From assembly GCF_002007205.1 (NCBI RefSeq), contig NZ_LAZS01000004.1:1-64000 (forward strand): a stretch of 64,000 bases of DNA. The letters run 5' to 3'. This stretch comes from Ensifer adhaerens. Its GTDB lineage: Bacteria; Pseudomonadota; Alphaproteobacteria; Rhizobiales; Rhizobiaceae. Numbering within the stretch: position 1 is the stretch's first letter; the number at the start of each line of letters is the position of its first letter. Below are positions 1-64,000 of the stretch, one piece after another. The notes under the pieces are model-generated. The model was not told where the DNA came from. It did not search any database and was given only the letters and a program-made list of their open reading frames with translations. A program made the position numbers and the translations under genes.

Positions 1-621
1 GCTGGCGCCTATGCGGTCGAGATGGATGTGACGCAACAGGCTTCGATCGACGAGGCGATTGCAGCTGTCGTCCGGCAAGCGGGCGGGCTCGATATCCTCG
101 TCAACAATGCCGCGCTCTTTGACCTCGCGCCGATCGTCGAAATCAGCCGTGCGAGCTATGACCGGCTGTTTCAGATCAACGTTTCCGGAACGCTGTTCAC
201 CATGCAGGCCGCAGCCAGGCAGATGATCGATCAGGGCAGGGGCGGCAAGATCATCAACATGGCAAGCCAGGCGGGGCGCCGCGGCGAGGCGCTGGTTGCG
301 GTCTATTGCGCCACCAAGGCGGCGGTCATCAGCCTGACCCAGTCGGCAGGCCTCGGCCTCATCAAGCACGGCATCAACGTCAACGCGATCGCGCCCGGCG
401 TGGTCGACGGCGAGCACTGGGACGGTGTCGACGCGCTGTTTGCCAAATACGAGAACCGTCCGCGCGGCGAAAAGAAGAAGCTCGTCGGCGCCGAAGTGCC
501 GTTCGGCCGCATGGGAACCGCCGAGGACCTGACGGGCATGGCGATCTTCCTTGCCTCCTCGGAGAGCGACTACGTCGTTTCGCAGACCTACAACGTCGAC
601 GGCGGCAACTGGATGAGCTGA
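1..621 (+). CDS. smoS: Sorbitol/L-iditol dehydrogenase, SDR family (5' end outside window)
   Basis: Short-chain dehydrogenase/reductase that would oxidise sorbitol or a related polyol to fructose with NAD+ in the cytoplasm. The frame is open from base 1, so the N-terminal Rossmann glycine motif is missing. Visible are the NNAA motif, the catalytic Ser (NMASQAG), the Tyr-x3-Lys pair (YCATK) and a C-terminal end in VDGGNW, usual for this family. It lies 40 bp before a mannitol dehydrogenase gene on the same strand, the order of rhizobial smo/mtl polyol operons, which supports polyol rather than generic SDR specificity. The exact substrate is inferred from context. Confidence 0.85.
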   Translation, partial: AGAYAVEMDVTQQASIDEAIAAVVRQAGGLDILVNNAALFDLAPIVEISRASYDRLFQINVSGTLFTMQAAARQMIDQGRGGKIINMASQAGRRGEALVAVYCATKAAVISLTQSAGLGLIKHGINVNAIAPGVVDGEHWDGVDALFAKYENRPRGEKKKLVGAEVPFGRMGTAEDLTGMAIFLASSESDYVVSQTYNVDGGNWMS

Positions 622-661
622 GCCGGCGCCGGCCGGTGAAGCCTCGAAAGGACAAGGGATC

Positions 662-2146
662 ATGACGACCAAACTCTCACTTGCCGCCCTCGACACGATC
701 AAGGCCAGAGCCGGCGTGCCTGCCTACGACCGGTCGCAACTGACGGCGGGCATCGTGCATTTCGGCGTCGGCAACTTCCATCGGGCGCACCAGGCCGTCT
801 ATCTCGACGATCTCTTCAACGCCGGCCATGACCGCGACTGGGCCATCATCGGTGCCGGCGTGCTTCCCTCCGACGCGACGATGCGCGCCAAGCTCGCGGC
901 GCAGGATTTCCTGACGACCGTCGTCGAGCAGGACAACAACCGCACCGGCGCTCATATCACCGGCGCGATGATCGACTATCTGGAGCCCGGTGACGTCGCC
1001 GCGATCGTCGGCAAGCTCGCCGATCCGGCGATCCGCATCGTGTCGCTGACGATTACTGAAGGGGGCTACTTCATCGATCCGGCCTCGGGCGTGTTCAATC
1101 CGACCCATCCTGATATCGTCGCCGATGCGCAGGATCCTGCAGCGCCGAAGACGGTGTTCGGCCTGATCGTCGCCGGCCTCAAGGCGCGCCGCGACAAGAA
1201 CATGCCGCCGTTCACGGTGATGTCCTGCGACAACATTCCGGGCAATGGCGAGGTTACCCACGCGGCGGTTTCGGGGCTTGCCCGCCTCCATGAGCCCGCC
1301 TTTGCCGACTGGATCGACGCCAATGTCGCTTTCCCGAACGGCATGGTCGACCGGATCACGCCGGCAACCGGCGCGCGCGAGATCGGCATCGTCGCCGACG
1401 ACTACGGCATCGAGGATGCCTGGCCGGTGTTCTGCGAGGAATTCAAGCAGTGGGTGCTCGAGGATCATTTTCCGCTCGGCCGGCCGGCGCTGGAAAAGGT
1501 CGGCGTTCAGTTCGTGCCCGACGTTGCACCCTATGAGCACATGAAGATCCGCATCCTCAATGGCGGCCACGCGGCGATCGCTTACCCTGCCGCATTACTC
1601 GACATTCATTTCGTGCACGAGGCGATGGAGGAGCCGCTGATCCGCGCCTTTCTCGCCAAGCTCGAACATGACGAGATCATCCCGGTCATCCCGCCGGTTC
1701 CGAACACCAATCTCGGCGACTATTACAGGCTGATCGAGACCCGCTTCTCCAACCCGAAGATCGGCGACACCATTCCGCGGCTCGCCCAGGACGGCTCGAA
1801 CCGGCAGCCCAAGTTCATCCTGCCGTCCACCGCCGACCGGCTCGCACGCGGCGAGGACGTCGTCGGCCTGTCGCTCGTCTCGGCGCTGTGGTGCCGTTAC
1901 TTCGCCGGTACGTCGGACAGCGGCAGGACGATCGCCTTCAACGACCAAAGCGCGGACCGGCTGAACAAGGCGGCCCTTGCCGCCAAGGACGATCCGATGG
2001 CCTTTCTGGCGCTCGGCGATATCTTCGGCGACGTCGCGCGCTCCGACCTCTTCCGCCGGCGCTTCGCTCATGCATTGAAAACCCTCTGGGAAAAGGGTAC
2101 GCGCGCTACGCTCCAGCTTTATCTGGACGGCAAGCTTACCGCATAA
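662..2146 (+). CDS. mtlK: Mannitol 2-dehydrogenase
   Basis: Long-chain mannitol dehydrogenase of 494 aa, the family's usual length; oxidises mannitol (and often arabitol or sorbitol) to fructose with NAD+. The N-terminal dinucleotide domain shows HFGVGNFHRAHQ, and the C-terminal domain holds the active-site pattern K-x4-N-x2-H in KIRILNGGHAA. The ATG at 662 follows AAGGACAAGGG. It sits 40 bp after smoS and is followed by a HAD phosphatase, so all three are probably cotranscribed with sugar-transport genes upstream of the window. The family assignment is secure; relative substrate preference cannot be read from sequence. Confidence 0.92.
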   Translation: MTTKLSLAALDTIKARAGVPAYDRSQLTAGIVHFGVGNFHRAHQAVYLDDLFNAGHDRDWAIIGAGVLPSDATMRAKLAAQDFLTTVVEQDNNRTGAHITGAMIDYLEPGDVAAIVGKLADPAIRIVSLTITEGGYFIDPASGVFNPTHPDIVADAQDPAAPKTVFGLIVAGLKARRDKNMPPFTVMSCDNIPGNGEVTHAAVSGLARLHEPAFADWIDANVAFPNGMVDRITPATGAREIGIVADDYGIEDAWPVFCEEFKQWVLEDHFPLGRPALEKVGVQFVPDVAPYEHMKIRILNGGHAAIAYPAALLDIHFVHEAMEEPLIRAFLAKLEHDEIIPVIPPVPNTNLGDYYRLIETRFSNPKIGDTIPRLAQDGSNRQPKFILPSTADRLARGEDVVGLSLVSALWCRYFAGTSDSGRTIAFNDQSADRLNKAALAAKDDPMAFLALGDIFGDVARSDLFRRRFAHALKTLWEKGTRATLQLYLDGKLTA

Positions 2147-2245
2147 TTGCTTGGATCGGATTCGATGCGAGGACGAATTATGCGCCAATTCAAAGCGTTA
2201 CGGTGGCCTTGGCGCAACGCGCGTCGCTGTAAGGGGTAGGGTGTT

Positions 2246-2914
2246 ATGGCGGATGCGGCGTCCGGGCTGGTGATCTTCGACTGCGACGGCGTGCTCGTCG
2301 ATAGCGAACCGATTTCGCTGGAGGTGCTGGTGGACGTGCTTTCGGCCGCCGGCGTCTCGATGACCACCGAGGAGGCGACCGAACGCTTTCTCGGGCGCAG
2401 CCTGAAAAGCATGTCGGCGACCCTGCATGATGAATACGGGCTTGCGACCGACGACGCCTTCCTCGAAGGCATGCGCCTCCGCCTCTATCAGCGCTTTCGC
2501 ACCGAACTCCAGCCGATCGCCGGCATACGGGGAGCGGTCGAGGGCCTGAAGGGCGCCTGCTGTGTCGCCTCTTCGAGCCAGCCCGAACGCATCCGCCTGT
2601 CGCTGACCGTCACGGGGCTCATCGATCTCTTCGAGCCAAACATCTTCTCCGCCACGATGGTGAAGCATGGCAAGCCGGCACCGGATCTCTTTCTCCACGC
2701 GAGCCGCCAGATGGGCTTCGAACCTCACGAGTGCATCGTGGTCGAAGACAGTCCGGCGGGCATCGAAGCGGCGAAGGCCGCGGGCATGCGGGTCTTTGCC
2801 TTTGCCGGCGGCAGCCATGCGCGCACCGACAAGCACCGGCAAAGTCTCGCCGCTCTCAGTCCCGACGTGCTGTTTGACGACATGGGCGAATTGTTACAGT
2901 TTGTCGGCCGATAG
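2246..2914 (+). CDS. HAD-superfamily phosphatase (beta-phosphoglucomutase/sugar-phosphatase type)
   Basis: 222-aa HAD hydrolase. Motif I is FDCDGVLVDSE near residue 11 with the nucleophilic Asp, motif II is the SSS segment in CVASSSQ, motif III the Lys in KHGKPAPDLF, and motif IV VVEDSPAGIEAA. The helical cap after motif I (residues about 20-85) is subclass I, as in sugar-phosphate phosphatases and phosphoglucomutases. It follows mtlK by 99 bp and precedes a sugar kinase, so a role in removing phosphorylated sugars made during polyol growth is plausible. Substrate unknown. Confidence 0.85.
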   Translation: MADAASGLVIFDCDGVLVDSEPISLEVLVDVLSAAGVSMTTEEATERFLGRSLKSMSATLHDEYGLATDDAFLEGMRLRLYQRFRTELQPIAGIRGAVEGLKGACCVASSSQPERIRLSLTVTGLIDLFEPNIFSATMVKHGKPAPDLFLHASRQMGFEPHECIVVEDSPAGIEAAKAAGMRVFAFAGGSHARTDKHRQSLAALSPDVLFDDMGELLQFVGR

Positions 2915-3058
2915 CAGGGACGAAAAGAGAGCGGGATGAGGAACATGTGCGCGGTTTTCCGCCCGTATTCCGCTCTCCTTCAGGACAATCGGTTGCGGTT
3001 GTGATTGGGTCGAATGGACCCTAAATCATCGTGATCTTGGGGGCGGAGACTTTCTTTG

Positions 3059-4642
3059 ATGCGTGAATTCGTCGTTGCGGTCGATGTCGGTACCGGCAGT
3101 GCGCGCGCCGGTATTTTTGACGGCAAGGGCAGGCTGCTGGCGCGTGCCGACCTGCCGATCGCCATGAACCGTCCGGAAGAAAACCACGCCGAGCACGATT
3201 CCGAAGATATCTGGCGCGCCGTCTGCGGCGCGGTCAAGGCGGCAAAGGACAAGGCCGGGATCGCCGCGGAAAACGTTGCGGCGATCGGGTTCGATGCCAC
3301 CTGCTCGCTGGTGGTGCGCGACCGCGAGGGCAAGCCGCTCTCGGTCAACCGCAAGGGTGAGGCGCGCTGGGACACGATCGTCTGGCTCGACCACCGGGCG
3401 CTCGCCGAGGCGGATTTCGCGACGTCGACCGGCCATCCGGTGCTCGATTTTTCCGGACGCGTGATGTCGCCGGAAATGGAAATGCCGAAGCTCATGTGGC
3501 TGAAGCGCAACCTGCCTGAGCAATGGCAGAAGGCAGGTTTCTTCTTCGATCTCGCCGACTATCTTTCCTGGCGGGCAACCGGCAGTGCTGCACGCTCGCG
3601 CTGCACGCTGACGGCCAAATGGAATTATCTCGCGCATGAGAAGCGCGGCTGGCAGCCCGACTATCTCGAAAAGATCGGCCTTGAGGATCTCATCGAGCGC
3701 GGCGGGCTGCCGGAAGAGACCCTGCCGATCGGAGGCTCGGTCGGCCGTCTGAGCGCTGCGGCTGCAGCCGAACTCGGGCTTGACGAGGCCTGCCAGGTGG
3801 CGCCCGGCCTGATCGACGCCTATGCCGGCGCGCTCGGCGTCGTCGGTGGGTTCATCGGCAAGCCGGAGAAACTCGAAAAGCAGCTGGCGCTGATTGCTGG
3901 TACGTCGAGCTGCATCGTCGCCTTCTCCAAGGACATGAAGCCGGGCTTCGGCATGTGGGGCCCCTATTACGAGGCGGTCCTTCCCGGTGCCTGGCTGATC
4001 GAGGGCGGGCAGTCGGCAACCGGCGCCCTGCTCGACCATATCGTCAGGCTGCATGGCGGCGGCCTGGAGCCAACGGCTGAAACCCATGGCCGGATCATTG
4101 CGCGGGTGCAGGAACTGCGCGCCGAACAGGGGGTGGCCTTTGCCGACCGGCTGCATGTGCTGCCCGATTTCCATGGCAACCGTTCGCCGCTCGCCGATCC
4201 CCATGGCCTCGGCGTCATCAGCGGCCTGCCGCTCGATTCCTCCTTCGACGCGCTCTGCCGGCTCTATTGGCGCACCTGCGTCGCGATTGCGCTCGGCATC
4301 CGCCATATCCTGGAGATGATGCGGGAGGTCGGCTATCAGCTCGACACGCTGCACGTCACCGGCGGCCATGTGCGCAACGCGCTGCTGATGGAACTCTATT
4401 GCGACGTCACCGGCTGCCGTGTCGTTGCGCCGGACGCGTCCGATGCGGTGCTGCTCGGAACTGCGATGGCGGCGGCGGTTGCAGGCGGCATGCATCCGGA
4501 TCTTGCCGCAGCCGGTGCCGAAATGGCATCGGATGGGCACGAACGCTTGCCGAACACGGCGGTTCGCGACGCCTATGATCGCGATTACCGCCGCTTCCTG
4601 GCGCTCTATCGCCACCGCGACGAACTCGACAAGATGGTGTGA
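3059..4642 (+). CDS. FGGY-family carbohydrate (pentulose-type) kinase
   Basis: 527-aa FGGY kinase that phosphorylates a sugar or polyol with ATP. The N-terminal phosphate-binding loop is VDVGTGSARAGIFD, and the C-terminal domain has HVTGGHVRN and a late glycine-rich segment. Residues such as GGQSATG and the overall length resemble the ribulokinase/D-ribulokinase branch more than xylulokinase or glycerol kinase. ATG 3059 is preferred: GGGCGGAG lies about 10 nt upstream, and an in-frame TTG immediately before it is the alternative. It is the last gene of the polyol block and is followed by a strong hairpin 150 bp downstream. Exact substrate uncertain. Confidence 0.85.
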   Translation: MREFVVAVDVGTGSARAGIFDGKGRLLARADLPIAMNRPEENHAEHDSEDIWRAVCGAVKAAKDKAGIAAENVAAIGFDATCSLVVRDREGKPLSVNRKGEARWDTIVWLDHRALAEADFATSTGHPVLDFSGRVMSPEMEMPKLMWLKRNLPEQWQKAGFFFDLADYLSWRATGSAARSRCTLTAKWNYLAHEKRGWQPDYLEKIGLEDLIERGGLPEETLPIGGSVGRLSAAAAAELGLDEACQVAPGLIDAYAGALGVVGGFIGKPEKLEKQLALIAGTSSCIVAFSKDMKPGFGMWGPYYEAVLPGAWLIEGGQSATGALLDHIVRLHGGGLEPTAETHGRIIARVQELRAEQGVAFADRLHVLPDFHGNRSPLADPHGLGVISGLPLDSSFDALCRLYWRTCVAIALGIRHILEMMREVGYQLDTLHVTGGHVRNALLMELYCDVTGCRVVAPDASDAVLLGTAMAAAVAGGMHPDLAAAGAEMASDGHERLPNTAVRDAYDRDYRRFLALYRHRDELDKMV

Positions 4643-4794
4643 CGACTGCCGAAAAGGTTGTTGCGGGCCATGGAACCTTTTGCCGTGTCGCGCATTCTGC
4701 CTCTGACCGGACGGTGGCGCGCATAGCCCCCAATGCCGCGCCGGAGGCAGACCGCCGGCCTACAACTCACACTCCCCGAGTGAGTTGCACATAC

Positions 4795-4830
4795 CAGCCA
4801 GTGCCTTCCCTCGGCACTGGCTGTTGTGTT
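4795..4830 (+). terminator. Rho-independent terminator after the FGGY kinase
   Basis: Perfect 11-bp stem CAGCCAGTGCC / GGCACTGGCTG with a 7-nt loop (TTCCCTC), followed by a T-rich tract (TTGTGTTTC). It lies between converging units and could also slow leftward transcription coming from phyR. Confidence 0.7.
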
Positions 4831-4936
4831 TCTGGGCTAAGCTTTCAGGTGTGATCCGGAGAGATGGCTGTGGGTAGCCTGCCGACTGCAAACGGCGTCG
4901 GGTCGGCGCAGACGCGCGGGACCTCGTTTTTCGGAA

Positions 4937-4980
4937 TGACCTAGCCCCGGCATCTATCTGACCTAGCCCCGGCATCTATC
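4937..4980. repeat. Perfect 22-bp tandem duplication
   Basis: Two identical, directly adjacent 22-bp units (4937-4958 and 4959-4980), each beginning TGACCTAGCC and ending GGCATCTATC. They are non-coding, about 130 bp past the phyR stop. No mobile-element ends are visible around them. Confidence 0.9.
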
Positions 4981-5107
4981 TTTTGCTCAGGGCCTGAAAC
5001 GACCGGCAGCGGCGAACGCCCTTTCTGACGCGCGCCGCTGCCGGACTTCAAATGACTGCAGGTCCTGTCCTTCGACTGGTTACCGCAAAGGAGACATGCA
5101 GTCGCTC

Positions 5108-5902
5108 TCAGGCCGCCGCCTTGGTGGATTCGTTGAAGAACAGGGCCTGGCTGATCAGTGCCTTGACCATGTCCGGGTTGAACGGTTTGGTGACCAGGAA
5201 GGTCGGTTCCGGCCGTTCGCCGGTCAAGAGCCGTTCCGGGAAGGCGGTGATGAAGATCACCGGAATGGCGCTCGTCTTCAGGATGTCGTTGACCGCGTCG
5301 ATGCCGGAACTGCCGTCGGCAAGCTGGATATCGGCGAGCACCATGCTCGGCCGCGTCTTCTTGTAGAGCGCGATCGCTTCGTCACGCGTACGGGCGATGC
5401 CGGTAACGCGATGGCCGAGGCTTTCGACCATCTGTTCGATGTCGATGGCGATCAGCGGCTCGTCCTCGATGATCATGATATCGGTCGCGACCTGGCGCGA
5501 GATTTCCTGCGAAGCGCGGTCCAGGAGGCCGCCGACCTTGTCGGTGCTGAGATCGAGAACTTCGGCCGCTTCCTCCGGCCGGAACCCTTCGACCGAGACC
5601 AGCAGGAAAGCCTGGCGGGCAAGGGGAGAGACGGTGGCGAGGTTGATCGACGCGCGCTGCTCCCAGGCAAAGGGAGAAACCGGTTCCGGGACGAGCACGG
5701 ACGAAGAGCCGAAGAGCGAGGTGAACAGGCGGAACAGACCAACGCGATCATTGCTTGCTTCGGGGAAAATCGACGTGTCGGCGATCAGCGCTTCGAGAAC
5801 GGCGGCCACATAGGCGTCGCCTGATGTCTGCGAGCCGGTCAGTGCGCGCGAGTAGCGGCGCAGATACGGCAGGAGCGGTGCGATCCGCGTGGACAATGTC
5901 AT
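5108..5902 (-). CDS. phyR: General stress response regulator PhyR
   Basis: 264-aa response regulator with the reversed PhyR layout: an N-terminal sigma-factor-like domain (residues about 5-135) and a C-terminal receiver (about 140-255). The receiver shows the acidic pair E146-D147 in IIEDEPL, phosphoacceptor D191 in LADIQLADG, a Thr in FITAFPE and the conserved Lys in VTKPF. In this family phosphorylation exposes the sigma-like domain, which captures the anti-sigma factor NepR and frees EcfG. It is divergent from nepR-ecfG and shares with them a double EcfG-type promoter, so it is probably under positive feedback. Confidence 0.96.
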   Translation of the reverse strand: MTLSTRIAPLLPYLRRYSRALTGSQTSGDAYVAAVLEALIADTSIFPEASNDRVGLFRLFTSLFGSSSVLVPEPVSPFAWEQRASINLATVSPLARQAFLLVSVEGFRPEEAAEVLDLSTDKVGGLLDRASQEISRQVATDIMIIEDEPLIAIDIEQMVESLGHRVTGIARTRDEAIALYKKTRPSMVLADIQLADGSSGIDAVNDILKTSAIPVIFITAFPERLLTGERPEPTFLVTKPFNPDMVKALISQALFFNESTKAAA

Positions 5903-5944
5903 AGAGGAACTCCCTCGAAAATCGTTTTACGGTGACGTTGCGAG

Positions 5945-5969
5945 AACGCTCGTCGTAAAAAAAGGTTCC
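5945..5969 (-). promoter_or_regulatory. EcfG-type promoter of phyR
   Basis: Read leftward: GGAAC (5969-5965), 16-bp spacer, CGTT (5948-5945). This matches the EcfG consensus GGAAC-N16/17-CGTT. It lies 43 bp upstream of the phyR start and back to back with the nepR promoter. Confidence 0.85.
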
Positions 5970-5974
5970 GCGAG

Positions 5975-6000
5975 GGAACATTTCAATTTTCAGCGGCGTT
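5975..6000 (+). promoter_or_regulatory. EcfG-type promoter of nepR-ecfG
   Basis: GGAAC at 5975-5979, 17-bp spacer, CGTT at 5997-6000, an exact match to the EcfG consensus. Its -35 element is separated from the oppositely oriented phyR -35 by only 5 bp, giving GTTCC-GCGAG-GGAAC. Confidence 0.88.
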
Positions 6001-6056
6001 ATGGCGGCTATGGACAGTTTTGGCGATGATGGACAGTTGAAGGCGACAGATTGAAA

Positions 6057-6242
6057 ATGAAACATAAAACAGGGGCAGGGCGGAACTCCGGCACGACCTT
6101 AGATCCGAATGCGCAAATTGCAGCGAAGCTGAAGGCGCTCTATCAGTCCGTGCAGGAAGAGGCGATACCCGCGCGTTTTCTCGATCTTCTGGAAAAACTC
6201 GACGCGGCCGAGCAGCAATCGGCGCTGCAGGGCAGGGAGTAA
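6057..6242 (+). CDS. nepR: Anti-sigma factor NepR
   Basis: 61-aa protein with the NepR core: two short helices in the segment IAAKLKALYQSVQEEAIP followed by FLDLLEKLD. NepR binds and inhibits the ECF sigma factor EcfG, and is sequestered by phosphorylated PhyR. ATG 6057 is chosen over an in-frame TTG six bases earlier. The stop is 8 bp before ecfG, so the two are cotranscribed and probably translationally linked. Position between phyR and ecfG is the standard alphaproteobacterial arrangement. Confidence 0.93.
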   Translation: MKHKTGAGRNSGTTLDPNAQIAAKLKALYQSVQEEAIPARFLDLLEKLDAAEQQSALQGRE

Positions 6243-6250
6243 GTACCGGA

Positions 6251-6805
6251 ATGTCATCCGAAAAGAATGATTTCAAGCGTGAGATGCTGGCCGCGTTGCC
6301 GAGCCTTCGCGCCTTCGCCATGTCGCTGATCGGCCGTCACGACCGTGCCGACGACCTGGTTCAGGACACGATCATGAAGGCCTGGGCGAAGCAGGACCAC
6401 TTCGAGCTGGGCACCAACATGAAGGCCTGGCTCTTCACCATCCTGCGCAACGAACTCTACAGCCAGATGCGCAAACGCGGGCGCGAGGTGCAGGACAGTG
6501 ACGGACATTTCACCGAGTCCCTGGCCCATCACCCCGAGCAATACGGCTCGCTGGACCTGCAGGATTTCCGCAAGGCGCTGGAGATGCTGCCGCCCGACCA
6601 GCGGGAAGCGATCATCCTCGTCGGCGCCTCCGGTTTTTCCTACGAGGAAGCGGCAACGATCTGCGGCTGCGCGCTCGGAACGATCAAGAGCCGCGTCAAC
6701 CGCGCGCGCCAGCGCTTGCAGGACATTCTTCAGGTGAAGGGCGAAAACGACTACGGCCCGGACGAGACGTCGGCCCCGATCACGTCGCGCGCCTTTGTTT
6801 CCTGA
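6251..6805 (+). CDS. ecfG: General stress sigma factor EcfG (RpoE2)
   Basis: 184-aa ECF sigma factor of the EcfG group. Region 2 spans about residues 10-80 (RADDLVQDTIMKAW, then TNMKAWLFTILRNELYSQMRK), and region 4 about 110-165 with LPPDQREAIILV and helix-turn-helix CGCALGTIKSRVNRARQRL. It directs RNA polymerase to GGAAC-N16/17-CGTT promoters of starvation, heat, osmotic and oxidative stress genes. It is inhibited by NepR, encoded immediately upstream, and such a promoter precedes its own operon, indicating autoregulation. Confidence 0.95.
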   Translation: MSSEKNDFKREMLAALPSLRAFAMSLIGRHDRADDLVQDTIMKAWAKQDHFELGTNMKAWLFTILRNELYSQMRKRGREVQDSDGHFTESLAHHPEQYGSLDLQDFRKALEMLPPDQREAIILVGASGFSYEEAATICGCALGTIKSRVNRARQRLQDILQVKGENDYGPDETSAPITSRAFVS

Positions 6806-6993
6806 GGAAACTTTCGACCGGGCACCGTTGCAAAAGCAGCGGCGTCCTGCTTTCACTGACGGCTTGACCCCGAGAGGGGACCGGCGGCTGGTGGTGGCAT
6901 GACGATTTTGGGTCGATACGCCCAGAACCGAGCGAGATGCGGGGGCAGCCCGCAAGGGGTGCCCCGGCCCGCTCAGATGGGAATTGAGACCGA

Positions 6994-8496
6994 ATGCGCA
7001 TGAGGACAGAAACGACAGACCCGCCCGTGACGAGGCTGCTCGACGCGCCCGAGCGCCTGAGCGTCTTGCACGCGACCGTGCCCGATATGGCGGTGCCGGA
7101 CCGGGACTTCGACGGAATCGTTGAAATCGCTGCCGGCCTCTTCGATGCGCCGATTGCGCTGGTGACGCTGATTGACCGTGAATGGCAATGGTTCAAGGCG
7201 GCCGTTGGAACCACGGAGACCCGGGCTTCATCGGAGGAATCCTTCTGCGTGCAGGTGGCGGGCGAGGCCGATGCCGCTCTCGTCGTGCTCGACGCATCGG
7301 CTGATCCGCGGTTCATGCGGCGCCCACGGGTCGTGGGGCCGCCGTTCCTGCGCTTTTATGCCGGAGCGCCGATCGTGCTCGATGGGCAGGCCGTCGGAAC
7401 GGTCTGCGTTCTCGATGACAAGCCGCGCGCCGACGTGCCCCAGGCGCTGATGGACCAACTGGCCCGGCTTGCCGGGCTTGCTGCTTCCCTCTTCAAGATC
7501 AAGGACGAGGCGCGCCGGCGCGCGCTGAAAGAGGCGGCGCTTTCGCGCGAGGAGCAGCGCCACGCCATGGCGCTCGAAGCGGCGAACATCGGCAGCTGGC
7601 TGTGGGATATCCGCTCGGGAGCAATTGCGGGCAACAGCGCGATGAAACGCATGTTTGGGTTGCCGGCCGACAGTTTCGTCGGCGCGCGCGAGATTTTCGG
7701 TGCGATCCATCTCGACGACCGCGGCGCGACCTTTGCCAAGCTGCGCCAGGCGATGAAGGCCGACGAGGAATACGACGGCATGTTCCGTGTCGGCGATACC
7801 GGCCGTTGGCTGCTTGGGCGCGGACGCGTGCACGACCGCGACGCCAAGGGCAATCCGTTGACGTTCATCGGTGTCACGATCGATGTCACCGACCAGCAGG
7901 CTTCGGTGCAGCGTACGCGCCTGTTGCTGAAGGAGCTCAACCATCGGGTCAAGAACACGCTCGCGATGCTGCAATCGCTGGCCCGCCAGACTTTGCGCCA
8001 GACGAGCGATCCGGCCGAGTTCATGACCGCCTTTGCCGGGCGATTGCAGGCGATCTCCGAAGCGCATGGCCTGCTTTCGGATCACGAATGGGGTACCATC
8101 CGGCTCGCCGACCTGATCGCCAAGCAGTTGCTGCCGCATGTCAACTGCTATGCCGAGCAGATCGAGATCCACAAGGACGAGATCTCGCTCGGTCCCGACC
8201 AAGCGGTCGGCCTCGGTCTGGTGCTGCACGAGCTTGCGACCAATGCCGTCAAATACGGGTCGCTGTCGGTGCCGAAGGGGAAGGTGGTGCTGACGGCGCG
8301 CAACGTGGTCGAGGACGGCGACGACGTTCTCCATCTCACCTGGACCGAAGTCGGCGGACCGCCAGTGCGCGAGCCGAAGCGGCGCGGCTTCGGCTCGATC
8401 CTGATCGAGCGCAGCCTCGACAAGGTGCTCGGCAGCTCGGTCAAGGTGGAGTATCTGCCTGCCGGCGTCACCGCGCTCATCCGCCTGCCGCTTTAG
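6994..8496 (+). CDS. HWE/HisKA_2-type sensor histidine kinase with GAF and PAS domains
   Basis: 500-aa soluble kinase without membrane segments. An N-terminal GAF domain (about residues 36-165) is followed by a PAS domain (about 190-300) and a HWE/HisKA_2 dimerisation domain with phospho-acceptor H317 in LLKELNHRVKNTL. The ATPase domain ends with LHELATNAVKYGSL and GFGSILIERSL. Kinases of this type next to phyR/ecfG phosphorylate PhyR-class regulators; the location 188 bp after ecfG makes it the likely PhyR kinase. The GAF/PAS ligand is unknown. No clean EcfG promoter precedes it, so it may be read from the nepR-ecfG transcript. Confidence 0.9.
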   Translation: MRMRTETTDPPVTRLLDAPERLSVLHATVPDMAVPDRDFDGIVEIAAGLFDAPIALVTLIDREWQWFKAAVGTTETRASSEESFCVQVAGEADAALVVLDASADPRFMRRPRVVGPPFLRFYAGAPIVLDGQAVGTVCVLDDKPRADVPQALMDQLARLAGLAASLFKIKDEARRRALKEAALSREEQRHAMALEAANIGSWLWDIRSGAIAGNSAMKRMFGLPADSFVGAREIFGAIHLDDRGATFAKLRQAMKADEEYDGMFRVGDTGRWLLGRGRVHDRDAKGNPLTFIGVTIDVTDQQASVQRTRLLLKELNHRVKNTLAMLQSLARQTLRQTSDPAEFMTAFAGRLQAISEAHGLLSDHEWGTIRLADLIAKQLLPHVNCYAEQIEIHKDEISLGPDQAVGLGLVLHELATNAVKYGSLSVPKGKVVLTARNVVEDGDDVLHLTWTEVGGPPVREPKRRGFGSILIERSLDKVLGSSVKVEYLPAGVTALIRLPL

Positions 8497-8583
8497 GGCG
8501 CAAGCGCGCAAGGCTCTCCGGCCAGGCACCGACGTCCCCCAGCGGGAAGGGCGGCAACCGGTTGGGAGGTCCTTGCTTAATTG

Positions 8584-9015
8584 TCAGTCGTCGCGTCGGC
8601 GCTTGCGCCGCTTGCCGGTTCCGACGAGTGCCCCGATCGCAAGTGCCGTGGCCACAGCGAGCAGCGGCTGTTTGCGCAAGATGCCCGCCGCGGCAAGCAG
8701 AGTCAGGTTGGTTTGCATCTGTCTGCGGCGGCGACGCTCTTCGGCCAGGCGGCGGTCGCGACCTTGCAGCATGGACATGATGCCGAACAGCACCAGCGCG
8801 GTCACGAAAAACGCGATCGCGATCGCGGCGGCGGCCGCGACTGGACCGTAAAGTGCGCTGAGATACAGGAATGTGGCTGCGAGGCCGAAGACATAGGTCG
8901 TGGCAAGCAGCAATCCTATGATGCCCCATAAGATCGCGTTGCGTTTCACGCGCGCGGCTGTGGCGCCGATGTCGGCGGTCATGAGTGCGGTCAGGGCTGC
9001 CGTCAATGGTCCCAT
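8584..9015 (-). CDS. Small membrane protein, holin-superfamily/DUF1469-like
   Basis: 143-aa protein with two adjacent hydrophobic segments (about residues 28-52 and 56-82), an Arg-rich linker (RDRRLAEERRRRR) and a very basic C-terminus (GKRRKRRRDD). This resembles the 'phage holin family' proteins common on rhizobial chromosomes, which are cell-envelope proteins of unknown role, not prophage markers. It is downstream of and codirectional with a DUF883-like protein, a frequent pairing, and both lie beside the stress sigma locus. A stress-related envelope function is only an inference. Confidence 0.7.
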   Translation of the reverse strand: MGPLTAALTALMTADIGATAARVKRNAILWGIIGLLLATTYVFGLAATFLYLSALYGPVAAAAAIAIAFFVTALVLFGIMSMLQGRDRRLAEERRRRRQMQTNLTLLAAAGILRKQPLLAVATALAIGALVGTGKRRKRRRDD

Positions 9016-9088
9016 TCATTTCCCCCGATCGTCAGTACGGACAGGCGGGGCGGGTACCGCCCATCCGCTTCAACGGCCCACATGATGT

Positions 9089-9454
9089 TCAGCGACGAAG
9101 AAGTGCCGCGACGGCGAGGCCAATTAGGGCGGCAGCGCCGAGTGTCGCAAACGGGTGCTCGCGCACGGCCTGGCGGACCTGCTTCTCCGTTCCGGAGTAG
9201 CGGCCGCGAAGTTCGGCAAGCAGTTCTTCGCCGCTCGCCAGAAGTTCGCTGACGCTCGCTTCGGCCTGCTCGCGGGCGTCATGAGCCTTGCTGCGCGCCT
9301 GCTTCGACGCGGCCGATCCGCGGTCGGCTAGCAAGGCAACCAGCGTCGCGACGTCGTCGCGAAGCTCGCTCAGTTGTTCCTCGACGGAGATATCGGCAAG
9401 CTTGCCGTTTTTTGTCGAACGCGAGCTCGAACCGGAGAAGAGGCCTGATGCCAT
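9089..9454 (-). CDS. DUF883 (ElaB/YqjD-like) membrane-anchored protein
   Basis: 121-aa protein with a Ser-rich N-terminus, a long charged alpha-helical region rich in Ala, Glu and Arg (residues about 25-95) and one C-terminal membrane helix (HPFATLGAAALIGLAVAALLRR). This is the layout of ElaB/YqjD proteins, which in enterobacteria attach to the inner membrane and can bind ribosomes in stationary phase. The gene precedes the holin-like gene by 73 bp on the same strand. A small GC-rich hairpin lies just upstream (9478-9501). Family membership is likely; function here is unknown. Confidence 0.75.
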   Translation of the reverse strand: MASGLFSGSSSRSTKNGKLADISVEEQLSELRDDVATLVALLADRGSAASKQARSKAHDAREQAEASVSELLASGEELLAELRGRYSGTEKQVRQAVREHPFATLGAAALIGLAVAALLRR

Positions 9455-9659
9455 GACGAATACTCCCTTTCACACATGCGCCGGCCGCGAACGGTCGGCG
9501 CTTCCTGATCAAACCGGCGCACAACTGTAGGCCTGCGCCGGCGCTTTGGGAGAACAACGCGCAAGTGCGGAAATTGTTTCGATAGATCTTGGTGTTGCGC
9601 CTCGGAAGGATCAAAAGGTGAAGGCGAACCGGCGGTGCCCGGTCCGCGTGGCCTCATCG

Positions 9660-10451
9660 TCAGAGCGACGCCGTCTGCGGCAGCACGAATGGCACAGGCG
9701 CGGCCGGGGCGACGCCCACGCGCATGCGGCAGCCGAAGACCGCCTCCATCGTCTCGTCCGTCAGGACCTCGGCAGGCGCGCCGCTGGCGCGGACCTTGCC
9801 GGCCTTCATCATCACCATATGGTCGGCAAACATGGCGGTCAGATTGAGGTCGTGCATGACGGCGACGACGCCGCCGCCGCGTTCGCAGAAGCTGCGTGCG
9901 AGCTGCATGATCCCAAGTTGGTGGCGGATGTCGAGGCTGGAGACGGGCTCGTCGAGCAGAAGATAACGCGGCTCGCCGTCGATGATGGGGTCAGAGATCT
10001 GGCAAAGCACGCGGGCAAGCTGCACGCGCTGCTGCTCGCCACCGGACAGTTCCTGGTAGAAACGGCCGGCGAAGCCGCCGAGATCGACCGCTTCGAGCGC
10101 CTCCGCTGCGATCCGGTCGTGCAGGGCTGCATCGGCGTTTGCGCCTGCGGCAAGGCCGAGCCGTACCACCTCGCGCACGGTGAACGGGAAAGAGATGACG
10201 GTCGATTGCGGCAGCACGCCGCGCATCGACGCAAGTTCCCAGGGCTTCAGGCCGCGCAAGTCGCGGCCGTTGATGCGAATCGTCCCGCCCGATGGCTGAA
10301 GCTCTCCGGAAATGGCCTTCAGCGTCGTGGTCTTGCCGCAGCCGTTCGGCCCGACGATCGCCGTCAGCGCGCCGGGCCGGGCCTCGAGCGAAATCCCGTG
10401 AAGGACCGGTCGCCCGCCGAGGCGGACGGAGAGATTGGAAACGTTGATCAT
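9660..10451 (-). CDS. hmuV: Hemin ABC transporter ATP-binding protein HmuV
   Basis: 263-aa ABC ATPase. Walker A is GPNGCGKTT near residue 36, the signature LSGGEQQRVQLARVL near 138, Walker B YLLLDEPVSSLD, and the switch His is in VMHDLN. It powers heme import across the inner membrane with HmuU. Start taken as the ATG at 10451; a GTG at 10463 overlapping the hmuU stop would add four residues. It is the last gene of the leftward hmu cluster. The frame stays open upstream through hmuU, but that extension is a shadow. Confidence 0.94.
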   Translation of the reverse strand: MINVSNLSVRLGGRPVLHGISLEARPGALTAIVGPNGCGKTTTLKAISGELQPSGGTIRINGRDLRGLKPWELASMRGVLPQSTVISFPFTVREVVRLGLAAGANADAALHDRIAAEALEAVDLGGFAGRFYQELSGGEQQRVQLARVLCQISDPIIDGEPRYLLLDEPVSSLDIRHQLGIMQLARSFCERGGGVVAVMHDLNLTAMFADHMVMMKAGKVRASGAPAEVLTDETMEAVFGCRMRVGVAPAAPVPFVLPQTASL

Positions 10452-10459
10452 GGCTTCGT

Positions 10460-11605
10460 TCACAGTCCCATGTTCGAACGGCCGCGCAGCAGGATCCAGA
10501 GGAAGAATGGTGCGCCGATAAAGGCGGTGACGATGCCTATCGGCAGCTCCGCCGGGGAAACGATGGTGCGGGCGATCATGTCGGCAAGGATCAACAACGT
10601 GCCGCCGAGCAGGGCCGAGGCCGGCAGCAGGTAGCGGTGATCGGGGCCGATGACGAGGCGCAGCAGATGCGGAACGACGATGCCGACAAAGCCGATGCCG
10701 CCGCTGACGGCAACGGACGCGCCGGTCGCCGCCGCGACGCTGACGATGGCGACGTTCTTCAGCCGCTGCACGGGGATGCCCATATGGAAGGCCGCCGCCT
10801 CGCCAAGCGTTATCGCGTTCAGGCCGCGGGCAAGGAACGGCGTGACGGCGAGCGAAAGCAGGATGATCGGCGCCGACGCCAGGATCTTCGTCCAGTTGGC
10901 GCCGGCGAGCGACCCGAGGCCCCAGAAGGTGAGGTCGCGCAGTTGTTTGTCGTCGGCCATGAACACGAGCACGCCGGTGACGGCGCCGGTCAGCGCCCCG
11001 AGCGCAATGCCCGCCAGAAGCAGGGTGGCAATCGATGTCTGCCCGCCGCGCGTGGCGATGCGGTAGAGCAAAAGCGTCGTGACGAGGCCGCCGAAGAAGG
11101 CGGCCACCGGCAGCGCATAGAAACCAAGCAGGGCAAACAGCGGCCCGAAGGCGGCGGTTCCAAGCACGATCAGCAGGACCGCGCCGAGGCTTGCGCCCGA
11201 GGAGACGCCGACGAGGCCAGGATCGGCCAACGGGTTGCGGAAAAGCCCCTGCATGACGACGCCGGAAACCGCGAGCGATGCGCCGACAAGCATGCCGAGC
11301 ACGGCGCGGGGCAGGCGGATATCGAGAATGATGATGCGGTCGCGGATGCTCAGGGCCTGGTCCGCCTCGCCGATCAGCCAGCGCCAGACATTGGCCAGCG
11401 ATGCGTCTGCCGCGCCGGTCATGATCGAGCCGACGAAAGTGGCGATGGCAACCGCCGTCAAGGCGGCGACGACGAGCCGCGCCAACCGCGCGCGGTTGCC
11501 GGCACGCCATTCGCTGCGGATGTCGGCGGCCAATCCGGTCAGGCGCATGCCGCGGCCCAATGCCTCACTGCGAGGCATTGGCCTTCTTCCCGTAGATGGC
11601 CGCAT
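10460..11605 (-). CDS. hmuU: Hemin ABC transporter permease HmuU
   Basis: FecCD/BtuC-type permease with roughly ten membrane helices from residue 45 on, including the family motifs GLFRNPLADPGLVGVSSGA and GFVGIVVPHLLR. The ATG at 11605 gives 381 aa and overlaps the hmuT end by 41 bp. In-frame ATGs at 11578 and 11548 are alternatives; the one at 11578 lies inside a perfect hairpin that also contains the hmuT stop. Partners are HmuT (binding protein) and HmuV (ATPase). The true start cannot be settled from sequence alone. Confidence 0.93.
   Translation of the reverse strand: MRPSTGRRPMPRSEALGRGMRLTGLAADIRSEWRAGNRARLARLVVAALTAVAIATFVGSIMTGAADASLANVWRWLIGEADQALSIRDRIIILDIRLPRAVLGMLVGASLAVSGVVMQGLFRNPLADPGLVGVSSGASLGAVLLIVLGTAAFGPLFALLGFYALPVAAFFGGLVTTLLLYRIATRGGQTSIATLLLAGIALGALTGAVTGVLVFMADDKQLRDLTFWGLGSLAGANWTKILASAPIILLSLAVTPFLARGLNAITLGEAAAFHMGIPVQRLKNVAIVSVAAATGASVAVSGGIGFVGIVVPHLLRLVIGPDHRYLLPASALLGGTLLILADMIARTIVSPAELPIGIVTAFIGAPFFLWILLRGRSNMGL
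11557..11581. promoter_or_regulatory. Hairpin at the hmuT/hmuU junction
   Basis: Perfect 10-bp inverted repeat CCAATGCCTC / GAGGCATTGG with a 5-nt loop. In the leftward mRNA it spans the hmuT stop and a possible hmuU start (11578). It could tune hmuU translation or stop 3' decay; no U-tract follows, so it is not a typical terminator. Confidence 0.55.
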
Positions 11606-12515
11606 TCAGTTCACGAATGGCGCTTGCCGTGCGCGGGCCGAAGCCGAGCAGGTGCAGGCCGTCCATGCGGACGAGCACCTTGTCCTTGGCGGCGGGCGTA
11701 AGGCTCAGCGCCGGCAGGGTGAAAAGTTCGTCCGCCTTGGCGGAATGCTCGCCGCCGCGATCCATCATCAGAACGACGTCGGGCTTGGCTTCGATGATTG
11801 CTTCGTCGGTCAGCGCCTTGTAGCCGGGGAAGTTGCCGACCGCGTTCACTGCGCCGGAAAGTTCGATGATGCCGTTGGCCGCCGTGCCCAGGCCGGAGGC
11901 CATGACCTTGCCGCCCTGGGTGCTGAGGATGAAGAGGACGCGCTTGCGCTCGGCTACCGGGCGCGCCGCACCCTCGGCGACAGCCGCATCGAGATCGGCC
12001 TCGACGCTCTTAGCGAGCGTTTCGGCCTTGTCCTTGACACCGAGAAAGGCGCCAACGGCACGGATCTTGGCGGGAATGCCGGCCTTGTCAAAGGTCTCGG
12101 GCACGCTGGTGAAAGCGATATCGGCCTCCTTCAGCACGGCCAGCGCCTCCGGCGGGCCGCTGCCTTCGACGGCGACGATGGCGCTCGGGTTGACGGCGAT
12201 GATGCCTTCCGGCGCCAATTGACGCATGTAGCCGACATCCGGAAGCGTCTTTGCCGCTTCCGGATAGGTGCTGGTGGAATCACGCCCGACGAGGCGACCT
12301 TCCTCGCCAAGCGCATAGATGATCTCGGTCACGGCGCCGCCAACCGAAACGACGCGCGAGACGTCGGCCTTCTTCGTGTCCTCAGCCATTGCCGGACGGA
12401 TGAGGGAGGGGGCACCGGGTGCCACCGCCGGCAGCAGGAAGGGGGCCGAAAGGGCGAAGGCGGCGAGCGCCAGTCCTGAGCGGCGAAGGCGACGGGAATC
12501 GAGACGGTTGATCAT
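11565..12515 (-). CDS. hmuT: Heme-binding periplasmic protein HmuT
   Basis: 316-aa periplasmic binding protein of the BtuF/FhuD-like class that hands heme to HmuUV. An N-terminal signal (residues about 1-44) begins with a basic stretch (RLDSRRLRR), continues through a hydrophobic core and ends near AMAED. The mature part has the class III two-lobe pattern, with VSVGGAVTEIIYALG, the Tyr-containing segment YMRQLAPEGI, and a late Y-containing loop GYKALTDEAI. It is preceded by hmuS with a 21-bp gap on the same strand, and is followed by an overlapping hmuU, consistent with one transcript. Confidence 0.94.
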   Translation of the reverse strand: MINRLDSRRLRRSGLALAAFALSAPFLLPAVAPGAPSLIRPAMAEDTKKADVSRVVSVGGAVTEIIYALGEEGRLVGRDSTSTYPEAAKTLPDVGYMRQLAPEGIIAVNPSAIVAVEGSGPPEALAVLKEADIAFTSVPETFDKAGIPAKIRAVGAFLGVKDKAETLAKSVEADLDAAVAEGAARPVAERKRVLFILSTQGGKVMASGLGTAANGIIELSGAVNAVGNFPGYKALTDEAIIEAKPDVVLMMDRGGEHSAKADELFTLPALSLTPAAKDKVLVRMDGLHLLGFGPRTASAIRELNAAIYGKKANASQ

Positions 12516-12536
12516 CTGCGTGTCCTATCCTTTGTC

Positions 12537-13598
12537 TCAGGCGGCGACGGTCGTATCGAGGCGCGGCAGGCCCTCGGCGATCGAACGCCATTCCGGACGT
12601 TCCGCAAGGCCCTCTTTGCGCTTGCCGAAGAACTGTATGATCATTTCGCCCTTGGCGTCGAGCGCTTCGATCGAGGTGACATGGCCGTCGGCTGTCGGCT
12701 TGCGCACGGCCCAGAGCTCGGCGATGTGGTCGGTGCGCAGGTGCAGGTGGAAGGTCGGATCCATGATGTTCAGCCAGGGTCCCATCGTCGCGATCTTGGC
12801 GATCGGGCCGGAGTGGATCTGGATCATGCCACGGTTGCCGACGAAGCACATGATCGGCAGTTCGACTTCGGCGCTTGCCTGCATCATCGCCTCGATGCTC
12901 TGCGGGTCGAGCTGCCAGGCGAAATCTTCGCCGATGTTGCTCAGCGCCTGGCGGCGGCCGATCTTCAGCTTGCGCAGCATGCCGTGGAACTGGTGGGTGT
13001 CCGTCATCTTCGTCCAGCGGTCGCGCAGGTCGGCGACGTCGACGACGGTTTCCGGCTTGTCGTCGGTCGGCTGAACGCTGGCGTCGGCGACAAATTCCTG
13101 CGTCTGCTCGTCAAGGCGGAAATCCGCGACGATCTTTTCATAAGCCTCGTCGTTCGATGCGGCGCGCATGTGCACCTTGTGCACGGCGTTGCCCCACTTG
13201 TCGAAGAACTGCAGGCTCTTGCGGACTTCGCCCTTGTCGTCCGTCTTCGTCACGGCGAAGGCGTGGGCCCAGGCGCTCGGGAAAACGCGAAGGTCGATCT
13301 GCTCGCCGAGCACGATGCTCGCCATCTCGCCGGTGGTGATCTTCTCGTAGACGCCGATCTTCTCGTGCACCGCGCTTTCGTTGCGGGTCAGCGCCATCAC
13401 TTCACCCAGCTCTTCGACCCGCGACAGGAAGCGGTTGGCGTCGGCATCGATGCGCACGGCGCTCAGCCCACATTCGGCAGCGACGAGCGCGGCTTCGGAA
13501 ACGCCGAGCTGGGCTGCGATGTCGCGCTCGCGCATCTTCGGGTTTTCGGCGCGGTAGGCGCGGATTTCGGAAGGAGTGGGGCGGAGGCTCTCAGTCAT
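12537..13598 (-). CDS. hmuS: Hemin-degrading/heme transport factor HmuS
   Basis: 353-aa HemS/ChuX-family protein with two related halves (about residues 25-180 and 190-345). Family members bind heme in the cytoplasm after import and pass it on or degrade it to release iron. N-terminal features are LRPTPSEIRAYR and a helix-turn-helix-like segment (RERDIAAQLGVSEAAL). ATG 13598 is preferred over the ATG six bases upstream because AGGCAG is then correctly spaced. It lies 10 bp after hemP and 21 bp before hmuT, inside an iron-controlled operon. Confidence 0.94.
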   Translation of the reverse strand: MTESLRPTPSEIRAYRAENPKMRERDIAAQLGVSEAALVAAECGLSAVRIDADANRFLSRVEELGEVMALTRNESAVHEKIGVYEKITTGEMASIVLGEQIDLRVFPSAWAHAFAVTKTDDKGEVRKSLQFFDKWGNAVHKVHMRAASNDEAYEKIVADFRLDEQTQEFVADASVQPTDDKPETVVDVADLRDRWTKMTDTHQFHGMLRKLKIGRRQALSNIGEDFAWQLDPQSIEAMMQASAEVELPIMCFVGNRGMIQIHSGPIAKIATMGPWLNIMDPTFHLHLRTDHIAELWAVRKPTADGHVTSIEALDAKGEMIIQFFGKRKEGLAERPEWRSIAEGLPRLDTTVAA

Positions 13599-13608
13599 TT
13601 TCATCTGC

Positions 13609-13788
13609 CTATTTGTTCAGGATCAGCTTGCCTTGGCGGGTGATCTTCATGCGGTAGATCGCGCCGTCGTGGGAAATGAGGATCTCGTTTTCGGTGCCGA
13701 AGAGCTCGCGACTTTCGATGATCCGTTGCGCCCGCCCTGCCGGCATCGGCGGCTCGGATGGGCGTACGAGATTGTTGTCGTTGGTCAC
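13609..13788 (-). CDS. hemP: Hemin uptake protein HemP
   Basis: Small HemP-family protein. The C-terminal half carries the family core: RIIESRELF, then HDGAIYRMKITRQGKLILNK at the very end. HemP proteins are short factors encoded with bacterial heme-uptake genes and, in some rhizobial relatives, promote expression of the heme receptor. The GTG at 13788 gives 59 aa, typical for the family, and has AGG five bases upstream; the ATG at 13836 (75 aa) has a poorly spaced ribosome site. First gene of the leftward hemP-hmuSTUV unit. Confidence 0.85.
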   Translation of the reverse strand: MTNDNNLVRPSEPPMPAGRAQRIIESRELFGTENEILISHDGAIYRMKITRQGKLILNK

Positions 13789-13864
13789 TGCGCCTGGCCG
13801 TTTCGAGAGGGGCAGGCCGCGCTGTTTTTCCAGCATTTCCTGCCGTGCAATTCGTTTACTATCT

Positions 13865-13879
13865 TGACTTCATTACTCA
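13865..13879. promoter_or_regulatory. RirA-type iron-responsive operator (IRO box)
   Basis: TGA-N9-TCA motif, the box bound by the rhizobial iron regulator RirA, in the AT-rich gap between hemP and the rightward secreted-protein/tonB genes. It overlaps a possible rightward -35 (TTGACT, 13864-13869). It could repress both divergent units when iron is sufficient. Confidence 0.65.
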
Positions 13880-13997
13880 TATTTATTTATGGACGCAATA
13901 CCGGACTTACAAACTCAAGTTAGTTGCCACCGGCTTGTGGACAAGGGCGTGCGGACGGCGCTCGGTGGTGTGCTCGATCCTTTGGAGTGGTGTCGTT

Positions 13998-14435
13998 ATG
14001 AAGTTTTCCAGCCTTCCGATTGTTTCCGTTGCTCTTGCGGCTCTCGTCGCCGCAACCGCTGCCAAGGCGCAGGAGACCGCAACGGTCGGAGGCCTGACGA
14101 TCGAGCTCAACGAGGTGGCGCCTTCGCAGAAGGGCTGCAAGCTGACCTTCGTCGCCGGCAACGAATTCGCGCAGTCGCTGAGCAAGGTTTCCTTCGAGTT
14201 CGTGATCTTCGACCAGAGGGGCCTGGTCGAGCGCATGGCCGTGCTCGATTTCCGCGATCTTCCCGCCGGCAAGACCAAGGTTCGCCAGTTCGATCTTCCA
14301 GGCACCAATTGCGATGCGGTCAAGAGCCTGCTGATCAACGATGCGCCGGCCTGTGTCGGCGACGGCGTTCAGCCGGGCGCGTGCATGAGCGGGATCAAGA
14401 CCGGCTCGAAGTCGGCGGTCGAACTCAAGGGCTGA
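13998..14435 (+). CDS. Small secreted protein upstream of tonB, function unknown
   Basis: 145-aa protein with a signal peptide ending near AKAQ (residue 24) and no membrane segment after it. The mature part contains four cysteines (GCKL, TNCD, PACVG, GACM), suggesting two disulfides in the periplasm, and a beta-rich core (VSFEFVIFDQRGLVERM). ATG 13998 follows TTGGAGTGG; the longer in-frame extension upstream is not credible. It lies 78 bp before tonB and divergent from hemP with an IRO box between, so an iron-linked envelope role is likely. I recognise no named family. Confidence 0.75.
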   Translation: MKFSSLPIVSVALAALVAATAAKAQETATVGGLTIELNEVAPSQKGCKLTFVAGNEFAQSLSKVSFEFVIFDQRGLVERMAVLDFRDLPAGKTKVRQFDLPGTNCDAVKSLLINDAPACVGDGVQPGACMSGIKTGSKSAVELKG

Positions 14436-14513
14436 GCGGGATTGGGGCTGGGCGCGTCCGGCAATCCGAGCATGAGGTTTGCGTCGCCCTGGTGCGACGA
14501 AGGTAAGGCTGCA

Positions 14514-15419
14514 ATGAAGCGTATCGTCATCTGGACCGGGGCCGCGGTCTTCTCGCTTGCAACGCACGGCGTCGTGCTCGCCACCCTGTTTGGCGGCAAC
14601 CCGCCCGAGACACAGCTGGATCTGATCCAGGGCGGCGAAAGCGTCGAGGTGGCGCTTCTCGGCGACGCTTTCGAGGAAACGCTTCAGTCGGGCGCGGTGT
14701 CCGATGTCGTCGAGCCCACGGAAGAGCTGCCCGAGGAAGTTCAGCCTGCCGAGATCCAGCCGGTCGAGGACGTTGCCCCGACGCAGGAGATCGCTGCAGA
14801 GGAGCCTCACGACCTGACGGCGACGGAAGCGGACGTCATTCTGCCGGCTGAGCAAATGCCGACCCTGCAGGTCGCCGAAGCGGTGGTGACGGCGAGCGTT
14901 GCACCGGTCGAGACTGTTGTGCCGGAAGAAAAGCCCGAGGAGCCGAAGAAGGAAAAGGTCGAAAAGCCGGAGCCGAAGAAGGAGCCGGTGAAAAAGAAGA
15001 AAGTGACCCGCAAGAAGGCCGGCGACCAGGGCGAGCAGGCGCAGAACCAGGTCAAGGGCAAGCAGGACGGCCAGGAGAACGGCAATTCCTCCGCCGCGAA
15101 TGGCAACAGCCGCGCGTCCGAGGTCGGGAACGCCGACATGGAGAACTATGGCGGCAAGATCCGCAAGAGGATCACGCGCCGGTTCAAGGTTCCGGCCGCC
15201 GCAAGACGCGACGGTGTATCCGGCACGGCGACCGTCCGCTTCACCCTGACGTCGGACGGAAACCTGACGCGGGTCAGCGTCGCGGGCAGTTCCGGCTCGC
15301 CGGCGATCGACGAGGCAGCCGTCGATGCGGTTCGCCGCGCTGCCCCATTCCCGGAGTTTCCGGCTGGAGCGCCAAGCTCCAAATCCTTCATCGTGCCGAT
15401 GGTTGCGACCGTTCGCTGA
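14514..15419 (+). CDS. tonB: TonB energy-transducing protein
   Basis: 301-aa TonB. A single N-terminal membrane anchor (IVIWTGAAVFSLATHGVVLA) is followed by a long acidic, Pro/Glu then Lys-rich periplasmic spacer (about residues 50-185, with EEPKKEKVEKPEPKKEPVKKK-like composition). The C-terminal TonB domain from about 205 has YGGKIRKRITRRFKVP, GTATVRFTL and AAPFPEFP. It couples the proton-motive force, through ExbBD, to outer-membrane heme or siderophore receptors. ATG 14514 is preceded by AAGGTAAGG. Placement beside the hmu genes suggests it serves heme uptake; exbBD and a receptor gene are not in this window. Confidence 0.92.
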   Translation: MKRIVIWTGAAVFSLATHGVVLATLFGGNPPETQLDLIQGGESVEVALLGDAFEETLQSGAVSDVVEPTEELPEEVQPAEIQPVEDVAPTQEIAAEEPHDLTATEADVILPAEQMPTLQVAEAVVTASVAPVETVVPEEKPEEPKKEKVEKPEPKKEPVKKKKVTRKKAGDQGEQAQNQVKGKQDGQENGNSSAANGNSRASEVGNADMENYGGKIRKRITRRFKVPAAARRDGVSGTATVRFTLTSDGNLTRVSVAGSSGSPAIDEAAVDAVRRAAPFPEFPAGAPSSKSFIVPMVATVR

Positions 15420-15467
15420 CATTCGTCCACGCGGACCAGCGTCTCGCAGAAGTTGCAAGAAAAAATA

Positions 15468-15482
15468 TGAATAGAAAACTCA
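15468..15482. promoter_or_regulatory. RirA-type iron-responsive operator (second IRO box)
   Basis: TGA-ATAGAAAAC-TCA, an exact TGA-N9-TCA motif in an AT-rich promoter region 136 bp before the DUF2325 gene. It suggests iron control of the DUF2325 / small protein / monooxygenase unit. Confidence 0.6.
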
Positions 15483-15617
15483 TGTTTATACTTTACTCTG
15501 ATTATCAAGTTTAATAGGTTGCCCCATCACGCAGCCAAAGGGTGTGTGTCGAGAGGATGTCCCGATGCGACCGGCTGCTTCATGGCCCTTGTCGCACGAC
15601 CAGACGGAGAAGATTGC

Positions 15618-16031
15618 ATGCGCGGCAAGCGTCACCAGAATGCGGCGAAGAACGGCAAGGGTCGCTCGGCTTCGGAACCGGCCGAGGCCCGCCAGGAGGC
15701 CGGCAAGGCGACGCTCGAAGGGCGCAGCTTCCTTTATGTCGGTGGCCGCGATTGCCAGGTGGCGCACTTGCGCGAAATCGCCAGCTCCTTCGGCGCCGAG
15801 CTGCTGCACCACGATGGCGGCCTGCGTGAGGCGGTTTCGCGTATCGACCGGGTGCTGCCGTCCGTCGACTGTGTCTTCTGCCCGATCGACTGCATCAGCC
15901 ATGACGCATGTCTTCGCGTGAAGACCGGCTGCAAGAAGTGGGGCAAGGCCTTCGTGCCGCTGCGCAACGGCTCGAAGTCGAGCCTGGAGCGCGCGCTTCA
16001 GGACCTGACCACCAGCCGCAACGAGCGGTAA
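15618..16031 (+). CDS. DUF2325 domain protein
   Basis: 137-aa cytoplasmic protein. After a basic N-terminus (residues 1-35) it carries the DUF2325 core: FLYVGGRDCQVAHLREIA, then HHDGGLREAVSRI, and a Cys-rich segment CVFCPIDCISHDACLRVKTGCKK. The cysteines could bind a metal or Fe-S cluster. ATG 15618 has GGAGAAG 5-6 bases upstream; an in-frame ATG at 15582 is less well placed. First gene of an apparent iron-regulated trio with a small protein and a heme-degrading monooxygenase homologue. Biochemical role unknown. Confidence 0.82.
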   Translation: MRGKRHQNAAKNGKGRSASEPAEARQEAGKATLEGRSFLYVGGRDCQVAHLREIASSFGAELLHHDGGLREAVSRIDRVLPSVDCVFCPIDCISHDACLRVKTGCKKWGKAFVPLRNGSKSSLERALQDLTTSRNER

Positions 16032-16060
16032 TCCTCTGAAAGACAAGACGAGAGTTTGCA

Positions 16061-16330
16061 ATGAACGAAGAACGTCCTGACCTCGCCATGATGATCGGTC
16101 TGCACAAGCTGGCGGCACAGCAGGGCGACGGCCTCGTGCCCGAGCTCTACGAGATCCTGACGCGACGGGCGCGCATGCTGGACGACAATGCCAATGTCGC
16201 CGAGTTCCCCGCCTGGCAAGCCCGCCCGCCGGTTCGCGATCCGCTCGGCCTTGCAGAGCCGAAGGAAGGAACTATCCTCGCCTTTCCGCGGGCCGCGAAC
16301 GACGCCGCCCGAAAAAAAGAAAGCGCATAG
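16061..16330 (+). CDS. Small conserved-type protein of unknown function
   Basis: 89-aa soluble protein without signal or membrane segment: an N-terminal helical part (LAMMIGLHKLAAQQGDGLVPELYEILTRRARML reads as two amphipathic helices) and a Pro-rich C-terminal tail. It sits 29 bp after the DUF2325 gene and 9 bp before the monooxygenase gene, with an AGACAAGACGAGAG leader, so it is part of that operon. Context suggests a partner in heme or iron handling. I do not recognise the family. Confidence 0.7.
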   Translation: MNEERPDLAMMIGLHKLAAQQGDGLVPELYEILTRRARMLDDNANVAEFPAWQARPPVRDPLGLAEPKEGTILAFPRAANDAARKKESA

Positions 16331-16339
16331 GAGTTCCAG

Positions 16340-16654
16340 ATGTTTGTTGCCATGAACCGTTTCCGCATCGCCATCGGCCATGAAGAGGCTTTCGAGGCCG
16401 TTTGGAAGGGGCGCGATTCCAGTCTTTCCGAAATGCCCGGCTTCGTTTCCTTCCACCTGTTGCGCGGCGACAGCGTGCCGGAGGAAGGCTACACGCTCTT
16501 CGTTTCGAACTCGATCTGGAAGGACAAGGATTCGTTTTCGGCCTGGACGAAGTCGGAGAACTTTCGCGCGGCGCACCGGAACGCCGGCGACAACAAGGCG
16601 ATGTATCTCGGCCCGCCGAAATTCGAAGGTTTTTCCGCCGTCGTGGGCGCCTGA
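16340..16654 (+). CDS. Heme-degrading monooxygenase-like protein (HmuQ/HmuD, IsdG/ABM fold)
   Basis: 104-aa single ABM-domain protein. Visible are the N-terminal strand FVAMNRFRIAIGHEEAFEAVW, the loop MPGFVSFHLLRGD, and WKDKDSFSAWTKSENFRAAHRNA with the His expected of heme-binding IsdG-like enzymes. Rhizobial HmuQ/HmuD proteins of this fold cleave heme to biliverdin-like products and release iron. It ends an iron-linked three-gene unit beside the heme importer, which supports that role; which of the two paralogues it is cannot be told here. A strong terminator follows. Confidence 0.8.
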   Translation: MFVAMNRFRIAIGHEEAFEAVWKGRDSSLSEMPGFVSFHLLRGDSVPEEGYTLFVSNSIWKDKDSFSAWTKSENFRAAHRNAGDNKAMYLGPPKFEGFSAVVGA

Positions 16655-16707
16655 TCCGGCAGCCTCGCGCGGCGGAGGCCGCACAATAGTTTGATTTTAC
16701 ATGTCAT

Positions 16708-16747
16708 TCACCTCCCGATGGGTCATCCGGGAGGTGATTGTTTTTCA
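16708..16747 (+). terminator. Terminator of the monooxygenase operon
   Basis: Perfect 10-bp stem TCACCTCCCG / CGGGAGGTGA with a 10-nt loop, followed by TTGTTTTTC. It lies between the rightward monooxygenase gene and the converging DUF423 gene. Confidence 0.85.
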
Positions 16748-17119
16748 GGCTGTCTTTCGCGGCAGGAAGGCGCCGAGCGAAACGGCGAGCCAGCCCGCCA
16801 TGATGGTCGTGCCGCCGAGCGGCGCGGACATCGGGAACAGGCCGTGGCCTGTCACATGGCGCATAGCGAGATCGGCCGAGAAGATCGCCGTGCCGGCCGC
16901 GATCAAGAGGGCAGCGATGGCTGCCGTGCGAAAGTGCGGCCAGGCTGCATAGAGCGCCACCAATGCCGGCGCATGGGCGAGGCACATGGCGGAAATGCCG
17001 GCGAGCAGGCGCGGGTCGTCGCCGTGCGAAGCGGCGGCTGCGCTGACGACGCCGGTCAGGCCCATCAATCCGGCAACAAAAAGCGTCGTTGCGCGAAATC
17101 CGCTGTGCGACATGGTCAT
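16745..17119 (-). CDS. DUF423 family membrane protein
   Basis: 124-aa integral membrane protein with about four hydrophobic segments, including FVAGLMGLTGVVSAAAASHG near the N-terminus and GWLAVSLGAF near the C-terminus. The pattern AxxxHGxD, then a central PLGG motif, is typical of DUF423 (YgdD-like) proteins, whose function is unknown. Its start overlaps the stop of the upstream globin gene (ATGA), implying coupled translation. Confidence 0.85.
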   Translation of the reverse strand: MTMSHSGFRATTLFVAGLMGLTGVVSAAAASHGDDPRLLAGISAMCLAHAPALVALYAAWPHFRTAAIAALLIAAGTAIFSADLAMRHVTGHGLFPMSAPLGGTTIMAGWLAVSLGAFLPRKTA

Positions 17120-17505
17120 TCCTTGTTCTGCATATGAAGGGCGAGACGGGTGATCGGGTCGAGAATGATCTGCCGGAGCTTGGGATGGTCGATCGTTTCC
17201 TCAAGCGCGCGGGTAAAGCAAAGCAGCCACTCGTCCCGTTCCTCGGGCCCGATCTCGGCGACGAAATGGCGGCGCAGCATCGGGTGGCCGCGCTTTTCGA
17301 CGTAGATGGGCGGTCCGCCGAGCCAGCCGGTCAGGTACTCGTAGAATTTCTCTTCGCTTCCGGACAGGTCGGGCGGATGCACCGCGCGGCAGCGCGCCGC
17401 TTCCGGCAACGTGTCCATCAGCTCGTAGAAACGGCGCGTCAGCGCGCGAACCGTCGGATCGCCGCCGATGGCTTGGTAGAGGGTCGTGGTTTCCTGTTCC
17501 GCCAT
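17116..17505 (-). CDS. Group II truncated hemoglobin
   Basis: 129-aa globin of the 2-on-2 group. Family marks are IGGDPTVRALTRRFYELMDT at the N-terminus, LTGWLGGPPIYVEKRGHPMLRRHF with the proximal-side HP-x-LR-x-H pattern, and RDEWLLCFTRAL with the Trp at the G8 position. Such globins bind O2 or NO and help against nitrosative or oxidative stress. ATG 17505 with AAGGACG upstream is preferred over an in-frame start 51 bp earlier. It is translationally coupled to the DUF423 gene. Context adds little on ligand chemistry. Confidence 0.9.
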   Translation of the reverse strand: MAEQETTTLYQAIGGDPTVRALTRRFYELMDTLPEAARCRAVHPPDLSGSEEKFYEYLTGWLGGPPIYVEKRGHPMLRRHFVAEIGPEERDEWLLCFTRALEETIDHPKLRQIILDPITRLALHMQNKE

Positions 17506-17599
17506 GTTCGCGTCCTTCGTTCCATCGGTCCTAGCGCGCGGCGGCGGGGCGAACAACGATTTTCAGAATGCGGATTTGCGGCGTTTCATCGCGCTTCTC

Positions 17600-17629
17600 T
17601 TGACAAACCGTCCAGACGGTATCTTTATA
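17600..17629 (+). promoter_or_regulatory. Promoter with embedded TetR operator
   Basis: TTGACA (17600-17605), 18-bp spacer and TTTATA (17624-17629). The spacer holds a perfect inverted repeat ACCGTC-CA-GACGGT (17607-17620), the expected site for the TetR-family repressor that starts 6 bp after the -10. Binding would block RNA polymerase, giving autorepression. Confidence 0.75.
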
Positions 17630-17634
17630 GTGCC

Positions 17635-18195
17635 ATGACCGAAGCTCATCGCCGCAAGAAACAGCCGGAACAGGTGCGCCAGCAATTGCTGGAGGTCGCC
17701 GCACGCCTTTCGCACGAGCAGGGGGTGGCCGGCATCACGCTCGATGCCGTGTCGCAGGCGGCCGGCGTCAGCAAGGGCGGGCTGCTGCATCATTTTCCGA
17801 ACAAGCTCGCGCTGCTCGACGGGCTGTTCGACGACCTGGTGACGCGGTTCGACCACGCGATCGAGGCGGCGATGGCGCGCGATCCGGTGGCAAAGGGGCG
17901 CTTTACGCGCGCCTATATCGACGTCTGCTTCGCGCTCGATCCGGCGACCGACGTGCCGGGCTGGCGCATGCTGACGATCGCGCTCATTGCCGAGCCGCAT
18001 CTGAAGAGCCGCTGGCGCGACTGGGTCGGCCGGCGATCGGCGGAGTTTGCGGAGACGGACGGTTCGACCGGTTGCGTGCTCGCGCGTTTTGCCTGCGACG
18101 GGGTGTGGCTCGCGGATCTGATGCAGAGCCACGACCTCGATGCCGAGGCGCGCGCCGGTCTCGTTGACAATCTCAAGGCGCTTTCGGCGCAATAG
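17635..18195 (+). CDS. TetR-family transcriptional repressor
   Basis: 186-aa regulator. The N-terminal helix-turn-helix is at residues about 15-60 (GVAGITLDAVSQAAGVSKGGLLHHFPNK), followed by a helical ligand domain resembling the TetR_C_33-like group of small drug-sensing repressors. It sits directly upstream of an SMR efflux gene with a 120-bp gap, and a palindrome overlaps its own promoter. The simplest reading is a drug-sensing repressor of itself and the transporter. The effector is unknown. ATG 17635 is preferred; the longer upstream frame is a shadow of the globin gene. Confidence 0.9.
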   Translation: MTEAHRRKKQPEQVRQQLLEVAARLSHEQGVAGITLDAVSQAAGVSKGGLLHHFPNKLALLDGLFDDLVTRFDHAIEAAMARDPVAKGRFTRAYIDVCFALDPATDVPGWRMLTIALIAEPHLKSRWRDWVGRRSAEFAETDGSTGCVLARFACDGVWLADLMQSHDLDAEARAGLVDNLKALSAQ

Positions 18196-18315
18196 ATCAC
18201 TTCATCGTTTCATCGAAACACTGAACTGATCTAAGTCTTTGAAATCACGCAGGTCCGGACGGAAAACCGCTTTGCACTTTTCCTGGAACTGCTCTGGTCC
18301 GGAATGGAGTCCCCC

Positions 18316-18657
18316 ATGAACCCCGCCATGCTCTATACCGTCCTGGTTGCGGCAATCGTATTCGAAGTGCTCGGCACCTCGGCGATGCAGGCAGCGCAGC
18401 ATTTCACCCGCCTGGGGCCGACGGTGCTGATGGTGGTCTGCTACGCGATCGCCTTCTTCTTCCTGTCCTATACGCTGCGCTTCATCCCGGTCGGCATCGC
18501 CTATGCGGTCTGGAGCGGGCTCGGCATCGTCCTGATCTCGCTCGTCGGCTACTTCGCCTTCGGGCAGAAGCTCGACCTGGCCGCCATCCTGGGGCTGGGC
18601 CTGATCATTGCCGGCGTGGTGGTCCTCAACCTGTTTTCGAAGTCGACCTTCCACTGA
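18316..18657 (+). CDS. Small multidrug resistance (SMR) efflux protein
   Basis: 113-aa four-helix inner-membrane transporter of the EmrE type. The essential Glu in helix 1 is E17 (VAAIVFEVLGTSAMQ); helix 3 shows GIAYAVWSGLGIVLI, the EmrE signature. Such proteins exchange protons for cationic drugs and quaternary ammonium compounds as dimers. ATG 18316 has GGAG upstream; an in-frame ATG at 18304 is the alternative. No second SMR subunit gene lies beside it, suggesting a homodimer. Confidence 0.9.
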   Translation: MNPAMLYTVLVAAIVFEVLGTSAMQAAQHFTRLGPTVLMVVCYAIAFFFLSYTLRFIPVGIAYAVWSGLGIVLISLVGYFAFGQKLDLAAILGLGLIIAGVVVLNLFSKSTFH

Positions 18658-18674
18658 GACGGGCAAGCGCTCCG

Positions 18675-19694
18675 TCACGCGTCCTGCGGCGGCGTCGTCG
18701 ATTCGCGCAGGATCAGTTCCACCGGCCATAATTCGTGGATCTCGCTGGTCGGCCTGCCTGCCAGAAGCTGCAGCAAGAGATCTGCCGAGCGCGCGCCGGC
18801 GGCTCGAATGGACGAGCGCGTCGCTGAGAGGGACGGCACCATGTTCTCAGCGGTCAGGTAAGGGAACACGTCGTCATGGGCGATGACTGAGACCTCGCGG
18901 CCAATCTCCAGCCCCATCGAACGCGCTGCCCGGTAGATACCGAGTGCCGTCATCATCGAGCCGGCGACGAAGGCGGTCGGGCGCGGGGTCTGTTCGAGGA
19001 AGGAGCGCGCGAAGCGAAAACCGAGCTCGTCGGTGAAATTGCCGTGGGCAACCAGTCGCGGATCGAAGGGGATGCCGCGCGCCTCCAGTGCGTCGCGATA
19101 ACCCTTGTCGCGGTGGAGCGAGAAGGTCCGGCCCTGCCGGCCGTTGATCATGGCGATGCGGCGATGGCCAAGGTCAAGCAAATGAGACGTCGCCCGACGG
19201 ATCGCGCCTTCGTTGTCGATATCGAGCCATGCGTGCGGTACGTCGGTTTCCGACCGCCCATGCACAAGGAAAGGCATGCCGAGCCGGTGCAGCAGGGCGA
19301 TGCGCTCGTCGTTTGGTGTTGCCGAGTGCACGATTATGGCATCGACGCGACCGCTGTCGGCAAGCCGGCTGTAAAGCTGAATTTCGCTCTCGGGATCCTT
19401 CTCGTCCAAGGGGCTGACAAGGATGTCGATGTCATCGTCGCTGAGCCTTTCGGCCAGGCCGCCCATGAATTCGGAAAAGTGGAACTCGCCGGTTCGTCCC
19501 ATGACGACGCCGATGGCGCCGGCGCGCCCGGTGGCAAGCCTGACGGCATTGATGTTCGGGCGATAACCGAGACGCGCCGCCTCTTCCGCGACGCGCTTGC
19601 GCGTCTTTTCGCTGACCTCCGGATAGCCGCTCAGCGCCCGGCTGACGGTGGTCGGCGAAAGGCCCAGCTGTTGTGCGAACTCCCTCAGTTTCAT
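18675..19694 (-). CDS. thuR: LacI-family regulator of the thu operon
   Basis: 339-aa LacI-type repressor. The N-terminal helix-turn-helix and hinge are MKLREFAQQLGLSPTTVSRAL and RKRVAEEAARLGYRPN, followed by a periplasmic-binding-like effector domain (about residues 60-335). Divergent from thuEFGKAB across a 363-bp AT-rich gap, the arrangement of thuR in Sinorhizobium. It probably senses a trehalose- or maltose-derived ligand and represses the transport/utilisation operon. The stop falls 17 bp past the end of the converging SMR gene. Confidence 0.9.
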   Translation of the reverse strand: MKLREFAQQLGLSPTTVSRALSGYPEVSEKTRKRVAEEAARLGYRPNINAVRLATGRAGAIGVVMGRTGEFHFSEFMGGLAERLSDDDIDILVSPLDEKDPESEIQLYSRLADSGRVDAIIVHSATPNDERIALLHRLGMPFLVHGRSETDVPHAWLDIDNEGAIRRATSHLLDLGHRRIAMINGRQGRTFSLHRDKGYRDALEARGIPFDPRLVAHGNFTDELGFRFARSFLEQTPRPTAFVAGSMMTALGIYRAARSMGLEIGREVSVIAHDDVFPYLTAENMVPSLSATRSSIRAAGARSADLLLQLLAGRPTSEIHELWPVELILRESTTPPQDA

Positions 19695-20057
19695 TCGGTA
19701 TGCGTTTCCTCAAGCCCTGGCCCGTCCCAGAAATATACACCTTCGCTGCCGGTAACAATCGGTTTGTCGGTGGCTTCCAGCGTCTCAGGTCGCCGCAAGA
19801 TTTTACCAAACCGTTTTAAATTTGTGCGGTTCCCCTTTGATTTTATGGGGTTCTGCCAGATGAAGGTGTAGATCCCCATGGTTCGTTATTTCATTGAAAT
19901 AATGAAGGTATTTCGAGTAATTCACGGTCAGGCGACTTTTTCTGACGTATGGATTGACAGTTTTTCAGTCTTCTGCCAACTTTTTTCGATCCAAACCGCT
20001 TTCGAATTTGCCGAGGAGCTTTCGTGCGGTGGAGGGGGAACAGGAGGAGTCGACCCA
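19695..20057. promoter_or_regulatory. thuR-thuE divergent control region
   Basis: 363-bp AT-rich gap between divergent thuR and thuE, no gene. Candidate operator elements: a 17-bp inverted repeat TTATTTCA-T-TGAAATAA (19886-19902) and a LacI-like half-symmetric site around AAACCGTTTT (19808-19817). The thuE ribosome site AGGAGG is at 20042-20047. An in-frame extension upstream of thuE is not needed and would put charged residues before the signal peptide. Confidence 0.6.
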
Positions 20058-21320
20058 ATGGCAACCATGCTCAATGCCCTGACTTTTTGTGCAGCAATCG
20101 TTGCAGCCGGAACGGCCAGCGCCGCCGAGCTTTCGCTCGCTGCCAACACCACCGGCAAGAACATCAACTTCATTCGCGAGCAGCTCGACATCTTCGAAAA
20201 GGAGACAGGTCACAAGGTGAGCCTGGTCACCATGCCGTCATCCAGCAGCGAGCAATTCAGCCAGTACCGGCTGTGGCTTGCGGCCGGAAACAAGGATGTC
20301 GATGTCTACCAGACTGATGTCATCTGGGCGCCGCAGCTTGCCGACCAGTTCGTCGATCTGACGGATGCGGCCAAGGATGTTGTCGGACAACACTTCCCCT
20401 CGATCATCGCCTCACAGACCGTCAATGGGCACCTGGTGGCGCTCCCGATCTTCACCGACGCGCCGGCGCTCTTCTATCGCAAGGATTTGCTGGACAAGTA
20501 CGACAAGACGCCGCCGAAGACCTGGGACGAACTGGCTGATATCGCCAAGGAGATCCAGGAGAAGGAACGGGCCGCCGGTCAAAGTGATCTCTGGGGTTAC
20601 GTCTTCCAGGGCAACGCCTATGAAGGGCTGACGTGCAATGCGCTTGAATGGATCAAGTCGTCGGGCGGCGGCCAGATCGTCGAGCCCGACGGCACGATCT
20701 CGATCAACAACGAGAAGGCGGCTGCCGCCATCGATCGCATCAAGGGCTGGATCGGCACGATCTCACCGCAGGGCGTGCTTGCCTACCAGGAAGAAGAATC
20801 GCGCGGCGTCTGGCAGACCGGCAATTCCGTCTTCATGCGCAACTGGCCCTATGCCTATGCGCTCGGCAATGGCGACGACAGCGCAGTCAAGGGCAAGTTT
20901 GCCGTGGCGCCGCTGCCGACGGCCACCGATGGCGACCAGCCGTCCTCGGCGCTCGGCGGCTGGAACCTTGCCGTTTCCAAGTATTCCGACGAGCAGGAAG
21001 CGGCAATCGCGCTCGTCAAGTTTCTCGCCTCGCCGGACGTGCAGAAAGAGCGTGCGCTTCAGCTCTCCCAGCTTCCGACGATCGCCGCGCTCTACGACGA
21101 TGCGGAAGTCGCAAAGGCCCAACCGTTCATGCCGGCCTGGAAGCCGATCTTCGAAAGCGCCGTTCCGCGCCCGTCGGCCGTCACCAAGGTCAAATACAAC
21201 GAAGTCTCCGCGAAGTTCTGGGGTGCGGTTCACAACTCGCTTTCCGGCAACGGCACGGCAGCGGAAAACCTCGAGCTGCTCGAAATCGAACTCACCGAGA
21301 TGAAGGGCGACAACTGGTGA
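20058..21320 (+). CDS. thuE: Trehalose/maltose-binding periplasmic protein ThuE
   Basis: 420-aa solute-binding protein of the MalE-like family (SBP_bac_1). The signal peptide is MATMLNALTFCAAIVAAGTASA, with cleavage before AELS. Further marks are FEKETGHKVSLVTMPSSSSEQF, DVYQTDVIWAPQLADQFVDL and LGGWNLAVSKYSDEQEAAI. It delivers trehalose, maltose and possibly sucrose to ThuFG. ATG 20058 has AGGAGG at the ideal spacing. First gene of thuEFGKAB; gene order, not the protein alone, gives the thu assignment. Confidence 0.92.
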   Translation: MATMLNALTFCAAIVAAGTASAAELSLAANTTGKNINFIREQLDIFEKETGHKVSLVTMPSSSSEQFSQYRLWLAAGNKDVDVYQTDVIWAPQLADQFVDLTDAAKDVVGQHFPSIIASQTVNGHLVALPIFTDAPALFYRKDLLDKYDKTPPKTWDELADIAKEIQEKERAAGQSDLWGYVFQGNAYEGLTCNALEWIKSSGGGQIVEPDGTISINNEKAAAAIDRIKGWIGTISPQGVLAYQEEESRGVWQTGNSVFMRNWPYAYALGNGDDSAVKGKFAVAPLPTATDGDQPSSALGGWNLAVSKYSDEQEAAIALVKFLASPDVQKERALQLSQLPTIAALYDDAEVAKAQPFMPAWKPIFESAVPRPSAVTKVKYNEVSAKFWGAVHNSLSGNGTAAENLELLEIELTEMKGDNW

Positions 21321-21435
21321 TCCTCCCGGGGGCGAGGGGAGTGCTTGTCAAGCCTCCCTTCGCTCCACCGAGCACCGCCATTCCTCTCCGATCAACCGCT
21401 CGGCCGTGTGCCGAATGGCAAGGGTGAGTATAGAC

Positions 21436-22419
21436 ATGACCGACCTTTCCCTCGCAGATCCGCCTTCCGCCCTCGGGCAGCAGGCGCGGATCCGCTCCGA
21501 CCTCAACGCCGAGCGTGTCCGCTCCGCCTGGATCTTTCTCGCACCGACGCTGCTGGTGCTGGCACTCGTCGCCGGCTGGCCGCTGCTGCGCACCGTCTAT
21601 TTCAGCTTCACCAATGCGTCGCTGACCAACCTCGAAGGCGCCGAGTTCGTCGGCTTCAAGAACTACTTTACCTGGATCACGCTGAAGAGCGGGCGCACGG
21701 TCTATAACGGCCTGCTTGCCGATCCGGCATGGTGGAATGCGGTCTGGAACACGCTCAAGTTTTCGGCCCTTTCCGTCACCATCGAGACGGTGCTCGGTCT
21801 CGTCGTCGCGCTGGTGCTCAACGCCCATTTTCCGGGCCGCGGGCTGGTGCGCGCCGCGATCCTCATCCCCTGGGCGATCCCGACCATCGTTTCGGCCAAG
21901 ATGTGGGCCTGGATGCTCAACGACCAGTTCGGCATTTTGAACGACCTTCTGCTCGGCCTCGGTCTGATCACCCACAAGATCGCCTGGACGGCCAATCCGG
22001 AGACGGCGATGATCGCGGTCTTGATCGTCGACGTCTGGAAGACGACGCCATTCATGGCGCTGCTCATCCTCGCCGGGCTGCAGATGGTGCCGTCGGATAT
22101 CTATGAGGCGGCCAAGATCGATGGCGTGCATCCGCTGAAAGTCTTCTGGCGGCTGACGCTGCCCTTGATCCGCCCGGCGCTGATGGTCGCGGTGATCTTC
22201 CGCATGCTCGACGCGCTGCGCATCTTCGATCTCATCTATGTGCTGACACCCAACAACGCCCAGACCAAGACCATGTCGGTGCTGGCGCGCGAGAACCTGT
22301 TCGATTTCGACAAGTTTGCCTATGGGGCTGCAGCCTCGACGATGCTGTTCCTGATCATCGCGGCGATCACTGTCGCCTACATGTGGTTCGGCCGGGTCAA
22401 TCTTGAGGGAGATCGCTGA
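21436..22419 (+). CDS. thuF: Trehalose/maltose ABC permease ThuF
   Basis: 327-aa MalF-type permease with six membrane helices; the first is WIFLAPTLLVLALVAGWPLLRTVYF. The EAA loop that contacts the ATPase reads IYEAAKIDGVHPLKVFWRLTLP (about residue 215). An extended periplasmic loop follows helix 1, as in MalF relatives. ATG 21436 was chosen; the frame opens 30 bp earlier without a good ribosome site. The stop overlaps thuG (TGATG). Confidence 0.93.
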   Translation: MTDLSLADPPSALGQQARIRSDLNAERVRSAWIFLAPTLLVLALVAGWPLLRTVYFSFTNASLTNLEGAEFVGFKNYFTWITLKSGRTVYNGLLADPAWWNAVWNTLKFSALSVTIETVLGLVVALVLNAHFPGRGLVRAAILIPWAIPTIVSAKMWAWMLNDQFGILNDLLLGLGLITHKIAWTANPETAMIAVLIVDVWKTTPFMALLILAGLQMVPSDIYEAAKIDGVHPLKVFWRLTLPLIRPALMVAVIFRMLDALRIFDLIYVLTPNNAQTKTMSVLARENLFDFDKFAYGAAASTMLFLIIAAITVAYMWFGRVNLEGDR

Positions 22420-23249
22420 TGGTTGCCACCCTTGCCAAGCGCTCGGCGTTCTATGCCCTCGTCGCTGCGATCATCCTCATGGCCGTCTTCCCGTTCTACT
22501 ACGCGGTACTGACGAGCTTCAAATCCGGAACCGCACTCTTCCGGGTCGATTACTGGCCGACCGAGATCTCCTTTGACAACTACGCCGGCATCGTCACGAG
22601 CAGCGGCTTCCTGCGCAATCTTGCCAACTCGCTGATGGTTGCGACCATTGTCGTCGCCGTGTCGCTGCTGCTTGCGGTCACCGCGGCTTATGCGCTGGCG
22701 CGGGTGCGCTTTCGCGGTCGCGGACTTCTGCTTCTGACAATCCTGTCGGTGTCGATGTTTCCGCAGATCGCCGTGCTTGCGGGTCTGTTCGAGTTGATCC
22801 GCGCGGTCGGGATCTTCAACACGCCGCTCGCGCTGATCTTCTCCTACATGATCTTCACGCTGCCGTTCACGGTGTGGGTGCTCACCACCTTCATGCGCGA
22901 CCTGCCGGTCGAGATCGAGGAAGCGGCGATCGTCGACGGCGCCACGCCCTGGGTCATCATTACCCGAGTGTTCATGCCGCTGATGTGGCCGGCATTGGTG
23001 ACAACCGGGCTGCTCGCCTTCATCGCCGCCTGGAACGAGTTCCTGTTCGCGCTGACCTTCACCTCGTCCGACAGCCAGCGCACGGTGCCGGTCGCGATCG
23101 CGCTTCTTTCGGGCAACAGCGAGTACGAGATCCCGTGGGGCAACATCATGGCCGCATCGATCATCGTCACCGTGCCGCTCGTGATCCTCGTCCTGATCTT
23201 TCAGCGACGGATCATCTCCGGGCTCACCGCCGGCGGCGTCAAAGGATAA
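22419..23249 (+). CDS. thuG: Trehalose/maltose ABC permease ThuG
   Basis: 276-aa MalG-type permease with six predicted helices and the EAA loop IEEAAIVDGATPWVIITRVFMPLMWP near residue 165. The N-terminus begins directly with a hydrophobic helix (FYALVAAIILMAVFPFYYAV), typical of MalG. It forms the membrane channel with ThuF, energised by ThuK. The ATG overlaps the thuF stop by one base and thuK begins 11 bp after its end, so the three are a tight transcriptional unit. Confidence 0.93.
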   Translation: MVATLAKRSAFYALVAAIILMAVFPFYYAVLTSFKSGTALFRVDYWPTEISFDNYAGIVTSSGFLRNLANSLMVATIVVAVSLLLAVTAAYALARVRFRGRGLLLLTILSVSMFPQIAVLAGLFELIRAVGIFNTPLALIFSYMIFTLPFTVWVLTTFMRDLPVEIEEAAIVDGATPWVIITRVFMPLMWPALVTTGLLAFIAAWNEFLFALTFTSSDSQRTVPVAIALLSGNSEYEIPWGNIMAASIIVTVPLVILVLIFQRRIISGLTAGGVKG

Positions 23250-23260
23250 GGGGATAAATC

Positions 23261-24289
23261 ATGGCAGAACTTCAATTGCGCAACATCCGCAAGTCCTTCG
23301 GCGCCTTCGAGGTGATCAAGGGCGTCAGCATGGATATCCGGGCCGGCGAATTCATGGTTTTTGTCGGACCGTCGGGCTGCGGCAAGTCCACGCTCCTTCG
23401 CCTGATCGCCGGGCTGGAGGAGATCACGTCGGGCACGCTGTCCTTCGACGGGCAGGTGGTCAACCAGCTGACGCCGTCGAAGCGCGGCATCGCGATGGTG
23501 TTCCAGTCCTATGCGCTCTACCCGCACATGACGGTGTTCGAGAACATGTCCTTCGGCATGCAGCTTGCGGGAAAGGACAAGGAGCAGTGCAGGAAGAGGG
23601 TGGAGGCCGCAGCCGAGATGCTGCAGCTCACGCCCTATCTCCAGCGCCTGCCGCGGCAGCTTTCGGGCGGCCAGCGCCAGCGCGTGGCGATCGGCCGGGC
23701 AATCGTGCGCGATCCGAAGGTCTTTCTCTTCGACGAGCCGCTCTCCAATCTCGACGCGGCGCTGCGCGTTGCGACCCGCATCGAGATCGCCAAGCTGCAT
23801 CGCAGCATGCACAAGACGACGATGATCTATGTCACCCACGACCAGGTCGAGGCGATGACACTGGCTGATCGCATTTGCGTGCTACGGGATGGTGTGGTCG
23901 AACAGATCGGCACGCCGCTGGAGCTTTATGAGAACCCGAATTCGGTCTTCGTCGCAGGGTTCATCGGTTCGCCGAAGATGAACCTCCTATCCGGCGCGCT
24001 CGCTGCGCCCTACGATGCCCATACGATCGGCATCAGGGCTGAGCATCTGGAGATCCGGGTGGGCGACGGCAGGTGGTCGGGAGCGGTGGTGCATTCCGAA
24101 ATGCTCGGTTCCGACAGCTACATCTATCTCGATATCGGCGTCGGCGAACCGGTCATTGTCCGGGAGGGCGGCACGTCGCTTCACCGGCCGGGTGAGACAG
24201 TGCAGATCTCACCGGTCGGCGACAACATCCACCGCTTCGATGCGTCGGGGCAGGCGCTTGGCCGCGCCCCGATGAGAGGGGCAGCCTGA
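23261..24289 (+). CDS. thuK: Trehalose/maltose ABC ATPase ThuK
   Basis: 342-aa MalK/UgpC-type ATPase. Walker A is GPSGCGKST near residue 37, the signature LSGGQRQRVAIGRAI near 134, Walker B VFLFDEPLSNLDA and the switch H in YVTHDQVEAMTLA. A C-terminal OB-fold regulatory domain (about 240-340, containing GIRAEHLEI) is present. Same operon as the permeases. A 113-bp gap separates it from thuA. Confidence 0.94.
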   Translation: MAELQLRNIRKSFGAFEVIKGVSMDIRAGEFMVFVGPSGCGKSTLLRLIAGLEEITSGTLSFDGQVVNQLTPSKRGIAMVFQSYALYPHMTVFENMSFGMQLAGKDKEQCRKRVEAAAEMLQLTPYLQRLPRQLSGGQRQRVAIGRAIVRDPKVFLFDEPLSNLDAALRVATRIEIAKLHRSMHKTTMIYVTHDQVEAMTLADRICVLRDGVVEQIGTPLELYENPNSVFVAGFIGSPKMNLLSGALAAPYDAHTIGIRAEHLEIRVGDGRWSGAVVHSEMLGSDSYIYLDIGVGEPVIVREGGTSLHRPGETVQISPVGDNIHRFDASGQALGRAPMRGAA

Positions 24290-24402
24290 CCGGCTATATC
24301 CCCCAATCGAACGGTTTCTAGCTCCTGGGTCGCCAATGCGTGGCGGCCCATACATCGTAAGACGGCATGCCCGAGACGGGCGAACACCCAAGGAGAATGA
24401 AC

Positions 24403-25188
24403 GTGCCTATCAGAACAGTTGTTTGGGGCGAGAATATCCACGAGCAGACCAACGAGATCGTCCGCAGCATCTATCCGAACGGGATGCACAATACGATCGC
24501 GGCGGCGCTGAACACCGAAGGCGGCATCGAGGCGACGACGGCGACGTTGCAGGAACCGGAGCATGGCCTCAGCGTCGAGCGTCTTGCCAACACCGATGTG
24601 CTTTTGTGGTGGGGCCACAAGGACCATGGTGCCGTCAGCGACGAGATCGTCGAGCGGGTCGCCAAGCGCGTTTGGGAAGGCATGGGCCTGATCGTGCTGC
24701 ATTCCGGTCACTTCTCCAAGATCTTCAAGCGCCTGATGGGAACGCCCTGCGCGCTGAAATGGCGCGAGGCCGGCGAACGCGAACGCGTTTGGGCGATCAA
24801 CCCGCGCCATCCGATCGCCGAGGGTATCGACGAAAACTTCGTGCTTGAGAACGAGGAGATGTATGGCGAGCAGTTTTCGGTGCCGGAGCCGCTCGAAACC
24901 GTGTTCATCTCGTGGTTTGCCGGCGGCGAAGTGTTCCGCTCGGGCCTCACCTGGCGCCGCGGCGCGGGTAACATCTTCTACTTCCGTCCGGGCCACGAGA
25001 CCTACCCGACCTATCACGACGCCAATGTGCAGAAGGTGCTGCGCAATTCGGTGAAGTGGGCCTACAACGCCGACAACCGCTACACGGCGATCCACGACGC
25101 GCCGAACGTGCCGGTCGAAAAGGCGCTGGAGCCGATCGTCGAGCGCGGCCCACGGCTGCACCAGGCCGGCGAAGCAGGATACAGGTGA
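24403..25188 (+). CDS. thuA: Trehalose utilisation protein ThuA
   Basis: 261-aa ThuA-family protein with a class I glutamine-amidotransferase-like fold, marked by [26 protein letters not shown] and [19 protein letters not shown]. In rhizobia ThuA and ThuB are needed to use trehalose and related disaccharides, through 3-keto derivatives. GTG 24403 is preferred since AAGGAG is seven bases upstream; ATG 24397 is too close to it. The stop overlaps a potential GTG of thuB, and the thuB ATG follows six bases later, indicating coupling. Confidence 0.92.
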
Positions 25189-25193
25189 GCACC

Positions 25194-26237
25194 ATGCGTC
25201 TTCTTGTAGTTGGAACCGGTGGCATGGCAAACAGCCATGCCCAGGCCTTTGCCAAGATCGAAGGCGTCGAAATGGTCGGCGCCGTCGATGTCGACCCGAA
25301 GCGCGCAGAGGCCTTTGCCGACAAGCACGGGATTGCCAAGACCTTCACCTCGCTCGACGAGGCGATCGCCTGGGGCAAGTTCGATGCGGCGACGAACGTG
25401 ACGCCGGACAAGGCGCACTACCCGACGACGCTGGCGCTGATTGCCGCCGGCAAGCATGTGCTGTGCGAGAAGCCACTTGCCGAGAACTACGCCAAGGCGG
25501 CTGAGATGGCCGACGCCGCCGAGCGTTCCGACCTTGTGACCATGGTCAACCTCACCTACCGCAATGTCGCGCCGCTGCAGAAGGCACGCGCGATGGTGCT
25601 TGCCGGCGAGGTTGGCAAGCTGCGTCATCTCGAGGCGTCCTATCTGCAGAGCTGGCTCGTTTCCAAGGCCTGGGGCGACTGGGCAACGGAATCGCAATGG
25701 CTGTGGCGGCTCTCGACCAAGCACGGCTCGAACGGCGTGCTTGGCGATGTAGGCATCCACATCCTCGACTTTGCGGGCTATGGCGCGGGCACCGACGCCG
25801 CCCGGATCTTCGCGCGGCTGAAAACCTTCGACAAGGCGCCTGATAACCGCATCGGCGAGTATGATCTCGACGCCAATGACAGCTTCGTCATGACGGCGGA
25901 GTTCGGCAATGGCGCCATGGGCGTCGTGCATGCCAGCCGCTGGGCGACCGGGCATCTCAATGAGCTCCGGCTGAGGCTACACGGCGACAAGGGTGCGCTA
26001 GAAGTGGTGCACACGCCGGATGGATCGACGCTGCGCGCCTGCCTCGGGGCGGACGTCGAAACCGCGACCTGGCGCGATGTCGATGCCGGCACCGTTGCGA
26101 CGAACTATGAGCGCTTCGTGGCGGCCGTCCGTAAGGGCAAGACCGAGGAGCCGGGCTTCCGTCACGCCGCGAACCTGCAGAAGGTGCTCGACCTCGCCAT
26201 GGAGACGGAAGCCGAGCGGCGCGAGCTGCCCGTCTAA
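25194..26237 (+). CDS. thuB: Gfo/Idh/MocA-family dehydrogenase ThuB
   Basis: 347-aa NAD(P)-dependent oxidoreductase. The N-terminal Rossmann motif is VVGTGGMANSHAQAF; the family's catalytic Lys is in LCEKPLAENYAKA near residue 97, and the substrate-binding domain has LGDVGIHILDFAGYGAG. Together with ThuA it converts imported trehalose or maltose to 3-keto-disaccharides. Last gene of the operon; a small hairpin follows before a converging hydrolase gene. Confidence 0.92.
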   Translation: MRLLVVGTGGMANSHAQAFAKIEGVEMVGAVDVDPKRAEAFADKHGIAKTFTSLDEAIAWGKFDAATNVTPDKAHYPTTLALIAAGKHVLCEKPLAENYAKAAEMADAAERSDLVTMVNLTYRNVAPLQKARAMVLAGEVGKLRHLEASYLQSWLVSKAWGDWATESQWLWRLSTKHGSNGVLGDVGIHILDFAGYGAGTDAARIFARLKTFDKAPDNRIGEYDLDANDSFVMTAEFGNGAMGVVHASRWATGHLNELRLRLHGDKGALEVVHTPDGSTLRACLGADVETATWRDVDAGTVATNYERFVAAVRKGKTEEPGFRHAANLQKVLDLAMETEAERRELPV

Positions 26238-26247
26238 AGGGTCCTTT

Positions 26248-26267
26248 GTGCGTTCGTATGAACGCAC
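26248..26267. terminator. Hairpin between converging thuB and hydrolase genes
   Basis: Perfect 8-bp stem GTGCGTTC-GTAT-GAACGCAC, 10 bp past the thuB stop and 6 bp from the end of the leftward hydrolase gene. No T-tract follows on either side, so intrinsic termination is uncertain. Confidence 0.5.
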
Positions 26268-26273
26268 GGCGCT

Positions 26274-27596
26274 CTAACGAGAGTGACGGTCGGGGGAGGT
26301 GCTTTTCGCGGCTCCCCCACTTTGCGGCGGTGTCCAAGGGGTCACTGCCGAGCCGACCGTGTTTTCCATCGATTGACCCAGACGGCGCACCTGCGCGTCG
26401 TAATTCTTGCGGGTGTTGGGGTCGAAGATCATGATCGGCGTCGATACCGCAAGGCTGGCTGCACTGCCGACCGTCTGCGTGGCGCCGAGCGTGACAGCGC
26501 CCAGGCGCTCGCCGAGCCCGACATCGGAATCGGTCACGGTCTGGCCGGCAATCAGCCGGTTGCCGAGCAGGCGCACGACTTCGGGGCTTTCGGCGAACTT
26601 GCCGTGGTTGAGCTTGTCGCCGCCCTTCAGCGCGGTCAGATCGATGACGCTGATGCCGGCCTGCTCCAGTTGCGTGCGATACGGTTCGGCGGTCGGATCG
26701 ATCTGGCCGAGGCGGTCGACGTTGCCGGAAATGCGCCTGGACAAGGTCAGCGCCCGGTCGTCGCGCGACACGAACAGCGTGAACTTTGGCCGCTTGTCGC
26801 CCATGGCCCGGATCTGCTGGCCGAAGACGTCGACGTCGAGATCGGGCGATGCCAGGATGACGTCGGTGATCTTGGGCGCGATGCGTTTATCGCGGATCGC
26901 CATCTGACGTAGCGCCTCGACCGTCAGCCACGAGCCCATGGAGTGGGCCATGACGGTGATTTCGCCGACCGCGGGATTGCTCGATGCGCGCCTGAGCAGT
27001 TCCTCCAGCGCGTCGCGCGAATAGTTGGTGCTTTCCTTGTCGTAGTTATAGTCGAAGATGCTGGCGCGCGAGGGCCAGGTGAAGATAACAGGGGCGACGT
27101 CCGTGCCGCTGTCATGCACGATTTGGGCAAAACGGTAGACGGCGTCCTCGTAGCGGTTGTTGAAGCCGTGCACGAAGATCAGCACGCGGCGGGTCTTCGG
27201 CATGTTGCCCTTCAGCCAGCTCTGGACGTCGTTGCCCTCATTGAGCGGCGTGACGCTGACGGTCGAGAAATCACGCTCCGGATTGGCTGGAAGCTTCTTC
27301 GGCCACTGCACCTGGCCGACTGCGCGGTTCTTCTCGGGCGGGATGGAAACGACGATCTCCGTCAGGGAAAGCTGTTCCGACCGTTCGCCGCTGAAAAGCA
27401 CGCCCGGTTCTGCTGCGGGGGCGCGCGTGGTCGCGACCATCAGGTCAACCTGGGAGGCGTCGCCTGTGGTGCCCGACGGGACGAGCACGCCCACAGGACG
27501 GCCGGCGCAGGCGACGAGTGCGACGGCGAGGACGAAAGTCGCCGCGATATGGATCCAGTATCCCTTCGAGCCCGCGAGAGAAGACGAACGCAGCAA
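26274..27596 (-). CDS. Lipoprotein alpha/beta hydrolase (DUF900)
   Basis: 440-aa putative lipoprotein: an N-terminal signal ends in a lipobox with Cys30 (VALVACAG). The DUF900 hydrolase core has FVHGFNNRYEDAVYRFAQI, the nucleophile elbow AHSMGSW, and the acid-bearing segment ILASPDLDVDVF. It probably acts in the periplasm as an esterase or lipase-like enzyme of unknown substrate. It stands alone, converging on thuB and divergent from the dipeptidase gene across 295 bp. The Pro/Ser/Gly-rich C-terminus is likely disordered. Confidence 0.85.
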   Translation of the reverse strand: MLRSSSLAGSKGYWIHIAATFVLAVALVACAGRPVGVLVPSGTTGDASQVDLMVATTRAPAAEPGVLFSGERSEQLSLTEIVVSIPPEKNRAVGQVQWPKKLPANPERDFSTVSVTPLNEGNDVQSWLKGNMPKTRRVLIFVHGFNNRYEDAVYRFAQIVHDSGTDVAPVIFTWPSRASIFDYNYDKESTNYSRDALEELLRRASSNPAVGEITVMAHSMGSWLTVEALRQMAIRDKRIAPKITDVILASPDLDVDVFGQQIRAMGDKRPKFTLFVSRDDRALTLSRRISGNVDRLGQIDPTAEPYRTQLEQAGISVIDLTALKGGDKLNHGKFAESPEVVRLLGNRLIAGQTVTDSDVGLGERLGAVTLGATQTVGSAASLAVSTPIMIFDPNTRKNYDAQVRRLGQSMENTVGSAVTPWTPPQSGGAAKSTSPDRHSR

Positions 27597-27891
27597 GCAA
27601 CCCCCAATGCCGCCTCATGCGGCGCGACAGCCCGAACATTCGGGCCGGCCACTCCATGCATGAGAAAGCCAGGATTTTCACCCCTCGACCGGCCTCGGGC
27701 GCCTATCGGCGCTGCGTTTGCCGTCGAGCATGCGGCAATCATGCAACATTTCGCTACAGGCAGGGCTGGGTAAAACCCCCTGATATTCATTGAAAAGGCT
27801 TTGGGCTTTCACTAGCATCGCGTCGACTTTCCCTTGGACGCGACCCGAACGGCCCGTCCGATCTCCCTGAAATGATGAAGGAAATTCAGGA

Positions 27892-28947
27892 ATGCAGGCG
27901 GTTTTCGATGGCCATAACGACGTGCTTCTGCGTCTGTGGCAGAACGCCCGTAAGGGCCAGGATCCGGTGCGCGAGTTCGTCGACGGCATCGGTGAGGGCC
28001 ATATCGATGCGCCGCGCGCCAAGGCGGGCGGTCTCGTCGGCGGCCTTTCGGCGATCTACGTGCCCTCGGGTGATCTGGTCCTGCAGCCGCCGGACGAGAA
28101 CGGCCACTACGAAACACCGCTTTCGGCGCCGCTCGAGCACCTGCCGTCGCTTGCTGTCGCCATGGAGCTCGCCGACATCGCCGTCCGGCTCGACCGGGCA
28201 GGGGCGTGGAAACTCTGCCGCTCGACCGCCGAGATCCGCCGCGCCGTGGAGAAGGGCGTCTTTGCGTCCGTGCTGCACATGGAGGGCTGCGAGGCGATCG
28301 GTGCCGATCTTTCGGCGCTTGAAACCTTCCATGCCGCGGGCCTGCGCTCGCTCGGACCTGTCTGGAGCCGGCACAATGTCTTCGGCCATGGCGTGCCGTT
28401 TTCCTATCCGATGTCTCCGGACACGGCGCCCGGACTGACGGACGCGGGCTTCGAGCTCGTGCGTGCCTGCAACCGCCTGGGCATCCTGATCGACCTTGCG
28501 CACATCACCGAGAAAGGCTTCTGGGACGTCGCAAAGACGACCGACCAGCCGCTGGTCGCCAGCCACTCGAACGCGCATGCGCTGACGCCGGTCGCCCGCA
28601 ATCTGACCGACAGGCAGCTCGATGCCGTCAGGGAAAGCAAGGGTCTCGTCGGGCTCAACTATGCGACGACGATGCTGCGCGCCGATGGCCAGGAGAATGC
28701 CGCAACGCCGCTTTCCGACATGGTTCGCCATGTCGATTATCTCGTCGAGCGCATGGGCATCGGCTGCGTCGCGCTCGGATCGGACTTCGACGGGGCGACG
28801 ATCCCCGAGGAGATTGCTGATGCGGCCGGCAGCCAGGCGCTCGTTGCGGCGCTCAGGGGCGCCGGATATGGTGACGCCGAACTGGCAAAGATATGCCGGG
28901 AGAACTGGTGGAGAGTTCTGGGGCAGGCTTGGCACGAGGCCGCCTGA
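27892..28947 (+). CDS. Membrane dipeptidase (M19, renal dipeptidase family)
   Basis: 351-aa zinc dipeptidase. The metal-binding H-x-D is H8/D10 in VFDGHNDVLL; a metal-bridging Glu lies in HMEGCEAIGADL, and later ligands are in DLAHITEKGFWD and VASHSNAHAL. Family members cleave dipeptides, including L-D and D-D types. It directly precedes a peptide ABC transporter gene set (45 bp), which suggests it hydrolyses imported dipeptides in the cytoplasm; no signal peptide is seen, in agreement. Confidence 0.92.
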   Translation: MQAVFDGHNDVLLRLWQNARKGQDPVREFVDGIGEGHIDAPRAKAGGLVGGLSAIYVPSGDLVLQPPDENGHYETPLSAPLEHLPSLAVAMELADIAVRLDRAGAWKLCRSTAEIRRAVEKGVFASVLHMEGCEAIGADLSALETFHAAGLRSLGPVWSRHNVFGHGVPFSYPMSPDTAPGLTDAGFELVRACNRLGILIDLAHITEKGFWDVAKTTDQPLVASHSNAHALTPVARNLTDRQLDAVRESKGLVGLNYATTMLRADGQENAATPLSDMVRHVDYLVERMGIGCVALGSDFDGATIPEEIADAAGSQALVAALRGAGYGDAELAKICRENWWRVLGQAWHEAA

Positions 28948-28992
28948 ACCATGAAGAAGAGCCCGTAAGGGCACAAACGAGGGAACTGCAAA

Positions 28993-30633
28993 ATGATGCA
29001 CAAGCTCAACGGACGTCTGCGTCTTCTGACCGCTTCGGCGGCGCTGGCCATGGTCATGGCCACGACTGCACCGGCCTTTGCCGAGACGCCGAAGGATACG
29101 CTGGTCGAGGCTTTCGCGATCGACGATGTCATCACCATGGATCCGGGCGAAGCCTTCGAGCTGACCGCGGCCGAAATCACCGGCAACACCTACAGCATGC
29201 TGGTGCGCCTCGACATCAACGACACGACCAAGGTTGTCGGCGATCTCGCCGAGAGCTGGACCGTGTCCGACGACGGCCTGACCTATACGTTCAAGCTGAA
29301 GCCCGACCTGAAGTTCGCCTCGGGCAATCCGGTGACCGCCGAGGACGTGGCCTGGTCGTTCGAACGCGCCGTGAAGCTCGACAAGAGCCCGGCCTTCATC
29401 CTCACCCAGTTCGGCCTTACCGGCGACAACGTGACGGAAAAGGCCAAGGCTGCGGACGCACAGACCTTCGTCTTCACCGTCGACCAGCCCTATGCCCCGA
29501 GCTTCGTCTTGAACTGCCTGACGGCGACCGTGGGTGCCGTCCTCGACAAGAAGCTCGTGCTCGAAAACGTCAAGCCGGTCACGCCGACGGACGAGTACAA
29601 GTACGACAACGACTTCGGCAATGAATGGCTGAAGACCGGTTATGCCGGCTCCGGCCCGTTCAAGCTGCGCGAATGGCGCGCCAACGAAGTCATCGTGCTG
29701 GAGCGCAACGACAACTTCTACGGCGAACAGGCCAAGCTCGCCCGCGTCATCTATCGCCACATGAAGGAAAGCTCGGGCCAGCGCCTGGCGCTTGAAGCCG
29801 GCGATATCGATGTCGCCCGCAATCTGGAGCCGGGTGATTACGACGCCGTCTCGAAGAATGCCGACCTCGCCACGACGAACGCGCCGAAGGGCACGGTCTA
29901 CTACATCAGCCTCAACCAGAAGAACGCCAACCTTGCCAAGCCCGAAGTGCGCGAAGCGTTCAAGTATCTGGTCGACTATGATGCCATCGGTTCGACCCTC
30001 ATCAAGGGCATCGGCGAGGTCCACCAGAGCTTCCTGCCGAAGGGTGTTCTGGGTGCTCTCGACGAGAACCCCTACAAGCTCGACGTCGCCAAGGCGAAGG
30101 AACTGCTGGCCAAGGCCGGCCTCGCCGACGGCTTCACCGTGACCATGGACGTTCGCAACGGCCAGCCGGTCACCGGCATTGCCGAATCCTTCCAGCAGAC
30201 GCTCGGCCAGGCCGGCGTGAAGCTCGAAATCATTCCGGGCGACGGCAAGCAGACGCTGACGAAGTACCGTGCGCGCAACCACGACATGTATATCGGTCAG
30301 TGGGGCATGGATTATTTCGATCCGAACTCCAACGCGGAAACCTTCACCAGCAACCCTGACAATTCCGACGAAGGCAAGAACAAGACCCTTGCCTGGCGCA
30401 ATGCCTGGGACGTTCCGGAGCTGACGAAGAAGACCAAGGACGCACTGCTCGAGCGCGACAGCGCCAAGCGTGCGGAGACCTACAAGGAACTGCAGAAGAC
30501 GGTGCTTGGCGAAAGCCCGTTCGTCATCATCTTCCAGCAGACCGAAGTCGCCGGCTATCGCGGCAACGTCAAGGGCCTGAAGCTTGGTCCGAGCTTCGAC
30601 ACCAACTTCGTCGCCGGCATCACCAAAGAGTAA
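28993..30633 (+). CDS. Peptide ABC transporter substrate-binding protein
   Basis: 546-aa family 5 extracellular solute-binding protein (DppA/OppA-like). The signal peptide ends near APAFA-ETP (about residue 31). Marks of the family are the N-terminal VITMDPGEAFELTAAEI, SDDGLTYTFKLKPDLKFASGNPVTAEDVAWSFERAV, and the C-terminal Asp/Trp-containing DYFDPNSNAETF region, which in relatives contacts the peptide. First of five transporter genes after the dipeptidase. Ligand probably a short peptide, unproven. Confidence 0.93.
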   Translation: MMHKLNGRLRLLTASAALAMVMATTAPAFAETPKDTLVEAFAIDDVITMDPGEAFELTAAEITGNTYSMLVRLDINDTTKVVGDLAESWTVSDDGLTYTFKLKPDLKFASGNPVTAEDVAWSFERAVKLDKSPAFILTQFGLTGDNVTEKAKAADAQTFVFTVDQPYAPSFVLNCLTATVGAVLDKKLVLENVKPVTPTDEYKYDNDFGNEWLKTGYAGSGPFKLREWRANEVIVLERNDNFYGEQAKLARVIYRHMKESSGQRLALEAGDIDVARNLEPGDYDAVSKNADLATTNAPKGTVYYISLNQKNANLAKPEVREAFKYLVDYDAIGSTLIKGIGEVHQSFLPKGVLGALDENPYKLDVAKAKELLAKAGLADGFTVTMDVRNGQPVTGIAESFQQTLGQAGVKLEIIPGDGKQTLTKYRARNHDMYIGQWGMDYFDPNSNAETFTSNPDNSDEGKNKTLAWRNAWDVPELTKKTKDALLERDSAKRAETYKELQKTVLGESPFVIIFQQTEVAGYRGNVKGLKLGPSFDTNFVAGITKE

Positions 30634-30669
30634 GCCGTCTCGAAGGAATAAACCGAAAGGATCGTTCCC

Positions 30670-31737
30670 TTGAGCATGAGCGCAACAGGGACAGTGGACG
30701 GGCGCAAACGCGCCCGTCCCGGTAAGATCGTGGCAGCGGTGCTGCGCTTTCTTGTCGTTGTCGTCACCACCTATCTCGGCCTTCTGGCCGTTACCTTCTT
30801 CATCGGCCGGGTGATCCCGATCGACCCGGTTCTGGCCGTTCTCGGCGACCGGGCGCCCACGCACGTCGTCGAAAGGACGCGCGAGGCGATGGGGCTGAAC
30901 CTGCCCCTCTACCAACAGTTCTTCATCTATGTCCGCCAGGCGCTGACCGGTGACTTCGGCGTCTCGGTGCTGACCACCAATCCCGTCATGACCGACATCC
31001 GCCGCGTCTTCCCGGCGACCATGGAGCTCGCAACGCTCGGCACGCTGATCGGCGCCTTGTTCGGCGTGCCGCTCGGCGTGCTTGCCGCGGTCAAGCGCGG
31101 CAGCATCGCCGACCAGATCGTGCGCGTGATCGGCCTCGTCGGCTATTCCGTGCCGATCTTCTGGCTGGCGCTCCTGTCGCTGCTCGTCTTCTACGCGCGG
31201 CTGAAGTGGGTCGCCTATCCCGGCCGTATCGACATCGTGTTCGAATATACGTTCACGCCGATCACCGGCTTTTACCTGTTCGATGCGCTGTGGCAGAGGC
31301 AATGGGATGTGCTTTGGGACGTGTTCCGCCACATCATCCTGCCGGCCTCGCTGCTCGGTTATTTCTCGCTCGCCTATATCAGCCGGATGACGCGCAGCTT
31401 CATGCTCAACGAGTTGCAGCAGGAGTATATCGTCGCGGCGCGCGCCAAGGGCCTGTCCGAGACCCGGATCATCTGGGGCCATGCGCTGCGGAACGCGGCC
31501 GTGCCGCTGGTGACCGTGATTGCGCTCTCCTATGCGGGCCTGCTCGAGGGCTCGGTCTTGACGGAAACCGTCTTCGCCTGGCCGGGTCTTGGTCTTTACA
31601 TCACCAACTCGCTGCAGAATGCCGACATGAACGCCGTGCTTGGTGGCACCATCATTATCGGTTCGGTCTTCATCGGCATCAATCTCCTGTCCGATCTTCT
31701 CTACCGGACGCTCGACCCGAGGACGCGCCAGCGATGA
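30670..31737 (+). CDS. Peptide ABC transporter permease (DppB-type)
   Basis: About 355-aa permease of the DppB/OppB group: an N-terminal helix (VVVVTTYLGLLAVTFFIGRVIPIDPV), then five more helices, with the EAA loop YIVAARAKGLSETRIIWGHALRNA. The TTG start at 30670 is chosen because AAAGGA lies eight bases upstream; the ATG at 30676 would leave it too far. The stop overlaps the next gene (ATGA). Confidence 0.92.
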   Translation: MSMSATGTVDGRKRARPGKIVAAVLRFLVVVVTTYLGLLAVTFFIGRVIPIDPVLAVLGDRAPTHVVERTREAMGLNLPLYQQFFIYVRQALTGDFGVSVLTTNPVMTDIRRVFPATMELATLGTLIGALFGVPLGVLAAVKRGSIADQIVRVIGLVGYSVPIFWLALLSLLVFYARLKWVAYPGRIDIVFEYTFTPITGFYLFDALWQRQWDVLWDVFRHIILPASLLGYFSLAYISRMTRSFMLNELQQEYIVAARAKGLSETRIIWGHALRNAAVPLVTVIALSYAGLLEGSVLTETVFAWPGLGLYITNSLQNADMNAVLGGTIIIGSVFIGINLLSDLLYRTLDPRTRQR

Positions 31738-32666
31738 GTACCGTTACCCAGACACGTCCGATGACGCGCCGCGAGTGGCTCTTGTCCGACCGACCGCAGT
31801 CACGCACCCAGGCCCGCCTCGGTCGCGCCTACATGACCTGGCAGCGCTTTGCCGCCAACAAGCTCGCCGTTCTCGGCTTGCTCATCCTGCTGGCGCTGGT
31901 CTTCGTTGCCGCTTTCGCCGACTTCCTGGCGCCGCATTCGCCTTATATCGGTGATCTCGCCAATGCGCGGCTGATGGCGCCGGGAACCCCCGGCTATCTG
32001 CTCGGCACCGACGATCTTGGTCGCGACATCCTTTCGCGGCTGATCCACGGCTCGCGGCTGACGCTCGCCGTCGTGCTGTTGGTCGCGGTCATCGCCGCAC
32101 CTGTCGGGCTCATCGTCGGCGCTGTCGCCGGCTATGCCGGCGGCTGGGTCGATGCGGTGCTGATGCGCATCACTGATATCTTCCTCGCCTTCCCGAAGCT
32201 GGTTCTGGCGCTCGCCTTCGTCGCCGCTCTTGGACCGGGCATCGAGAACGCCGTTATCGCGATTGCCATTACGTCGTGGCCGCCCTACGCGCGCATCGCC
32301 CGCGCCGAGACGCTGACGGTGCGTAATTCCGATTACATCGCCGCCGTGCAGCTCATGGGCGCGTCGCCGATCCGCATCGTTTTCCGTCACGTCATGCCGA
32401 TGTGCATGTCCTCGCTGATCGTGCGCGTCACGCTCGACATGGCCGGCATCATCCTGACGGCCGCGGGCTTGGGCTTCCTCGGGCTTGGCGCACAGCCGCC
32501 GCTGCCGGAATGGGGCGCAATGATCGCGTCTGGCCGTCGCTTCATCCTCGATCAATGGTGGGTGGCAACCATGCCCGGCATCGCGATCCTGATCGTCAGC
32601 CTCGGCTTCAACCTGCTCGGCGACGGCCTGCGCGATGCGCTCGATCCGCGGGAGAGCGGCCAATGA
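31734..32666 (+). CDS. Peptide ABC transporter permease (DppC-type)
   Basis: 310-aa DppC/OppC-type permease. The N-terminal cytoplasmic segment includes AYMTWQRFAANKLAVLGL, with LLGTDDLGRDILSRLIHGSR before helix 2, both hallmarks of the group. The EAA loop is YIAAVQLMGASPIRIVFRHVMP. It overlaps its neighbours by four bases at each side (ATGA), so translation of the permease and ATPase genes is coupled. Confidence 0.94.
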   Translation: MSTVTQTRPMTRREWLLSDRPQSRTQARLGRAYMTWQRFAANKLAVLGLLILLALVFVAAFADFLAPHSPYIGDLANARLMAPGTPGYLLGTDDLGRDILSRLIHGSRLTLAVVLLVAVIAAPVGLIVGAVAGYAGGWVDAVLMRITDIFLAFPKLVLALAFVAALGPGIENAVIAIAITSWPPYARIARAETLTVRNSDYIAAVQLMGASPIRIVFRHVMPMCMSSLIVRVTLDMAGIILTAAGLGFLGLGAQPPLPEWGAMIASGRRFILDQWWVATMPGIAILIVSLGFNLLGDGLRDALDPRESGQ

Positions 32667-33496
32667 GCGCGCTTCTGACGGTAGAAGACCTCAAGGTCTC
32701 GTTCCCGACCCGCACCGGACTCGTCGAGGCCGTGCGCGGCGTCTCCTTCACGCTCGGCCGCGAACGCCTCGGCATCGTCGGCGAAAGCGGCTCCGGCAAG
32801 TCGCAGACCGGCCGGGCGATCATGGGGCTGACGCCTGGTCATGCGCAGGTGACGGCAAAGCAGTTGAACTTCGATGGCATCGACCTGCTTTCGGCATCTC
32901 CGAAGGTCCGCCGGGATCTCCGGGGCAAGCGCATCGCCATGATCCTGCAGGACCCGAAGTATTCGCTGAACCCGGTCATGAGCATCGGCCGGCAGATCGT
33001 CGAGACGCTGCGGCAGCATGAGAACGTCAGCCGCGGCGAAGCCCGGGAAAGGGCGCTCGACATGCTCGCTGCCGTCCAGATTCGCGATCCGAAGCGCGTC
33101 TACGATCTCTATCCGCACGAAGTTTCGGGCGGCATGGGGCAGCGCGCGATGATCGCGATGATGCTGGTTGCCGGACCGGAACTCTTGATCGCCGACGAGC
33201 CGACCTCGGCGCTCGACGTGACGGTACAGCTCGAAGTGCTTGGCATCCTCGACAAGCTCGTCGCCGATCGAGGCATGGGTCTGGTCTTCGTGTCGCACGA
33301 TCTGCGGCTCGTGTCGTCCTTCTGTGACCGCGTGATCGTCATGTATGCCGGCCGGATCGTCGAGGAACTGGCGGCGTCCGAGCTTGCCAATGCCAAGCAT
33401 CCCTATACCCAAGGTTTGCTGAACTGCATGCCGGCGATCGGATCCGATCGTCATCCCCTGCCGGTTCTCGACCGCAAGCCGGAGTGGGCCCAATGA
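32663..33496 (+). CDS. Peptide ABC transporter ATPase (DppD-type)
   Basis: 277-aa ABC ATPase. Walker A is GESGSGKSQT near residue 37, the Q-loop is in ILQDPKYSLNPVM, Walker B LLIADEPTSALDVT, switch H in FVSHDLRLV. The signature reads VSGGMGQRAMIAMML, slightly changed from LSGGQ, as in many DppD proteins. The C-terminus lacks the long Fe-S-like extension of some DppD members. Coupled by ATGA overlaps to the permease before and the ATPase after. Confidence 0.93.
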   Translation: MSALLTVEDLKVSFPTRTGLVEAVRGVSFTLGRERLGIVGESGSGKSQTGRAIMGLTPGHAQVTAKQLNFDGIDLLSASPKVRRDLRGKRIAMILQDPKYSLNPVMSIGRQIVETLRQHENVSRGEARERALDMLAAVQIRDPKRVYDLYPHEVSGGMGQRAMIAMMLVAGPELLIADEPTSALDVTVQLEVLGILDKLVADRGMGLVFVSHDLRLVSSFCDRVIVMYAGRIVEELAASELANAKHPYTQGLLNCMPAIGSDRHPLPVLDRKPEWAQ

Positions 33497-34260
33497 CCTC
33501 AGCCGTTTCCGTTTCGAACCTTTCCGTCACCTATGACGCGTTCAAGGCGCTGAACGACGTCAGCGTCGAGATCGCGCCGGGCGAATCCTTCGGGCTCGTC
33601 GGCGAGTCCGGGTCGGGCAAGTCGACCTTGCTTAGGGCGATTGCTGGCCTCGCGCCCGTCACGGGTGGCACCATTCGCGTGCACGATCGCGTTCTCCAGG
33701 GCGCCAAGCGCGACAAGGCCTTCTATCGCGCCGTGCAGATGGTCTTCCAGGATCCTTACGGCTCGCTGCACCCACGCCAGACCATCGACCGGCAATTGCT
33801 GGAACCGTTGGCCATCCATGGCGTGGCCGATGGCGAGCGGCGCATTCTGAAAGCGCTCGATGAGGTCGGCCTCGGGTCGGGCTTCCGCTTCCGTTATCCG
33901 CACCAGCTTTCGGGCGGTCAACGGCAGCGCGTCGCGATCGCGCGCGCTCTGATTCTCGAACCATCGATCCTGCTTCTCGACGAGCCAACCTCGGCGCTCG
34001 ACGCCTCGGTGCAGGCCGAAGTGTTGAACCTCCTGGAACAGGTCCGGCGCGACCATAAGTTGACCTTCATCATGGTCAGCCACGATCTCGGCGTTGTCAC
34101 CCATATGTGCGATCGGTTGGCGGTGATGCAGGGCGGACGCGTCGTCGAGCGCCTGTCCTCGGCGGACCTCGTCGCCGGGCGTATCGGTGAGGATTACACG
34201 CGCAGCCTCATGGTCGCGAGCAAGGGCTTTCAGCGCAAGGACGCTGCCGTGACTGCGTGA
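33493..34260 (+). CDS. Peptide ABC transporter ATPase (DppF-type)
   Basis: 255-aa second ATPase. Walker A GESGSGKST near residue 38, Q-loop VFQDPYGSLHPRQTI, signature LSGGQRQRVAIARAL, Walker B LLLDEPTSALDA, switch H in VSHDLGVVTHM. The sequence PYGSLHPRQT is typical of DppF/OppF. It pairs with the DppD-type ATPase to form the heterodimeric motor. Last gene of the unit; a 13-bp stem terminator follows immediately. Confidence 0.93.
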   Translation: MTSAVSVSNLSVTYDAFKALNDVSVEIAPGESFGLVGESGSGKSTLLRAIAGLAPVTGGTIRVHDRVLQGAKRDKAFYRAVQMVFQDPYGSLHPRQTIDRQLLEPLAIHGVADGERRILKALDEVGLGSGFRFRYPHQLSGGQRQRVAIARALILEPSILLLDEPTSALDASVQAEVLNLLEQVRRDHKLTFIMVSHDLGVVTHMCDRLAVMQGGRVVERLSSADLVAGRIGEDYTRSLMVASKGFQRKDAAVTA

Positions 34261-34266
34261 CGGTAC

Positions 34267-34310
34267 CGATACAAGCGGGGCCGTCGTCCCGCTTGTATCG
34301 CTTCGTTTCG
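34267..34310 (+). terminator. Terminator of the peptide transporter operon
   Basis: Perfect 13-bp stem CGATACAAGCGGG / CCCGCTTGTATCG with an 8-nt loop, starting 7 bp after the last ATPase stop, followed by a short T-containing tract (CTTCGTTTCG). Confidence 0.8.
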
Positions 34311-34335
34311 AAGCATCCGGGCTAGGCCCGGCCGC

Positions 34336-35073
34336 TTACGCGCTTTGCCGCCAGACCGAGGTCGAGTCGGTGATCACCTTCTGGATGCGCCGCTGCTCGC
34401 GCCATTCCCGGCCCATATCCTTGATGACCGGCTGCGCCTCGGGCGAGAAGATGTAGTTGCGACGGCTGGCGACATAGGCCTCCATTGCCGGGTTGACGCC
34501 CGAATAGAACTGCTTTTCCGGATCGCGCGAGAGGTCCATCAGACCGGCACAATGCCGCGCGAAATCACCGCGAAGGACGGACGGCGACGTCGTGAATTTC
34601 GGGAACGTGCGAAACAGCGGGACCTTGATCCCGAAGAGATACGCGTATTCGTTGCGCCGATGGAAATGGCCCTTGCGGCGGATGTCCCAATTCTGGTCCG
34701 CCGTGTGGAACGATACCTGGCTTATCGCCGGATCGGCGAAGGGCGCCAGGAGTTCCTCGCCCATGTCCCTCAGCGAGATCCAGTCGTCCTCCAGGTGGAA
34801 GACGTAGTCGGCGCTGGTGGCAGACCAGAGTTTCGCGACGGCTGCGCAGAAGCCCGGGCTTTCGGGCTGGAACACGGTACCGTCGGGGAAATGGTTGCGG
34901 AATATCTCGACGCAGGCGCGATGATCCTCCTCAGACCCGAAAATCGGATCGAGATTGAGATAGGCGCCGCGCAGGTCGAGCCTGGAAAAGATTTTGTCCC
35001 GGAAGCTCGCAAGCGTCTGCGCAAGCAGGTCCGGACGCCGGGTGGCGACGAGGCATAGGTCAATAGTGGACAT
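34336..35073 (-). CDS. Glycosyltransferase-like protein (GT-A fold, family 2-like)
   Basis: 245-aa soluble protein. N-terminal DLCLVATRRPDLLAQTLASF resembles the nucleotide-binding start of GT-A enzymes, and VFHLEDDWISL supplies an acidic ED-D motif where such enzymes bind metal and nucleotide sugar. No membrane segment. As the last gene of the leftward polysaccharide cluster it may add a sugar to a surface glycan. Family assignment is moderate; linkage and donor unknown. A 192-bp gap with a 17-bp direct repeat separates it from the methyltransferase gene upstream. Confidence 0.65.
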   Translation of the reverse strand: MSTIDLCLVATRRPDLLAQTLASFRDKIFSRLDLRGAYLNLDPIFGSEEDHRACVEIFRNHFPDGTVFQPESPGFCAAVAKLWSATSADYVFHLEDDWISLRDMGEELLAPFADPAISQVSFHTADQNWDIRRKGHFHRRNEYAYLFGIKVPLFRTFPKFTTSPSVLRGDFARHCAGLMDLSRDPEKQFYSGVNPAMEAYVASRRNYIFSPEAQPVIKDMGREWREQRRIQKVITDSTSVWRQSA

Positions 35074-35143
35074 AGCACCTCCTTGGGTGCATTTTTTTCA
35101 ACCGTCAATACCCACGCCACCCCCGACGTTCACTTAAATCGTG

Positions 35144-35180
35144 CCGAATTTACGGCAAAGTCACCGAATTTACGGCAAAG
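35144..35180. repeat. 17-bp direct repeat, period 20
   Basis: Two exact copies of CCGAATTTACGGCAAAG (35144-35160 and 35164-35180), each containing the inverted element CCG-AATTTA-CGG. They lie in the gap upstream of the glycosyltransferase-like gene and could be a regulatory site. Confidence 0.8.
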
Positions 35181-35265
35181 CGACCTAAGGCGATCAATAA
35201 AGTCGATTTCAGGCGGTTCAACGCGGTCCGGTTGAAGAATTGTCCACACTTCCCGGCGTCGAAGA

Positions 35266-36498
35266 TCAGAAGACGCTCAGCTTCGGAATGGCGACGACGA
35301 AGCGGCCGCCCCAGTCGCGGATCGCCTCGTTATCGGCGACGATTTCGGTCTTCAGGTTCCAGGGCAGAATAACGAGATAATCGGGCTTTGCATCCTCGAT
35401 GACCGCCGGCGCGTGCACCGGAATATGTGTGCCCGGCAGGAGCTTGCCCTGCTTCAGGTCGTTGCGATCGACCGCGAAGGCGATTTCGCTGGGCGACAGG
35501 CCGCAGACATTGAGGAATGTGTTGCCTTTTGCTGCGGCGCCATAGGCGGCTACGGTTTTTCCCTCGGCCTTGGCGTTTGCCAGGAAGTTCTGAAAATCCT
35601 TGCAGACGGCGGCGATGCGGTCGTCGAATGCCTTGTAGGTTTCCATGCGCATCAACCCGGCAAGCGCCTCTGTCGCCCTGAGCCTCTCGAGCTCCAGCGT
35701 GGTCTCGCGCACGCCGGATCTCAGCTGAGCGTAGACGCGCAAGGAGCCGCCATGGGTTGGCAGTTCCTCGACGTCGAAGACCTTGAGGCCGGAGCTTTCG
35801 AAGATCCGTTCGACCGCCGCCAGCGACAGATAGGAATAGTGCTCGTGGTAGATCGTGTCGAATTGCACGCCTTCCATGAGGCGCAGCAGATGAGGGAACT
35901 CGAACGTCGCAACGCCATCGGGCTTCAGCAGGATGGCGAAGCCGCCGACGAAGTCGGCGATATCGGGCACATGGGCGAGCACGTTGTTGGCCGCCGTGAG
36001 ATCGGCGCGAATGCCGCGCTTGACGAGTTCGGTTGCCGTCTCCCGTCCGAAGAAGGCGACCTCGGTCGGAACCTTCCGCTCCTCGGCGAGCCTTGCCGCG
36101 TTGGCGGCCGGTTCGATCCCGAGCGCCGGGATGCCCTTGGCGACGAAATACTGCAGCAGATAGCCGTCGTTCGAGGCGATCTCGACGACCTGCGAATTGT
36201 CATCGAGCGCGAAGCGCTCGGTCATGCTCTCGGCATAGCGGCGTGCGTGTTCGAGCCAGCTTGTCGAGAAGGAAGAGAGGTAGGCGTAGCCGTCGGTGAA
36301 GATTTCGTCGGCCGGCACGTTTTCCGTCGTCTGCACCAGCAAGCACTCGGAGCAGACCATCGCCTTCAGCGGAAACGATCGCTCGCGGGCGATGGCTTCC
36401 TTCGTCGGTTCGAGAAAGGAATTGGACCAGGGCGTGGAGCCCAGGTCGGCAACGACGGTCTTGAGCGGTGTCGAGCAGAAACGGCAGTTGTGGGACAT
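35266..36498 (-). CDS. NDP-sugar C-methyltransferase (TylC3-like)
   Basis: 410-aa SAM-dependent methyltransferase. The N-terminal zinc domain uses CRFCSTPL and CSECLLVQ cysteines; the central SAM-binding domain has VVEIASNDGYLLQYF; the family signature YHEHYSYLSL follows near residue 215, and a C-terminal domain includes VAAYGAAAKGNTFLN. This is the layout of C-3 methyltransferases acting on 4-keto-6-deoxy NDP-sugars. Encoded next to rfbG and rfbF, so the likely substrate is the CDP-linked keto sugar. Regiochemistry is inferred. Confidence 0.85.
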   Translation of the reverse strand: MSHNCRFCSTPLKTVVADLGSTPWSNSFLEPTKEAIARERSFPLKAMVCSECLLVQTTENVPADEIFTDGYAYLSSFSTSWLEHARRYAESMTERFALDDNSQVVEIASNDGYLLQYFVAKGIPALGIEPAANAARLAEERKVPTEVAFFGRETATELVKRGIRADLTAANNVLAHVPDIADFVGGFAILLKPDGVATFEFPHLLRLMEGVQFDTIYHEHYSYLSLAAVERIFESSGLKVFDVEELPTHGGSLRVYAQLRSGVRETTLELERLRATEALAGLMRMETYKAFDDRIAAVCKDFQNFLANAKAEGKTVAAYGAAAKGNTFLNVCGLSPSEIAFAVDRNDLKQGKLLPGTHIPVHAPAVIEDAKPDYLVILPWNLKTEIVADNEAIRDWGGRFVVAIPKLSVF

Positions 36499-36506
36499 CG
36501 AAGTCG

Positions 36507-37574
36507 TTAGCCTCTCATGAATGCGTCGATTTGGCTGAGTGTCAGATCACGGGCGAGGGCGCCGCGGCGCCAGCCGTCATACCAGCGCGCGGTCCAGGCG
36601 ATCGCCTCGTCCTGCGATAGACGGGTTGCCCATGACAACGTCCGTCCGGCAAGTGCCGGATCGAGGCCGAGCGTCTTCATTTCATGCGGCTGGTCCTCGG
36701 ATGACGCGTCACGCCATTGCGTGGGCAAGCCCATTGCGGTCTGGATGGCGGCGGCAACGTCCCGAACCGGGATCTGTCGCTCGTCGGGAGCCGGGCCGAA
36801 ATTCAGCGCCGCCACATCGGTCTTTCCGCCATGAAGCGCCTCGGCATAGACGAAGTAGCCGTTGAGGCAGTCGAGCACGTGCTGCCAGGGCCGCGTCGCC
36901 ATCGGACTGCGGATGTCCAGCGTCTCGCCCGAAAGGGCGGCGCGGACGATATCGGGAACCAGCCGGTCGGTGGAAAAGTCCCCGCCGCCGAGCACGTTGC
37001 CGCCGCGGGCGGTGGCCACCCTTATGCCGCGTTCACGCAGATAGGAATCCCGCCAGGTCGAGACGACGAGCTCGCTGGCAGCCTTCGAACCGGAATAGGG
37101 ATCGTGGCCGCCAAGCACGGCGTCTTCCGGAAAATGCCGGCCGCTTTCGTCGTTGCGGTAGACCTTGTCAGTGGTGACGACGAGAATGGCCTTGAGGGCA
37201 GGGGCCGCGCGCGCCGCTTCCAGCAGGCGAACCGTACCCATGACGTTGACGTCGAAGGTTTCGACCGGCGTCCGGTAGCTCTCCCGAACCAGGGGCTGGG
37301 CCGCCATGTGAAGGACGATTTCCGGGTCGCAAGCGCGGACGGCGGATGCGAGCGTCTCGCCGTCGCGGATGTCGGCGAAATGTTCGTTCGTGGCCGTTTC
37401 AGATCCGAGCAGTGCGTGCAGCGAGGGGGCGGTCGCCGGCGACAGGCCGTAGCCGGTCACCTCGGCGCCCATCTGCGTGAGCCACAGGCGGGCCCAGCTT
37501 CCCTTGAAGCCGGAGTGACCCGTCAGCATCACCCGTTTTCCGGCCCAGAAGGACGGGTCTGCAAGCCTGCTCAT
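36507..37574 (-). CDS. rfbG: CDP-glucose 4,6-dehydratase
   Basis: 355-aa extended SDR. Rossmann motif TGHSGFKGSWARLWL, the YxxxK catalytic pair in DPYSGSKAASELV, and GGDFSTDRLVPD plus RPWQHVLDCLNGYF are typical of RfbG. It makes CDP-4-keto-6-deoxyglucose. The start at 37574 gives an ATGA overlap with the rfbF stop, supporting it over a longer frame starting at 37610. Position directly after rfbF is the standard order. Confidence 0.93.
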   Translation of the reverse strand: MSRLADPSFWAGKRVMLTGHSGFKGSWARLWLTQMGAEVTGYGLSPATAPSLHALLGSETATNEHFADIRDGETLASAVRACDPEIVLHMAAQPLVRESYRTPVETFDVNVMGTVRLLEAARAAPALKAILVVTTDKVYRNDESGRHFPEDAVLGGHDPYSGSKAASELVVSTWRDSYLRERGIRVATARGGNVLGGGDFSTDRLVPDIVRAALSGETLDIRSPMATRPWQHVLDCLNGYFVYAEALHGGKTDVAALNFGPAPDERQIPVRDVAAAIQTAMGLPTQWRDASSEDQPHEMKTLGLDPALAGRTLSWATRLSQDEAIAWTARWYDGWRRGALARDLTLSQIDAFMRG

Positions 37575-38338
37575 GCCCAGACTTTCCAGGGGGCCGTTCC
37601 GCTTTGCCACAGCTCTTCAAGCTGGTTCTTGTCGCGCAGCGTATCCATCGGCCGCCAGAAGCCCGCATGCTCGAAGGCCATCAGCTGGCCTTCGGCGGCG
37701 AGACCCTCCAGAGGTTCCGCTTCGAACGGCGTGTGATCGCCTTCGATGCGATCGAGCACCGAACGGTTGAGAACGAAGAAGCCGCCATTGATGTGGCCGT
37801 TGTCGCCGGCCGGCTTCTCGATGAAGCTTCTGACCCGTCCGTCGCTGACGGCAAGCGCGCCATAGCGGCCAGGCGGGACCACGCTGGTGACCGTCGCCTG
37901 GCGGCCATGATGGCGGTGGAAGTCGGTCAGCGCCTTGATGTCGATGTCGGCAACGCCGTCACCATAGGTGAGGCAGAACGTATCGCCGAGATGGTCGGCC
38001 ACGCGCTTCAGGCGTCCGCCGGTCATGGAGTCCGTTCCCGTGTCTACCAGTGTCACGCGCCAGGGCTCGGCCTTGTTCGAATGAAACAGGGTTTCGCCCG
38101 TCGCCATGCAATAGGTGACGTCGGAAGAATGCAGGACGTAGTTGGCGAAATATTCCTTGATCATGTAGCCGCGGTAGCCAAGGCAGATGACGAAGTCCGA
38201 GAAGCCGTAGTGGCTGTAGATCTTCATGATGTGCCACAGGATCGGCCGGCCGCCGATTTCGATCATCGGTTTCGGCCGGAGGTGGCTCTCCTCCGAGATG
38301 CGCGTGCCGTAACCACCTGCGAGAATGACGATTTTCAT
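37571..38338 (-). CDS. rfbF: Glucose-1-phosphate cytidylyltransferase
   Basis: 255-aa nucleotidyltransferase. The N-terminal signature VILAGGYGTRISEESHLRPKPMIEIGG binds CTP, and LTYGDGVADID carries the metal-binding Asp. It converts glucose-1-phosphate and CTP to CDP-glucose. ATG 38338 is chosen; the frame runs 45 bp further without support. The stop overlaps rfbG by four bases, so the two CDP-sugar enzymes are made together. Confidence 0.94.
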   Translation of the reverse strand: MKIVILAGGYGTRISEESHLRPKPMIEIGGRPILWHIMKIYSHYGFSDFVICLGYRGYMIKEYFANYVLHSSDVTYCMATGETLFHSNKAEPWRVTLVDTGTDSMTGGRLKRVADHLGDTFCLTYGDGVADIDIKALTDFHRHHGRQATVTSVVPPGRYGALAVSDGRVRSFIEKPAGDNGHINGGFFVLNRSVLDRIEGDHTPFEAEPLEGLAAEGQLMAFEHAGFWRPMDTLRDKNQLEELWQSGTAPWKVWA

Positions 38339-38438
38339 GCGGCGCCCCGTATTTGCGCCTGCCCTCGGCACGGCGCATTGCAAGGTTCTAATATCCTGGT
38401 GACCTTGCGCGGAGGTGGTCTCCCATCAGTGCTTGCCG

Positions 38439-39548
38439 TCAGGCTGCCAGGCAGCCGCGCAGGACCTCTACCACGCGGCCGATCTCGTCGGACGTCATGT
38501 CGTGATAGCTCGGCAGGTTGATTGCCCGGCCGGGCAGGTCGTAGGCATTGGTGTTGGCCGGCATCTCTTCGAAAGGCGGCAGCGAGCTCAGCGGCCAGAA
38601 GAAGACGCGGGCGTCGATGTTCTCGACCGCAAAGGCGTCCTGGAGTGTCTCCCGGGTCACGCCGGTTTCCGGCGCGAAGACGACCGTCGGCATCCAGAAG
38701 CCGTTCTTCGTTCCCTCCGGCTCCGGGTTCAACGCGATCGCGTTGACGCCGGCAAGTTGGTCCCGATAGGCATAAAAGATCGCGCGCTTGCGATCGACCA
38801 GCTCGCCGACGCGTTCGATCTGCGCCAGACCGACCGCAGCCTGCAGGTTCGACATCTTGTACTTGAAGCCGATTTCGTCCGGCCAGAACTGCTTTTTCTG
38901 CCCGCGCGCCCGGCCGTGATTGGAGAGCGTCAGCACCTTCTCGTAAAGCTTCAGGTCGCTGGTGACGAACATGCCGCCTTCGCCCGTGGTCACCGTCTTG
39001 GTGCCGTGGAAGGAAAAGGCGCCAAAGGCGCCGAGCGATCCGGCCCTGCGTCCGCGCCACTCCGAGCCGAGCGCTTCGGCGGCGTCCTCGACGACAGGGA
39101 TGCCGTGCCGCGCGCCGATTTCCAGCAGCCGGTCCATGTCGCAGAGATTGCCATAGATATGGACGGCGACGATCGCCCTGGTCCTTGGGGTGATTGCCGC
39201 TTCCGCCTTCTCCGGGTCGATGCACCAGCTGTCGGCAAGCACGTCGACGAATACCGGCTTTGCCCCGAGGTGAACGATCGGCGCGGCAGACGCCGTCCAG
39301 TTGGTGTCCGCAAGGATTACTTCGTCGCCGGGTCCGACGCCGAGTGCGGCAAGGCCCATGTGCAGCGCGCCGGTGCAGCTCGATGTCGAGATCGCGTGGG
39401 TCGAACCGAGATGCGCGGCAAAGGTCGCCTCGAAGCGGTTGATGTAGTCGTAGCAGCGCTCGCCCCAGCCATTGGCCGCCGCATCGGTGGCGTAGGCCAC
39501 CTCGCGGTCGGTGATTGAGGGCTTGGTGTAGAGGATGCGGGGTTTCAT
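38439..39548 (-). CDS. DegT/DnrJ/EryC1/StrS-family PLP aminotransferase
   Basis: 369-aa sugar aminotransferase. The PLP lysine is in SFHGTKTVTTGEGGM near residue 185; further marks are STSSCTGALHMGLAALGVGPGDEVI and VVEDAAEALGS. Related CDP-4-keto-6-deoxyglucose 3-dehydratases (RfbH/E1) replace that Lys with His, so presence of Lys argues for amino transfer, as in perosamine-type synthases. The probable substrate is a 4-keto-6-deoxy NDP-sugar from this cluster. ATG 39548 is preferred; an in-frame extension upstream is not supported. Confidence 0.88.
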   Translation of the reverse strand: MKPRILYTKPSITDREVAYATDAAANGWGERCYDYINRFEATFAAHLGSTHAISTSSCTGALHMGLAALGVGPGDEVILADTNWTASAAPIVHLGAKPVFVDVLADSWCIDPEKAEAAITPRTRAIVAVHIYGNLCDMDRLLEIGARHGIPVVEDAAEALGSEWRGRRAGSLGAFGAFSFHGTKTVTTGEGGMFVTSDLKLYEKVLTLSNHGRARGQKKQFWPDEIGFKYKMSNLQAAVGLAQIERVGELVDRKRAIFYAYRDQLAGVNAIALNPEPEGTKNGFWMPTVVFAPETGVTRETLQDAFAVENIDARVFFWPLSSLPPFEEMPANTNAYDLPGRAINLPSYHDMTSDEIGRVVEVLRGCLAA

Positions 39549-39652
39549 GGAGGAGGGCCGTTCGATCAAAACTGTGACGTTCTTTGAAGTCTGAATGCCG
39601 GGCGGGATGTCGGACGTGTCCGTCCCGCCCCGGCTCCTGCGATCTCTTCCCG

Positions 39653-40804
39653 TCAGAGCCAGACGTGGTCGAGCCCAGCGCGCTGCAGCCAGGGTTGCGC
39701 GGCGATGGCAGCGCGGGCTTTCAGCGGATTGAGGCCGATGAACAGCGCCTCGGCGTCCTCGGGCAGTTCCTCGGGCGGAAGGACCGGGATGCCGAAATGC
39801 ATGGCGCCCTTCATGTTTTCGTTGCGGTCGAGGAACGCCACGACGTCGACGGCCTGGCCGATCCGGCAATAGATCCAGCTACCGTAGAACCCAGCGCCGT
39901 AAATCGCGACCTTGCGCTTGGAGTAGCGTTCCACTCCACCCTCAAGCGTTGCCGACGCCCGTTCCCAGAAGGCGCAGATGTCGCGAGCTTCGGTGGCCGC
40001 GTCGCTGGCGGATTTTGAGGAGACGGCCGTTTTCGCCGGCTCCCCAACACGCTTCGCCACGACGAAGAATGCGCCGGGGAAAGACGTCTTGTCGATGACC
40101 TGCAACTGCAAGCCGGCGCTTGCAAGCGCATGCGCAATTGACGCGTCGCTGAAATGGTTGAGGTGGTCGACCACCGCCATGTCGCCGGGGTTGCCGGCTA
40201 CATCAGGGATCGAGAACAGGAACGTGCCGTCCGGACGCAGAAGCTCTCGCACGGCGCGCATGAACCCGACCGGGTCTTCCACATGTTCGATCACGAAGTG
40301 GCTCATGACGGCGTCGAACGTCCCACGCCAGGTCGCGGGAGCCGAATAGACCGCTTGCGCCTGCTCCGGCACCCACCCTTGCCAGGCCGGCGCATAATCG
40401 GAGCTGACGTCGAAGACATGAGGGCGCAGGTCGCTGCGGGCGACGGTCATCTTTCGCAGCGTATCGGCCTTGGCCGCGCCGTAGTCGAGGATCGACGCGC
40501 CCTCCGGCAAGTCGAGCAACTGCAGCGCCAGCGCTGCCTGGTGGTCGGTGCGGTAGGTGATCGCACCATCGGCCGCGACCGAGAATATCTGGTCATGGTT
40601 CTCGCTGCTGAGCGAGATTCGGTAGCCGGTGTCGTAGAAGGCCTGAACATCGGGAACGTCGTCGCTCTGGGCATGTCCGCAGGCCCCGCAAACGAAGACA
40701 CGCGTCGGCACGTCGAGCAAAGTCATGATAGACGTCAGCGACGGCGCCGGCACCTCGTAGGTCGGAGCCGCGATATGTTCGTTGCAAACCCGGCAGGCGG
40801 TCAT
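39653..40804 (-). CDS. SAM-dependent methyltransferase with N-terminal zinc motif
   Basis: 383-aa protein with N-terminal Cys pairs (CRVCNEH and CGACGHAQ), a SAM-binding segment (ASILDYGAAKADTLRKM) and the region MSHFVIEHVEDPVGFMRAVRELL, followed by a C-terminal Rossmann-like domain (VAIYGAGFYGSWIYCRI). The layout resembles the C-methyltransferase at 35266 but is clearly divergent and lacks its YHEH signature. It could methylate another glycan position. The ATG overlaps the stop of the dioxygenase gene (ATGA), so it is translated with it. Confidence 0.8.
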   Translation of the reverse strand: MTACRVCNEHIAAPTYEVPAPSLTSIMTLLDVPTRVFVCGACGHAQSDDVPDVQAFYDTGYRISLSSENHDQIFSVAADGAITYRTDHQAALALQLLDLPEGASILDYGAAKADTLRKMTVARSDLRPHVFDVSSDYAPAWQGWVPEQAQAVYSAPATWRGTFDAVMSHFVIEHVEDPVGFMRAVRELLRPDGTFLFSIPDVAGNPGDMAVVDHLNHFSDASIAHALASAGLQLQVIDKTSFPGAFFVVAKRVGEPAKTAVSSKSASDAATEARDICAFWERASATLEGGVERYSKRKVAIYGAGFYGSWIYCRIGQAVDVVAFLDRNENMKGAMHFGIPVLPPEELPEDAEALFIGLNPLKARAAIAAQPWLQRAGLDHVWL

Positions 40805-41658
40805 GCCGGTTCTCCCTGCGGTGCGACCAGTTCGGGCAGAACGTCGGCAAACTTTACGCCGGCGGCAAACGAGCCCTTCCAGCCGATGCGAATGCCGACC
40901 GGTTCGGCGTAATTGAAGTAGCGGAACTGGATGCTCCAGCGCGGTGTCTGCGAGACGTTGTGGCCGGACTGGTGCAGGGTCAGGAAATCCATCAGGATCA
41001 GGTCGCCGGGCTTGCTCAGCGGGGCAACGTGCTTGTAGCGGGCCAGGCGCTCCTCGCCCTTGTGGAGATGCAGTGCATAGGCACCGGTCTTTCCAGCGCC
41101 GGCGTCGTCCTCATAGACCGGAACGAACCCTTCAGCCTGCGAGCCTTCGGCAATCTGGACGGGACCCATGTCTGCGGTGACCGGCAGCAAGGGCGTCCAG
41201 AAGACGACGCCGTCGACGCTGCGCAGTTGCGAGGGAAATTCCTGGTGCCACTGCGCGCGGAACTTCTCTTCGCCGGGATTGTCGATGCGGATGCCGTAAC
41301 CGCCGGCGGCAAGCCCCGGGAGGCTCTCAGGGCGAAGCGCCCTGAAGACATCGTCATTGGCGGAGGAGCTGACGAGCCGCATGAAGGCGGGGATCTGTTT
41401 CACCGCGTCATAGACCTCGCCGCCCCAGGAACGATTGACGGCAATCAGCTTGCGATAGGCGATCGTCATCGCCTCGTGTGCCGTGCCGGTCGGCGCATCG
41501 ACCCCATACTTCTTGCAAAGGAGCTCGAGGATCTGACGGATGCCTTCCTGGATCGGCGCGACCTGCGACTGAACGTCGTAGAAGCCGGGGACGACGTGAT
41601 AACCCTTGGTTTCGAATTCCTGGCGCGCGCTCTCGGAAATGATGGTGCCGTTCTTCAT
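40801..41658 (-). CDS. Phytanoyl-CoA dioxygenase-like Fe(II)/2-oxoglutarate protein
   Basis: 285-aa protein of the PhyH-like group. A likely metal motif is the H-x-E in WHQEFPSQ near residue 155, with a distal His in LTLHQSGHNVS and an Arg-containing RWSIQFRYFNY for 2-oxoglutarate. Members of this family hydroxylate small molecules, and some occur in glycan clusters. It overlaps both neighbours by ATGA, firmly placing it in the polysaccharide operon. Substrate unknown; an H-x-D is more usual, so the metal site deserves checking. Confidence 0.75.
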   Translation of the reverse strand: MKNGTIISESARQEFETKGYHVVPGFYDVQSQVAPIQEGIRQILELLCKKYGVDAPTGTAHEAMTIAYRKLIAVNRSWGGEVYDAVKQIPAFMRLVSSSANDDVFRALRPESLPGLAAGGYGIRIDNPGEEKFRAQWHQEFPSQLRSVDGVVFWTPLLPVTADMGPVQIAEGSQAEGFVPVYEDDAGAGKTGAYALHLHKGEERLARYKHVAPLSKPGDLILMDFLTLHQSGHNVSQTPRWSIQFRYFNYAEPVGIRIGWKGSFAAGVKFADVLPELVAPQGEPA

Positions 41659-42380
41659 GATACGCTTGCTTCCTCCTTCAGGAATTCCCGCCACGAAATG
41701 GTCTTCGGTATCAAATACTTGCGCGCATCGGGACCGGTGCGCGCAATGAGGTCCAGGACGGAAACATAGGGCGTGAAGGTTTCGCGGGGCTGGGGCCACG
41801 GCGTGCAGCTGTAATTCATATACTCGACGTGGACGCCGCTGGCTTCGAATGCCTGGTGATCGAGGTACTTGGCCGCGCCATGCCCGGTCAGGTAGCGCGT
41901 TCCTCCCGCTTGCAGCACCAGATCGAGGACCCGCTGCCACGACGTTCCCTCCACCGCCATGTCACTGGAGCGCTGGACGAGGCGTTCAATGCCGATGCCC
42001 ATGTAGCGGGCAGGGGCCTCGATGCTGGCGATGAGCAGGTCGCAGAGGCATTCTGCGGCATAGACTTCGTCGAATATCGCCAGTGCATCGTCGATATAGG
42101 GCGCTCCGCCAAGCGATTGGCGCAGCAGCGAACGATGGCTGGCGCGCCAATTGTCGGCGGTGCCGGAGAGGTCCCGGATCTTCTGGAAGCTTCCCTTGCC
42201 GGCAAGCGGTACCGTCATCCAGCTTCGGTCCTCGCCGCCCAGGAGCTGGATGCGGTTGGTAAAGCTACCCTTCGAGAACTGTGCATCGTCAAGATAGATA
42301 TAGCCGTCGGCCAGCATCAGCTGCTCGAAGAAACCGGGCCAGGGAAAGAGCATCGGCTGGGAAATGACGACGGCTGTCAT
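41655..42380 (-). CDS. WbqC family protein
   Basis: 241-aa protein with the WbqC signature at the N-terminus (VVISQPMLFPWPGFFEQLMLADGYIYLDD), then FTNRIQLLGGEDRSWMTVPL and a conserved-looking C-terminal TPYVSVLDLI. WbqC proteins are encoded in many O-antigen and glycan clusters; they are thought to take part in sugar modification but the reaction is not settled. The stop overlaps the dioxygenase gene (ATGA). Confidence 0.85.
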   Translation of the reverse strand: MTAVVISQPMLFPWPGFFEQLMLADGYIYLDDAQFSKGSFTNRIQLLGGEDRSWMTVPLAGKGSFQKIRDLSGTADNWRASHRSLLRQSLGGAPYIDDALAIFDEVYAAECLCDLLIASIEAPARYMGIGIERLVQRSSDMAVEGTSWQRVLDLVLQAGGTRYLTGHGAAKYLDHQAFEASGVHVEYMNYSCTPWPQPRETFTPYVSVLDLIARTGPDARKYLIPKTISWREFLKEEASVS

Positions 42381-42414
42381 AGGTCAGGCTCGGCGGCGGC
42401 CAAGACCGCAGTTC

Positions 42415-43167
42415 CTAGCTGCGCACGCACTTCAGATAACCTCCGGGAGAGCTCGAAAGCACGAGCTTGCCGTTGAGCACGCGGTCGGTTTCGAAGCGGT
42501 CCGTCTCTCCCAGGTAGGTGTTGAGTGCGGCGTAGGGCTCGTCGCCGGGGTGCCAGATCTTCGAGCGCTTCGTTGGCGTCTGCGATACATCGCCGAAACC
42601 GAGCAGGGTATCCGCGACGACAATGTACTGGCCCTCGGTCACCAGAGGCCCGTAGGTGCGCAGTTCGTCCAGCACGTGGTCGCGGCTGTGGTCGCTGTCG
42701 AGCACGACCATCACAGAAGCGCCCTCAGGGATTTCCGCCTTTACCTTGGCAAGCGTTTCGGCCGTGGTCGACGGTCCCTCGATCAAGCTGATGCGCGAAG
42801 ACATCGGATGCTTCTCGATCGAGTCGCGGTTGTGGGCGCGGATGTCGATGTCGACGCCGATGACGTTGCCCTTGCCAATGAGCTGCAGCATCGCAGCCAT
42901 GAAGATCACGGAGCCGCCGCGGGCGACGCCGGTCTCGATGATGATGTCGGGCTTGGTGTTCCAGATGACTTCCTGGGTCGCCATCACGTCGGCGGGCATC
43001 TGGATGATCGGTACGCCCATGAAGGACCAGAGATAGGAATAGTCGTATTTGTCGAGCGCCACCACGGTGTCGTGCGCTTGCTGGAATGCGGCCTGATCCT
43101 TGCCGAGCGCGAGCGCCATTTCGGTCTTGTGGGCTTCGAATGCGAGACGATCGTCTGCTACTGTCAT
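42415..43167 (-). CDS. CmcI-like methyltransferase (cephalosporin hydroxylase family)
   Basis: 250-aa protein with a CmcI/RMI-type Rossmann fold: IIETGVARGGSVIFMAAML for SAM binding, VIGVDIDIRAHNRDSI, and VMVVLDSDHSRDHVLDEL with candidate metal-binding acids. Members in polysaccharide clusters are probable O-methyltransferases of sugars. First gene of the leftward unit, 34 bp before wbqC and divergent from rfbC across 189 bp, so the cluster's main leftward promoter is expected in that gap. Confidence 0.82.
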   Translation of the reverse strand: MTVADDRLAFEAHKTEMALALGKDQAAFQQAHDTVVALDKYDYSYLWSFMGVPIIQMPADVMATQEVIWNTKPDIIIETGVARGGSVIFMAAMLQLIGKGNVIGVDIDIRAHNRDSIEKHPMSSRISLIEGPSTTAETLAKVKAEIPEGASVMVVLDSDHSRDHVLDELRTYGPLVTEGQYIVVADTLLGFGDVSQTPTKRSKIWHPGDEPYAALNTYLGETDRFETDRVLNGKLVLSSSPGGYLKCVRS

Positions 43168-43356
43168 GGCTGCCTGACATCCTATCTGAATGCAATCTAC
43201 GGATGCGCCTTCGACCGCGAACAGCGATCTCTGGCGCTTTGACCGATTCGTAACGCTTTCCTGTGAACGCTTTCATGTCGGCAATTGCAAATACGGTCAA
43301 GGCCGGTTTCTTAAGGGCGAAAAGACGGGTAGATCTTGGTTCTGGCGGAAGGTTTC

Positions 43357-43902
43357 ATGTCGCGATTCGAACGAATTTCTACATCCATAGCGGGTCTCAC
43401 GGTTGTCGAACGGCAACGCAGGGGCGACGACCGCGGCTTCTTCTCGCGGTTCTTCTGCCGTGAGGCGCTGGCCGATTTCGGTGGCGGCGGCACGATCGCG
43501 CAGATCAACCATACGCTGACGCAGGCGGCCGGCACGATCCGCGGGCTGCATTTCCAGCGTGCGCCGCACGACGAGGCGAAATTCGTTTCGTGCCTTTCCG
43601 GCGCCGTCTTCGACGTGGCCGTCGACCTCAGGCCCGGTTCACCGACTTATCTGCACTGGCACGGAGAGGTGTTGAGCGCGGAAAACGGGCGCTCGATGAT
43701 GATCCCCGGCGGTTTCGCACACGGCTTTCAGACGCTCGAAGACGATTGCGAACTGATCTACCTGCACGACAAGCCCTATGCGCCCGAGGCCGAGGGCGGT
43801 CTCAATCCCCTCGATCCGAGGCTGGCAATCGTCTGGCCGCTGCCGGTGGCGCAGATGTCGGCGCGCGATCAGGCCCTGCCGGTGCTCGCCACCGCAAGCT
43901 GA
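43357..43902 (+). CDS. rfbC: dTDP-4-dehydrorhamnose 3,5-epimerase-like protein (RfbC/RmlC family)
   Basis: 181-aa cupin. Typical features are GDDRGFFSRFFCRE, the catalytic His in GTIRGLHFQR, the DVAVDLRPGSPTY strand with its paired Asp, and IPGGFAHGFQTL. Family enzymes invert C3 and/or C5 of 4-keto-6-deoxy sugars. ATG 43357 follows GGCGGAAGG. No rmlA, rmlB or rmlD gene lies in the window, so the natural substrate is probably the CDP-4-keto sugar made by RfbFG next door, rather than a dTDP sugar. It is transcribed opposite to the rest of the cluster. Confidence 0.88.
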   Translation: MSRFERISTSIAGLTVVERQRRGDDRGFFSRFFCREALADFGGGGTIAQINHTLTQAAGTIRGLHFQRAPHDEAKFVSCLSGAVFDVAVDLRPGSPTYLHWHGEVLSAENGRSMMIPGGFAHGFQTLEDDCELIYLHDKPYAPEAEGGLNPLDPRLAIVWPLPVAQMSARDQALPVLATAS

Positions 43903-43984
43903 CCGCCGCCGTCCGTCGTTGACTTCGCGGCGGATGGGAGGACAATGGTGTTTCCGCGCCACCACGAGAGAAGGGGTGTCGACG

Positions 43985-44455
43985 ATGACGATCGCCAGAA
44001 AACTTCAGGATTATATCGATGGTGCGGGGGTCGCTTACGACACCGTTGACCATCACCGCACTGCGACCACCAGCCAAACCGCACGAGCAGCCCATGTACC
44101 CGGCAGCCGGCTGGCAAAGTCCGTGGTCGTCCACCATGAGATGGGTTACGTGCTCGCCGTCGTTCCCAGTACCCACCGGGTCGAGCTCTCGACGCTGCAG
44201 GACGTGATGGACCGCCGCCTCGGCCTCGCCTCGGAAGAAGAGGTCTGCAATCTCTTTGCCGATTGCGATATCGGCGCCGTGCCGCCGGTCGGCTCGGCCT
44301 ATGACCTGCCGGTATTGCTCGACGAAAGCCTCGGCGACGTGAGTGACGTCTATTTCGAGGGCGGCGACCACAGGACGCTCGTGCACATGAGCGGAGCGAA
44401 CTTTCGTAATCTGATGCAGGGCGCGCAGATTGCCCGCTTCAGCCATCCGGCGTGA
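43985..44455 (+). CDS. YbaK/EbsC-type aminoacyl-tRNA deacylase
   Basis: 156-aa single-domain protein of the YbaK/ProX editing family: the conserved Lys is in SRLAKSVVVHHEMGYVLAVVP, followed by EEEVCNLFADCDIGAVPPVGSAYDLPVLLDE. Such proteins hydrolyse mischarged tRNAs (for example Cys- or Ala-tRNAPro). It stands alone, 82 bp after rfbC. ATG 43985 is preceded by GAGAGAAGGGG; a longer in-frame start would run into rfbC. Confidence 0.88.
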   Translation: MTIARKLQDYIDGAGVAYDTVDHHRTATTSQTARAAHVPGSRLAKSVVVHHEMGYVLAVVPSTHRVELSTLQDVMDRRLGLASEEEVCNLFADCDIGAVPPVGSAYDLPVLLDESLGDVSDVYFEGGDHRTLVHMSGANFRNLMQGAQIARFSHPA

Positions 44456-44658
44456 GGGCCGCTCAGAACGATCCGTTCCTGCCGGCCTCGCCGTCGGCAG
44501 GCGGTTGCGTGTGCCATTCGCTTGAAGCGGCAGGTAGCGACCAACCGCCGGTGGAGAATAGGCGCGTTGGAATCTGGTCTGCCGGGCTTGTCAACGCGTG
44601 CACTTGGCGGCACCATCGCTCTCCACGGACACCTTGTCTAAACCGGGTTGGGGGATCG

Positions 44659-44997
44659 ATGGTGCGCATATGCTCTGCGAATATGTCCAAGTCTCTGGCG
44701 GTACTGCTGGTTGCGACCAGCACTCAGGTCTTCGGTTCTGCGGCGCTTGCCGAAGGCGTCCTGTTTGATCAATTTCCGTTTGCGGTCGCCTGCGAATACA
44801 AGGGCACCCAGCACGCCTTCTATATCTCGAAGGTGACGGCGGACGGCACCGCAACCTACATCGCCTCCGACAACTTCGCCGGCACGATCACGCTGCACGG
44901 CGAGGCCAAGGCGGTTGGTTCCGACGCCGGGGGAAGCTGCCTCGGAAAAACGCTCGCTGAACTGCGGGCATCAGGACAGGCGCGCGATATCAAGTAG
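44659..44997 (+). CDS. Small secreted protein, function unknown
   Basis: 112-aa protein with a signal peptide (SLAVLLVATSTQVFGSAALA, cleaved before EGVLF) and a short beta-rich mature part containing two cysteines (VACEYKG and GSCLGK) that may form a disulfide. ATG 44659 has GGGGG seven to nine bases upstream; ATG 44683 would give a shorter signal. The same frame is open upstream but has no ribosome site. No family recognised. Confidence 0.7.
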   Translation: MVRICSANMSKSLAVLLVATSTQVFGSAALAEGVLFDQFPFAVACEYKGTQHAFYISKVTADGTATYIASDNFAGTITLHGEAKAVGSDAGGSCLGKTLAELRASGQARDIK

Positions 44998-45296
44998 TTC
45001 GCCCTTATGTCCGGCCTCAATGGACTTGCACCGAACTATCGTTCGTGGCGAGAATAGCCAAGCTATTGTCGGGACACGGTAAAATGCCGCGGGCCACCAA
45101 CAAGGCGTGATGATTGTAAAGCGCCTTCGCTGTGACGGCTGCGATGGCAAAGCCGCGCTCAATCCTGAAGTCTACGAAAGAAGGCTACTTTCCTGAAGCT
45201 CCATGAAAGAACTGCTGCTTGAGAATTTTCTGTTGTAGCAGATAAAAAATCTGATTTACTGCGATCTCGCTTATTGGCTTTCGGGGGATATTGCCG

Positions 45297-45986
45297 ATGG
45301 AGTTGACCCGCAGGAATGTTATGCTTGGTGGTCTGGCGTTGCTGGGCGCCGACGCGGTTCAGAACCCGGCCTTCGCAAAAGCGACATCCTATTTTTCCGG
45401 TCCTGCGGTCGATAACGGCGTGACTTACCGGAGCACCAACTTCGCCAACATCGACAGGAAATGGCAGCGCCAGGTCGTCAAATACTTCAGCAGCGAGCCG
45501 ATCGGCACTGTCGTCGTCGATACCAGGCACCATTTCCTCTACCTGATCATGGAGAACAAGACCGCTATCCGCTACGGCGTCGGTGTCGGGCGTGACGGTT
45601 TCAAGTGGTATGGCCGCGCCACGATCGACCGCAAATCGCTCTGGCCGCGCTGGACGCCGCCGCCGGAAATGCGCGAGCGCCACCCGGAACTGCCGGAATT
45701 TGTCGAGGGGGGGTCGCCGAAAAACCCGCTCGGTCCTCGCGCGATGTATCTGCTGCGTGACGGCGTCGATACCGGCTACCGCTTCCATGGCACGCTGGAG
45801 CCGGGCAGCATCGGCAAGGACGCCTCGAGTGGCTGCATCCGCATGTTCAACGAAGATGCGATCGATCTCTATCAGCGCTGCCCGATCGGCACTGCCGTGC
45901 AGGTCCTGCCGCACATAGCCGACAAGGCCCCCGAGGTCAGCCAAGCAACCCCGATCGCAACTCCGGTCGCAACTCCGGTCGAATGA
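45297..45986 (+). CDS. L,D-transpeptidase (YkuD/ErfK family) with Tat-like signal
   Basis: 229-aa periplasmic L,D-transpeptidase. A twin-arginine-like signal (ELTRRNVMLGGLALLGA) leads to a YkuD domain; the catalytic motif is HGTLEPGSIGKDASSGCIRM, with the active Cys near residue 182. It would cross-link peptidoglycan or attach proteins to it. ATG 45297 has GGGGGAT eight bases upstream. The C-terminus carries a short A-T-P-(I/V) repeat coded by 12-bp units. The stop overlaps the OmpA lipoprotein gene (ATGA). Confidence 0.9.
   Translation: MELTRRNVMLGGLALLGADAVQNPAFAKATSYFSGPAVDNGVTYRSTNFANIDRKWQRQVVKYFSSEPIGTVVVDTRHHFLYLIMENKTAIRYGVGVGRDGFKWYGRATIDRKSLWPRWTPPPEMRERHPELPEFVEGGSPKNPLGPRAMYLLRDGVDTGYRFHGTLEPGSIGKDASSGCIRMFNEDAIDLYQRCPIGTAVQVLPHIADKAPEVSQATPIATPVATPVE
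45945..45980. repeat. 12-bp coding tandem repeat in the transpeptidase tail
   Basis: Two exact GCAACTCCGGTC units (45957-45968, 45969-45980) preceded by a diverged copy (GCAACCCCGATC, 45945-45956), coding for A-T-P-I/V three times at the C-terminus. Confidence 0.85.
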
Positions 45987-46537
45987 GGAAAATCACCCTG
46001 ATGCCTGCTATGCCCGGACTGACCAGGCTGCTCTCCGCCGCGGCCATTCTTCTGACGTTGACCGCTTGCAATACCACCGAGATCGCCGCGGTCGAGGAAC
46101 CGAGCGTGGTGCCGATGACCGGCAAGACCGACGACCCGGCGCCCGGATTCGAGACCGTGTCGACCGGCAGCGAGGAAGATTTCATCCTCAATGTCGGCCG
46201 CCGGACCTATTTCAACCAGGATTCCTCCACGCTCGACAGCGTCGCCAAGGCGACGCTCGACAAGCAGGCGATCTGGCTCAACAGCAATCCGCGCTGGCTG
46301 GTCAAGCTGCAGGGCTTCTCCGACGACAGCGGTTCGGCTTCCAAGATGGCGACGCTCTCGCAACAGCGTGCCGATGCGGCGATGGCCTATCTTGCTTCCA
46401 AGGGGGTGAACCCCAATCGCATGTGGGCCAAGGGCTACGGCAACGACCGTGAAGTCCGCGACTGCACCGAGCGCTCCTGCAAGGTGCAGAACCGCCGCGT
46501 GGTCTCCAATCTGAGGACCGAACGCGACGCGATCTGA
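45983..46537 (+). CDS. OmpA-family lipoprotein (Pal-like)
   Basis: 184-aa lipoprotein. The signal ends in lipobox LTAC with Cys29; the OmpA/Pal peptidoglycan-binding domain occupies the C-terminal half: YFNQDSSTLDSVAKATLDKQAIWL, VKLQGFSDDSGSASKMATLSQQRADAAMAYLASKGV and QNRRVVSNLR at the end. It tethers the outer membrane to the cell wall. The ATG overlaps the L,D-transpeptidase stop, so the two cell-wall proteins are translated together. Confidence 0.9.
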   Translation: MRKITLMPAMPGLTRLLSAAAILLTLTACNTTEIAAVEEPSVVPMTGKTDDPAPGFETVSTGSEEDFILNVGRRTYFNQDSSTLDSVAKATLDKQAIWLNSNPRWLVKLQGFSDDSGSASKMATLSQQRADAAMAYLASKGVNPNRMWAKGYGNDREVRDCTERSCKVQNRRVVSNLRTERDAI

Positions 46538-46888
46538 TCGCGGGGCCGCGGGAACATGCCTGCGGTTCTCGTGCGCAGTTCGGCAGGGAACATGCGGGGG
46601 ACTTCTGCTGTCTTTTGATGACGCGCGTCGCCCGTGGGTATTCGTCTCGTTCTGGTGATGGGTCAACGCACGCGCCGTGCTGCCCCAAGCCGGAAACGCA
46701 ATGGTCTTCAGCAACTGCATCAACTGGTTAGAGCGTGCGGCCCGGGCCTTCTCAAGGCCGGGGGTGATCTGGTATTTCCGGCCCGACAATCGTTGCTGCC
46801 CGCTTCCTTTGCTCGCATTCCAATGAGGGACAAGCAGCAATTCGAACTGCGACAGGCGGGCGATGGGACCTTGAACGGAGCGCAAGAC
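46538..46888. other. Non-coding gap before the formyltransferase gene
   Basis: 351 bp without a convincing gene. GGGAACATGC occurs twice, 36 bp apart (46550-46559 and 46586-46595). The formyltransferase frame stays open leftward into this gap but no start there has a ribosome site. No clear terminator for the OmpA gene is seen. Confidence 0.5.
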
Positions 46889-47521
46889 ATGAAACTCGCC
46901 ATCCTTGTATCGTCCGGCGGAGCCGCGTTTGAGCAGGTGGCCCGCATTGTGCGACACGACGGGATCGATTTTACGGTGATTACCGACAGGCCGTGTGGGG
47001 CGGAAGCGGTCGCGAGCCGTGTCGATGCAAATCACATCCGGATAGAAGAGAGAGACAGAAGGCTCTTTTCCGCCAAGGTGGCGGCATCCCTTGGAGACCT
47101 ACGTATCGACAATCTCCTGTTGTTCTTTGATCGTCTTGTTTCAAAAGAACTTTTCGATCACGTTGACACGTTCAACATCCATCCGGCGGCATTGCCGGCA
47201 TTCAAGGGGTTGAGGGGCGTGGAGGACGCGTACCAAGCGAAAGTTCGCTTGCTCGGCTGTTCGCTCCACCGCGTCGATCAGAGCATGGATGGTGGCGAGT
47301 TGGTGTCACAGATCGCCTGCGGGGTCGATCCGCAGTGGTCGCTTTCGCGGTGGCAGAAGCGAGCCTATCTCATGAAGGTCTATTGCGGCCTCGTCTGGGT
47401 GAGCCAAGCGCTCCGCATCGAGATCCCTCGCACGCCGGTCAATGCGTCACACGGACTTCCCGAAAAATGGATGGCGTCCTTCAGGGAATTGCAGGCCCTT
47501 GAGGGCGAAACGGTCGTCTAG
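46889..47521 (+). CDS. Formyltransferase family protein
   Basis: 210-aa protein related to the catalytic domain of GART/PurN and sugar N-formyltransferases. The catalytic Asn-x-His is in FNIHPAALPAFKG and the Asp in HRVDQSMDGGELVSQ; the N-terminus MKLAILVSSGGAAFEQV resembles PurN. It is not beside purine genes, so a sugar- or amino-acid-linked substrate is possible. ATG 46889 follows GGAGCGCAAG. It is the last host gene before the integrated element. Substrate unknown. Confidence 0.7.
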   Translation: MKLAILVSSGGAAFEQVARIVRHDGIDFTVITDRPCGAEAVASRVDANHIRIEERDRRLFSAKVAASLGDLRIDNLLLFFDRLVSKELFDHVDTFNIHPAALPAFKGLRGVEDAYQAKVRLLGCSLHRVDQSMDGGELVSQIACGVDPQWSLSRWQKRAYLMKVYCGLVWVSQALRIEIPRTPVNASHGLPEKWMASFRELQALEGETVV

Positions 47522-47764
47522 GAAATATCGGCAATGTGCAGTGATGTGGGTTCGCAGGAGCGGGCCGTTGCCGAGCCAGGTTCCTACGGCATCGGCGCCG
47601 TACCTCTGATGGTCGTCATAACCGCGGCCATCCAAGTCTGGCATTCAATCTTTGAGCTGGTAGCTTGCCGCGAATGATTGGGACAGCGTTCGCGCCAATC
47701 CATAGGCGGCCTTCTGCGCCGGGTGAACTGACGGACCCGGATCGATGGAATGAAGGGCTTATAG

Positions 47765-47782
47765 ATGGCGCACCCGACAGGA
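47765..47782. repeat. Left attachment site (attL core)
   Basis: 18-bp ATGGCGCACCCGACAGGA, identical to 58900-58917 at the tRNA-Arg 3' end. It lies 243 bp after the formyltransferase gene and marks where host DNA meets the element. Sequence identity stops at once on both sides of the 18 bp. Confidence 0.9.
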
Positions 47783-47991
47783 ATGCAATATGCGTTCCGA
47801 ATCAATGAGTTACAGCTACTAACCTGTTCAAAACGTCTCGTTGAAACTCAATGCGTTTTTCCGATTTCTCCTAACCTCGGAGAGATCTCGCCAAATGGAA
47901 AAGCCGCCGCGATTGCAGTCGCGAACGGCTTCGGTATTTCCACACAAAATGTTTATAGCGGTTCCAGCGCCTCGGCTCAAGAGGTGCACGT

Positions 47992-50013
47992 ATGAACATT
48001 GCGCAGACTGTCTTTGATGCCATGGGCGGCAAGCGCTTCGCCGACATGGACATCGGCGGTAATTCGTGCCGCATTCCCGGTCCCGGTCATGGCAAGGATG
48101 ACCGTAGCTTGTCCGTCAAGAACGACGCCGGCAACCCCGACGGCTTTGTCGTCAACTCGTTTGCCGACGACGACGCTGCAGCGTGCCGCGATCACGTGCG
48201 CCGCCTTGCTGGCTTGCCGGAATGGAAGCCGACGCCTCGCGCCGATCGGCCGACCGATCCGCAGTTCGTCTATCGTGACGAGCACGGCCAGCCCTATCTG
48301 CGCGTGACGAAAGTGCACAAGGGCAGCGGCAAGAGCTTCTACCAGCACAGTTGGAACGGTCGCGAATGGGTGAAGGGCGCGCAGAATCGCCGGATCCCGT
48401 ATCACCTTCCCGCAGTCATCGCGGCCGATACGGTCTACGTCTGCGAAGGCGAGAAAGACGCCGACAACCTGATGGATCTCGGCCAGGATATTGTCGCAAC
48501 GACTGCACCGGAGGGCGCCGGCAAGTGGCGTTCGGAGCTTAACCATTGGTTCGACGGCAAGCACATAATCATCCTCGCTGATAATGACGAGCCCGGACGA
48601 AAGCATGCCGATCAGGTCGAGCGGGAACTGACTGGCGTTGCTGCCAGCATCAAGCAAGTGCATTTCCCGATGCTGCCGGATAAGGGCGACGTTTCGGACT
48701 GGCTCGACACCGGCAAGACGAAGGCCGACTTGCTGGCCTACATCGATGCACAGGCGACACCGGAACCGGCACAGCGCGAACGCTTCACCCTCGATTGGTT
48801 CCACGAGATCGAAGACTCCATGCCGAAGGAGACATTCATCAAGGGCGTCTTCGGCGTGAACGAGTTCACCATGCTCTCGGGCAAACCAGGATCAGGCAAG
48901 TCAGTGATCACGACCGACATGGCTTGCCACGTCGCTGCCGGGATGGACTGGCACGGCCGCAAGGTGAAACAGGGCCTCGTGGTCTACATCGCTGCAGAGC
49001 GCAAGGATCTGACCAAGCGCCGAATGCTGGCTTTCCGTAAGCGGCACGGCATCAAGGGCGCTATTCCGCTGCTCGTTATGGGCGGCCGCATGGACCTGAC
49101 CACCGGGCTGAAAGACGCTGAAGACATCGCGGCCACAATCAAGCGAGCCGAGGAAGATTGCGGCATGTCGTGTGTCTGGATCATCGTGGACACCCTGACC
49201 CGCACCTTTGGCCCTGCCGACCAGAACCAATCTAAGGACATGACGCGGTTCATTCAGTCCTGCGACACGATCCGCGAATCCGTCACCGGCTCGCACGTCA
49301 CCGTCATTCATCACACCGGCTGGGCTGGCGATCGAGGCAAGGGCGCGATCGATCTGGACGGCGCGGTTGATGCTTCCTTCCTCGTTAAGAAAGAGGCTGG
49401 CGGCTATCTGCTGGAATGTGACGGCACCAACGACGGCGACGAAGGCGTTATCACGCATTTCCGCATGGAAGGCGTGCAGGTAGGCATTGACGAGGATGGC
49501 CAGCCGACGATGGCCCCTGTCGTTATCCCGACGGATGGCAAGACTGCCGGCGAGAAGCTGGTGGCAAGCGTGAAGGGCCACGCTGCGGCCGTTCTGGAAG
49601 CGCTGGAAGGCGTCTGCCACGAGGAAGGCATGGCAACCGATGAAGAGTGGCGCAAGGCCTATTATGCGAAGGCAGAGGCAGGAACCAAGCCGCACACACT
49701 CAAGACGCGATACCTGCGAGCGAAGGAACAGCTTATCGCAAGCGGCACAGTCACAGAAGCACACGGCACGTTCCGACCGTCACAAGCCGTCACATGTGAC
49801 GCCGATGTGACGTGTGACGATATCGATTTGGGCATCAACATACCGTCACGTCACGTCACACACTCTTTAGAGTGTGACGATGTGACGGGTAATGTGCCGG
49901 GAAAAGAAGAAGAATGTGACGATGTGACGGTTTCAGTCCAGAACCCCTATCAACAGATGAAAGATGGAGGTGAGTTCACTCCACCTGTCTTCCTTCGTGG
50001 AGATGCAGCATGA
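47992..50013 (+). CDS. Satellite replication protein: Toprim primase-like plus RepA-type helicase
   Basis: 673-aa replication protein. The N-terminal part (about 1-250) has DNA primase-like features including the Toprim segment VYVCEGEKDADNLMDLG and IIILADNDEPGRKHA. The central part (about 275-500) is a RecA/RepA-type helicase with Walker A SGKPGSGKSVITTDMA, Walker B VWIIVDTLTRTFG and HVTVIHHTGW. The C-terminal tail repeats CDDVT-like units because the DNA there is a cluster of TGTGACG repeats. ATG 47992 is the only good start, with GAGGTG upstream. First gene of the element; overlaps the HNH gene (ATGA). Likely replicates the excised satellite. Confidence 0.88.
   Translation: MNIAQTVFDAMGGKRFADMDIGGNSCRIPGPGHGKDDRSLSVKNDAGNPDGFVVNSFADDDAAACRDHVRRLAGLPEWKPTPRADRPTDPQFVYRDEHGQPYLRVTKVHKGSGKSFYQHSWNGREWVKGAQNRRIPYHLPAVIAADTVYVCEGEKDADNLMDLGQDIVATTAPEGAGKWRSELNHWFDGKHIIILADNDEPGRKHADQVERELTGVAASIKQVHFPMLPDKGDVSDWLDTGKTKADLLAYIDAQATPEPAQRERFTLDWFHEIEDSMPKETFIKGVFGVNEFTMLSGKPGSGKSVITTDMACHVAAGMDWHGRKVKQGLVVYIAAERKDLTKRRMLAFRKRHGIKGAIPLLVMGGRMDLTTGLKDAEDIAATIKRAEEDCGMSCVWIIVDTLTRTFGPADQNQSKDMTRFIQSCDTIRESVTGSHVTVIHHTGWAGDRGKGAIDLDGAVDASFLVKKEAGGYLLECDGTNDGDEGVITHFRMEGVQVGIDEDGQPTMAPVVIPTDGKTAGEKLVASVKGHAAAVLEALEGVCHEEGMATDEEWRKAYYAKAEAGTKPHTLKTRYLRAKEQLIASGTVTEAHGTFRPSQAVTCDADVTCDDIDLGINIPSRHVTHSLECDDVTGNVPGKEEECDDVTVSVQNPYQQMKDGGEFTPPVFLRGDAA
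49778..49929. repeat. TGTGACG iteron-like cluster, candidate replication origin
   Basis: Ten exact TGTGACG heptamers within 152 bp: seven on the + strand (49795, 49806, 49813, 49873, 49881, 49915, 49923) and three inverted (49778, 49788, 49854), plus two CGTCACG variants (49844, 49849). Includes the palindrome CGTCACATGTGACG (49788-49801) and the inverted repeat CACACTCT-TT-AGAGTGTG (49859-49876). It lies inside the 3' end of the replication gene, where satellites and plasmids often keep their origin. Confidence 0.75.
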
Positions 50014-50423
50014 GCAAGTGGCCGTACTCCACAGCAACCTGGCAGCGTTTGCGCGCTGCCAAGCTCTCCGCTTCGCCTCTCTGCGAAGCATGTATCCGCA
50101 GGGAGGTGGTCGAGCCTGCCAGCGTCGTTGACCACATCATTGCTATAGCCAAGGGCGGTGATCCTTTCCCGCCGCTCTCTGGCCTCATGGCCATGTGCGA
50201 GCCATGCCACAACGCGAAGACGAACGCGAAGGACCACCCGAACGCATCGGGCTTCCGTCGCGCTCTGAAGGGCTTTGACGTCGACGGCAACCCCATCGAC
50301 GGCGAAGGATGGGAGCCAGGGGCCTTCGACAGACGAGGATCGACGGCCGCTGTACCGGCGTGGGAGACGAACAAAGACTTAGTTTTGAAATTGCCTAACC
50401 GGGAGGCCGAACGATGGGTCTAA
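50010..50423 (+). CDS. HNH endonuclease of the packaging module
   Basis: 137-aa HNH nuclease. Zinc-binding cysteines are in CEACIRREVV and CEPCHNAKTNAK, with the core VVDHIIAIAKGGDP supplying D-H. In HK97-like phages and cf-PICI satellites an HNH protein encoded just before terminase takes part in cutting DNA for packaging. It overlaps the replication gene before it and the terminase gene after it by 4 and 10 bp, suggesting one transcript. Confidence 0.92.
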   Translation: MSKWPYSTATWQRLRAAKLSASPLCEACIRREVVEPASVVDHIIAIAKGGDPFPPLSGLMAMCEPCHNAKTNAKDHPNASGFRRALKGFDVDGNPIDGEGWEPGAFDRRGSTAAVPAWETNKDLVLKLPNREAERWV

Positions 50424-52060
50424 GGGGACCAGGCGCAAAGCCCAAAAAGGGGCGGAAAGCGGCCAACGATAACCGTCGTGACGAGCTTCCGTGGCAGGCT
50501 GAAGGCCTCGATCGGCTGGAGCGTGTCGTCGCATTCATGGAAGATATGCCGGTCACGCAGGGCAAGCTCGCCGGCACTAAGATGAAGCTACGCCCTTGGC
50601 AGGTCGAGCAATTCCTAGAGCCGATCTTCGCGGAAGATGACGAGGGCAAGCGGCGTGTCCGCACGGCTGCGCTATCGATGGGCCGCAAGAACGGGAAGAC
50701 CGGCATCTCTGCCGCGCTGGCCCTTTGCTTCCTCGTGGGACCAGAAGCCGAAGACCGTGGCGAGGTCTATTTTTGCGCGATGGATAAAGCCCAGGCGGCG
50801 AAGGCGTGGGCCGAATGCAAGGCGATGCTGGAACAGCATGCAGAGCTTTCGGAGCGCGTGAACATCATCCGTTTCAGCAAGGAAATCGAGGTGCTGGAGG
50901 GGCAGGGCAAGGGCTCGGTCCTGAAGGCGCTTTCCGCCGATGCTGATAGCAAGCTCGGCCTCTCGCCCTCGTTCGTGCTCTGCGACGAAATCGGCTACTG
51001 GCCGAAGCGTGATCTATTCGACGCGATGGACTCCGCACTGGGTGCACGTGACGAGCCGCTGATCGTTGCTATCTCGACGCAAGCCAAGGACGACACGCAT
51101 TTCTTCTCTGAGATGATCGACTACGGTCTCAAGATCAAGGACGGCGAAGTCGAGGACGAATCCTTTCACCTGGCGATGTTTGCGGCCAGCATGGATGATG
51201 ATCCTTGGGATCCAGCAACGTGGGCGAAGGCCAATCCGGCGCTCGGTGACTTCCTGTCTCTGGAGCAGGTCGAGCGCATGGCCATGCAGGCGCAGCGCAT
51301 ACCGTCGAAGGAAGCCGACTTCCGGAATAAGGTGCTGAACCAGCGGATTGACGGCACAGTGCGGTTCATCGCGGCAAGGGAGTGGAATGACTGCAACTTG
51401 GCGCCGATCGACGACAAGGAGCTCGAAGGTCGCGAATGCTTCGGGGCTTTGGACTTATCCGCTGCCCGCGACCTTACGTGCTTCCTGCTTGTGTTCCCGG
51501 AAGGGGATGGTCGCTACACGGTCCTGCCGCGGTTCTTCCTTCCTGAGTTCGATATCGACGGCAAGTCGGACGCGGATCGTATTCCCTACAACGTATGGGC
51601 AAGGCAGGCAGACGCCAGGCTGACCCTGTTACCGGGGAAAGTGATCGATCCCCTCCTCGTGGCGGAATACATCGCCGACGAGGCGGCGCGGTTCGATATC
51701 AAGGCTATCGCCTATGATAGGTGGCGCATCGAGGATCTGAAGCGCGAGCTGGAGAAGCTGTCTGTCGAGTTGCCCCTTGTGCCGTTCGGGCAGGGGTACA
51801 AGGACATGTCGCCAGCGGTGGACGTTCTGGAGGTCGCAGTCGCGCAGCAGAAGCTCAATCACGCGGGCAACGTGTTGATGCGGATGTGCGCGGCGAATGC
51901 TGTCGTAACGAAAGATCCGGCCGGCGCCCGCAAGCTTGACAAGTCTAAGGCGAGTGGGCGCATTGATGGTATCGTTAGCCTTGCAATGGCGCTGAAGACT
52001 GCGCAGGGCCACGAGGAAGAAAGCCTGCCAGGCTGCATGCTCGCAATGCTGGCGGCATAG
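50414..52060 (+). CDS. Phage terminase large subunit (TerL, HK97-like)
   Basis: 548-aa TerL. The ATPase domain has Walker A-like SMGRKNGKTGISAALAL near residue 90 and Walker B FVLCDEIGYW near 190; the C-terminal nuclease domain begins around CFGALDLSAARDLTCF (acidic active site) and includes IAYDRWRIEDLKREL. The basic N-terminus MGLRGPGAKPKKGRK is common in this family. It packages DNA into the element's own procapsids. No small terminase gene lies beside it. Overlaps HNH by 10 bp. Confidence 0.94.
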   Translation: MGLRGPGAKPKKGRKAANDNRRDELPWQAEGLDRLERVVAFMEDMPVTQGKLAGTKMKLRPWQVEQFLEPIFAEDDEGKRRVRTAALSMGRKNGKTGISAALALCFLVGPEAEDRGEVYFCAMDKAQAAKAWAECKAMLEQHAELSERVNIIRFSKEIEVLEGQGKGSVLKALSADADSKLGLSPSFVLCDEIGYWPKRDLFDAMDSALGARDEPLIVAISTQAKDDTHFFSEMIDYGLKIKDGEVEDESFHLAMFAASMDDDPWDPATWAKANPALGDFLSLEQVERMAMQAQRIPSKEADFRNKVLNQRIDGTVRFIAAREWNDCNLAPIDDKELEGRECFGALDLSAARDLTCFLLVFPEGDGRYTVLPRFFLPEFDIDGKSDADRIPYNVWARQADARLTLLPGKVIDPLLVAEYIADEAARFDIKAIAYDRWRIEDLKRELEKLSVELPLVPFGQGYKDMSPAVDVLEVAVAQQKLNHAGNVLMRMCAANAVVTKDPAGARKLDKSKASGRIDGIVSLAMALKTAQGHEEESLPGCMLAMLAA

Positions 52061-52074
52061 GAAGGGAGAGCGGA

Positions 52075-52281
52075 ATGAACCAGAACGAACTACTGACCCG
52101 GCTCAAATACAGACGTTTCGCCGTAATTTCTGAGATGCTGAAACGTGAGGAGACTGACGAGTTGATTGCCAAGCTGAGCGCCATTCAGGGCGCAATCGCT
52201 GCGGTCGAAGCTCGCGCGGCGGAGAGCCCGGATCCAGCAGAGTCGCCTTGGAATGATCCAAGCTACAGGCTCAACCGCTGA
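52075..52281 (+). CDS. Small satellite protein after terL
   Basis: 68-aa helical protein with a charged heptad-like N-terminus (NELLTRLKYRRFAVISEMLKREETDELIAKLSAIQGAIAAVEARAA), so a coiled coil is probable. ATG 52075 is 14 bp past terL with GAAGGGAGAG upstream. A terminator follows immediately. Its place and size would suit a small packaging or adaptor factor, but no family is recognised. Confidence 0.6.
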   Translation: MNQNELLTRLKYRRFAVISEMLKREETDELIAKLSAIQGAIAAVEARAAESPDPAESPWNDPSYRLNR

Positions 52282-52301
52282 TCTGTAACATCAAAGCAAC
52301 A

Positions 52302-52338
52302 CCCTGCCGTCATCATCTGGCGGCAGGGCAACTTTTTC
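52302..52338 (+). terminator. Terminator of the replication-packaging unit
   Basis: Perfect 8-bp stem CCCTGCCG / CGGCAGGG with an 11-nt loop, then CAACTTTTTCCC. It ends the unit that starts with the replication gene, splitting the element into at least two transcription units. Confidence 0.85.
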
Positions 52339-52524
52339 CCGCCAAAAGTGCCATTTTCCGGCTTCTCGGCGGGTGTATATATAGAGGGGTATCACATAGC
52401 GTCACATTGAGTGAGGGCTACCACCTTGACGGGAGCCCGAAACTATGGAAATTACAAGATGCGGGTTTCACCAGTTCGCAGCGCCTCACCAGCGCACGCA
52501 TACCACCACACTGAGGAGACGAAG

Positions 52525-52632
52525 ATGGCAACGGTTTTAACCGGCCGACTTCGCTCGGCCATTTTGTGGAGTGATGGTAATGCAGCAGAAAGAAACAGCA
52601 CCGCAATCCTTCCATCCAGGCCAGTGCGTTAA
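52525..52632 (+). CDS. Leader-peptide-like small ORF
   Basis: 35-codon ORF with one of the best ribosome sites of the element (GAGGAGACGAAG before ATG 52525). It begins MATVLTGRLRSAILW and has no recognised family. A perfect hairpin GGCCGA-CTTCGC-TCGGCC (52543-52560) followed by ATTTTG lies inside it, and it overlaps the start of the next small gene. This layout could act as a translated leader controlling downstream genes, though a true small protein is possible. Confidence 0.4.
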   Translation: MATVLTGRLRSAILWSDGNAAERNSTAILPSRPVR

Positions 52633-52831
52633 TCACGTGTCGGGCGGCATGCCGTCGATCGTCATTGACCGCGGGACAACAGCCAATGGGCGCGAGCACT
52701 ACCGGCTTAGGGACATCAAGCCCACCGGGCCTAGCCGAGAGCGATGGTTCCTGGGTGACTACCTCAAGGCCACAATCGTAGGCAGCGAAGAATGCCGGGA
52801 CTGCCCGATGCGCTGGTTATGCTTCTCATGA
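52580..52831 (+). CDS. Small satellite protein with CxxC motif
   Basis: 83-aa protein, MQQKETAPQSFHPGQCVNHV..., with a central part resembling a small beta-fold (VIDRGTTANGREHYRLRD) and a C-terminal EECRDCPMRWLC cysteine cluster, possibly zinc binding. ATG 52580 has TGGAGTG upstream. The stop overlaps the next small gene (ATGA), which supports both as real. Function unknown; position between packaging and capsid modules is where satellites carry accessory genes. Confidence 0.55.
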   Translation: MQQKETAPQSFHPGQCVNHVSGGMPSIVIDRGTTANGREHYRLRDIKPTGPSRERWFLGDYLKATIVGSEECRDCPMRWLCFS

Positions 52832-53058
52832 AGCGAGCCGTCATCCTCGAAATCAAGCAACTGGCCGCTGAAGCTGGCGCGATTGATTGGATGCTTGTCC
52901 GCGAGGGCAAGCATCTCGTCATAGACTTCACGTTCACTGATCGCACTATTCGCCAAGTAGTTGCCGCTACACCGTCGGGGCCTTCTGGTCGCCGTAACGA
53001 GGCTGCATGGCTTAGGCGACAAGCCAGGGCGAAAGTTTTTTCGCATACCACATCTTGA
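52828..53058 (+). CDS. Small satellite protein, HicA-like fold possible
   Basis: 76-aa protein with IDWMLVREGKHLVIDFTFTDRTIRQVVAATPSG, a pattern recalling small HicA-like/dsRBD-type phage proteins, followed by a basic tail (GRRNEAAWLRRQARAK). ATG 52828 overlaps the preceding stop (ATGA). No antitoxin-like partner is recognised beside it, so a toxin role is not claimed. Confidence 0.55.
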   Translation: MKRAVILEIKQLAAEAGAIDWMLVREGKHLVIDFTFTDRTIRQVVAATPSGPSGRRNEAAWLRRQARAKVFSHTTS

Positions 53059-53120
53059 CGCTCGCTGGCGTTTCCCGGTTATTAGACTATATATAGATCT
53101 GCGGAACGGTGTCGCTCACA

Positions 53121-53156
53121 TTTTTTTGGAAAAGTCAAGCACTTTCCATAAAAAAG
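53121..53156. terminator. T/A-flanked hairpin, possible bidirectional terminator
   Basis: Stem with arms TTTTTTTGGAAA and TTTCCATAAAAAA around AGTCAAGCAC, 60 bp after the last small accessory gene. The long T and A runs at its base would suit termination of either strand. Confidence 0.5.
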
Positions 53157-53186
53157 ACAAGATCGTTTGCTAGGATTCCAAAATAA

Positions 53187-53345
53187 GCCGAACCGCGATT
53201 CGGCAATGGGTAGGCCGCCGGCAAAGACCGGCACGGGGAACGCGCTAAAGCGCATGATGAGGGAAAGCGCCGAATTGGCCGCTACCGAACGGGGGAATAC
53301 AATCTGAAAGTTTTAGCCTGGCGCGTTTTCGCAGCCGGGCTTTTC
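53187..53345 (+). ncRNA. Candidate structured RNA with its own terminator, upstream of the capsid gene
   Basis: Non-coding stretch with several nested helices: hairpins GCCGAA/TTCGGC (53187-53204), GCCGG/CCGGC (53217-53232) and GCGC/GCGC (53242-53253). A longer helix pairs GGTAG (53209-53213) with CTACC (53282-53286), continued by GCC/GGC, and encloses the second and third. It ends in a terminator, AGCCTGGC-GCG-TTTT-CGC-A-GCCGGGCT then TTTT (53315-53344). I recognise no known RNA family. It could be a regulatory RNA or a leader read-through element for the capsid genes. Confidence 0.45.
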
Positions 53346-53371
53346 GTGTTTCCGCAGCAAATGCGGGAAAC

Positions 53372-53389
53372 CCGTAGGTCGACCTACGG
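53372..53389. promoter_or_regulatory. 18-bp perfect palindrome in the capsid gene leader
   Basis: CCGTAGGTCGACCTACGG reads the same on both strands and lies 69 bp before the capsid ATG. It could be a dimeric regulator's operator or an mRNA hairpin in the capsid 5' leader. The capsid ribosome site AAGGAG is at 53449-53454. Confidence 0.6.
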
Positions 53390-53457
53390 AAATAACGGGG
53401 AAGGCGCACGCCTAGGAAACGAAGCCGACCCCATTCTCAACTGTCCAAGGAGACAAC

Positions 53458-54624
53458 ATGACTATTGCTCACATGCAAGAACAGCGCGCCGCGAAACTCG
53501 CAGAACTGAAGGCCGTTGTCAACAATCCCGAGGCCTTCGACAAGATCGAGGCCGAAGTGCGTAAGCTTGATCAGGACATCAAGCGCTCTGCCAGCCTCGC
53601 GGAGCTCGAACGTCAGTCCGAGGCGCAGCCGGATCACGTGCAGGAGCGTGAGCTTCGCTCTTACTCCGTTGCCAAGGCGCTGACCGAGTCTCTCAACGGG
53701 AAGCTGACCGGCGTCGAAGCCGAAATGCACGCGGAGCTTTCCAAGGGGCGCGAGTCTCGCGGTGTGATGATCCCAACGGCTATGCTGCTGGAAACCCGCG
53801 ACCAGACGGTAGGCACGCCTTCCGCCGGCGGCTACACCGTGGCAACGCAGCTCGGTGGTCTGATCGATCGCCTTCGTCCGACCCTCGCGGTTCAGGGCAT
53901 GGGCGCCACGGTCCTCTCTGGCCTCACCGGAAATCTGGACCTGCCGCGGCTTCTCACTGGTCCGACCGCATATTGGGTGGCCGAGGACGGCAACACGACC
54001 GAATCGGCTTCCACGTTCGATAAGGTCAGCATGTCGCCGAAGACCGTCTCTGGCGAAATGCAGATTTCCCGTCGCCTCATGCTGCAGAATGCTGTGGCCC
54101 TTGAGTCAGTCCTTCGTGCGGATCTCGGCTTCGTGCTCGCCCAGGCGCTCGACAAGGCCGCTATCGCCGGCACTGGCGCTTCCAATCAGCCGACTGGCAT
54201 CCTCACGGCCATCACCGAGAACGCCACCGCGGCCACCGCGATGAGCGATATCGCTGCCGACCTGATCTCTGCACTTGAGATCGACGACGTGATGAACACC
54301 GGCGCCTTCCTGACCAATGCGACGGTCATGGGCACTGCTCGGAAAATCAAGGAAGGCGGCACCAATCGGCCGATTCCGGTTTCCGAGACGTTCCACCAGA
54401 AGCCGGTTACCGTCTCGAACAACGTTCCCGCGGTCCTGACGGAAAACCCGATCATCTACGGCGCATGGAACAACCTGATTATCGGCTACTGGTCTGGCGT
54501 CGACATTCTGCTGAACCCCTACCATTCTGATGTTGCTTCGAAGGGTGGCGTGAAACTGCATGCCTTCTTGGATGCAGATATCGCGATCCGCCACGCGGAA
54601 GCCTTCGCCTGGAAGGCCATCTAA
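53458..54624 (+). CDS. HK97-type major capsid protein
   Basis: 388-aa HK97 gp5-like capsid protein. An N-terminal helical scaffolding/delta region (about residues 1-100, rich in Glu, Lys, Ala) precedes the coat domain beginning near DQTVGTPSAGGYTVATQL. Later signatures are WVAEDGNTTESASTFDKVSMSPKTVSGEMQISRRLM, ADLGFVLAQALDKAAIAGTGASNQPTGIL and FLTNATVMGTARKIK. The delta region would be removed by the protease encoded 274 bp downstream. ATG 53458 has AAGGAG upstream. It makes the element's own head. Confidence 0.95.
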   Translation: MTIAHMQEQRAAKLAELKAVVNNPEAFDKIEAEVRKLDQDIKRSASLAELERQSEAQPDHVQERELRSYSVAKALTESLNGKLTGVEAEMHAELSKGRESRGVMIPTAMLLETRDQTVGTPSAGGYTVATQLGGLIDRLRPTLAVQGMGATVLSGLTGNLDLPRLLTGPTAYWVAEDGNTTESASTFDKVSMSPKTVSGEMQISRRLMLQNAVALESVLRADLGFVLAQALDKAAIAGTGASNQPTGILTAITENATAATAMSDIAADLISALEIDDVMNTGAFLTNATVMGTARKIKEGGTNRPIPVSETFHQKPVTVSNNVPAVLTENPIIYGAWNNLIIGYWSGVDILLNPYHSDVASKGGVKLHAFLDADIAIRHAEAFAWKAI

Positions 54625-54902
54625 TGACGGCCGTCAGCCTCGCTGAAGCCAAGGCTCATCTCCGCATCACCTTTGCTGCGGACGACGCCTACATCACCGG
54701 CATCATTGAGGCGGCGGAAGGCTACGTGCAGACCATTGGGGTGAGCTTCGGCTCACCCCTTCAGCCTGCCGTGCGTCACGCTGTCTTGCTGATCGTTTCC
54801 CATTTCTACAGCAACCGCGAAGCCGTCACCGCGGCCGGCATTGCTGCCATGCCTTTCGGTGTCAACGCACTGCTGCAGCCTTACAGGGAGCAGAATCTAT
54901 GA
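54624..54902 (+). CDS. Head-tail connector protein (gp6-like)
   Basis: 92-aa protein starting with SLAEAKAHLRITFAADDAYITGIIEAAEGYVQTIG, the pattern of phage gp6-like connector (DNA packaging/adaptor) proteins that ring the portal exit. It overlaps the capsid stop by one base and the protease start by four. In a satellite such a connector prepares the head to accept a helper's tail. Confidence 0.88.
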   Translation: MTAVSLAEAKAHLRITFAADDAYITGIIEAAEGYVQTIGVSFGSPLQPAVRHAVLLIVSHFYSNREAVTAAGIAAMPFGVNALLQPYREQNL

Positions 54903-55426
54903 CGATTGAAACTCGCATCGCGACCGAAGTTCGCGCAGAAGGCCGCAAGCTGACTGGCTATGCTGCTACGTTCGGCAACGAAACGCGGATCCTCGATTTT
55001 AGCGAGACGATCGCGCCTGGCGCGTTCTCCGCTTCTCTTCGGTCTAATCCTGACATTCTCGCCCTCGTGGATCACGATTCCGGAAAAGTGTTGGCGCGGA
55101 CCAAGAGCGGCTCGTTGAAGCTCTGGGAAGACGCCAAGGGCTTGGCCTACGAAATCGCTTTGCCTGAAACCAGCCTCGGCCGCGATATCCTCGCTCTTGC
55201 CACGAGGGGCGATGTGGGCGGGGTCTCGTTTGGCTTCACCGTTCCGGATGGAGGCGACACCTGGCAGGGCGATAAGCGCACGCTCCGCAACGTCGTTCTG
55301 CACGAGATTTCCATCGTGCAGAGCTTCCCGGCGTATTCGGGGACCAGTGTGCAGGCTCGGTCTCGCCAGCAGCGCACGGAAGCTGACCGGCGCATTGCGC
55401 TTCTGGAGCTGGAGGGCAGCCGATGA
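54899..55426 (+). CDS. HK97-family prohead protease
   Basis: 175-aa U35-type serine protease. The catalytic His is in LALVDHDSGKVLARTKSG and the Ser in GDVGGVSFGFTV, with ITGYAATFGNE-like N-terminal features (LTGYAATFGNETRILDF). It trims the capsid's N-terminal region during head maturation. Overlaps the connector before and the portal after (ATGA), showing coupled translation. Confidence 0.94.
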   Translation: MTIETRIATEVRAEGRKLTGYAATFGNETRILDFSETIAPGAFSASLRSNPDILALVDHDSGKVLARTKSGSLKLWEDAKGLAYEIALPETSLGRDILALATRGDVGGVSFGFTVPDGGDTWQGDKRTLRNVVLHEISIVQSFPAYSGTSVQARSRQQRTEADRRIALLELEGSR

Positions 55427-56646
55427 TTTGGCCCTTCAATCGCAAGACTGAAACACGCATCGCCTCATCGGACCCGTATCTCGGCGAATTCCTCGGCGCT
55501 CGCTGGACGGCTCGAGCAGACGTCGAGAAGGCGAGCGGCCATGCTGTCGCGCATCGCTGCATTGCGGCTATCTCCGAGTCGTTGGCTGGCGTTCCGCTCA
55601 AGCTGTACCGCAAGACCGAGGACGGCGGCCGTGAAGCGGCAACGGATCATCCTCTGTATGAGGTGTTGCAGACGCAGACCTCCGCGACCCTGACCGCTTT
55701 CGAGGCGCGCGAATGGCTCGTCTCCAGCATCCTGACCTATGGCAACGCATACGCCAAGATCGATCGCAACGGCCGCGGCCAGGTTACCGCCCTCCATCCC
55801 CTCGTGGCTGGAACGGTAGCTGTCGAGGTGCTGAAGTCCGGACGCCTGCGCTACAAGGTGGCGAGGGCTGACGGCGCCGTCGACGTGATCCTGCAAGACG
55901 AGATGTTGCACTTGCGTTACCGCACCCGCGACGGCGTGCTCGGCATGTCGCCTCTGCAAATCGCTTCTGCAACCGTCGCTCTTGCCCTCGCTCAGCAAGA
56001 CCAGGCAGGTGCTGCGGCTGAGAATGCTTTCCGGCCCGCCGGCGCATTGGTATTTCCGGACAAGCTGGCTGCAGGCTCTGGTGCCGGATCCAAGGAAAGC
56101 GTGGTTGCCAAGTTTAAGGAACGGTTCATTGGCGCCATGAAGGCTAACGAGGTGATGATCCTCGACTCCGGAGCGAAGTTCGAGACCTTCAGCTTTAACA
56201 GCAAGGACTCGGAATTCCTCGAAAGCCGGAAGCTGAGCAACCTCGATATCTGCCGCGTGTTCGGTGTTCCGCCTTCGGTCGCCGGCATCCTGGATGATAG
56301 CAACTATGCCTCGAACGTCGAGGAGTCGCGTGCGCTCGTGACGCGATGCCTTGCTCCTATGGCCAAGCGGATCGAGCAGGCAATGAACGTTGCCCTACTG
56401 ACGCCGGAGAGCCGCAAGACGTTCTTTCTGGAGCACGACCTCGCCGGCCTCCTCCGCGGAGATCTAACCACCCGCTATGCGGCGTATCGCGTTGGCCGCG
56501 AGGGCGGATGGCTGAGCTCGAATGAGATCCGTGCGTTCGAGAACATGAGCAAGATCGAGGGCGGCGACTCCTATGTCGAGCCCCTGAATTATGGCTTGCT
56601 CGGCGCGAACGACAACCGCGGTAAGATCGATGAGGCCGCGGCATGA
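55423..56646 (+). CDS. HK97-family portal protein
   Basis: 407-aa portal. Family marks are AVAHRCIAAISESLAGVPLKLYRK, DHPLYEVLQTQTSATLTAFEAREWLVSSILTYGNAYAKI, LHLRYRTRDGVLGMSPLQIA and FGVPPSVAGILDDSNYASNVEE. Twelve copies form the vertex through which DNA enters. It lies downstream of capsid and protease, the reverse of the usual portal-protease-capsid order. Overlaps the protease and the next small gene by four bases. Confidence 0.95.
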   Translation: MIWPFNRKTETRIASSDPYLGEFLGARWTARADVEKASGHAVAHRCIAAISESLAGVPLKLYRKTEDGGREAATDHPLYEVLQTQTSATLTAFEAREWLVSSILTYGNAYAKIDRNGRGQVTALHPLVAGTVAVEVLKSGRLRYKVARADGAVDVILQDEMLHLRYRTRDGVLGMSPLQIASATVALALAQQDQAGAAAENAFRPAGALVFPDKLAAGSGAGSKESVVAKFKERFIGAMKANEVMILDSGAKFETFSFNSKDSEFLESRKLSNLDICRVFGVPPSVAGILDDSNYASNVEESRALVTRCLAPMAKRIEQAMNVALLTPESRKTFFLEHDLAGLLRGDLTTRYAAYRVGREGGWLSSNEIRAFENMSKIEGGDSYVEPLNYGLLGANDNRGKIDEAAA

Positions 56647-56807
56647 GCGGCGCCCTCAAGAAGTTCGAAGACCGCATGTGGGCCTTGATCGGCGTAGGTG
56701 ACCAGGGTCCAGGCTGGCGCTGGCACATCACCGAAGACCGGCATCCGCAGTTGCACCGCATGTATGCTCGCCTCGTGGCTGCCAACGACAATCAGGTGGC
56801 AGCATGA
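56643..56807 (+). CDS. Small satellite protein between portal and head-closure genes
   Basis: 54-aa ORF: ATG 56643 overlaps the portal stop and its TGA overlaps the head-closure ATG at 56804, so it sits in an unbroken chain of coupled genes and is probably real. The sequence (residues include GWRWHITEDRHPQLHRMYARL) shows no known domain and no signal peptide. Function unknown. Confidence 0.65.
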   Translation: MSGALKKFEDRMWALIGVGDQGPGWRWHITEDRHPQLHRMYARLVAANDNQVAA

Positions 56808-57145
56808 CCGGCGCGGGCGATCTCCGCGAAGTCATCGACATGCAGGCGCGGGAAATCGGAGACGACGGCTACGGTAACCCCGTTGTCGGAGACTGGGCCA
56901 CGGTCTGGTCTGCGCCGGCTCGCGTCCAAATCTTGCGAGGCTCAGAAACGGTCATGGCTGGCCGTCTCACCGGCAAGCAGACCGTAGCATTGACCATGAG
57001 GTGGCAACCTGAGTTTGCCACCGTCGACACCACCTGGCGCGCCGTCAACAGCCGCACAGGCGAAGAGATGAACATCAGAAGCATTGAAGCCGACGAGCGC
57101 AAGGCGTTCGTGAACGTGCTTTGCGAAAAAGGAGTTGCGACATGA
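56804..57145 (+). CDS. Phage head-closure / head-tail adaptor protein
   Basis: 113-aa protein with the head-closure (gp16 SPP1-like) pattern: DLREVIDMQAREIGDDGYGNPV, ATVWSAPARVQILRG and VDTTWRAVNSRTGEEMNI RS-type ending. It would close the packaged head and offer the tail-docking surface. It is the most tail-ward component recognised in the element; no tube, tape-measure or baseplate gene follows. Confidence 0.85.
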   Translation: MTGAGDLREVIDMQAREIGDDGYGNPVVGDWATVWSAPARVQILRGSETVMAGRLTGKQTVALTMRWQPEFATVDTTWRAVNSRTGEEMNIRSIEADERKAFVNVLCEKGVAT

Positions 57146-57582
57146 AATTTGAGATTCGCGGTATGAAGTTCTTCCTTGCAGACAACGGCAGGGCACCATT
57201 CATGAAGCTCGCCCTCGCCAGCATCTACATTCCAGATCTGGAGGCCCACATCCAAGATGTTGTGCTCACGTGGTCGAGCTCTAAGGGATGGATCGCACAG
57301 GCGCCATACACCAAGCGCGGCGAGCCGCCGATGGTCCAGTGGAACCATCGCGGCGCCTTCTCGATCGACCTGGCCCGCAAGATGAAGCAGATGTACCTCG
57401 CGATGGGCGGCAAGAATCCGGAAGCTTCGGCCGCCATTGCATCGGCCAAGGCTGGCGAGATCGAGTATCGCACCTTCCCGGCAACGTTCACCATCCACGA
57501 GGCGGCAAACGACAACAACATGTCTGGCGTTCTGCGCACGCTCGGTGTCGAGCAAGAGGAGGCCGAACGTGCCTGCGACTGA
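57142..57582 (+). CDS. Satellite protein of unknown function
   Basis: 146-aa soluble protein, MKFEIRGMKFFLADNGRAPFMKLA..., with an SDIQDVVLTW-like strand region and a C-terminal helical part. ATG 57142 overlaps the head-closure stop, with AAAGGAG upstream. It sits where HK97-type phages encode head-tail joining or tail-completion proteins, but the sequence is not recognisable to me as any. Could be a factor that adapts heads to a helper tail. Confidence 0.65.
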   Translation: MKFEIRGMKFFLADNGRAPFMKLALASIYIPDLEAHIQDVVLTWSSSKGWIAQAPYTKRGEPPMVQWNHRGAFSIDLARKMKQMYLAMGGKNPEASAAIASAKAGEIEYRTFPATFTIHEAANDNNMSGVLRTLGVEQEEAERACD

Positions 57583-57823
57583 CTTCGTCCCTCGTGGCCT
57601 TCGCCGCGCCGACGCTGCCCGCTACATCGGGATCAGCCCGACGCTGTTCGACGTGAAGCGGAAGGAGGGAGCAATCCCTCCGCCGCGCGACCTGTTCGGT
57701 GTGATGATCTGGGACCGCCACGATCTGGATTCACTTTTCGCCAAGCCAACCTATACTGCGGCCAACGACAACGCTTCCAACTATTGGGATAAGGTGTGCG
57801 GCTTCGAAAACCCAAGTACGTGA
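57569..57823 (+). CDS. AlpA/excisionase-like DNA-binding protein
   Basis: 84-aa protein with a winged-helix-like segment RGLRRADAARYIGISPTLFDVKRKEGAIPPPRDLFGVMIWDRHDLDSLF, typical of AlpA/Xis MerR-like regulators. In P4- and PICI-type satellites AlpA controls excision and expression. GTG 57569 has GAGGAGG six bases upstream. It overlaps the gene before by 14 bp and the integrase by 28 bp, so it is cotranscribed with int. Confidence 0.8.
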   Translation: MPATDFVPRGLRRADAARYIGISPTLFDVKRKEGAIPPPRDLFGVMIWDRHDLDSLFAKPTYTAANDNASNYWDKVCGFENPST

Positions 57824-58863
57824 ACGTCTATCAGGACCGTCACGACAAGACTCGCATCTACTACAGAGAGCCGGGAAAGCCGCAGGTGGCTTTGCCTGGC
57901 CCTTTGTATTCCGAAGAGTTCTGGATCGCGTACCACAAGGCCAAGGCGGCTGAACCGGTATCGGCAGGGAAGCCGCCGGCTGCCGGATCGATGGGCGCAG
58001 CGATACAGGGCTACTACAAGTCGGCTGAGTTCGCGCAATTGGCGGACTCTAGCAAGCAGGTCTATCGGCGCATCCTTGACGCCTTCGCCAAGGAGCATGG
58101 TCATGCACCGATCGCGGGGCTTCAGACCAAGCACATCAACGTGCTGATCGACGCGAAAGCCGAAACACCGGCCGCTGCGAACATCCTGCGGAAGCGGCTA
58201 TCCTCGGTTTTCGAGTACGCCAAGTCGGTGGACCTGATCCAGGTGAACCCGGCAAAGGAAGCTAAGCGGATCAGGATTAAGTCCAAGGGCTACCGTTCAT
58301 GGACAGAAGCGGACATCGCCGCCTATCGTGCGAAGTGGGGCGAAGGCACTCCGGAGCGCATTGCAATGGAAGTCCTGCTGCACACCGGCCTTCGCAGGTC
58401 CGATGCGGTTCGCCTCGGCTGGGATCACATCGTTGATGACGCCTTCGTAATCAGCACCAAAAAGTCACAGGAGATCGTCGAGCTATCGATCCCGCTCCAT
58501 ACTGGCCTGGCATTTATCTTCGACCTGCCACGAGGCCGAGAGACCTTCATTTCGACGGTCTACGGCAAGGCGCGGTCGGAGAAGGCGTTCACGAACTGGA
58601 TTCGCGAGGCCGCACATGAGGCCGGCCTGCCGTCGAATTCTTCGCCTCACGGCCTTCGCAAGGCGGCCTGCCGGCGTCTAGCGGAATCCGGATGCACTGC
58701 CCTTGAGATCATGTCGATCACAGGTCACCGCGACATCAAGGAAATCGAGAGGTACACCAAAGCCGCGGAAATGAAGCGATTGAGCCGTGCCGCTATGGCG
58801 AAATCAGAGCAATCGTTTATCATCAAATTGCCTAACCCAACAGATGGGTTAGTGGAATCCTAG
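57796..58863 (+). CDS. Tyrosine-type site-specific integrase
   Basis: 355-aa phage integrase. An N-terminal arm-binding and core-binding part (about 1-170) precedes the catalytic domain with Arg in LLHTGLRRSDAVRLGW, Lys in STKKSQEI, the HxxR box PHGLRKAACRRLA, His in ITGHRDIKEIERYTK and the nucleophile Tyr just after. GTG 57796 is the start (an upstream frame is short). The stop is 36 bp from the tRNA-Arg att core, its expected target. Confidence 0.93.
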   Translation: MRLRKPKYVNVYQDRHDKTRIYYREPGKPQVALPGPLYSEEFWIAYHKAKAAEPVSAGKPPAAGSMGAAIQGYYKSAEFAQLADSSKQVYRRILDAFAKEHGHAPIAGLQTKHINVLIDAKAETPAAANILRKRLSSVFEYAKSVDLIQVNPAKEAKRIRIKSKGYRSWTEADIAAYRAKWGEGTPERIAMEVLLHTGLRRSDAVRLGWDHIVDDAFVISTKKSQEIVELSIPLHTGLAFIFDLPRGRETFISTVYGKARSEKAFTNWIREAAHEAGLPSNSSPHGLRKAACRRLAESGCTALEIMSITGHRDIKEIERYTKAAEMKRLSRAAMAKSEQSFIIKLPNPTDGLVES

Positions 58864-58899
58864 TCTTAAAGCCTTGATTTCATGAAAGGAAATCTAGAA

Positions 58900-58917
58900 A
58901 TGGCGCACCCGACAGGA
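58900..58917. repeat. Right attachment site (attR core)
   Basis: 18-bp copy of the att core, overlapping the acceptor and T-stem 3' strand of the tRNA-Arg gene, including its encoded CCA. Integration therefore restores a whole tRNA gene. Confidence 0.92.
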
Positions 58918-58977
58918 TTCGAACCTGTGACCTTTGGAATCGGAATCCAACACTCTATCCAGCTGAGCTACGGGTGC
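58901..58977 (-). tRNA. tRNA-Arg (anticodon CCG)
   Basis: 77-nt tRNA on the minus strand. Acceptor GCACCCG (58977-58971) pairs with CGGGTGC; the anticodon stem is TTGGA/TCCAA with loop TTCCGAT, giving anticodon CCG at 58943-58941 (codon CGG); the T arm has GGTTCGAATCC; discriminator G and CCA are encoded. It is the integration target of the island to its left. Confidence 0.97.
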
Positions 58978-59305
58978 ATCCGTTGGCGGCAAGGCCGCCG
59001 AAGCAGGCTGTGAGCGGTTCTTAGCCTAGCTTGCGCGCCGCTTCAATGGTCAATCGCAAGAGATTGTGATAGAAACAGCGATCCTGTTCTGCGTTGTGGT
59101 TGCGGCGCATCGCTTCGGGCAGGCGGCGTGCCGGATGGCCCCACGCATGCTCCCCAGAAGCCTAACCCGCTTGGCGTAGCTAGAATTGCTCAGGCGAACG
59201 TTCTTGCGACGAAGGGTGTCGCATTATAAGTTTCATACTCAAGATAGTGCTAAAATAAATATATGCCCAATGCTCCAGTAACTGTATCAGGCGAGGGGGC
59301 AGGTT
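58978..59305. other. Gap between tRNA-Arg and the membrane protein gene
   Basis: 328 bp with no gene. A hairpin GGCGGC-AAG-GCCGCC lies at 58985-58999 just 5' of the tRNA. The tRNA promoter must lie leftward-facing here but is not obvious. The last 90 bp before 59306 are AT-rich and probably hold the promoter of the rightward polyprenyl/glycan genes. Confidence 0.5.
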
Positions 59306-60850
59306 TTGGCTATTCGGAACCTTACGACCGGCGAACCGGCGATGGAGAGGCTGCGCTCCGATCCCGCAATGATGCTGCTTGGCGCACTGGCAGCCGTGCT
59401 TTTCGTGCTGAATACCTGGAACGGAATCGGCATCCTTCCGGATTCGACGCGCTATATGCAGATCGTCAGCACGCCTTACGATGCGCCGCTCTATCCGTGG
59501 CTTCTGGGGGCTGGCGGCGCTTTCGGGCTTGACCTTGAGCATGCCGCCCTCGGCATCGCCTTCCTGCTCTATCTGCTCAACACCTTTCTCATTCTGTCGC
59601 TGTTCAGGATAGCGCTGCCCCGGCAGCCGTTCTTTTCGATCGTCGGAACGCTGATCATCATCATCAACCCGACATTCCTCTGGGTGAGCACGATCGCGAT
59701 GTCGGAGGCGCTGTTCCTGGCGTTGACGTTCCTCGCCATCCGCTTCTTCCTGGCCTATATGCGCGGGCAGGGGCGAGGTTCGCTGGCTGCCGCGTCGGCC
59801 TGCGTGGGGTTTGCGATGCTGGCCCGTTTCGTGGCCCCGCCGATCGGAGCGGCTTTTGCTTTTATCGCGGTCTTCTGCAACACGGCCCGCTCGCTTCGTC
59901 AGCGGCTCGTCGACGTTGCCCTGTTGTTTGCCATCAGCGCCGGCATTTTCCTCAGCTGGGTTATCGTCAGCAAGATCCTTGTCGGTCGCGCAGTCGGCCG
60001 CGCGCTCTGGTTTTACGGCAATGCCGACGCCGCGCGCTGGCTCGATGGCCTGTCGTTGCTGGCAAGTTTCCTTCTCCCCAGCCAGGTGCCACAGGTCATC
60101 CGCATGACGATGCTGCTACTGGCGCTTGCGTTCGCTGTGGCGGTGGTCGTTCGGACGCTGAGGCGGAACTGGCTTGTCCCTCGGCCAGACGACCGGGACC
60201 TGGTCGTGCTGACCTTCGGCCTGTTCGGGTTCTTCTACCTGCAGTTCGTCGTGCTATCCGTGCTGGTGGAGGCGAACCTGCAACTCAACGCCCGCTATTC
60301 GCTTCCCTTCTACATCAGCCTCGTGTTCGTGCTGATCATCGCTGCCGGGGATTACTGCAGCCGGGCGGCCGTCACGCCGGCTGCGCGCCGTTCGGTCGCG
60401 CTCATCCCGCTTTGCCTCCTCGCCTTCCACGGGCTACGCAGCGCCGACCAGACGGCTGAAGCCTACCGTGAAGGCGTAGGTTTCCAGAGCGTCACCTGGA
60501 AGAGGTCACCGATCGTCAACGCCGTGCGGGCACTGCCGCCAGATGCCGTCATCTTTACCAATGCCTGCGATCCGCTCAACTTTCTCACGGGCCGGTGGAC
60601 GGACTGGATCCCCTCCCACAATGAACGGCGCACGGGACTTGAAAGCGAGGCCGGCCCGCTCAAGCTGCAGATGGAGCGGTTCCGCAAGGATATGGCGCGC
60701 AAAGACGCCTACGTCGTCTTCGTCGATGCGATAGACTGGCGGTTTTACCTGGTCACGGAGGACGAACTCGTCAAACGCGCCAAGCTCAGGCTCGTGCGCT
60801 CGGAAAAGGACGGCCGCATCTACCAGGCGGAGACGATCAGCTTGCCATAG
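59306..60850 (+). CDS. Multi-pass membrane protein, GT-C/ArnT-like glycosyltransferase candidate
   Basis: 514-aa membrane protein with about 10 to 12 helices in the first 390 residues and a C-terminal soluble part. The first loop has [24 protein letters not shown], with an acidic residue where GT-C enzymes bind the lipid-linked donor, and [18 protein letters not shown] follows, as in GT39-type proteins. TTG 59306 has GAGGGGG upstream; ATG 59342 is the alternative. Next to UbiA-type and phosphatase genes, so a lipid-linked-sugar transferase is likely. Confidence 0.7.
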
Positions 60851-60874
60851 GGCACCGGGACCAAGGAGGGTGAC

Positions 60875-61882
60875 ATGCCCGCAAACCAGGAGGATACGAC
60901 CAGCATCGAGGCGCTAGGGCCTCAGCCGCAGGGGCGCGCGGGCGACTACCTTTCGCTTGCCCGGTTCGACCACATTACCAAACACGTCTTCATTCTCCCG
61001 GGGCTGATCCTCGCCTGCGCTCTCACCACACCGGATTTCGCCACGCTGGCCATCAATATTCCGGTTGGCCTTTTGAGCGCGGTGTGCATCGCATCGGCCA
61101 ACTACGTCATCAACGAGTGGCTGGATCGCGAGCGGGATGCGGCGCATCCGACCAAGTCGAAGCGCCGCGCCGTCGTCGTCGAAATGCAGCCGCGCATCGT
61201 CTATGGCGAATATCTGGCGCTTGCCGCCATCGGGCTGCTGCTCGCATCGGTGATCGGCAAGCTGTTCTTCGCCACGTCGCTGCTCTTCCTGCTATCCGGC
61301 ATCATCTACAACGTCGAGCCGATCCGGGCGAAGGACAAGCCCTATCTCGATGTGCTGACGGAGTGCCTCAACAACCCGATCCGCTTCCTTCTCGGCTGGG
61401 CGATCGTGGACCAGGTGACCTTGCCGCCCATAAGCGTGCTTGCGGCCTACTGGATGGCCGGCGCCTTCCTGATGGCGGCCAAGCGGCTCGGCGAGTACCG
61501 CGACATAGCCTCCCACGCGGGCGTCGCCGTCCTGAAGAGATATCGCCGGTCGTTCGAATACTACACGGAGGAAAGCCTCACGGTTTCCTGCTTCGTCTAC
61601 GCGATGATGACGGCCTTCCTGCTCGGCGTCTTCCTGGTGAAATACCGGGTGGAATACATCCTCGTCTTTCCGTTCATCAGCGGGCTTTTTGCCGTCTATC
61701 TGTGGCTCGCCACGCGCCCCGGATCGGTGGTGCAACGGCCAGAGAGGCTGTTTCATTCGCGCCGGCTCGACGTCATGCTCACCTTGACCGTCGTCGTCTT
61801 TCTGTTCGCGAGCTTCGTCAACGTGCCGACGCTGGACTTCATGGCCGCCTCGTTCCTCGTACCGATATCGTCGCTGCGATGA
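60875..61882 (+). CDS. UbiA-family prenyltransferase (decaprenyl-phosphate phosphoribosyltransferase-like)
   Basis: 335-aa membrane enzyme with about eight helices. The UbiA Asp-rich motif is NYVINEWLDRERDAAHPTKSKR near residue 80, and the second conserved loop is YNVEPIRAKDKPYLDVLTE. The sequence around the first motif resembles decaprenyl-phosphate 5-phosphoribosyltransferases more than ubiquinone enzymes. Its stop overlaps the HAD phosphatase gene (ATGA), which supports production of a phosphorylated polyprenyl sugar that is then dephosphorylated. Confidence 0.82.
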   Translation: MPANQEDTTSIEALGPQPQGRAGDYLSLARFDHITKHVFILPGLILACALTTPDFATLAINIPVGLLSAVCIASANYVINEWLDRERDAAHPTKSKRRAVVVEMQPRIVYGEYLALAAIGLLLASVIGKLFFATSLLFLLSGIIYNVEPIRAKDKPYLDVLTECLNNPIRFLLGWAIVDQVTLPPISVLAAYWMAGAFLMAAKRLGEYRDIASHAGVAVLKRYRRSFEYYTEESLTVSCFVYAMMTAFLLGVFLVKYRVEYILVFPFISGLFAVYLWLATRPGSVVQRPERLFHSRRLDVMLTLTVVVFLFASFVNVPTLDFMAASFLVPISSLR

Positions 61883-62652
61883 CCGGTGCGACGCTGCCAA
61901 ACGGACCCTTGCAAAATGGACCCGTGCATTGGGATCGGGTGCGCCTCGTGGTGTTCGATCTCGACGGCACGCTCTACGACCAGCGGCGGGTTCGGGCCCG
62001 GATGCTGCTTCGGCTACTTGCGGATGCAGCCCGCACGCGCAGCCTCGCCACCCTTTACATCCTGCGGGCCTTTCGCGATTGCCGGGAACAGCTTGGCGAC
62101 GCGCTGGCGACGGACGTGGCCGAACGGCAATACGAACTGACCGCCGAGCGCTGCGGGCATTCGCCGGAAACCGTTAAAAAAACAGTCGAGGAATGGATCG
62201 AGCGCCGTCCGCTCGATCTCCTTCCAGGTTGCCGGTGCCGCGGTGTCGAGCGGGTGTTTGCCGGGCTTGTCACACAGGGAAAGACGCTCGCCGTTCTGTC
62301 CGACTATCCGGCGTCGGAGAAACTGAAAGCGCTTGGCCTTAGCGCCGATATCGTCGTCTCCTCCATGGATCCCGAAGTCGGTGTCCTGAAGCCCCATCCC
62401 GCCGGTCTCGCGCATGTGCTCGATCGTGCGCAGGTTCCGGCGGAGCAGGCGATCATGATCGGCGACCGGGTGGAGCGTGACTGGGCGGTGGCGCAGAGCC
62501 ACGGCATGCAGGCCCTGATCCGCAGCGCCAGGCCGATAGCGGGCGTCGATACGTTCCGCAGCTATGAGGACGAAATCTTCCGCCCGGTGACCAATCAGCC
62601 GGGGTGGACCGGTGCGCCGGTCTCGGTCCGATCGGTCACGATATCATCTTGA
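61879..62652 (+). CDS. HAD-superfamily phosphatase coupled to the UbiA gene
   Basis: 257-aa HAD hydrolase. Motif I VVFDLDGTLYDQR near residue 23, motif II in VLSDYPASEKL, motif III Lys in VGVLKPHPAGL, and motif IV MIGDRVERDWAVA. The helical cap follows motif I. Its ATG overlaps the UbiA stop, so it probably removes the phosphate from the UbiA product. The last 17 bp overlap the end of the converging epimerase gene. Confidence 0.85.
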   Translation: MTGATLPNGPLQNGPVHWDRVRLVVFDLDGTLYDQRRVRARMLLRLLADAARTRSLATLYILRAFRDCREQLGDALATDVAERQYELTAERCGHSPETVKKTVEEWIERRPLDLLPGCRCRGVERVFAGLVTQGKTLAVLSDYPASEKLKALGLSADIVVSSMDPEVGVLKPHPAGLAHVLDRAQVPAEQAIMIGDRVERDWAVAQSHGMQALIRSARPIAGVDTFRSYEDEIFRPVTNQPGWTGAPVSVRSVTISS

Positions 62653-63664
62653 GCAGCCAGAGCGCGCCCTGCTTGATCGGGGTGCGGTGCGGGCTTTTCG
62701 CAGCGACGGCAGCCGCGACCTTCGCGCTTTGCCGATACCAGTCGTAGCTCTCCTGCAGCATGGCTTCGTTCGAGTATTTCGGGCGCCATCCCATGGCGAG
62801 CAGCGGCTCGACGTCGAAGTAGCATTCCTTGTGGTAGGTCAGGTAGTGCCAGGGAACCAGCGGCGAGATCCGCAGCCAATGCAGCGCCCGGAGCGTGTTG
62901 ATGGTGGCGGCGGTCGGCAGGCTTTTGACTTTCGATGTGCTGCCGGCGTAGCGGATCAGCGCCTCCAGGTCATGGCGCAGCGTGCCGAAGCGATCCGTTC
63001 CGACATTGTAGGTGCCGCTCCTGCCGGCATTCAGCGCCAGCATGTAGAAATCCATGAGATCGTGGGCATGGACGAACTGGAACTTGATGTTGCCGGGCCC
63101 GATGACATAGACGGCGCGGTTTTCACTGATCCATTCGAAGAGGATCTGGAAGATGCCGAGCCGGCCGCCCCCCAGCGTCGCGCGCGGTCGGATGGTGATC
63201 AGGGTCATATCGGCAGCGGCGCAGATTGCCTCTGCTACTTCTTCGCCGGCGCGCTTGGATTTGCCGTAGGGCTCCACGGGACGAAGCGGGGTCGTGGCCG
63301 TGATCGGGCCCGAAGGCGGGATGCCATAGGCGGCGGTCGAGCTGACATGGATCAGCGACCGGACGCCCGCCTTGGCCGCCTCCTCGCAGACGATGCGTGT
63401 TCCCTCGACATTGACGTTCCAGTAATCGCGGCCGGCATCCGTCTGCGCCACCAGCGCCGCATTGTGGTGCACGACGTCGACGTCGCGCATCGCGGCGCGC
63501 ACACCGTCGCGATCGAGCACGGAGCAGTTGACGAACTCGATGTTCGCCGGCCGGGAGCGATCCTCCCAGAGGTCGAGCACACGCACCTCGTCGCCCTGTT
63601 CGCGTAGCCGTCGCGCCGCGAGGTTGCCGATGAAACCCGATCCGCCGGTGATGAGATGCCGCAT
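62636..63664 (-). CDS. NAD-dependent epimerase/dehydratase (extended SDR)
   Basis: 342-aa extended SDR. Rossmann motif HLITGGSGFIGNLAARRL, catalytic Ser-Thr (HVSSTAAYG) and the YxxxK pair in EPYGKSKRAGEEV; C-terminal part GTYNVGTD. Substrate probably a nucleotide or lipid-linked sugar. ATG 63664 is the start; the longer upstream frame is a shadow. It lies 35 bp after a GMC oxidoreductase gene on the same strand; an oxidase/SDR pair can together invert a sugar carbon. Confidence 0.88.
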   Translation of the reverse strand: MRHLITGGSGFIGNLAARRLREQGDEVRVLDLWEDRSRPANIEFVNCSVLDRDGVRAAMRDVDVVHHNAALVAQTDAGRDYWNVNVEGTRIVCEEAAKAGVRSLIHVSSTAAYGIPPSGPITATTPLRPVEPYGKSKRAGEEVAEAICAAADMTLITIRPRATLGGGRLGIFQILFEWISENRAVYVIGPGNIKFQFVHAHDLMDFYMLALNAGRSGTYNVGTDRFGTLRHDLEALIRYAGSTSKVKSLPTAATINTLRALHWLRISPLVPWHYLTYHKECYFDVEPLLAMGWRPKYSNEAMLQESYDWYRQSAKVAAAVAAKSPHRTPIKQGALWLLKMIS

Positions 63665-63699
63665 ATGTCCCTCCAGCCCCTTTGTCGGGGATTTTTCGA

Positions 63700-64000
63700 T
63701 CAGATCGCTCGATCCTCGAGCGCGCGTGTGATGTTGCGATGCGCGACGGCCATCACCGTGCCTTGCGGATTGACGACCGTCGGGCCGCAGAGAAGCGAAG
63801 CATCGGCAAGGTAGAGGTTGCTGGCGCCATGTACGCGGCCAAAGGAGTTCGCCGCGCATTTTTCGGTATCCTCGCCCATCGGGCAGGAGGAGAAGAGGTG
63901 AAGCGCCGTGGCGTTCGCCTGCTTGGGGGGGAGCGTTTCGGGAAGCCTGGCGATGTCGGCCAGCGATTTCAACACCGGGTAGCCTGGAATGCTCGGATAG
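63700..64000 (-). CDS. GMC-family oxidoreductase, C-terminal part (N-terminus outside window)
   Basis: C-terminal domain of a flavin (FAD) GMC oxidoreductase, cut by the window end. The conserved His is in ALHLFSSCPMGEDTEKC, followed by NLYLADASLLCGPTVVNPQGTVMAVAHRN with the catalytic-type Asn and the FAD-binding end. Position just upstream of the epimerase gene on the same strand suggests cotranscription. Substrate unknown; a sugar or alcohol of the neighbouring glycan pathway is plausible. Confidence 0.85.
   Translation of the reverse strand, partial: YPSIPGYPVLKSLADIARLPETLPPKQANATALHLFSSCPMGEDTEKCAANSFGRVHGASNLYLADASLLCGPTVVNPQGTVMAVAHRNITRALEDRAI

Follow-up and report, generated by a model that had tools for sequence, protein, structure and literature searches.

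A probable head-only phage satellite in a tRNA-Arg gene of Ensifer adhaerens and its alphaproteobacterial relatives

An integrated element with head genes

What kind of element carries the genes for a phage head and for the motor that fills it, and none recognised for a tail? The question is raised by an 11.15 kb element at positions 47765–58917 of the window, the 64,000-nucleotide stretch of Ensifer adhaerens contig NZ_LAZS01000004.1 (GCF_002007205.1) analysed here. An initial annotation had proposed a capsid-forming satellite with clean att repeats, its own replication protein and a full head set. Genes were assigned by profile searches of Pfam, PHROGs and NCBIfam, giving the following features:

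47765–47782, no strand: attL, 18-bp core, exact repeat ATGGCGCACCCGACAGGA; core also in L043 and L044
47992–50013, +: replication protein, Toprim + AAA_25 helicase-primase type (Pfam AAA_25 E 1.7e-30; Toprim sub-threshold; PHROG 906 E 1e-52)
50010–50423, +: HNH endonuclease (Pfam PF01844 E 1.3e-6; PHROG 2323)
50414–52060, +: terminase large subunit (TerL), HK97 type (PF20441 E 3.3e-38, PF03354 E 5e-16)
52075–52281, +: 68-aa ORF (73% in L115, dN/dS 0.17; no family at cut-off)
52282–53457, +: gene-poor TerL-MCP gap, in which two non-coding blocks (~52290–52411, 53111–53457) are conserved
53458–54624, +: major capsid protein (MCP), HK97 fold (PF05065 E 7e-37; TIGR01554)
54624–54902, +: head-tail connector Ad1, gp6-like (PF05135 E 1.4e-13; TIGR01560)
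54899–55426, +: prohead protease S78 (PF04586 E 1e-40)
55423–56646, +: portal protein (PF04860 E 3.9e-91)
56643–56807, +: 54-aa ORF between portal and closure (ORF only, no family match)
56804–57145, +: head closure protein Hc1 (HCP), tail-docking side (PF05521 E 4.7e-14; 16 phage records)
57142–57582, +: SpoVG-like putative regulator, after HCP (AF2 pLDDT 81; structure matches to PDB SpoVG)
57569–57823, +: small HTH / AlpA-like regulator (PHROG 25900 'transcriptional regulator' E 1.4e-10 only)
57796–58863, +: tyrosine integrase (PF00589 E 4.9e-17; 93% identical in L044, same tRNA)
58900–58917, no strand: attR, 18-bp core, second copy of ATGGCGCACCCGACAGGA
58901–58977, −: tRNA-Arg(CCG), integration target; 3' end overlapped by attR

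The claimed 18-bp repeats were both located, with attR at the 3' end of the tRNA gene; by our own estimate about 0.001 chance 18-mer repeats would be expected in 14 kb. An identical core flanks sister elements of Gellertiella hungarica (L043) and Ensifer sesbaniae (L044). The congener G009 has an empty site, in which both window flanks lie ~95 bases apart at tRNA-Arg(CCG), as against 11 kb here. The left neighbour gene is present in only 1 of 15 other congeners, G009, so this empty-site evidence comes from one genome. The anatomy of the locus shows that the element's own integrase put it into tRNA-Arg.

Between the att sites runs an intact series of genes (replication protein, HNH, TerL, MCP, connector, protease, portal, closure, integrase) under purifying selection, with core dN/dS of 0.06–0.23 against L099 and TerL dN/dS of 0.05–0.08 against five relatives. 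Every member of the claimed head and packaging set had family support, as did the integrase and replication protein; no tail or lysis family was matched in the element's ORFs by Pfam, PHROGs or NCBIfam, again as first proposed. Together with the precise att sites and the recurrence of the block in relatives (below), the low dN/dS bears out the earlier argument that intact frames speak against random decay. As regards the Pri-Rep module of cf-PICIs, the element has a Toprim/AAA_25 replication protein, and no ORF matched a D5-type family in Pfam.

The regulatory genes are less clear-cut. The gene first called AlpA-like matched nothing in Pfam or NCBIfam; its PHROG match and its position stand behind a regulator. 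The product of 57142–57582 is probably SpoVG-like: the six top PDB matches to its model were all SpoVG (probability 0.60–0.97), though at E 0.07–0.4 and query TM 0.34–0.39. No repressor was recognised in the window, as the initial annotation had said, though 16 of 41 bounded relatives have an antisense XRE repressor, which sits in the TerL-MCP gap.

No ORF of the element matched a small terminase family, and two TerS queries matched none of 135 relatives. A match of the HNH ORF to PHROG 4581 'terminase small subunit' (2.3e-8) falls on its HNH part. The element may encode a TerS too divergent to be recognised, or the protein may be dispensable or come from the helper. The two short ORFs are less widely shared, the 54-aa ORF being found in none of five relatives compared and the 68-aa ORF not found in four besides L115. 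No Rfam family was matched in the gap at 52282–53457. Block 53111–53457 is a candidate structured leader RNA of the capsid operon, which we leave as a lead: two-sided changes fall at 12 of 35 predicted pairs in 9 sequences with a covariation term of only −1, and the element's sequence alone gives z −1.32, with 21 of 200 shuffles folding at least as well.

A family of head-only relatives

Collecting relatives by capsid yielded 135 loci with 119 distinct capsid DNAs. Among the 55 from genomes, 41 could be bounded; they span 9.3–11.5 kb (sd 0.59 kb), and 36 of the 41 keep a single gene order. The same tail-less block recurs elsewhere, at ten tRNA species and at other sites. Hosts of Rhodobacterales and Caulobacterales type, and others, occur beside Rhizobiales, making the initial label of a Rhizobiales version too narrow. 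Distribution is patchy, with the block in 10 of 247 genomes of the host's family, its own genome counted. In the MCP tree, the element and 36 of the 39 relatives used form a clade of 37 rows (support 98/93), separate from 16-3-type and GTA capsids, and no tailed phage falls inside it among the 63 tree rows. The best 25 of 101 phage records matching the MCP are at most 37% identical, and all are under 60%.

If the locus were a simple deletion, tails might lie adjacent in its relatives. Queries with tail proteins from 16-3 and RHph_X2_25, which would miss unrelated tails in the flanks, matched lone genes only, in 8 of 135 relatives; the other matches were to GTA genes, which lay beyond the boundaries of L054 (likewise of L153, its IMG/VR copy) and of L056. 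Lone tail-type genes lie in three of the 41 bounded relatives (L045, L047, L066), none with a tail module. A family scan of 101 of 219 cluster representatives likewise showed no tail or lysis module among the best 25 of 84 PHROG and 25 of 29 Pfam families. We describe these loci, rhizobial ones included, as one coherent alphaproteobacterial family of head-only satellites.

The family is modular rather than conserved as a single unit: L042, whose capsid lies nearest to the element's in the tree, has no match to the element's integrase, and its replication protein is only 27% identical over 182 aa (dN/dS 0.68). Free circular forms were sought among all 80 IMG/VR contigs of relatives, none of which has an exact terminal repeat of at least 12 bases; four share a 16-mer near both ends, as expected of integrated copies. 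Cargo in the relatives includes matches to DDE transposase, PemK and SieB. In the literature consulted, neither this family nor satellites within GTA clusters are described; an earlier listing of rhizobial members is possible.

A probably borrowed tail and the class of the element

We hypothesize, with a probability of about 0.83, that this is an integrative satellite, still intact, which builds a small HK97-type head from its own genes, fills it, and takes tails and lysis from a co-resident or infecting siphophage. Because head and DNA-filling motor genes are kept and no tail is, tails are most likely borrowed from viruses, and on our best reading of the sequence the element would work like a capsid-forming PICI (cf-PICI). 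The SpoVG-like and AlpA-like proteins are candidate players in induction. The excised element would then replicate with its Toprim-AAA protein, and HNH and TerL would cut its ~11 kb of DNA and load it into procapsids built from MCP, protease and portal. The connector and head closure protein would complete the head, the latter docking a helper tail.

Three other accounts of the locus are each very improbable. A decayed prophage that had lost its tail and lysis genes would fit the phage-type character of all assigned genes and the gene-poor TerL-MCP gap; it is largely refuted by the near-constant size of the tail-less block in 41 bounded loci, strong purifying selection, the precise att sites and empty site in G009, and the MCP clade that holds no tailed phage among 63 rows. 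Just as improbable is a tail-less particle entering cells as a head alone or in vesicles: the element does lack a tail gene and its head could close without one, but it retains a connector and a head-closure gene of the type that docks tails, and the closure protein matches local siphophages. Slightly less credible still is a GTA or other domesticated particle that serves the host. Some relatives do lie within GTA clusters; against this reading stand the element's integrase, att sites and replication protein, its patchy presence in the host's family, the separate clade of GTA capsids, and an own genome free of the GTA marker PF13547.

For the satellite with a borrowed tail, the likely donor is suggested by the HCP. 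It matches 16 phage records, of which 13 bear alphaproteobacterial names, the best being RHph_X2_25 at 43%. When five head and packaging proteins were compared with phages, this docking protein alone had rhizobial siphophages (RHph_X2_25, 16-3) as its best matches, and for that reason a siphophage of RHph_X2_25 / 16-3 type is, judged from sequence, the most likely helper. Siphophage tail genes lie beside the HCP gene in 14 of 15 other loci with this protein in the host's relatives. In six relatives' loci a lone tail-tube gene is 56–63% identical to its RHph_X2_25 counterpart, which points to contact of the family with the same phages. The tail donor of a satellite might thus be guessed from its HCP sequence, which here points to 16-3-like siphophages.

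The element's own genome contains no tailed helper by PF13547, PF13550, PF10145 or PF05521. Its sole PF05119 (small terminase) lies outside the element in another island, on contig C19, with integrase, protease, tape-measure-like and SpoVG-like ORFs and no capsid or TerL match. An HCP match in Ensifer sesbaniae G012 (contig C3) was considered as a helper prophage and rejected, as this locus (L243) is a second tail-less head element without tail-query matches. Its HCP is 45% and its SpoVG-like gene 27% identical to the element's; unlike the element, it has a Terminase_4 small terminase, a fused protease-capsid and a serine recombinase.

The initial label of cf-PICI-like holds for a tail-less, capsid-forming satellite and not for strict filing as a cf-PICI, because a small terminase is on the published gene list (in the accessible text of PMC10690885) and none was found here. 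Among cf-PICI features, the element does have its own MCP, prohead protease, portal and head-tail connectors, TerL and HNH, a PF00589 integrase, and no tail or lysis modules; for an AlpA-type regulator there are PHROG 25900 and position only. As far as the consulted portions of PMC10690885, PMC11389934, PMC13230959 and PMC10448857 go, cf-PICIs such as EcCIEDL933 share with the element an HK97 head, protease, portal, connectors, HNH, TerL, integrase, a small genome and the absence of a tail module; a size of about 10.5 kb is a point of difference. Three cf-PICI capsid clades are described in the available part of PMC11389934. The element's order, HNH-TerL-gap-MCP-connector-protease-portal-closure, differs from the MCP-protease-portal then terminase region of two gammaproteobacterial comparators, an Acinetobacter plasmid block and LR881103 (annotated as a phage, taken here as cf-PICI-like, and with a gene annotated tape measure); the enterobacterial LR881103 capsid, on a long branch, does not group with the element's in the MCP tree.

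Other known systems differ more. The cf-PISP TG54 satellite-plasmid of Vibrio has a similar head-only gene set, but in the excerpted text of PMC13230959 it is episomal, 15.8 kb long and listed with 'terminases'. P4-like and classical PICI satellites have no head set of their own and remodel or redirect helper capsids, whereas the element has its own. A complete temperate phage, unlike the element, carries its tail and lysis genes on one replicon, and RcGTA-type GTAs have a megatron/GTA_TIM gene and no integrase.

Relatives embedded in GTA clusters

In three genera and one MAG, relatives share a single insertion point inside the terminase gene of an RcGTA-type GTA, which they split. These capsid-forming relatives are co-oriented with the interrupted cluster in 4 of 4 cases, and we found no report of satellites splitting a GTA terminase gene. 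It is possible, though doubtful, that head-only satellites parasitise GTAs as well as phages, one lineage taking the terminase gene as its att site, disabling GTA packaging when integrated, and riding or controlling GTA production. If so, export of a population's own DNA by GTA would depend on carriage of a satellite. The lineage links satellites to GTAs, the prediction being that a satellite turns GTA packaging off and, by excising, back on. GTA tails were weighed as its helper and set aside: the embedded HCP is only 27–31% identical to GTA g7 (alignments of at least 80 residues), against 48% to Agrobacterium phage Rivra. Embedding is established; use of GTA tails, with an HCP nearer to Rivra, is not supported. 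Helper-embedded PICIs, in the available part of PMC10111431, are similar in that an integrase lineage targets a late gene, here the terminase, in co-orientation; they differ in that the embedded relatives interrupt a GTA rather than a prophage and carry their own head sets, and the Ensifer adhaerens element differs from them in being integrated at a tRNA gene.

A tail-less head element at tRNA-Arg

The initial annotation had placed a satellite between clean 18-bp att repeats at tRNA-Arg, and these boundaries hold at 47765–58917, with the right repeat at the 3' end of the tRNA:

47765–47782, attL, 18-bp direct repeat
58900–58917, attR, 18-bp direct repeat overlapping the 3' end of tRNA-Arg(CCG)
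58901–58977, minus strand, tRNA-Arg(CCG)

An empty site was found in the congener G009, where tRNA-Arg carries both window flanks (79% and 83% nucleotide identity) about 95 bases apart; among 15 other congeners, only G009 has the left neighbour gene. All assigned genes of the element run in one direction, in the order replication protein (AAA_25 match; Toprim sub-threshold), HNH, large terminase (TerL), a gene-poor gap, major capsid, connector, S78 protease, portal, a 54-aa ORF, head closure, a SpoVG-like gene, a small HTH gene and tyrosine integrase. Family searches matched no tail, holin or lysin family in the element, as had been claimed for it.

To ask about decay we compared the element with the relative L099 (87% capsid identity). 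Core genes gave dN/dS values of 0.06–0.23 (TerL 0.06, integrase 0.07, portal 0.08, capsid 0.11), and TerL gave 0.05–0.08 against four more relatives. Because these values are low, they argue against decay and for functional DNA, in line with the earlier view of the element as intact. The SpoVG-like gene evolves faster (0.34–0.62). A further relative, L042, has no match to the window integrase, and its replication protein is 27% identical over 182 aa (dN/dS 0.68); the small ORFs o86 and o54 matched nothing in the five relatives compared. Judged by sequence, the unit is modular.

Neither family searches of the element's ORFs nor a genome search found a small terminase in the element, and the small terminases of phage 16-3 and of a second satellite, L243, matched 0 of 135 relatives. 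Because the published gene list of capsid-forming PICIs (cf-PICIs), in the available part of its source, includes a small terminase (PMC10690885), we do not count the element as a strict cf-PICI, although we hold that it would work like one. What stands of the cf-PICI-like claim is a real element whose reading as a satellite is well supported; the strict filing does not. The element appears to be a previously undescribed variant within an established kind of satellite, and its host-matched docking protein and the use by relatives of a gene transfer agent (GTA) terminase as a site might surprise a specialist.

Three smaller features were also seen. An ORF starting inside attL (MAHPTGMQ...; 47765–47995) could be coding or integrase-arm DNA, and this left-arm DNA is conserved at 70–83% in L043, L044, L079 and L099. 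Ahead of the capsid gene lies conserved non-coding DNA (53206–53457) with predicted hairpins and some two-sided changes; it contains the 18-bp palindrome CCGTAGGTCGACCTACGG. The second satellite, L243 (Ensifer sesbaniae, G012, contig C3), is another tail-less head element, with portal, fused protease-capsid, HNH, connector, closure, SpoVG-like gene, small and large terminase and a serine recombinase; compared with the tRNA-Arg satellite of that genome, identity is 49% for the closure protein and 29% for the SpoVG-like gene.

A family of relatives with near-constant length

Searching with a five-member capsid profile gave 55 loci in named genomes, 50 with alphaproteobacterial names, and 80 of 81 loci in IMG/VR. 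The resulting 135 loci comprise 119 distinct capsid DNAs, as the two collections overlap; L097 is the window element itself. At E <= 1e-60, 10 of 247 genomes sampled from the family and 3 of 385 from the class have the capsid; both counts include the element's own genome.

Att repeats allowed us to bound 41 of the 55 genome loci, and the 14 without clean ends were left out. For 37 of the 41 boundaries the repeat pair was chosen by hand, and five of these pairs have just 14 bp and lie at the end of a tRNA or at a shared motif; the other four have an 8-bp core in a terminase gene. Bounded elements measure 9,316–11,541 bp (mean 10,492, sd 588), and their target tRNAs include Arg, Ser, Thr, Lys, Val, Glu, Phe, Gly, Leu and Asn. 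Because length stays nearly constant while sites and cargo change, it fits a fixed head capacity. No tRNA was detected at four loci (L059, L070, L050, L075), which have the repeat GGGAGGGGTGGCCC, or one very like it, in common; they probably share a target other than a tRNA.

The proposed search for the same tail-less block elsewhere bore the claim out: the order HNH-TerL-MCP (major capsid)-protease-portal is kept in 36 of 41 bounded relatives (exceptions L045, L066, L077, L085 and L090), and the tail proteins of 16-3 and RHph_X2_25, used as queries, revealed no tail module in the 135 loci. The same queries detected a lone tail-tube homologue in six loci (L045, L047, L131, L133, L134, L138), 56–63% identical to that of RHph_X2_25, and a tape-measure homologue in two (L066, L170). 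Capsid DNA is identical in L045 and L131 and in L066 and L170, each pair probably being one element; TerL had no match in L066. A few relatives, then, hold a single tail-type gene, the tail tube being close to that of a candidate helper. We also picked 569 ORFs from 42 elements (the 41 and the window's), leaving 288 unassigned in 219 clusters, and scanned the 101 cluster representatives of at least 95 aa (118 representatives were shorter). Tape-measure and tail-tube families each matched one member, and no lysis family was among the best 25 of 84 PHROG and 25 of 29 Pfam families matched by these 101.

In a capsid tree of 63 rows, the window element and 36 of the 39 relatives entered formed one clade (ultrafast bootstrap 98, SH-aLRT 93). 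Three more distant relatives, a head-only gene set on an Acinetobacter plasmid and phages S-LBS1, Mica, R4C and RcCronus adjoin it, and 16-3-type capsids, GTA capsids and the enterobacterial induced element vB_KppS-Ant, a long branch, fall outside. The Acinetobacter block and vB_KppS-Ant run MCP-protease-portal and then the terminase region, whereas the window element's family is ordered otherwise. Phage capsid matches reached at most 37% among the best 25 of 101 records, and all 101 were under 60%.

The head closure protein and a candidate tail donor

Searches of 50,697 phage records gave non-rhizobial best matches for TerL (best 25 of 2,198 records), portal (12 of 1,825), capsid (25 of 101) and connector (15 of 278). 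Head closure, on the tail-docking side, matched only 16 records at E <= 0.01, duplicates among them, and 13 of the 16 have alphaproteobacterial names. The top match was Rhizobium phage RHph_X2_25 of Sinorhizobium americanum (43%), followed by RHph_Y3_1, S. meliloti phages, 16-3, and Labrenzia and Mesorhizobium phages; tail genes come after closure in all five phage records fetched. Across the relatives' genomes (101, own included), closure matched 18 places in 14 genomes. Satellites account for three, the window element among them; at 14 of the remaining 15, closure is next to siphophage tail genes, and two of these 14 are in the same genus. Because four families revealed no tailed helper in the window genome, the helper would be a phage infecting from outside.

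The window genome also carries a small island, L249 (contig C19, ~508–523 kb), with an integrase, an S78-like protease, a small terminase and, by eye, a SpoVG-like ORF. Its tape-measure-like ORF shares 63% identity with the 16-3 protein over 180 aa; capsid and large terminase had no match in the island.

The gene at 57142 gave an AF2 model of pLDDT 81 from 17 sequences, whose six best PDB matches were all SpoVG (prob 0.60–0.97, E 0.07–0.4, query TM 0.34–0.39); its best sequence-profile match was also SpoVG (E 0.21). This is suggestive, not proof, of a SpoVG-like protein. Among the 41 bounded relatives, 16 have an XRE repressor gene in antisense between TerL and MCP; in the window element the same queries gave only a 19-residue match (E 0.14).

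Satellites inside gene transfer agents

Four relatives do not lie at a tRNA. Each sits inside the terminase gene of an RcGTA-type GTA:

L054 4770–14961, Pararhizobium mangrovi
L056 5045–14970, Chelativorans intermedius
L061 1770–12041, a Hyphomicrobiales MAG
L091 4343–15008, Bosea vaviloviae

All four split the gene at one common codon with an 8-bp core. The left-hand portion ends in ...E-D-[EQ]-M-C-E-F, and the remnant on the right starts M-C-[DE]-F-G-P and carries the conserved C-terminus; in Gellertiella hungarica the same stretch is uninterrupted, in a reading with a stop further upstream. Downstream genes match GTA megatron, TIGR02218 and TIGR02219 in B. vaviloviae; GTA megatron, TIGR02217 and TIGR02218 in P. 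mangrovi, with RcGTA tape below its cut-off; and portal, capsid, connector, closure, tail completion and tail tube in C. intermedius. In these three species the GTA marker family PF13547 is found on the contig that carries the element; in the MAG, whose contig breaks off close to the element, a PF13547 copy is on a different contig. Tail-terminator matches of L054 and L056 fall outside the elements, within the GTA. The P. mangrovi GTA looks degraded, since its portal is in two pieces.

Insertion removes a terminase segment with the motif S-P-D-R-x-D-A, which we take to belong to the nuclease site, so GTA packaging would be expected to fail as long as the satellite stays integrated. By sequence comparison the satellites' closure protein is not GTA-like, and we therefore do not claim GTA tails as their tail source. 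Helper-embedded PICIs in prophage late genes, terminase included, are known (PMC10111431); the available text of that source lacks the term 'gene transfer agent', and our literature searches found no report of satellites in GTA clusters.

Integrases of the four satellites are 82–91% identical to that of L056. Such an integrase occurs in 3 of 297 sampled genomes of the order (E <= 1e-60), beside a GTA terminase only in G143, where it immediately follows a truncated terminase, in opposite orientation, close to the end of a contig. The GTA terminase site of the four satellites is occupied in Rhizobium herbae by a different island of 16.5 kb (L199, 2701–19206) with a related integrase (63%); head-gene queries had no match in this island, and one of its ORFs, judged by its start, looks like a tape measure protein.
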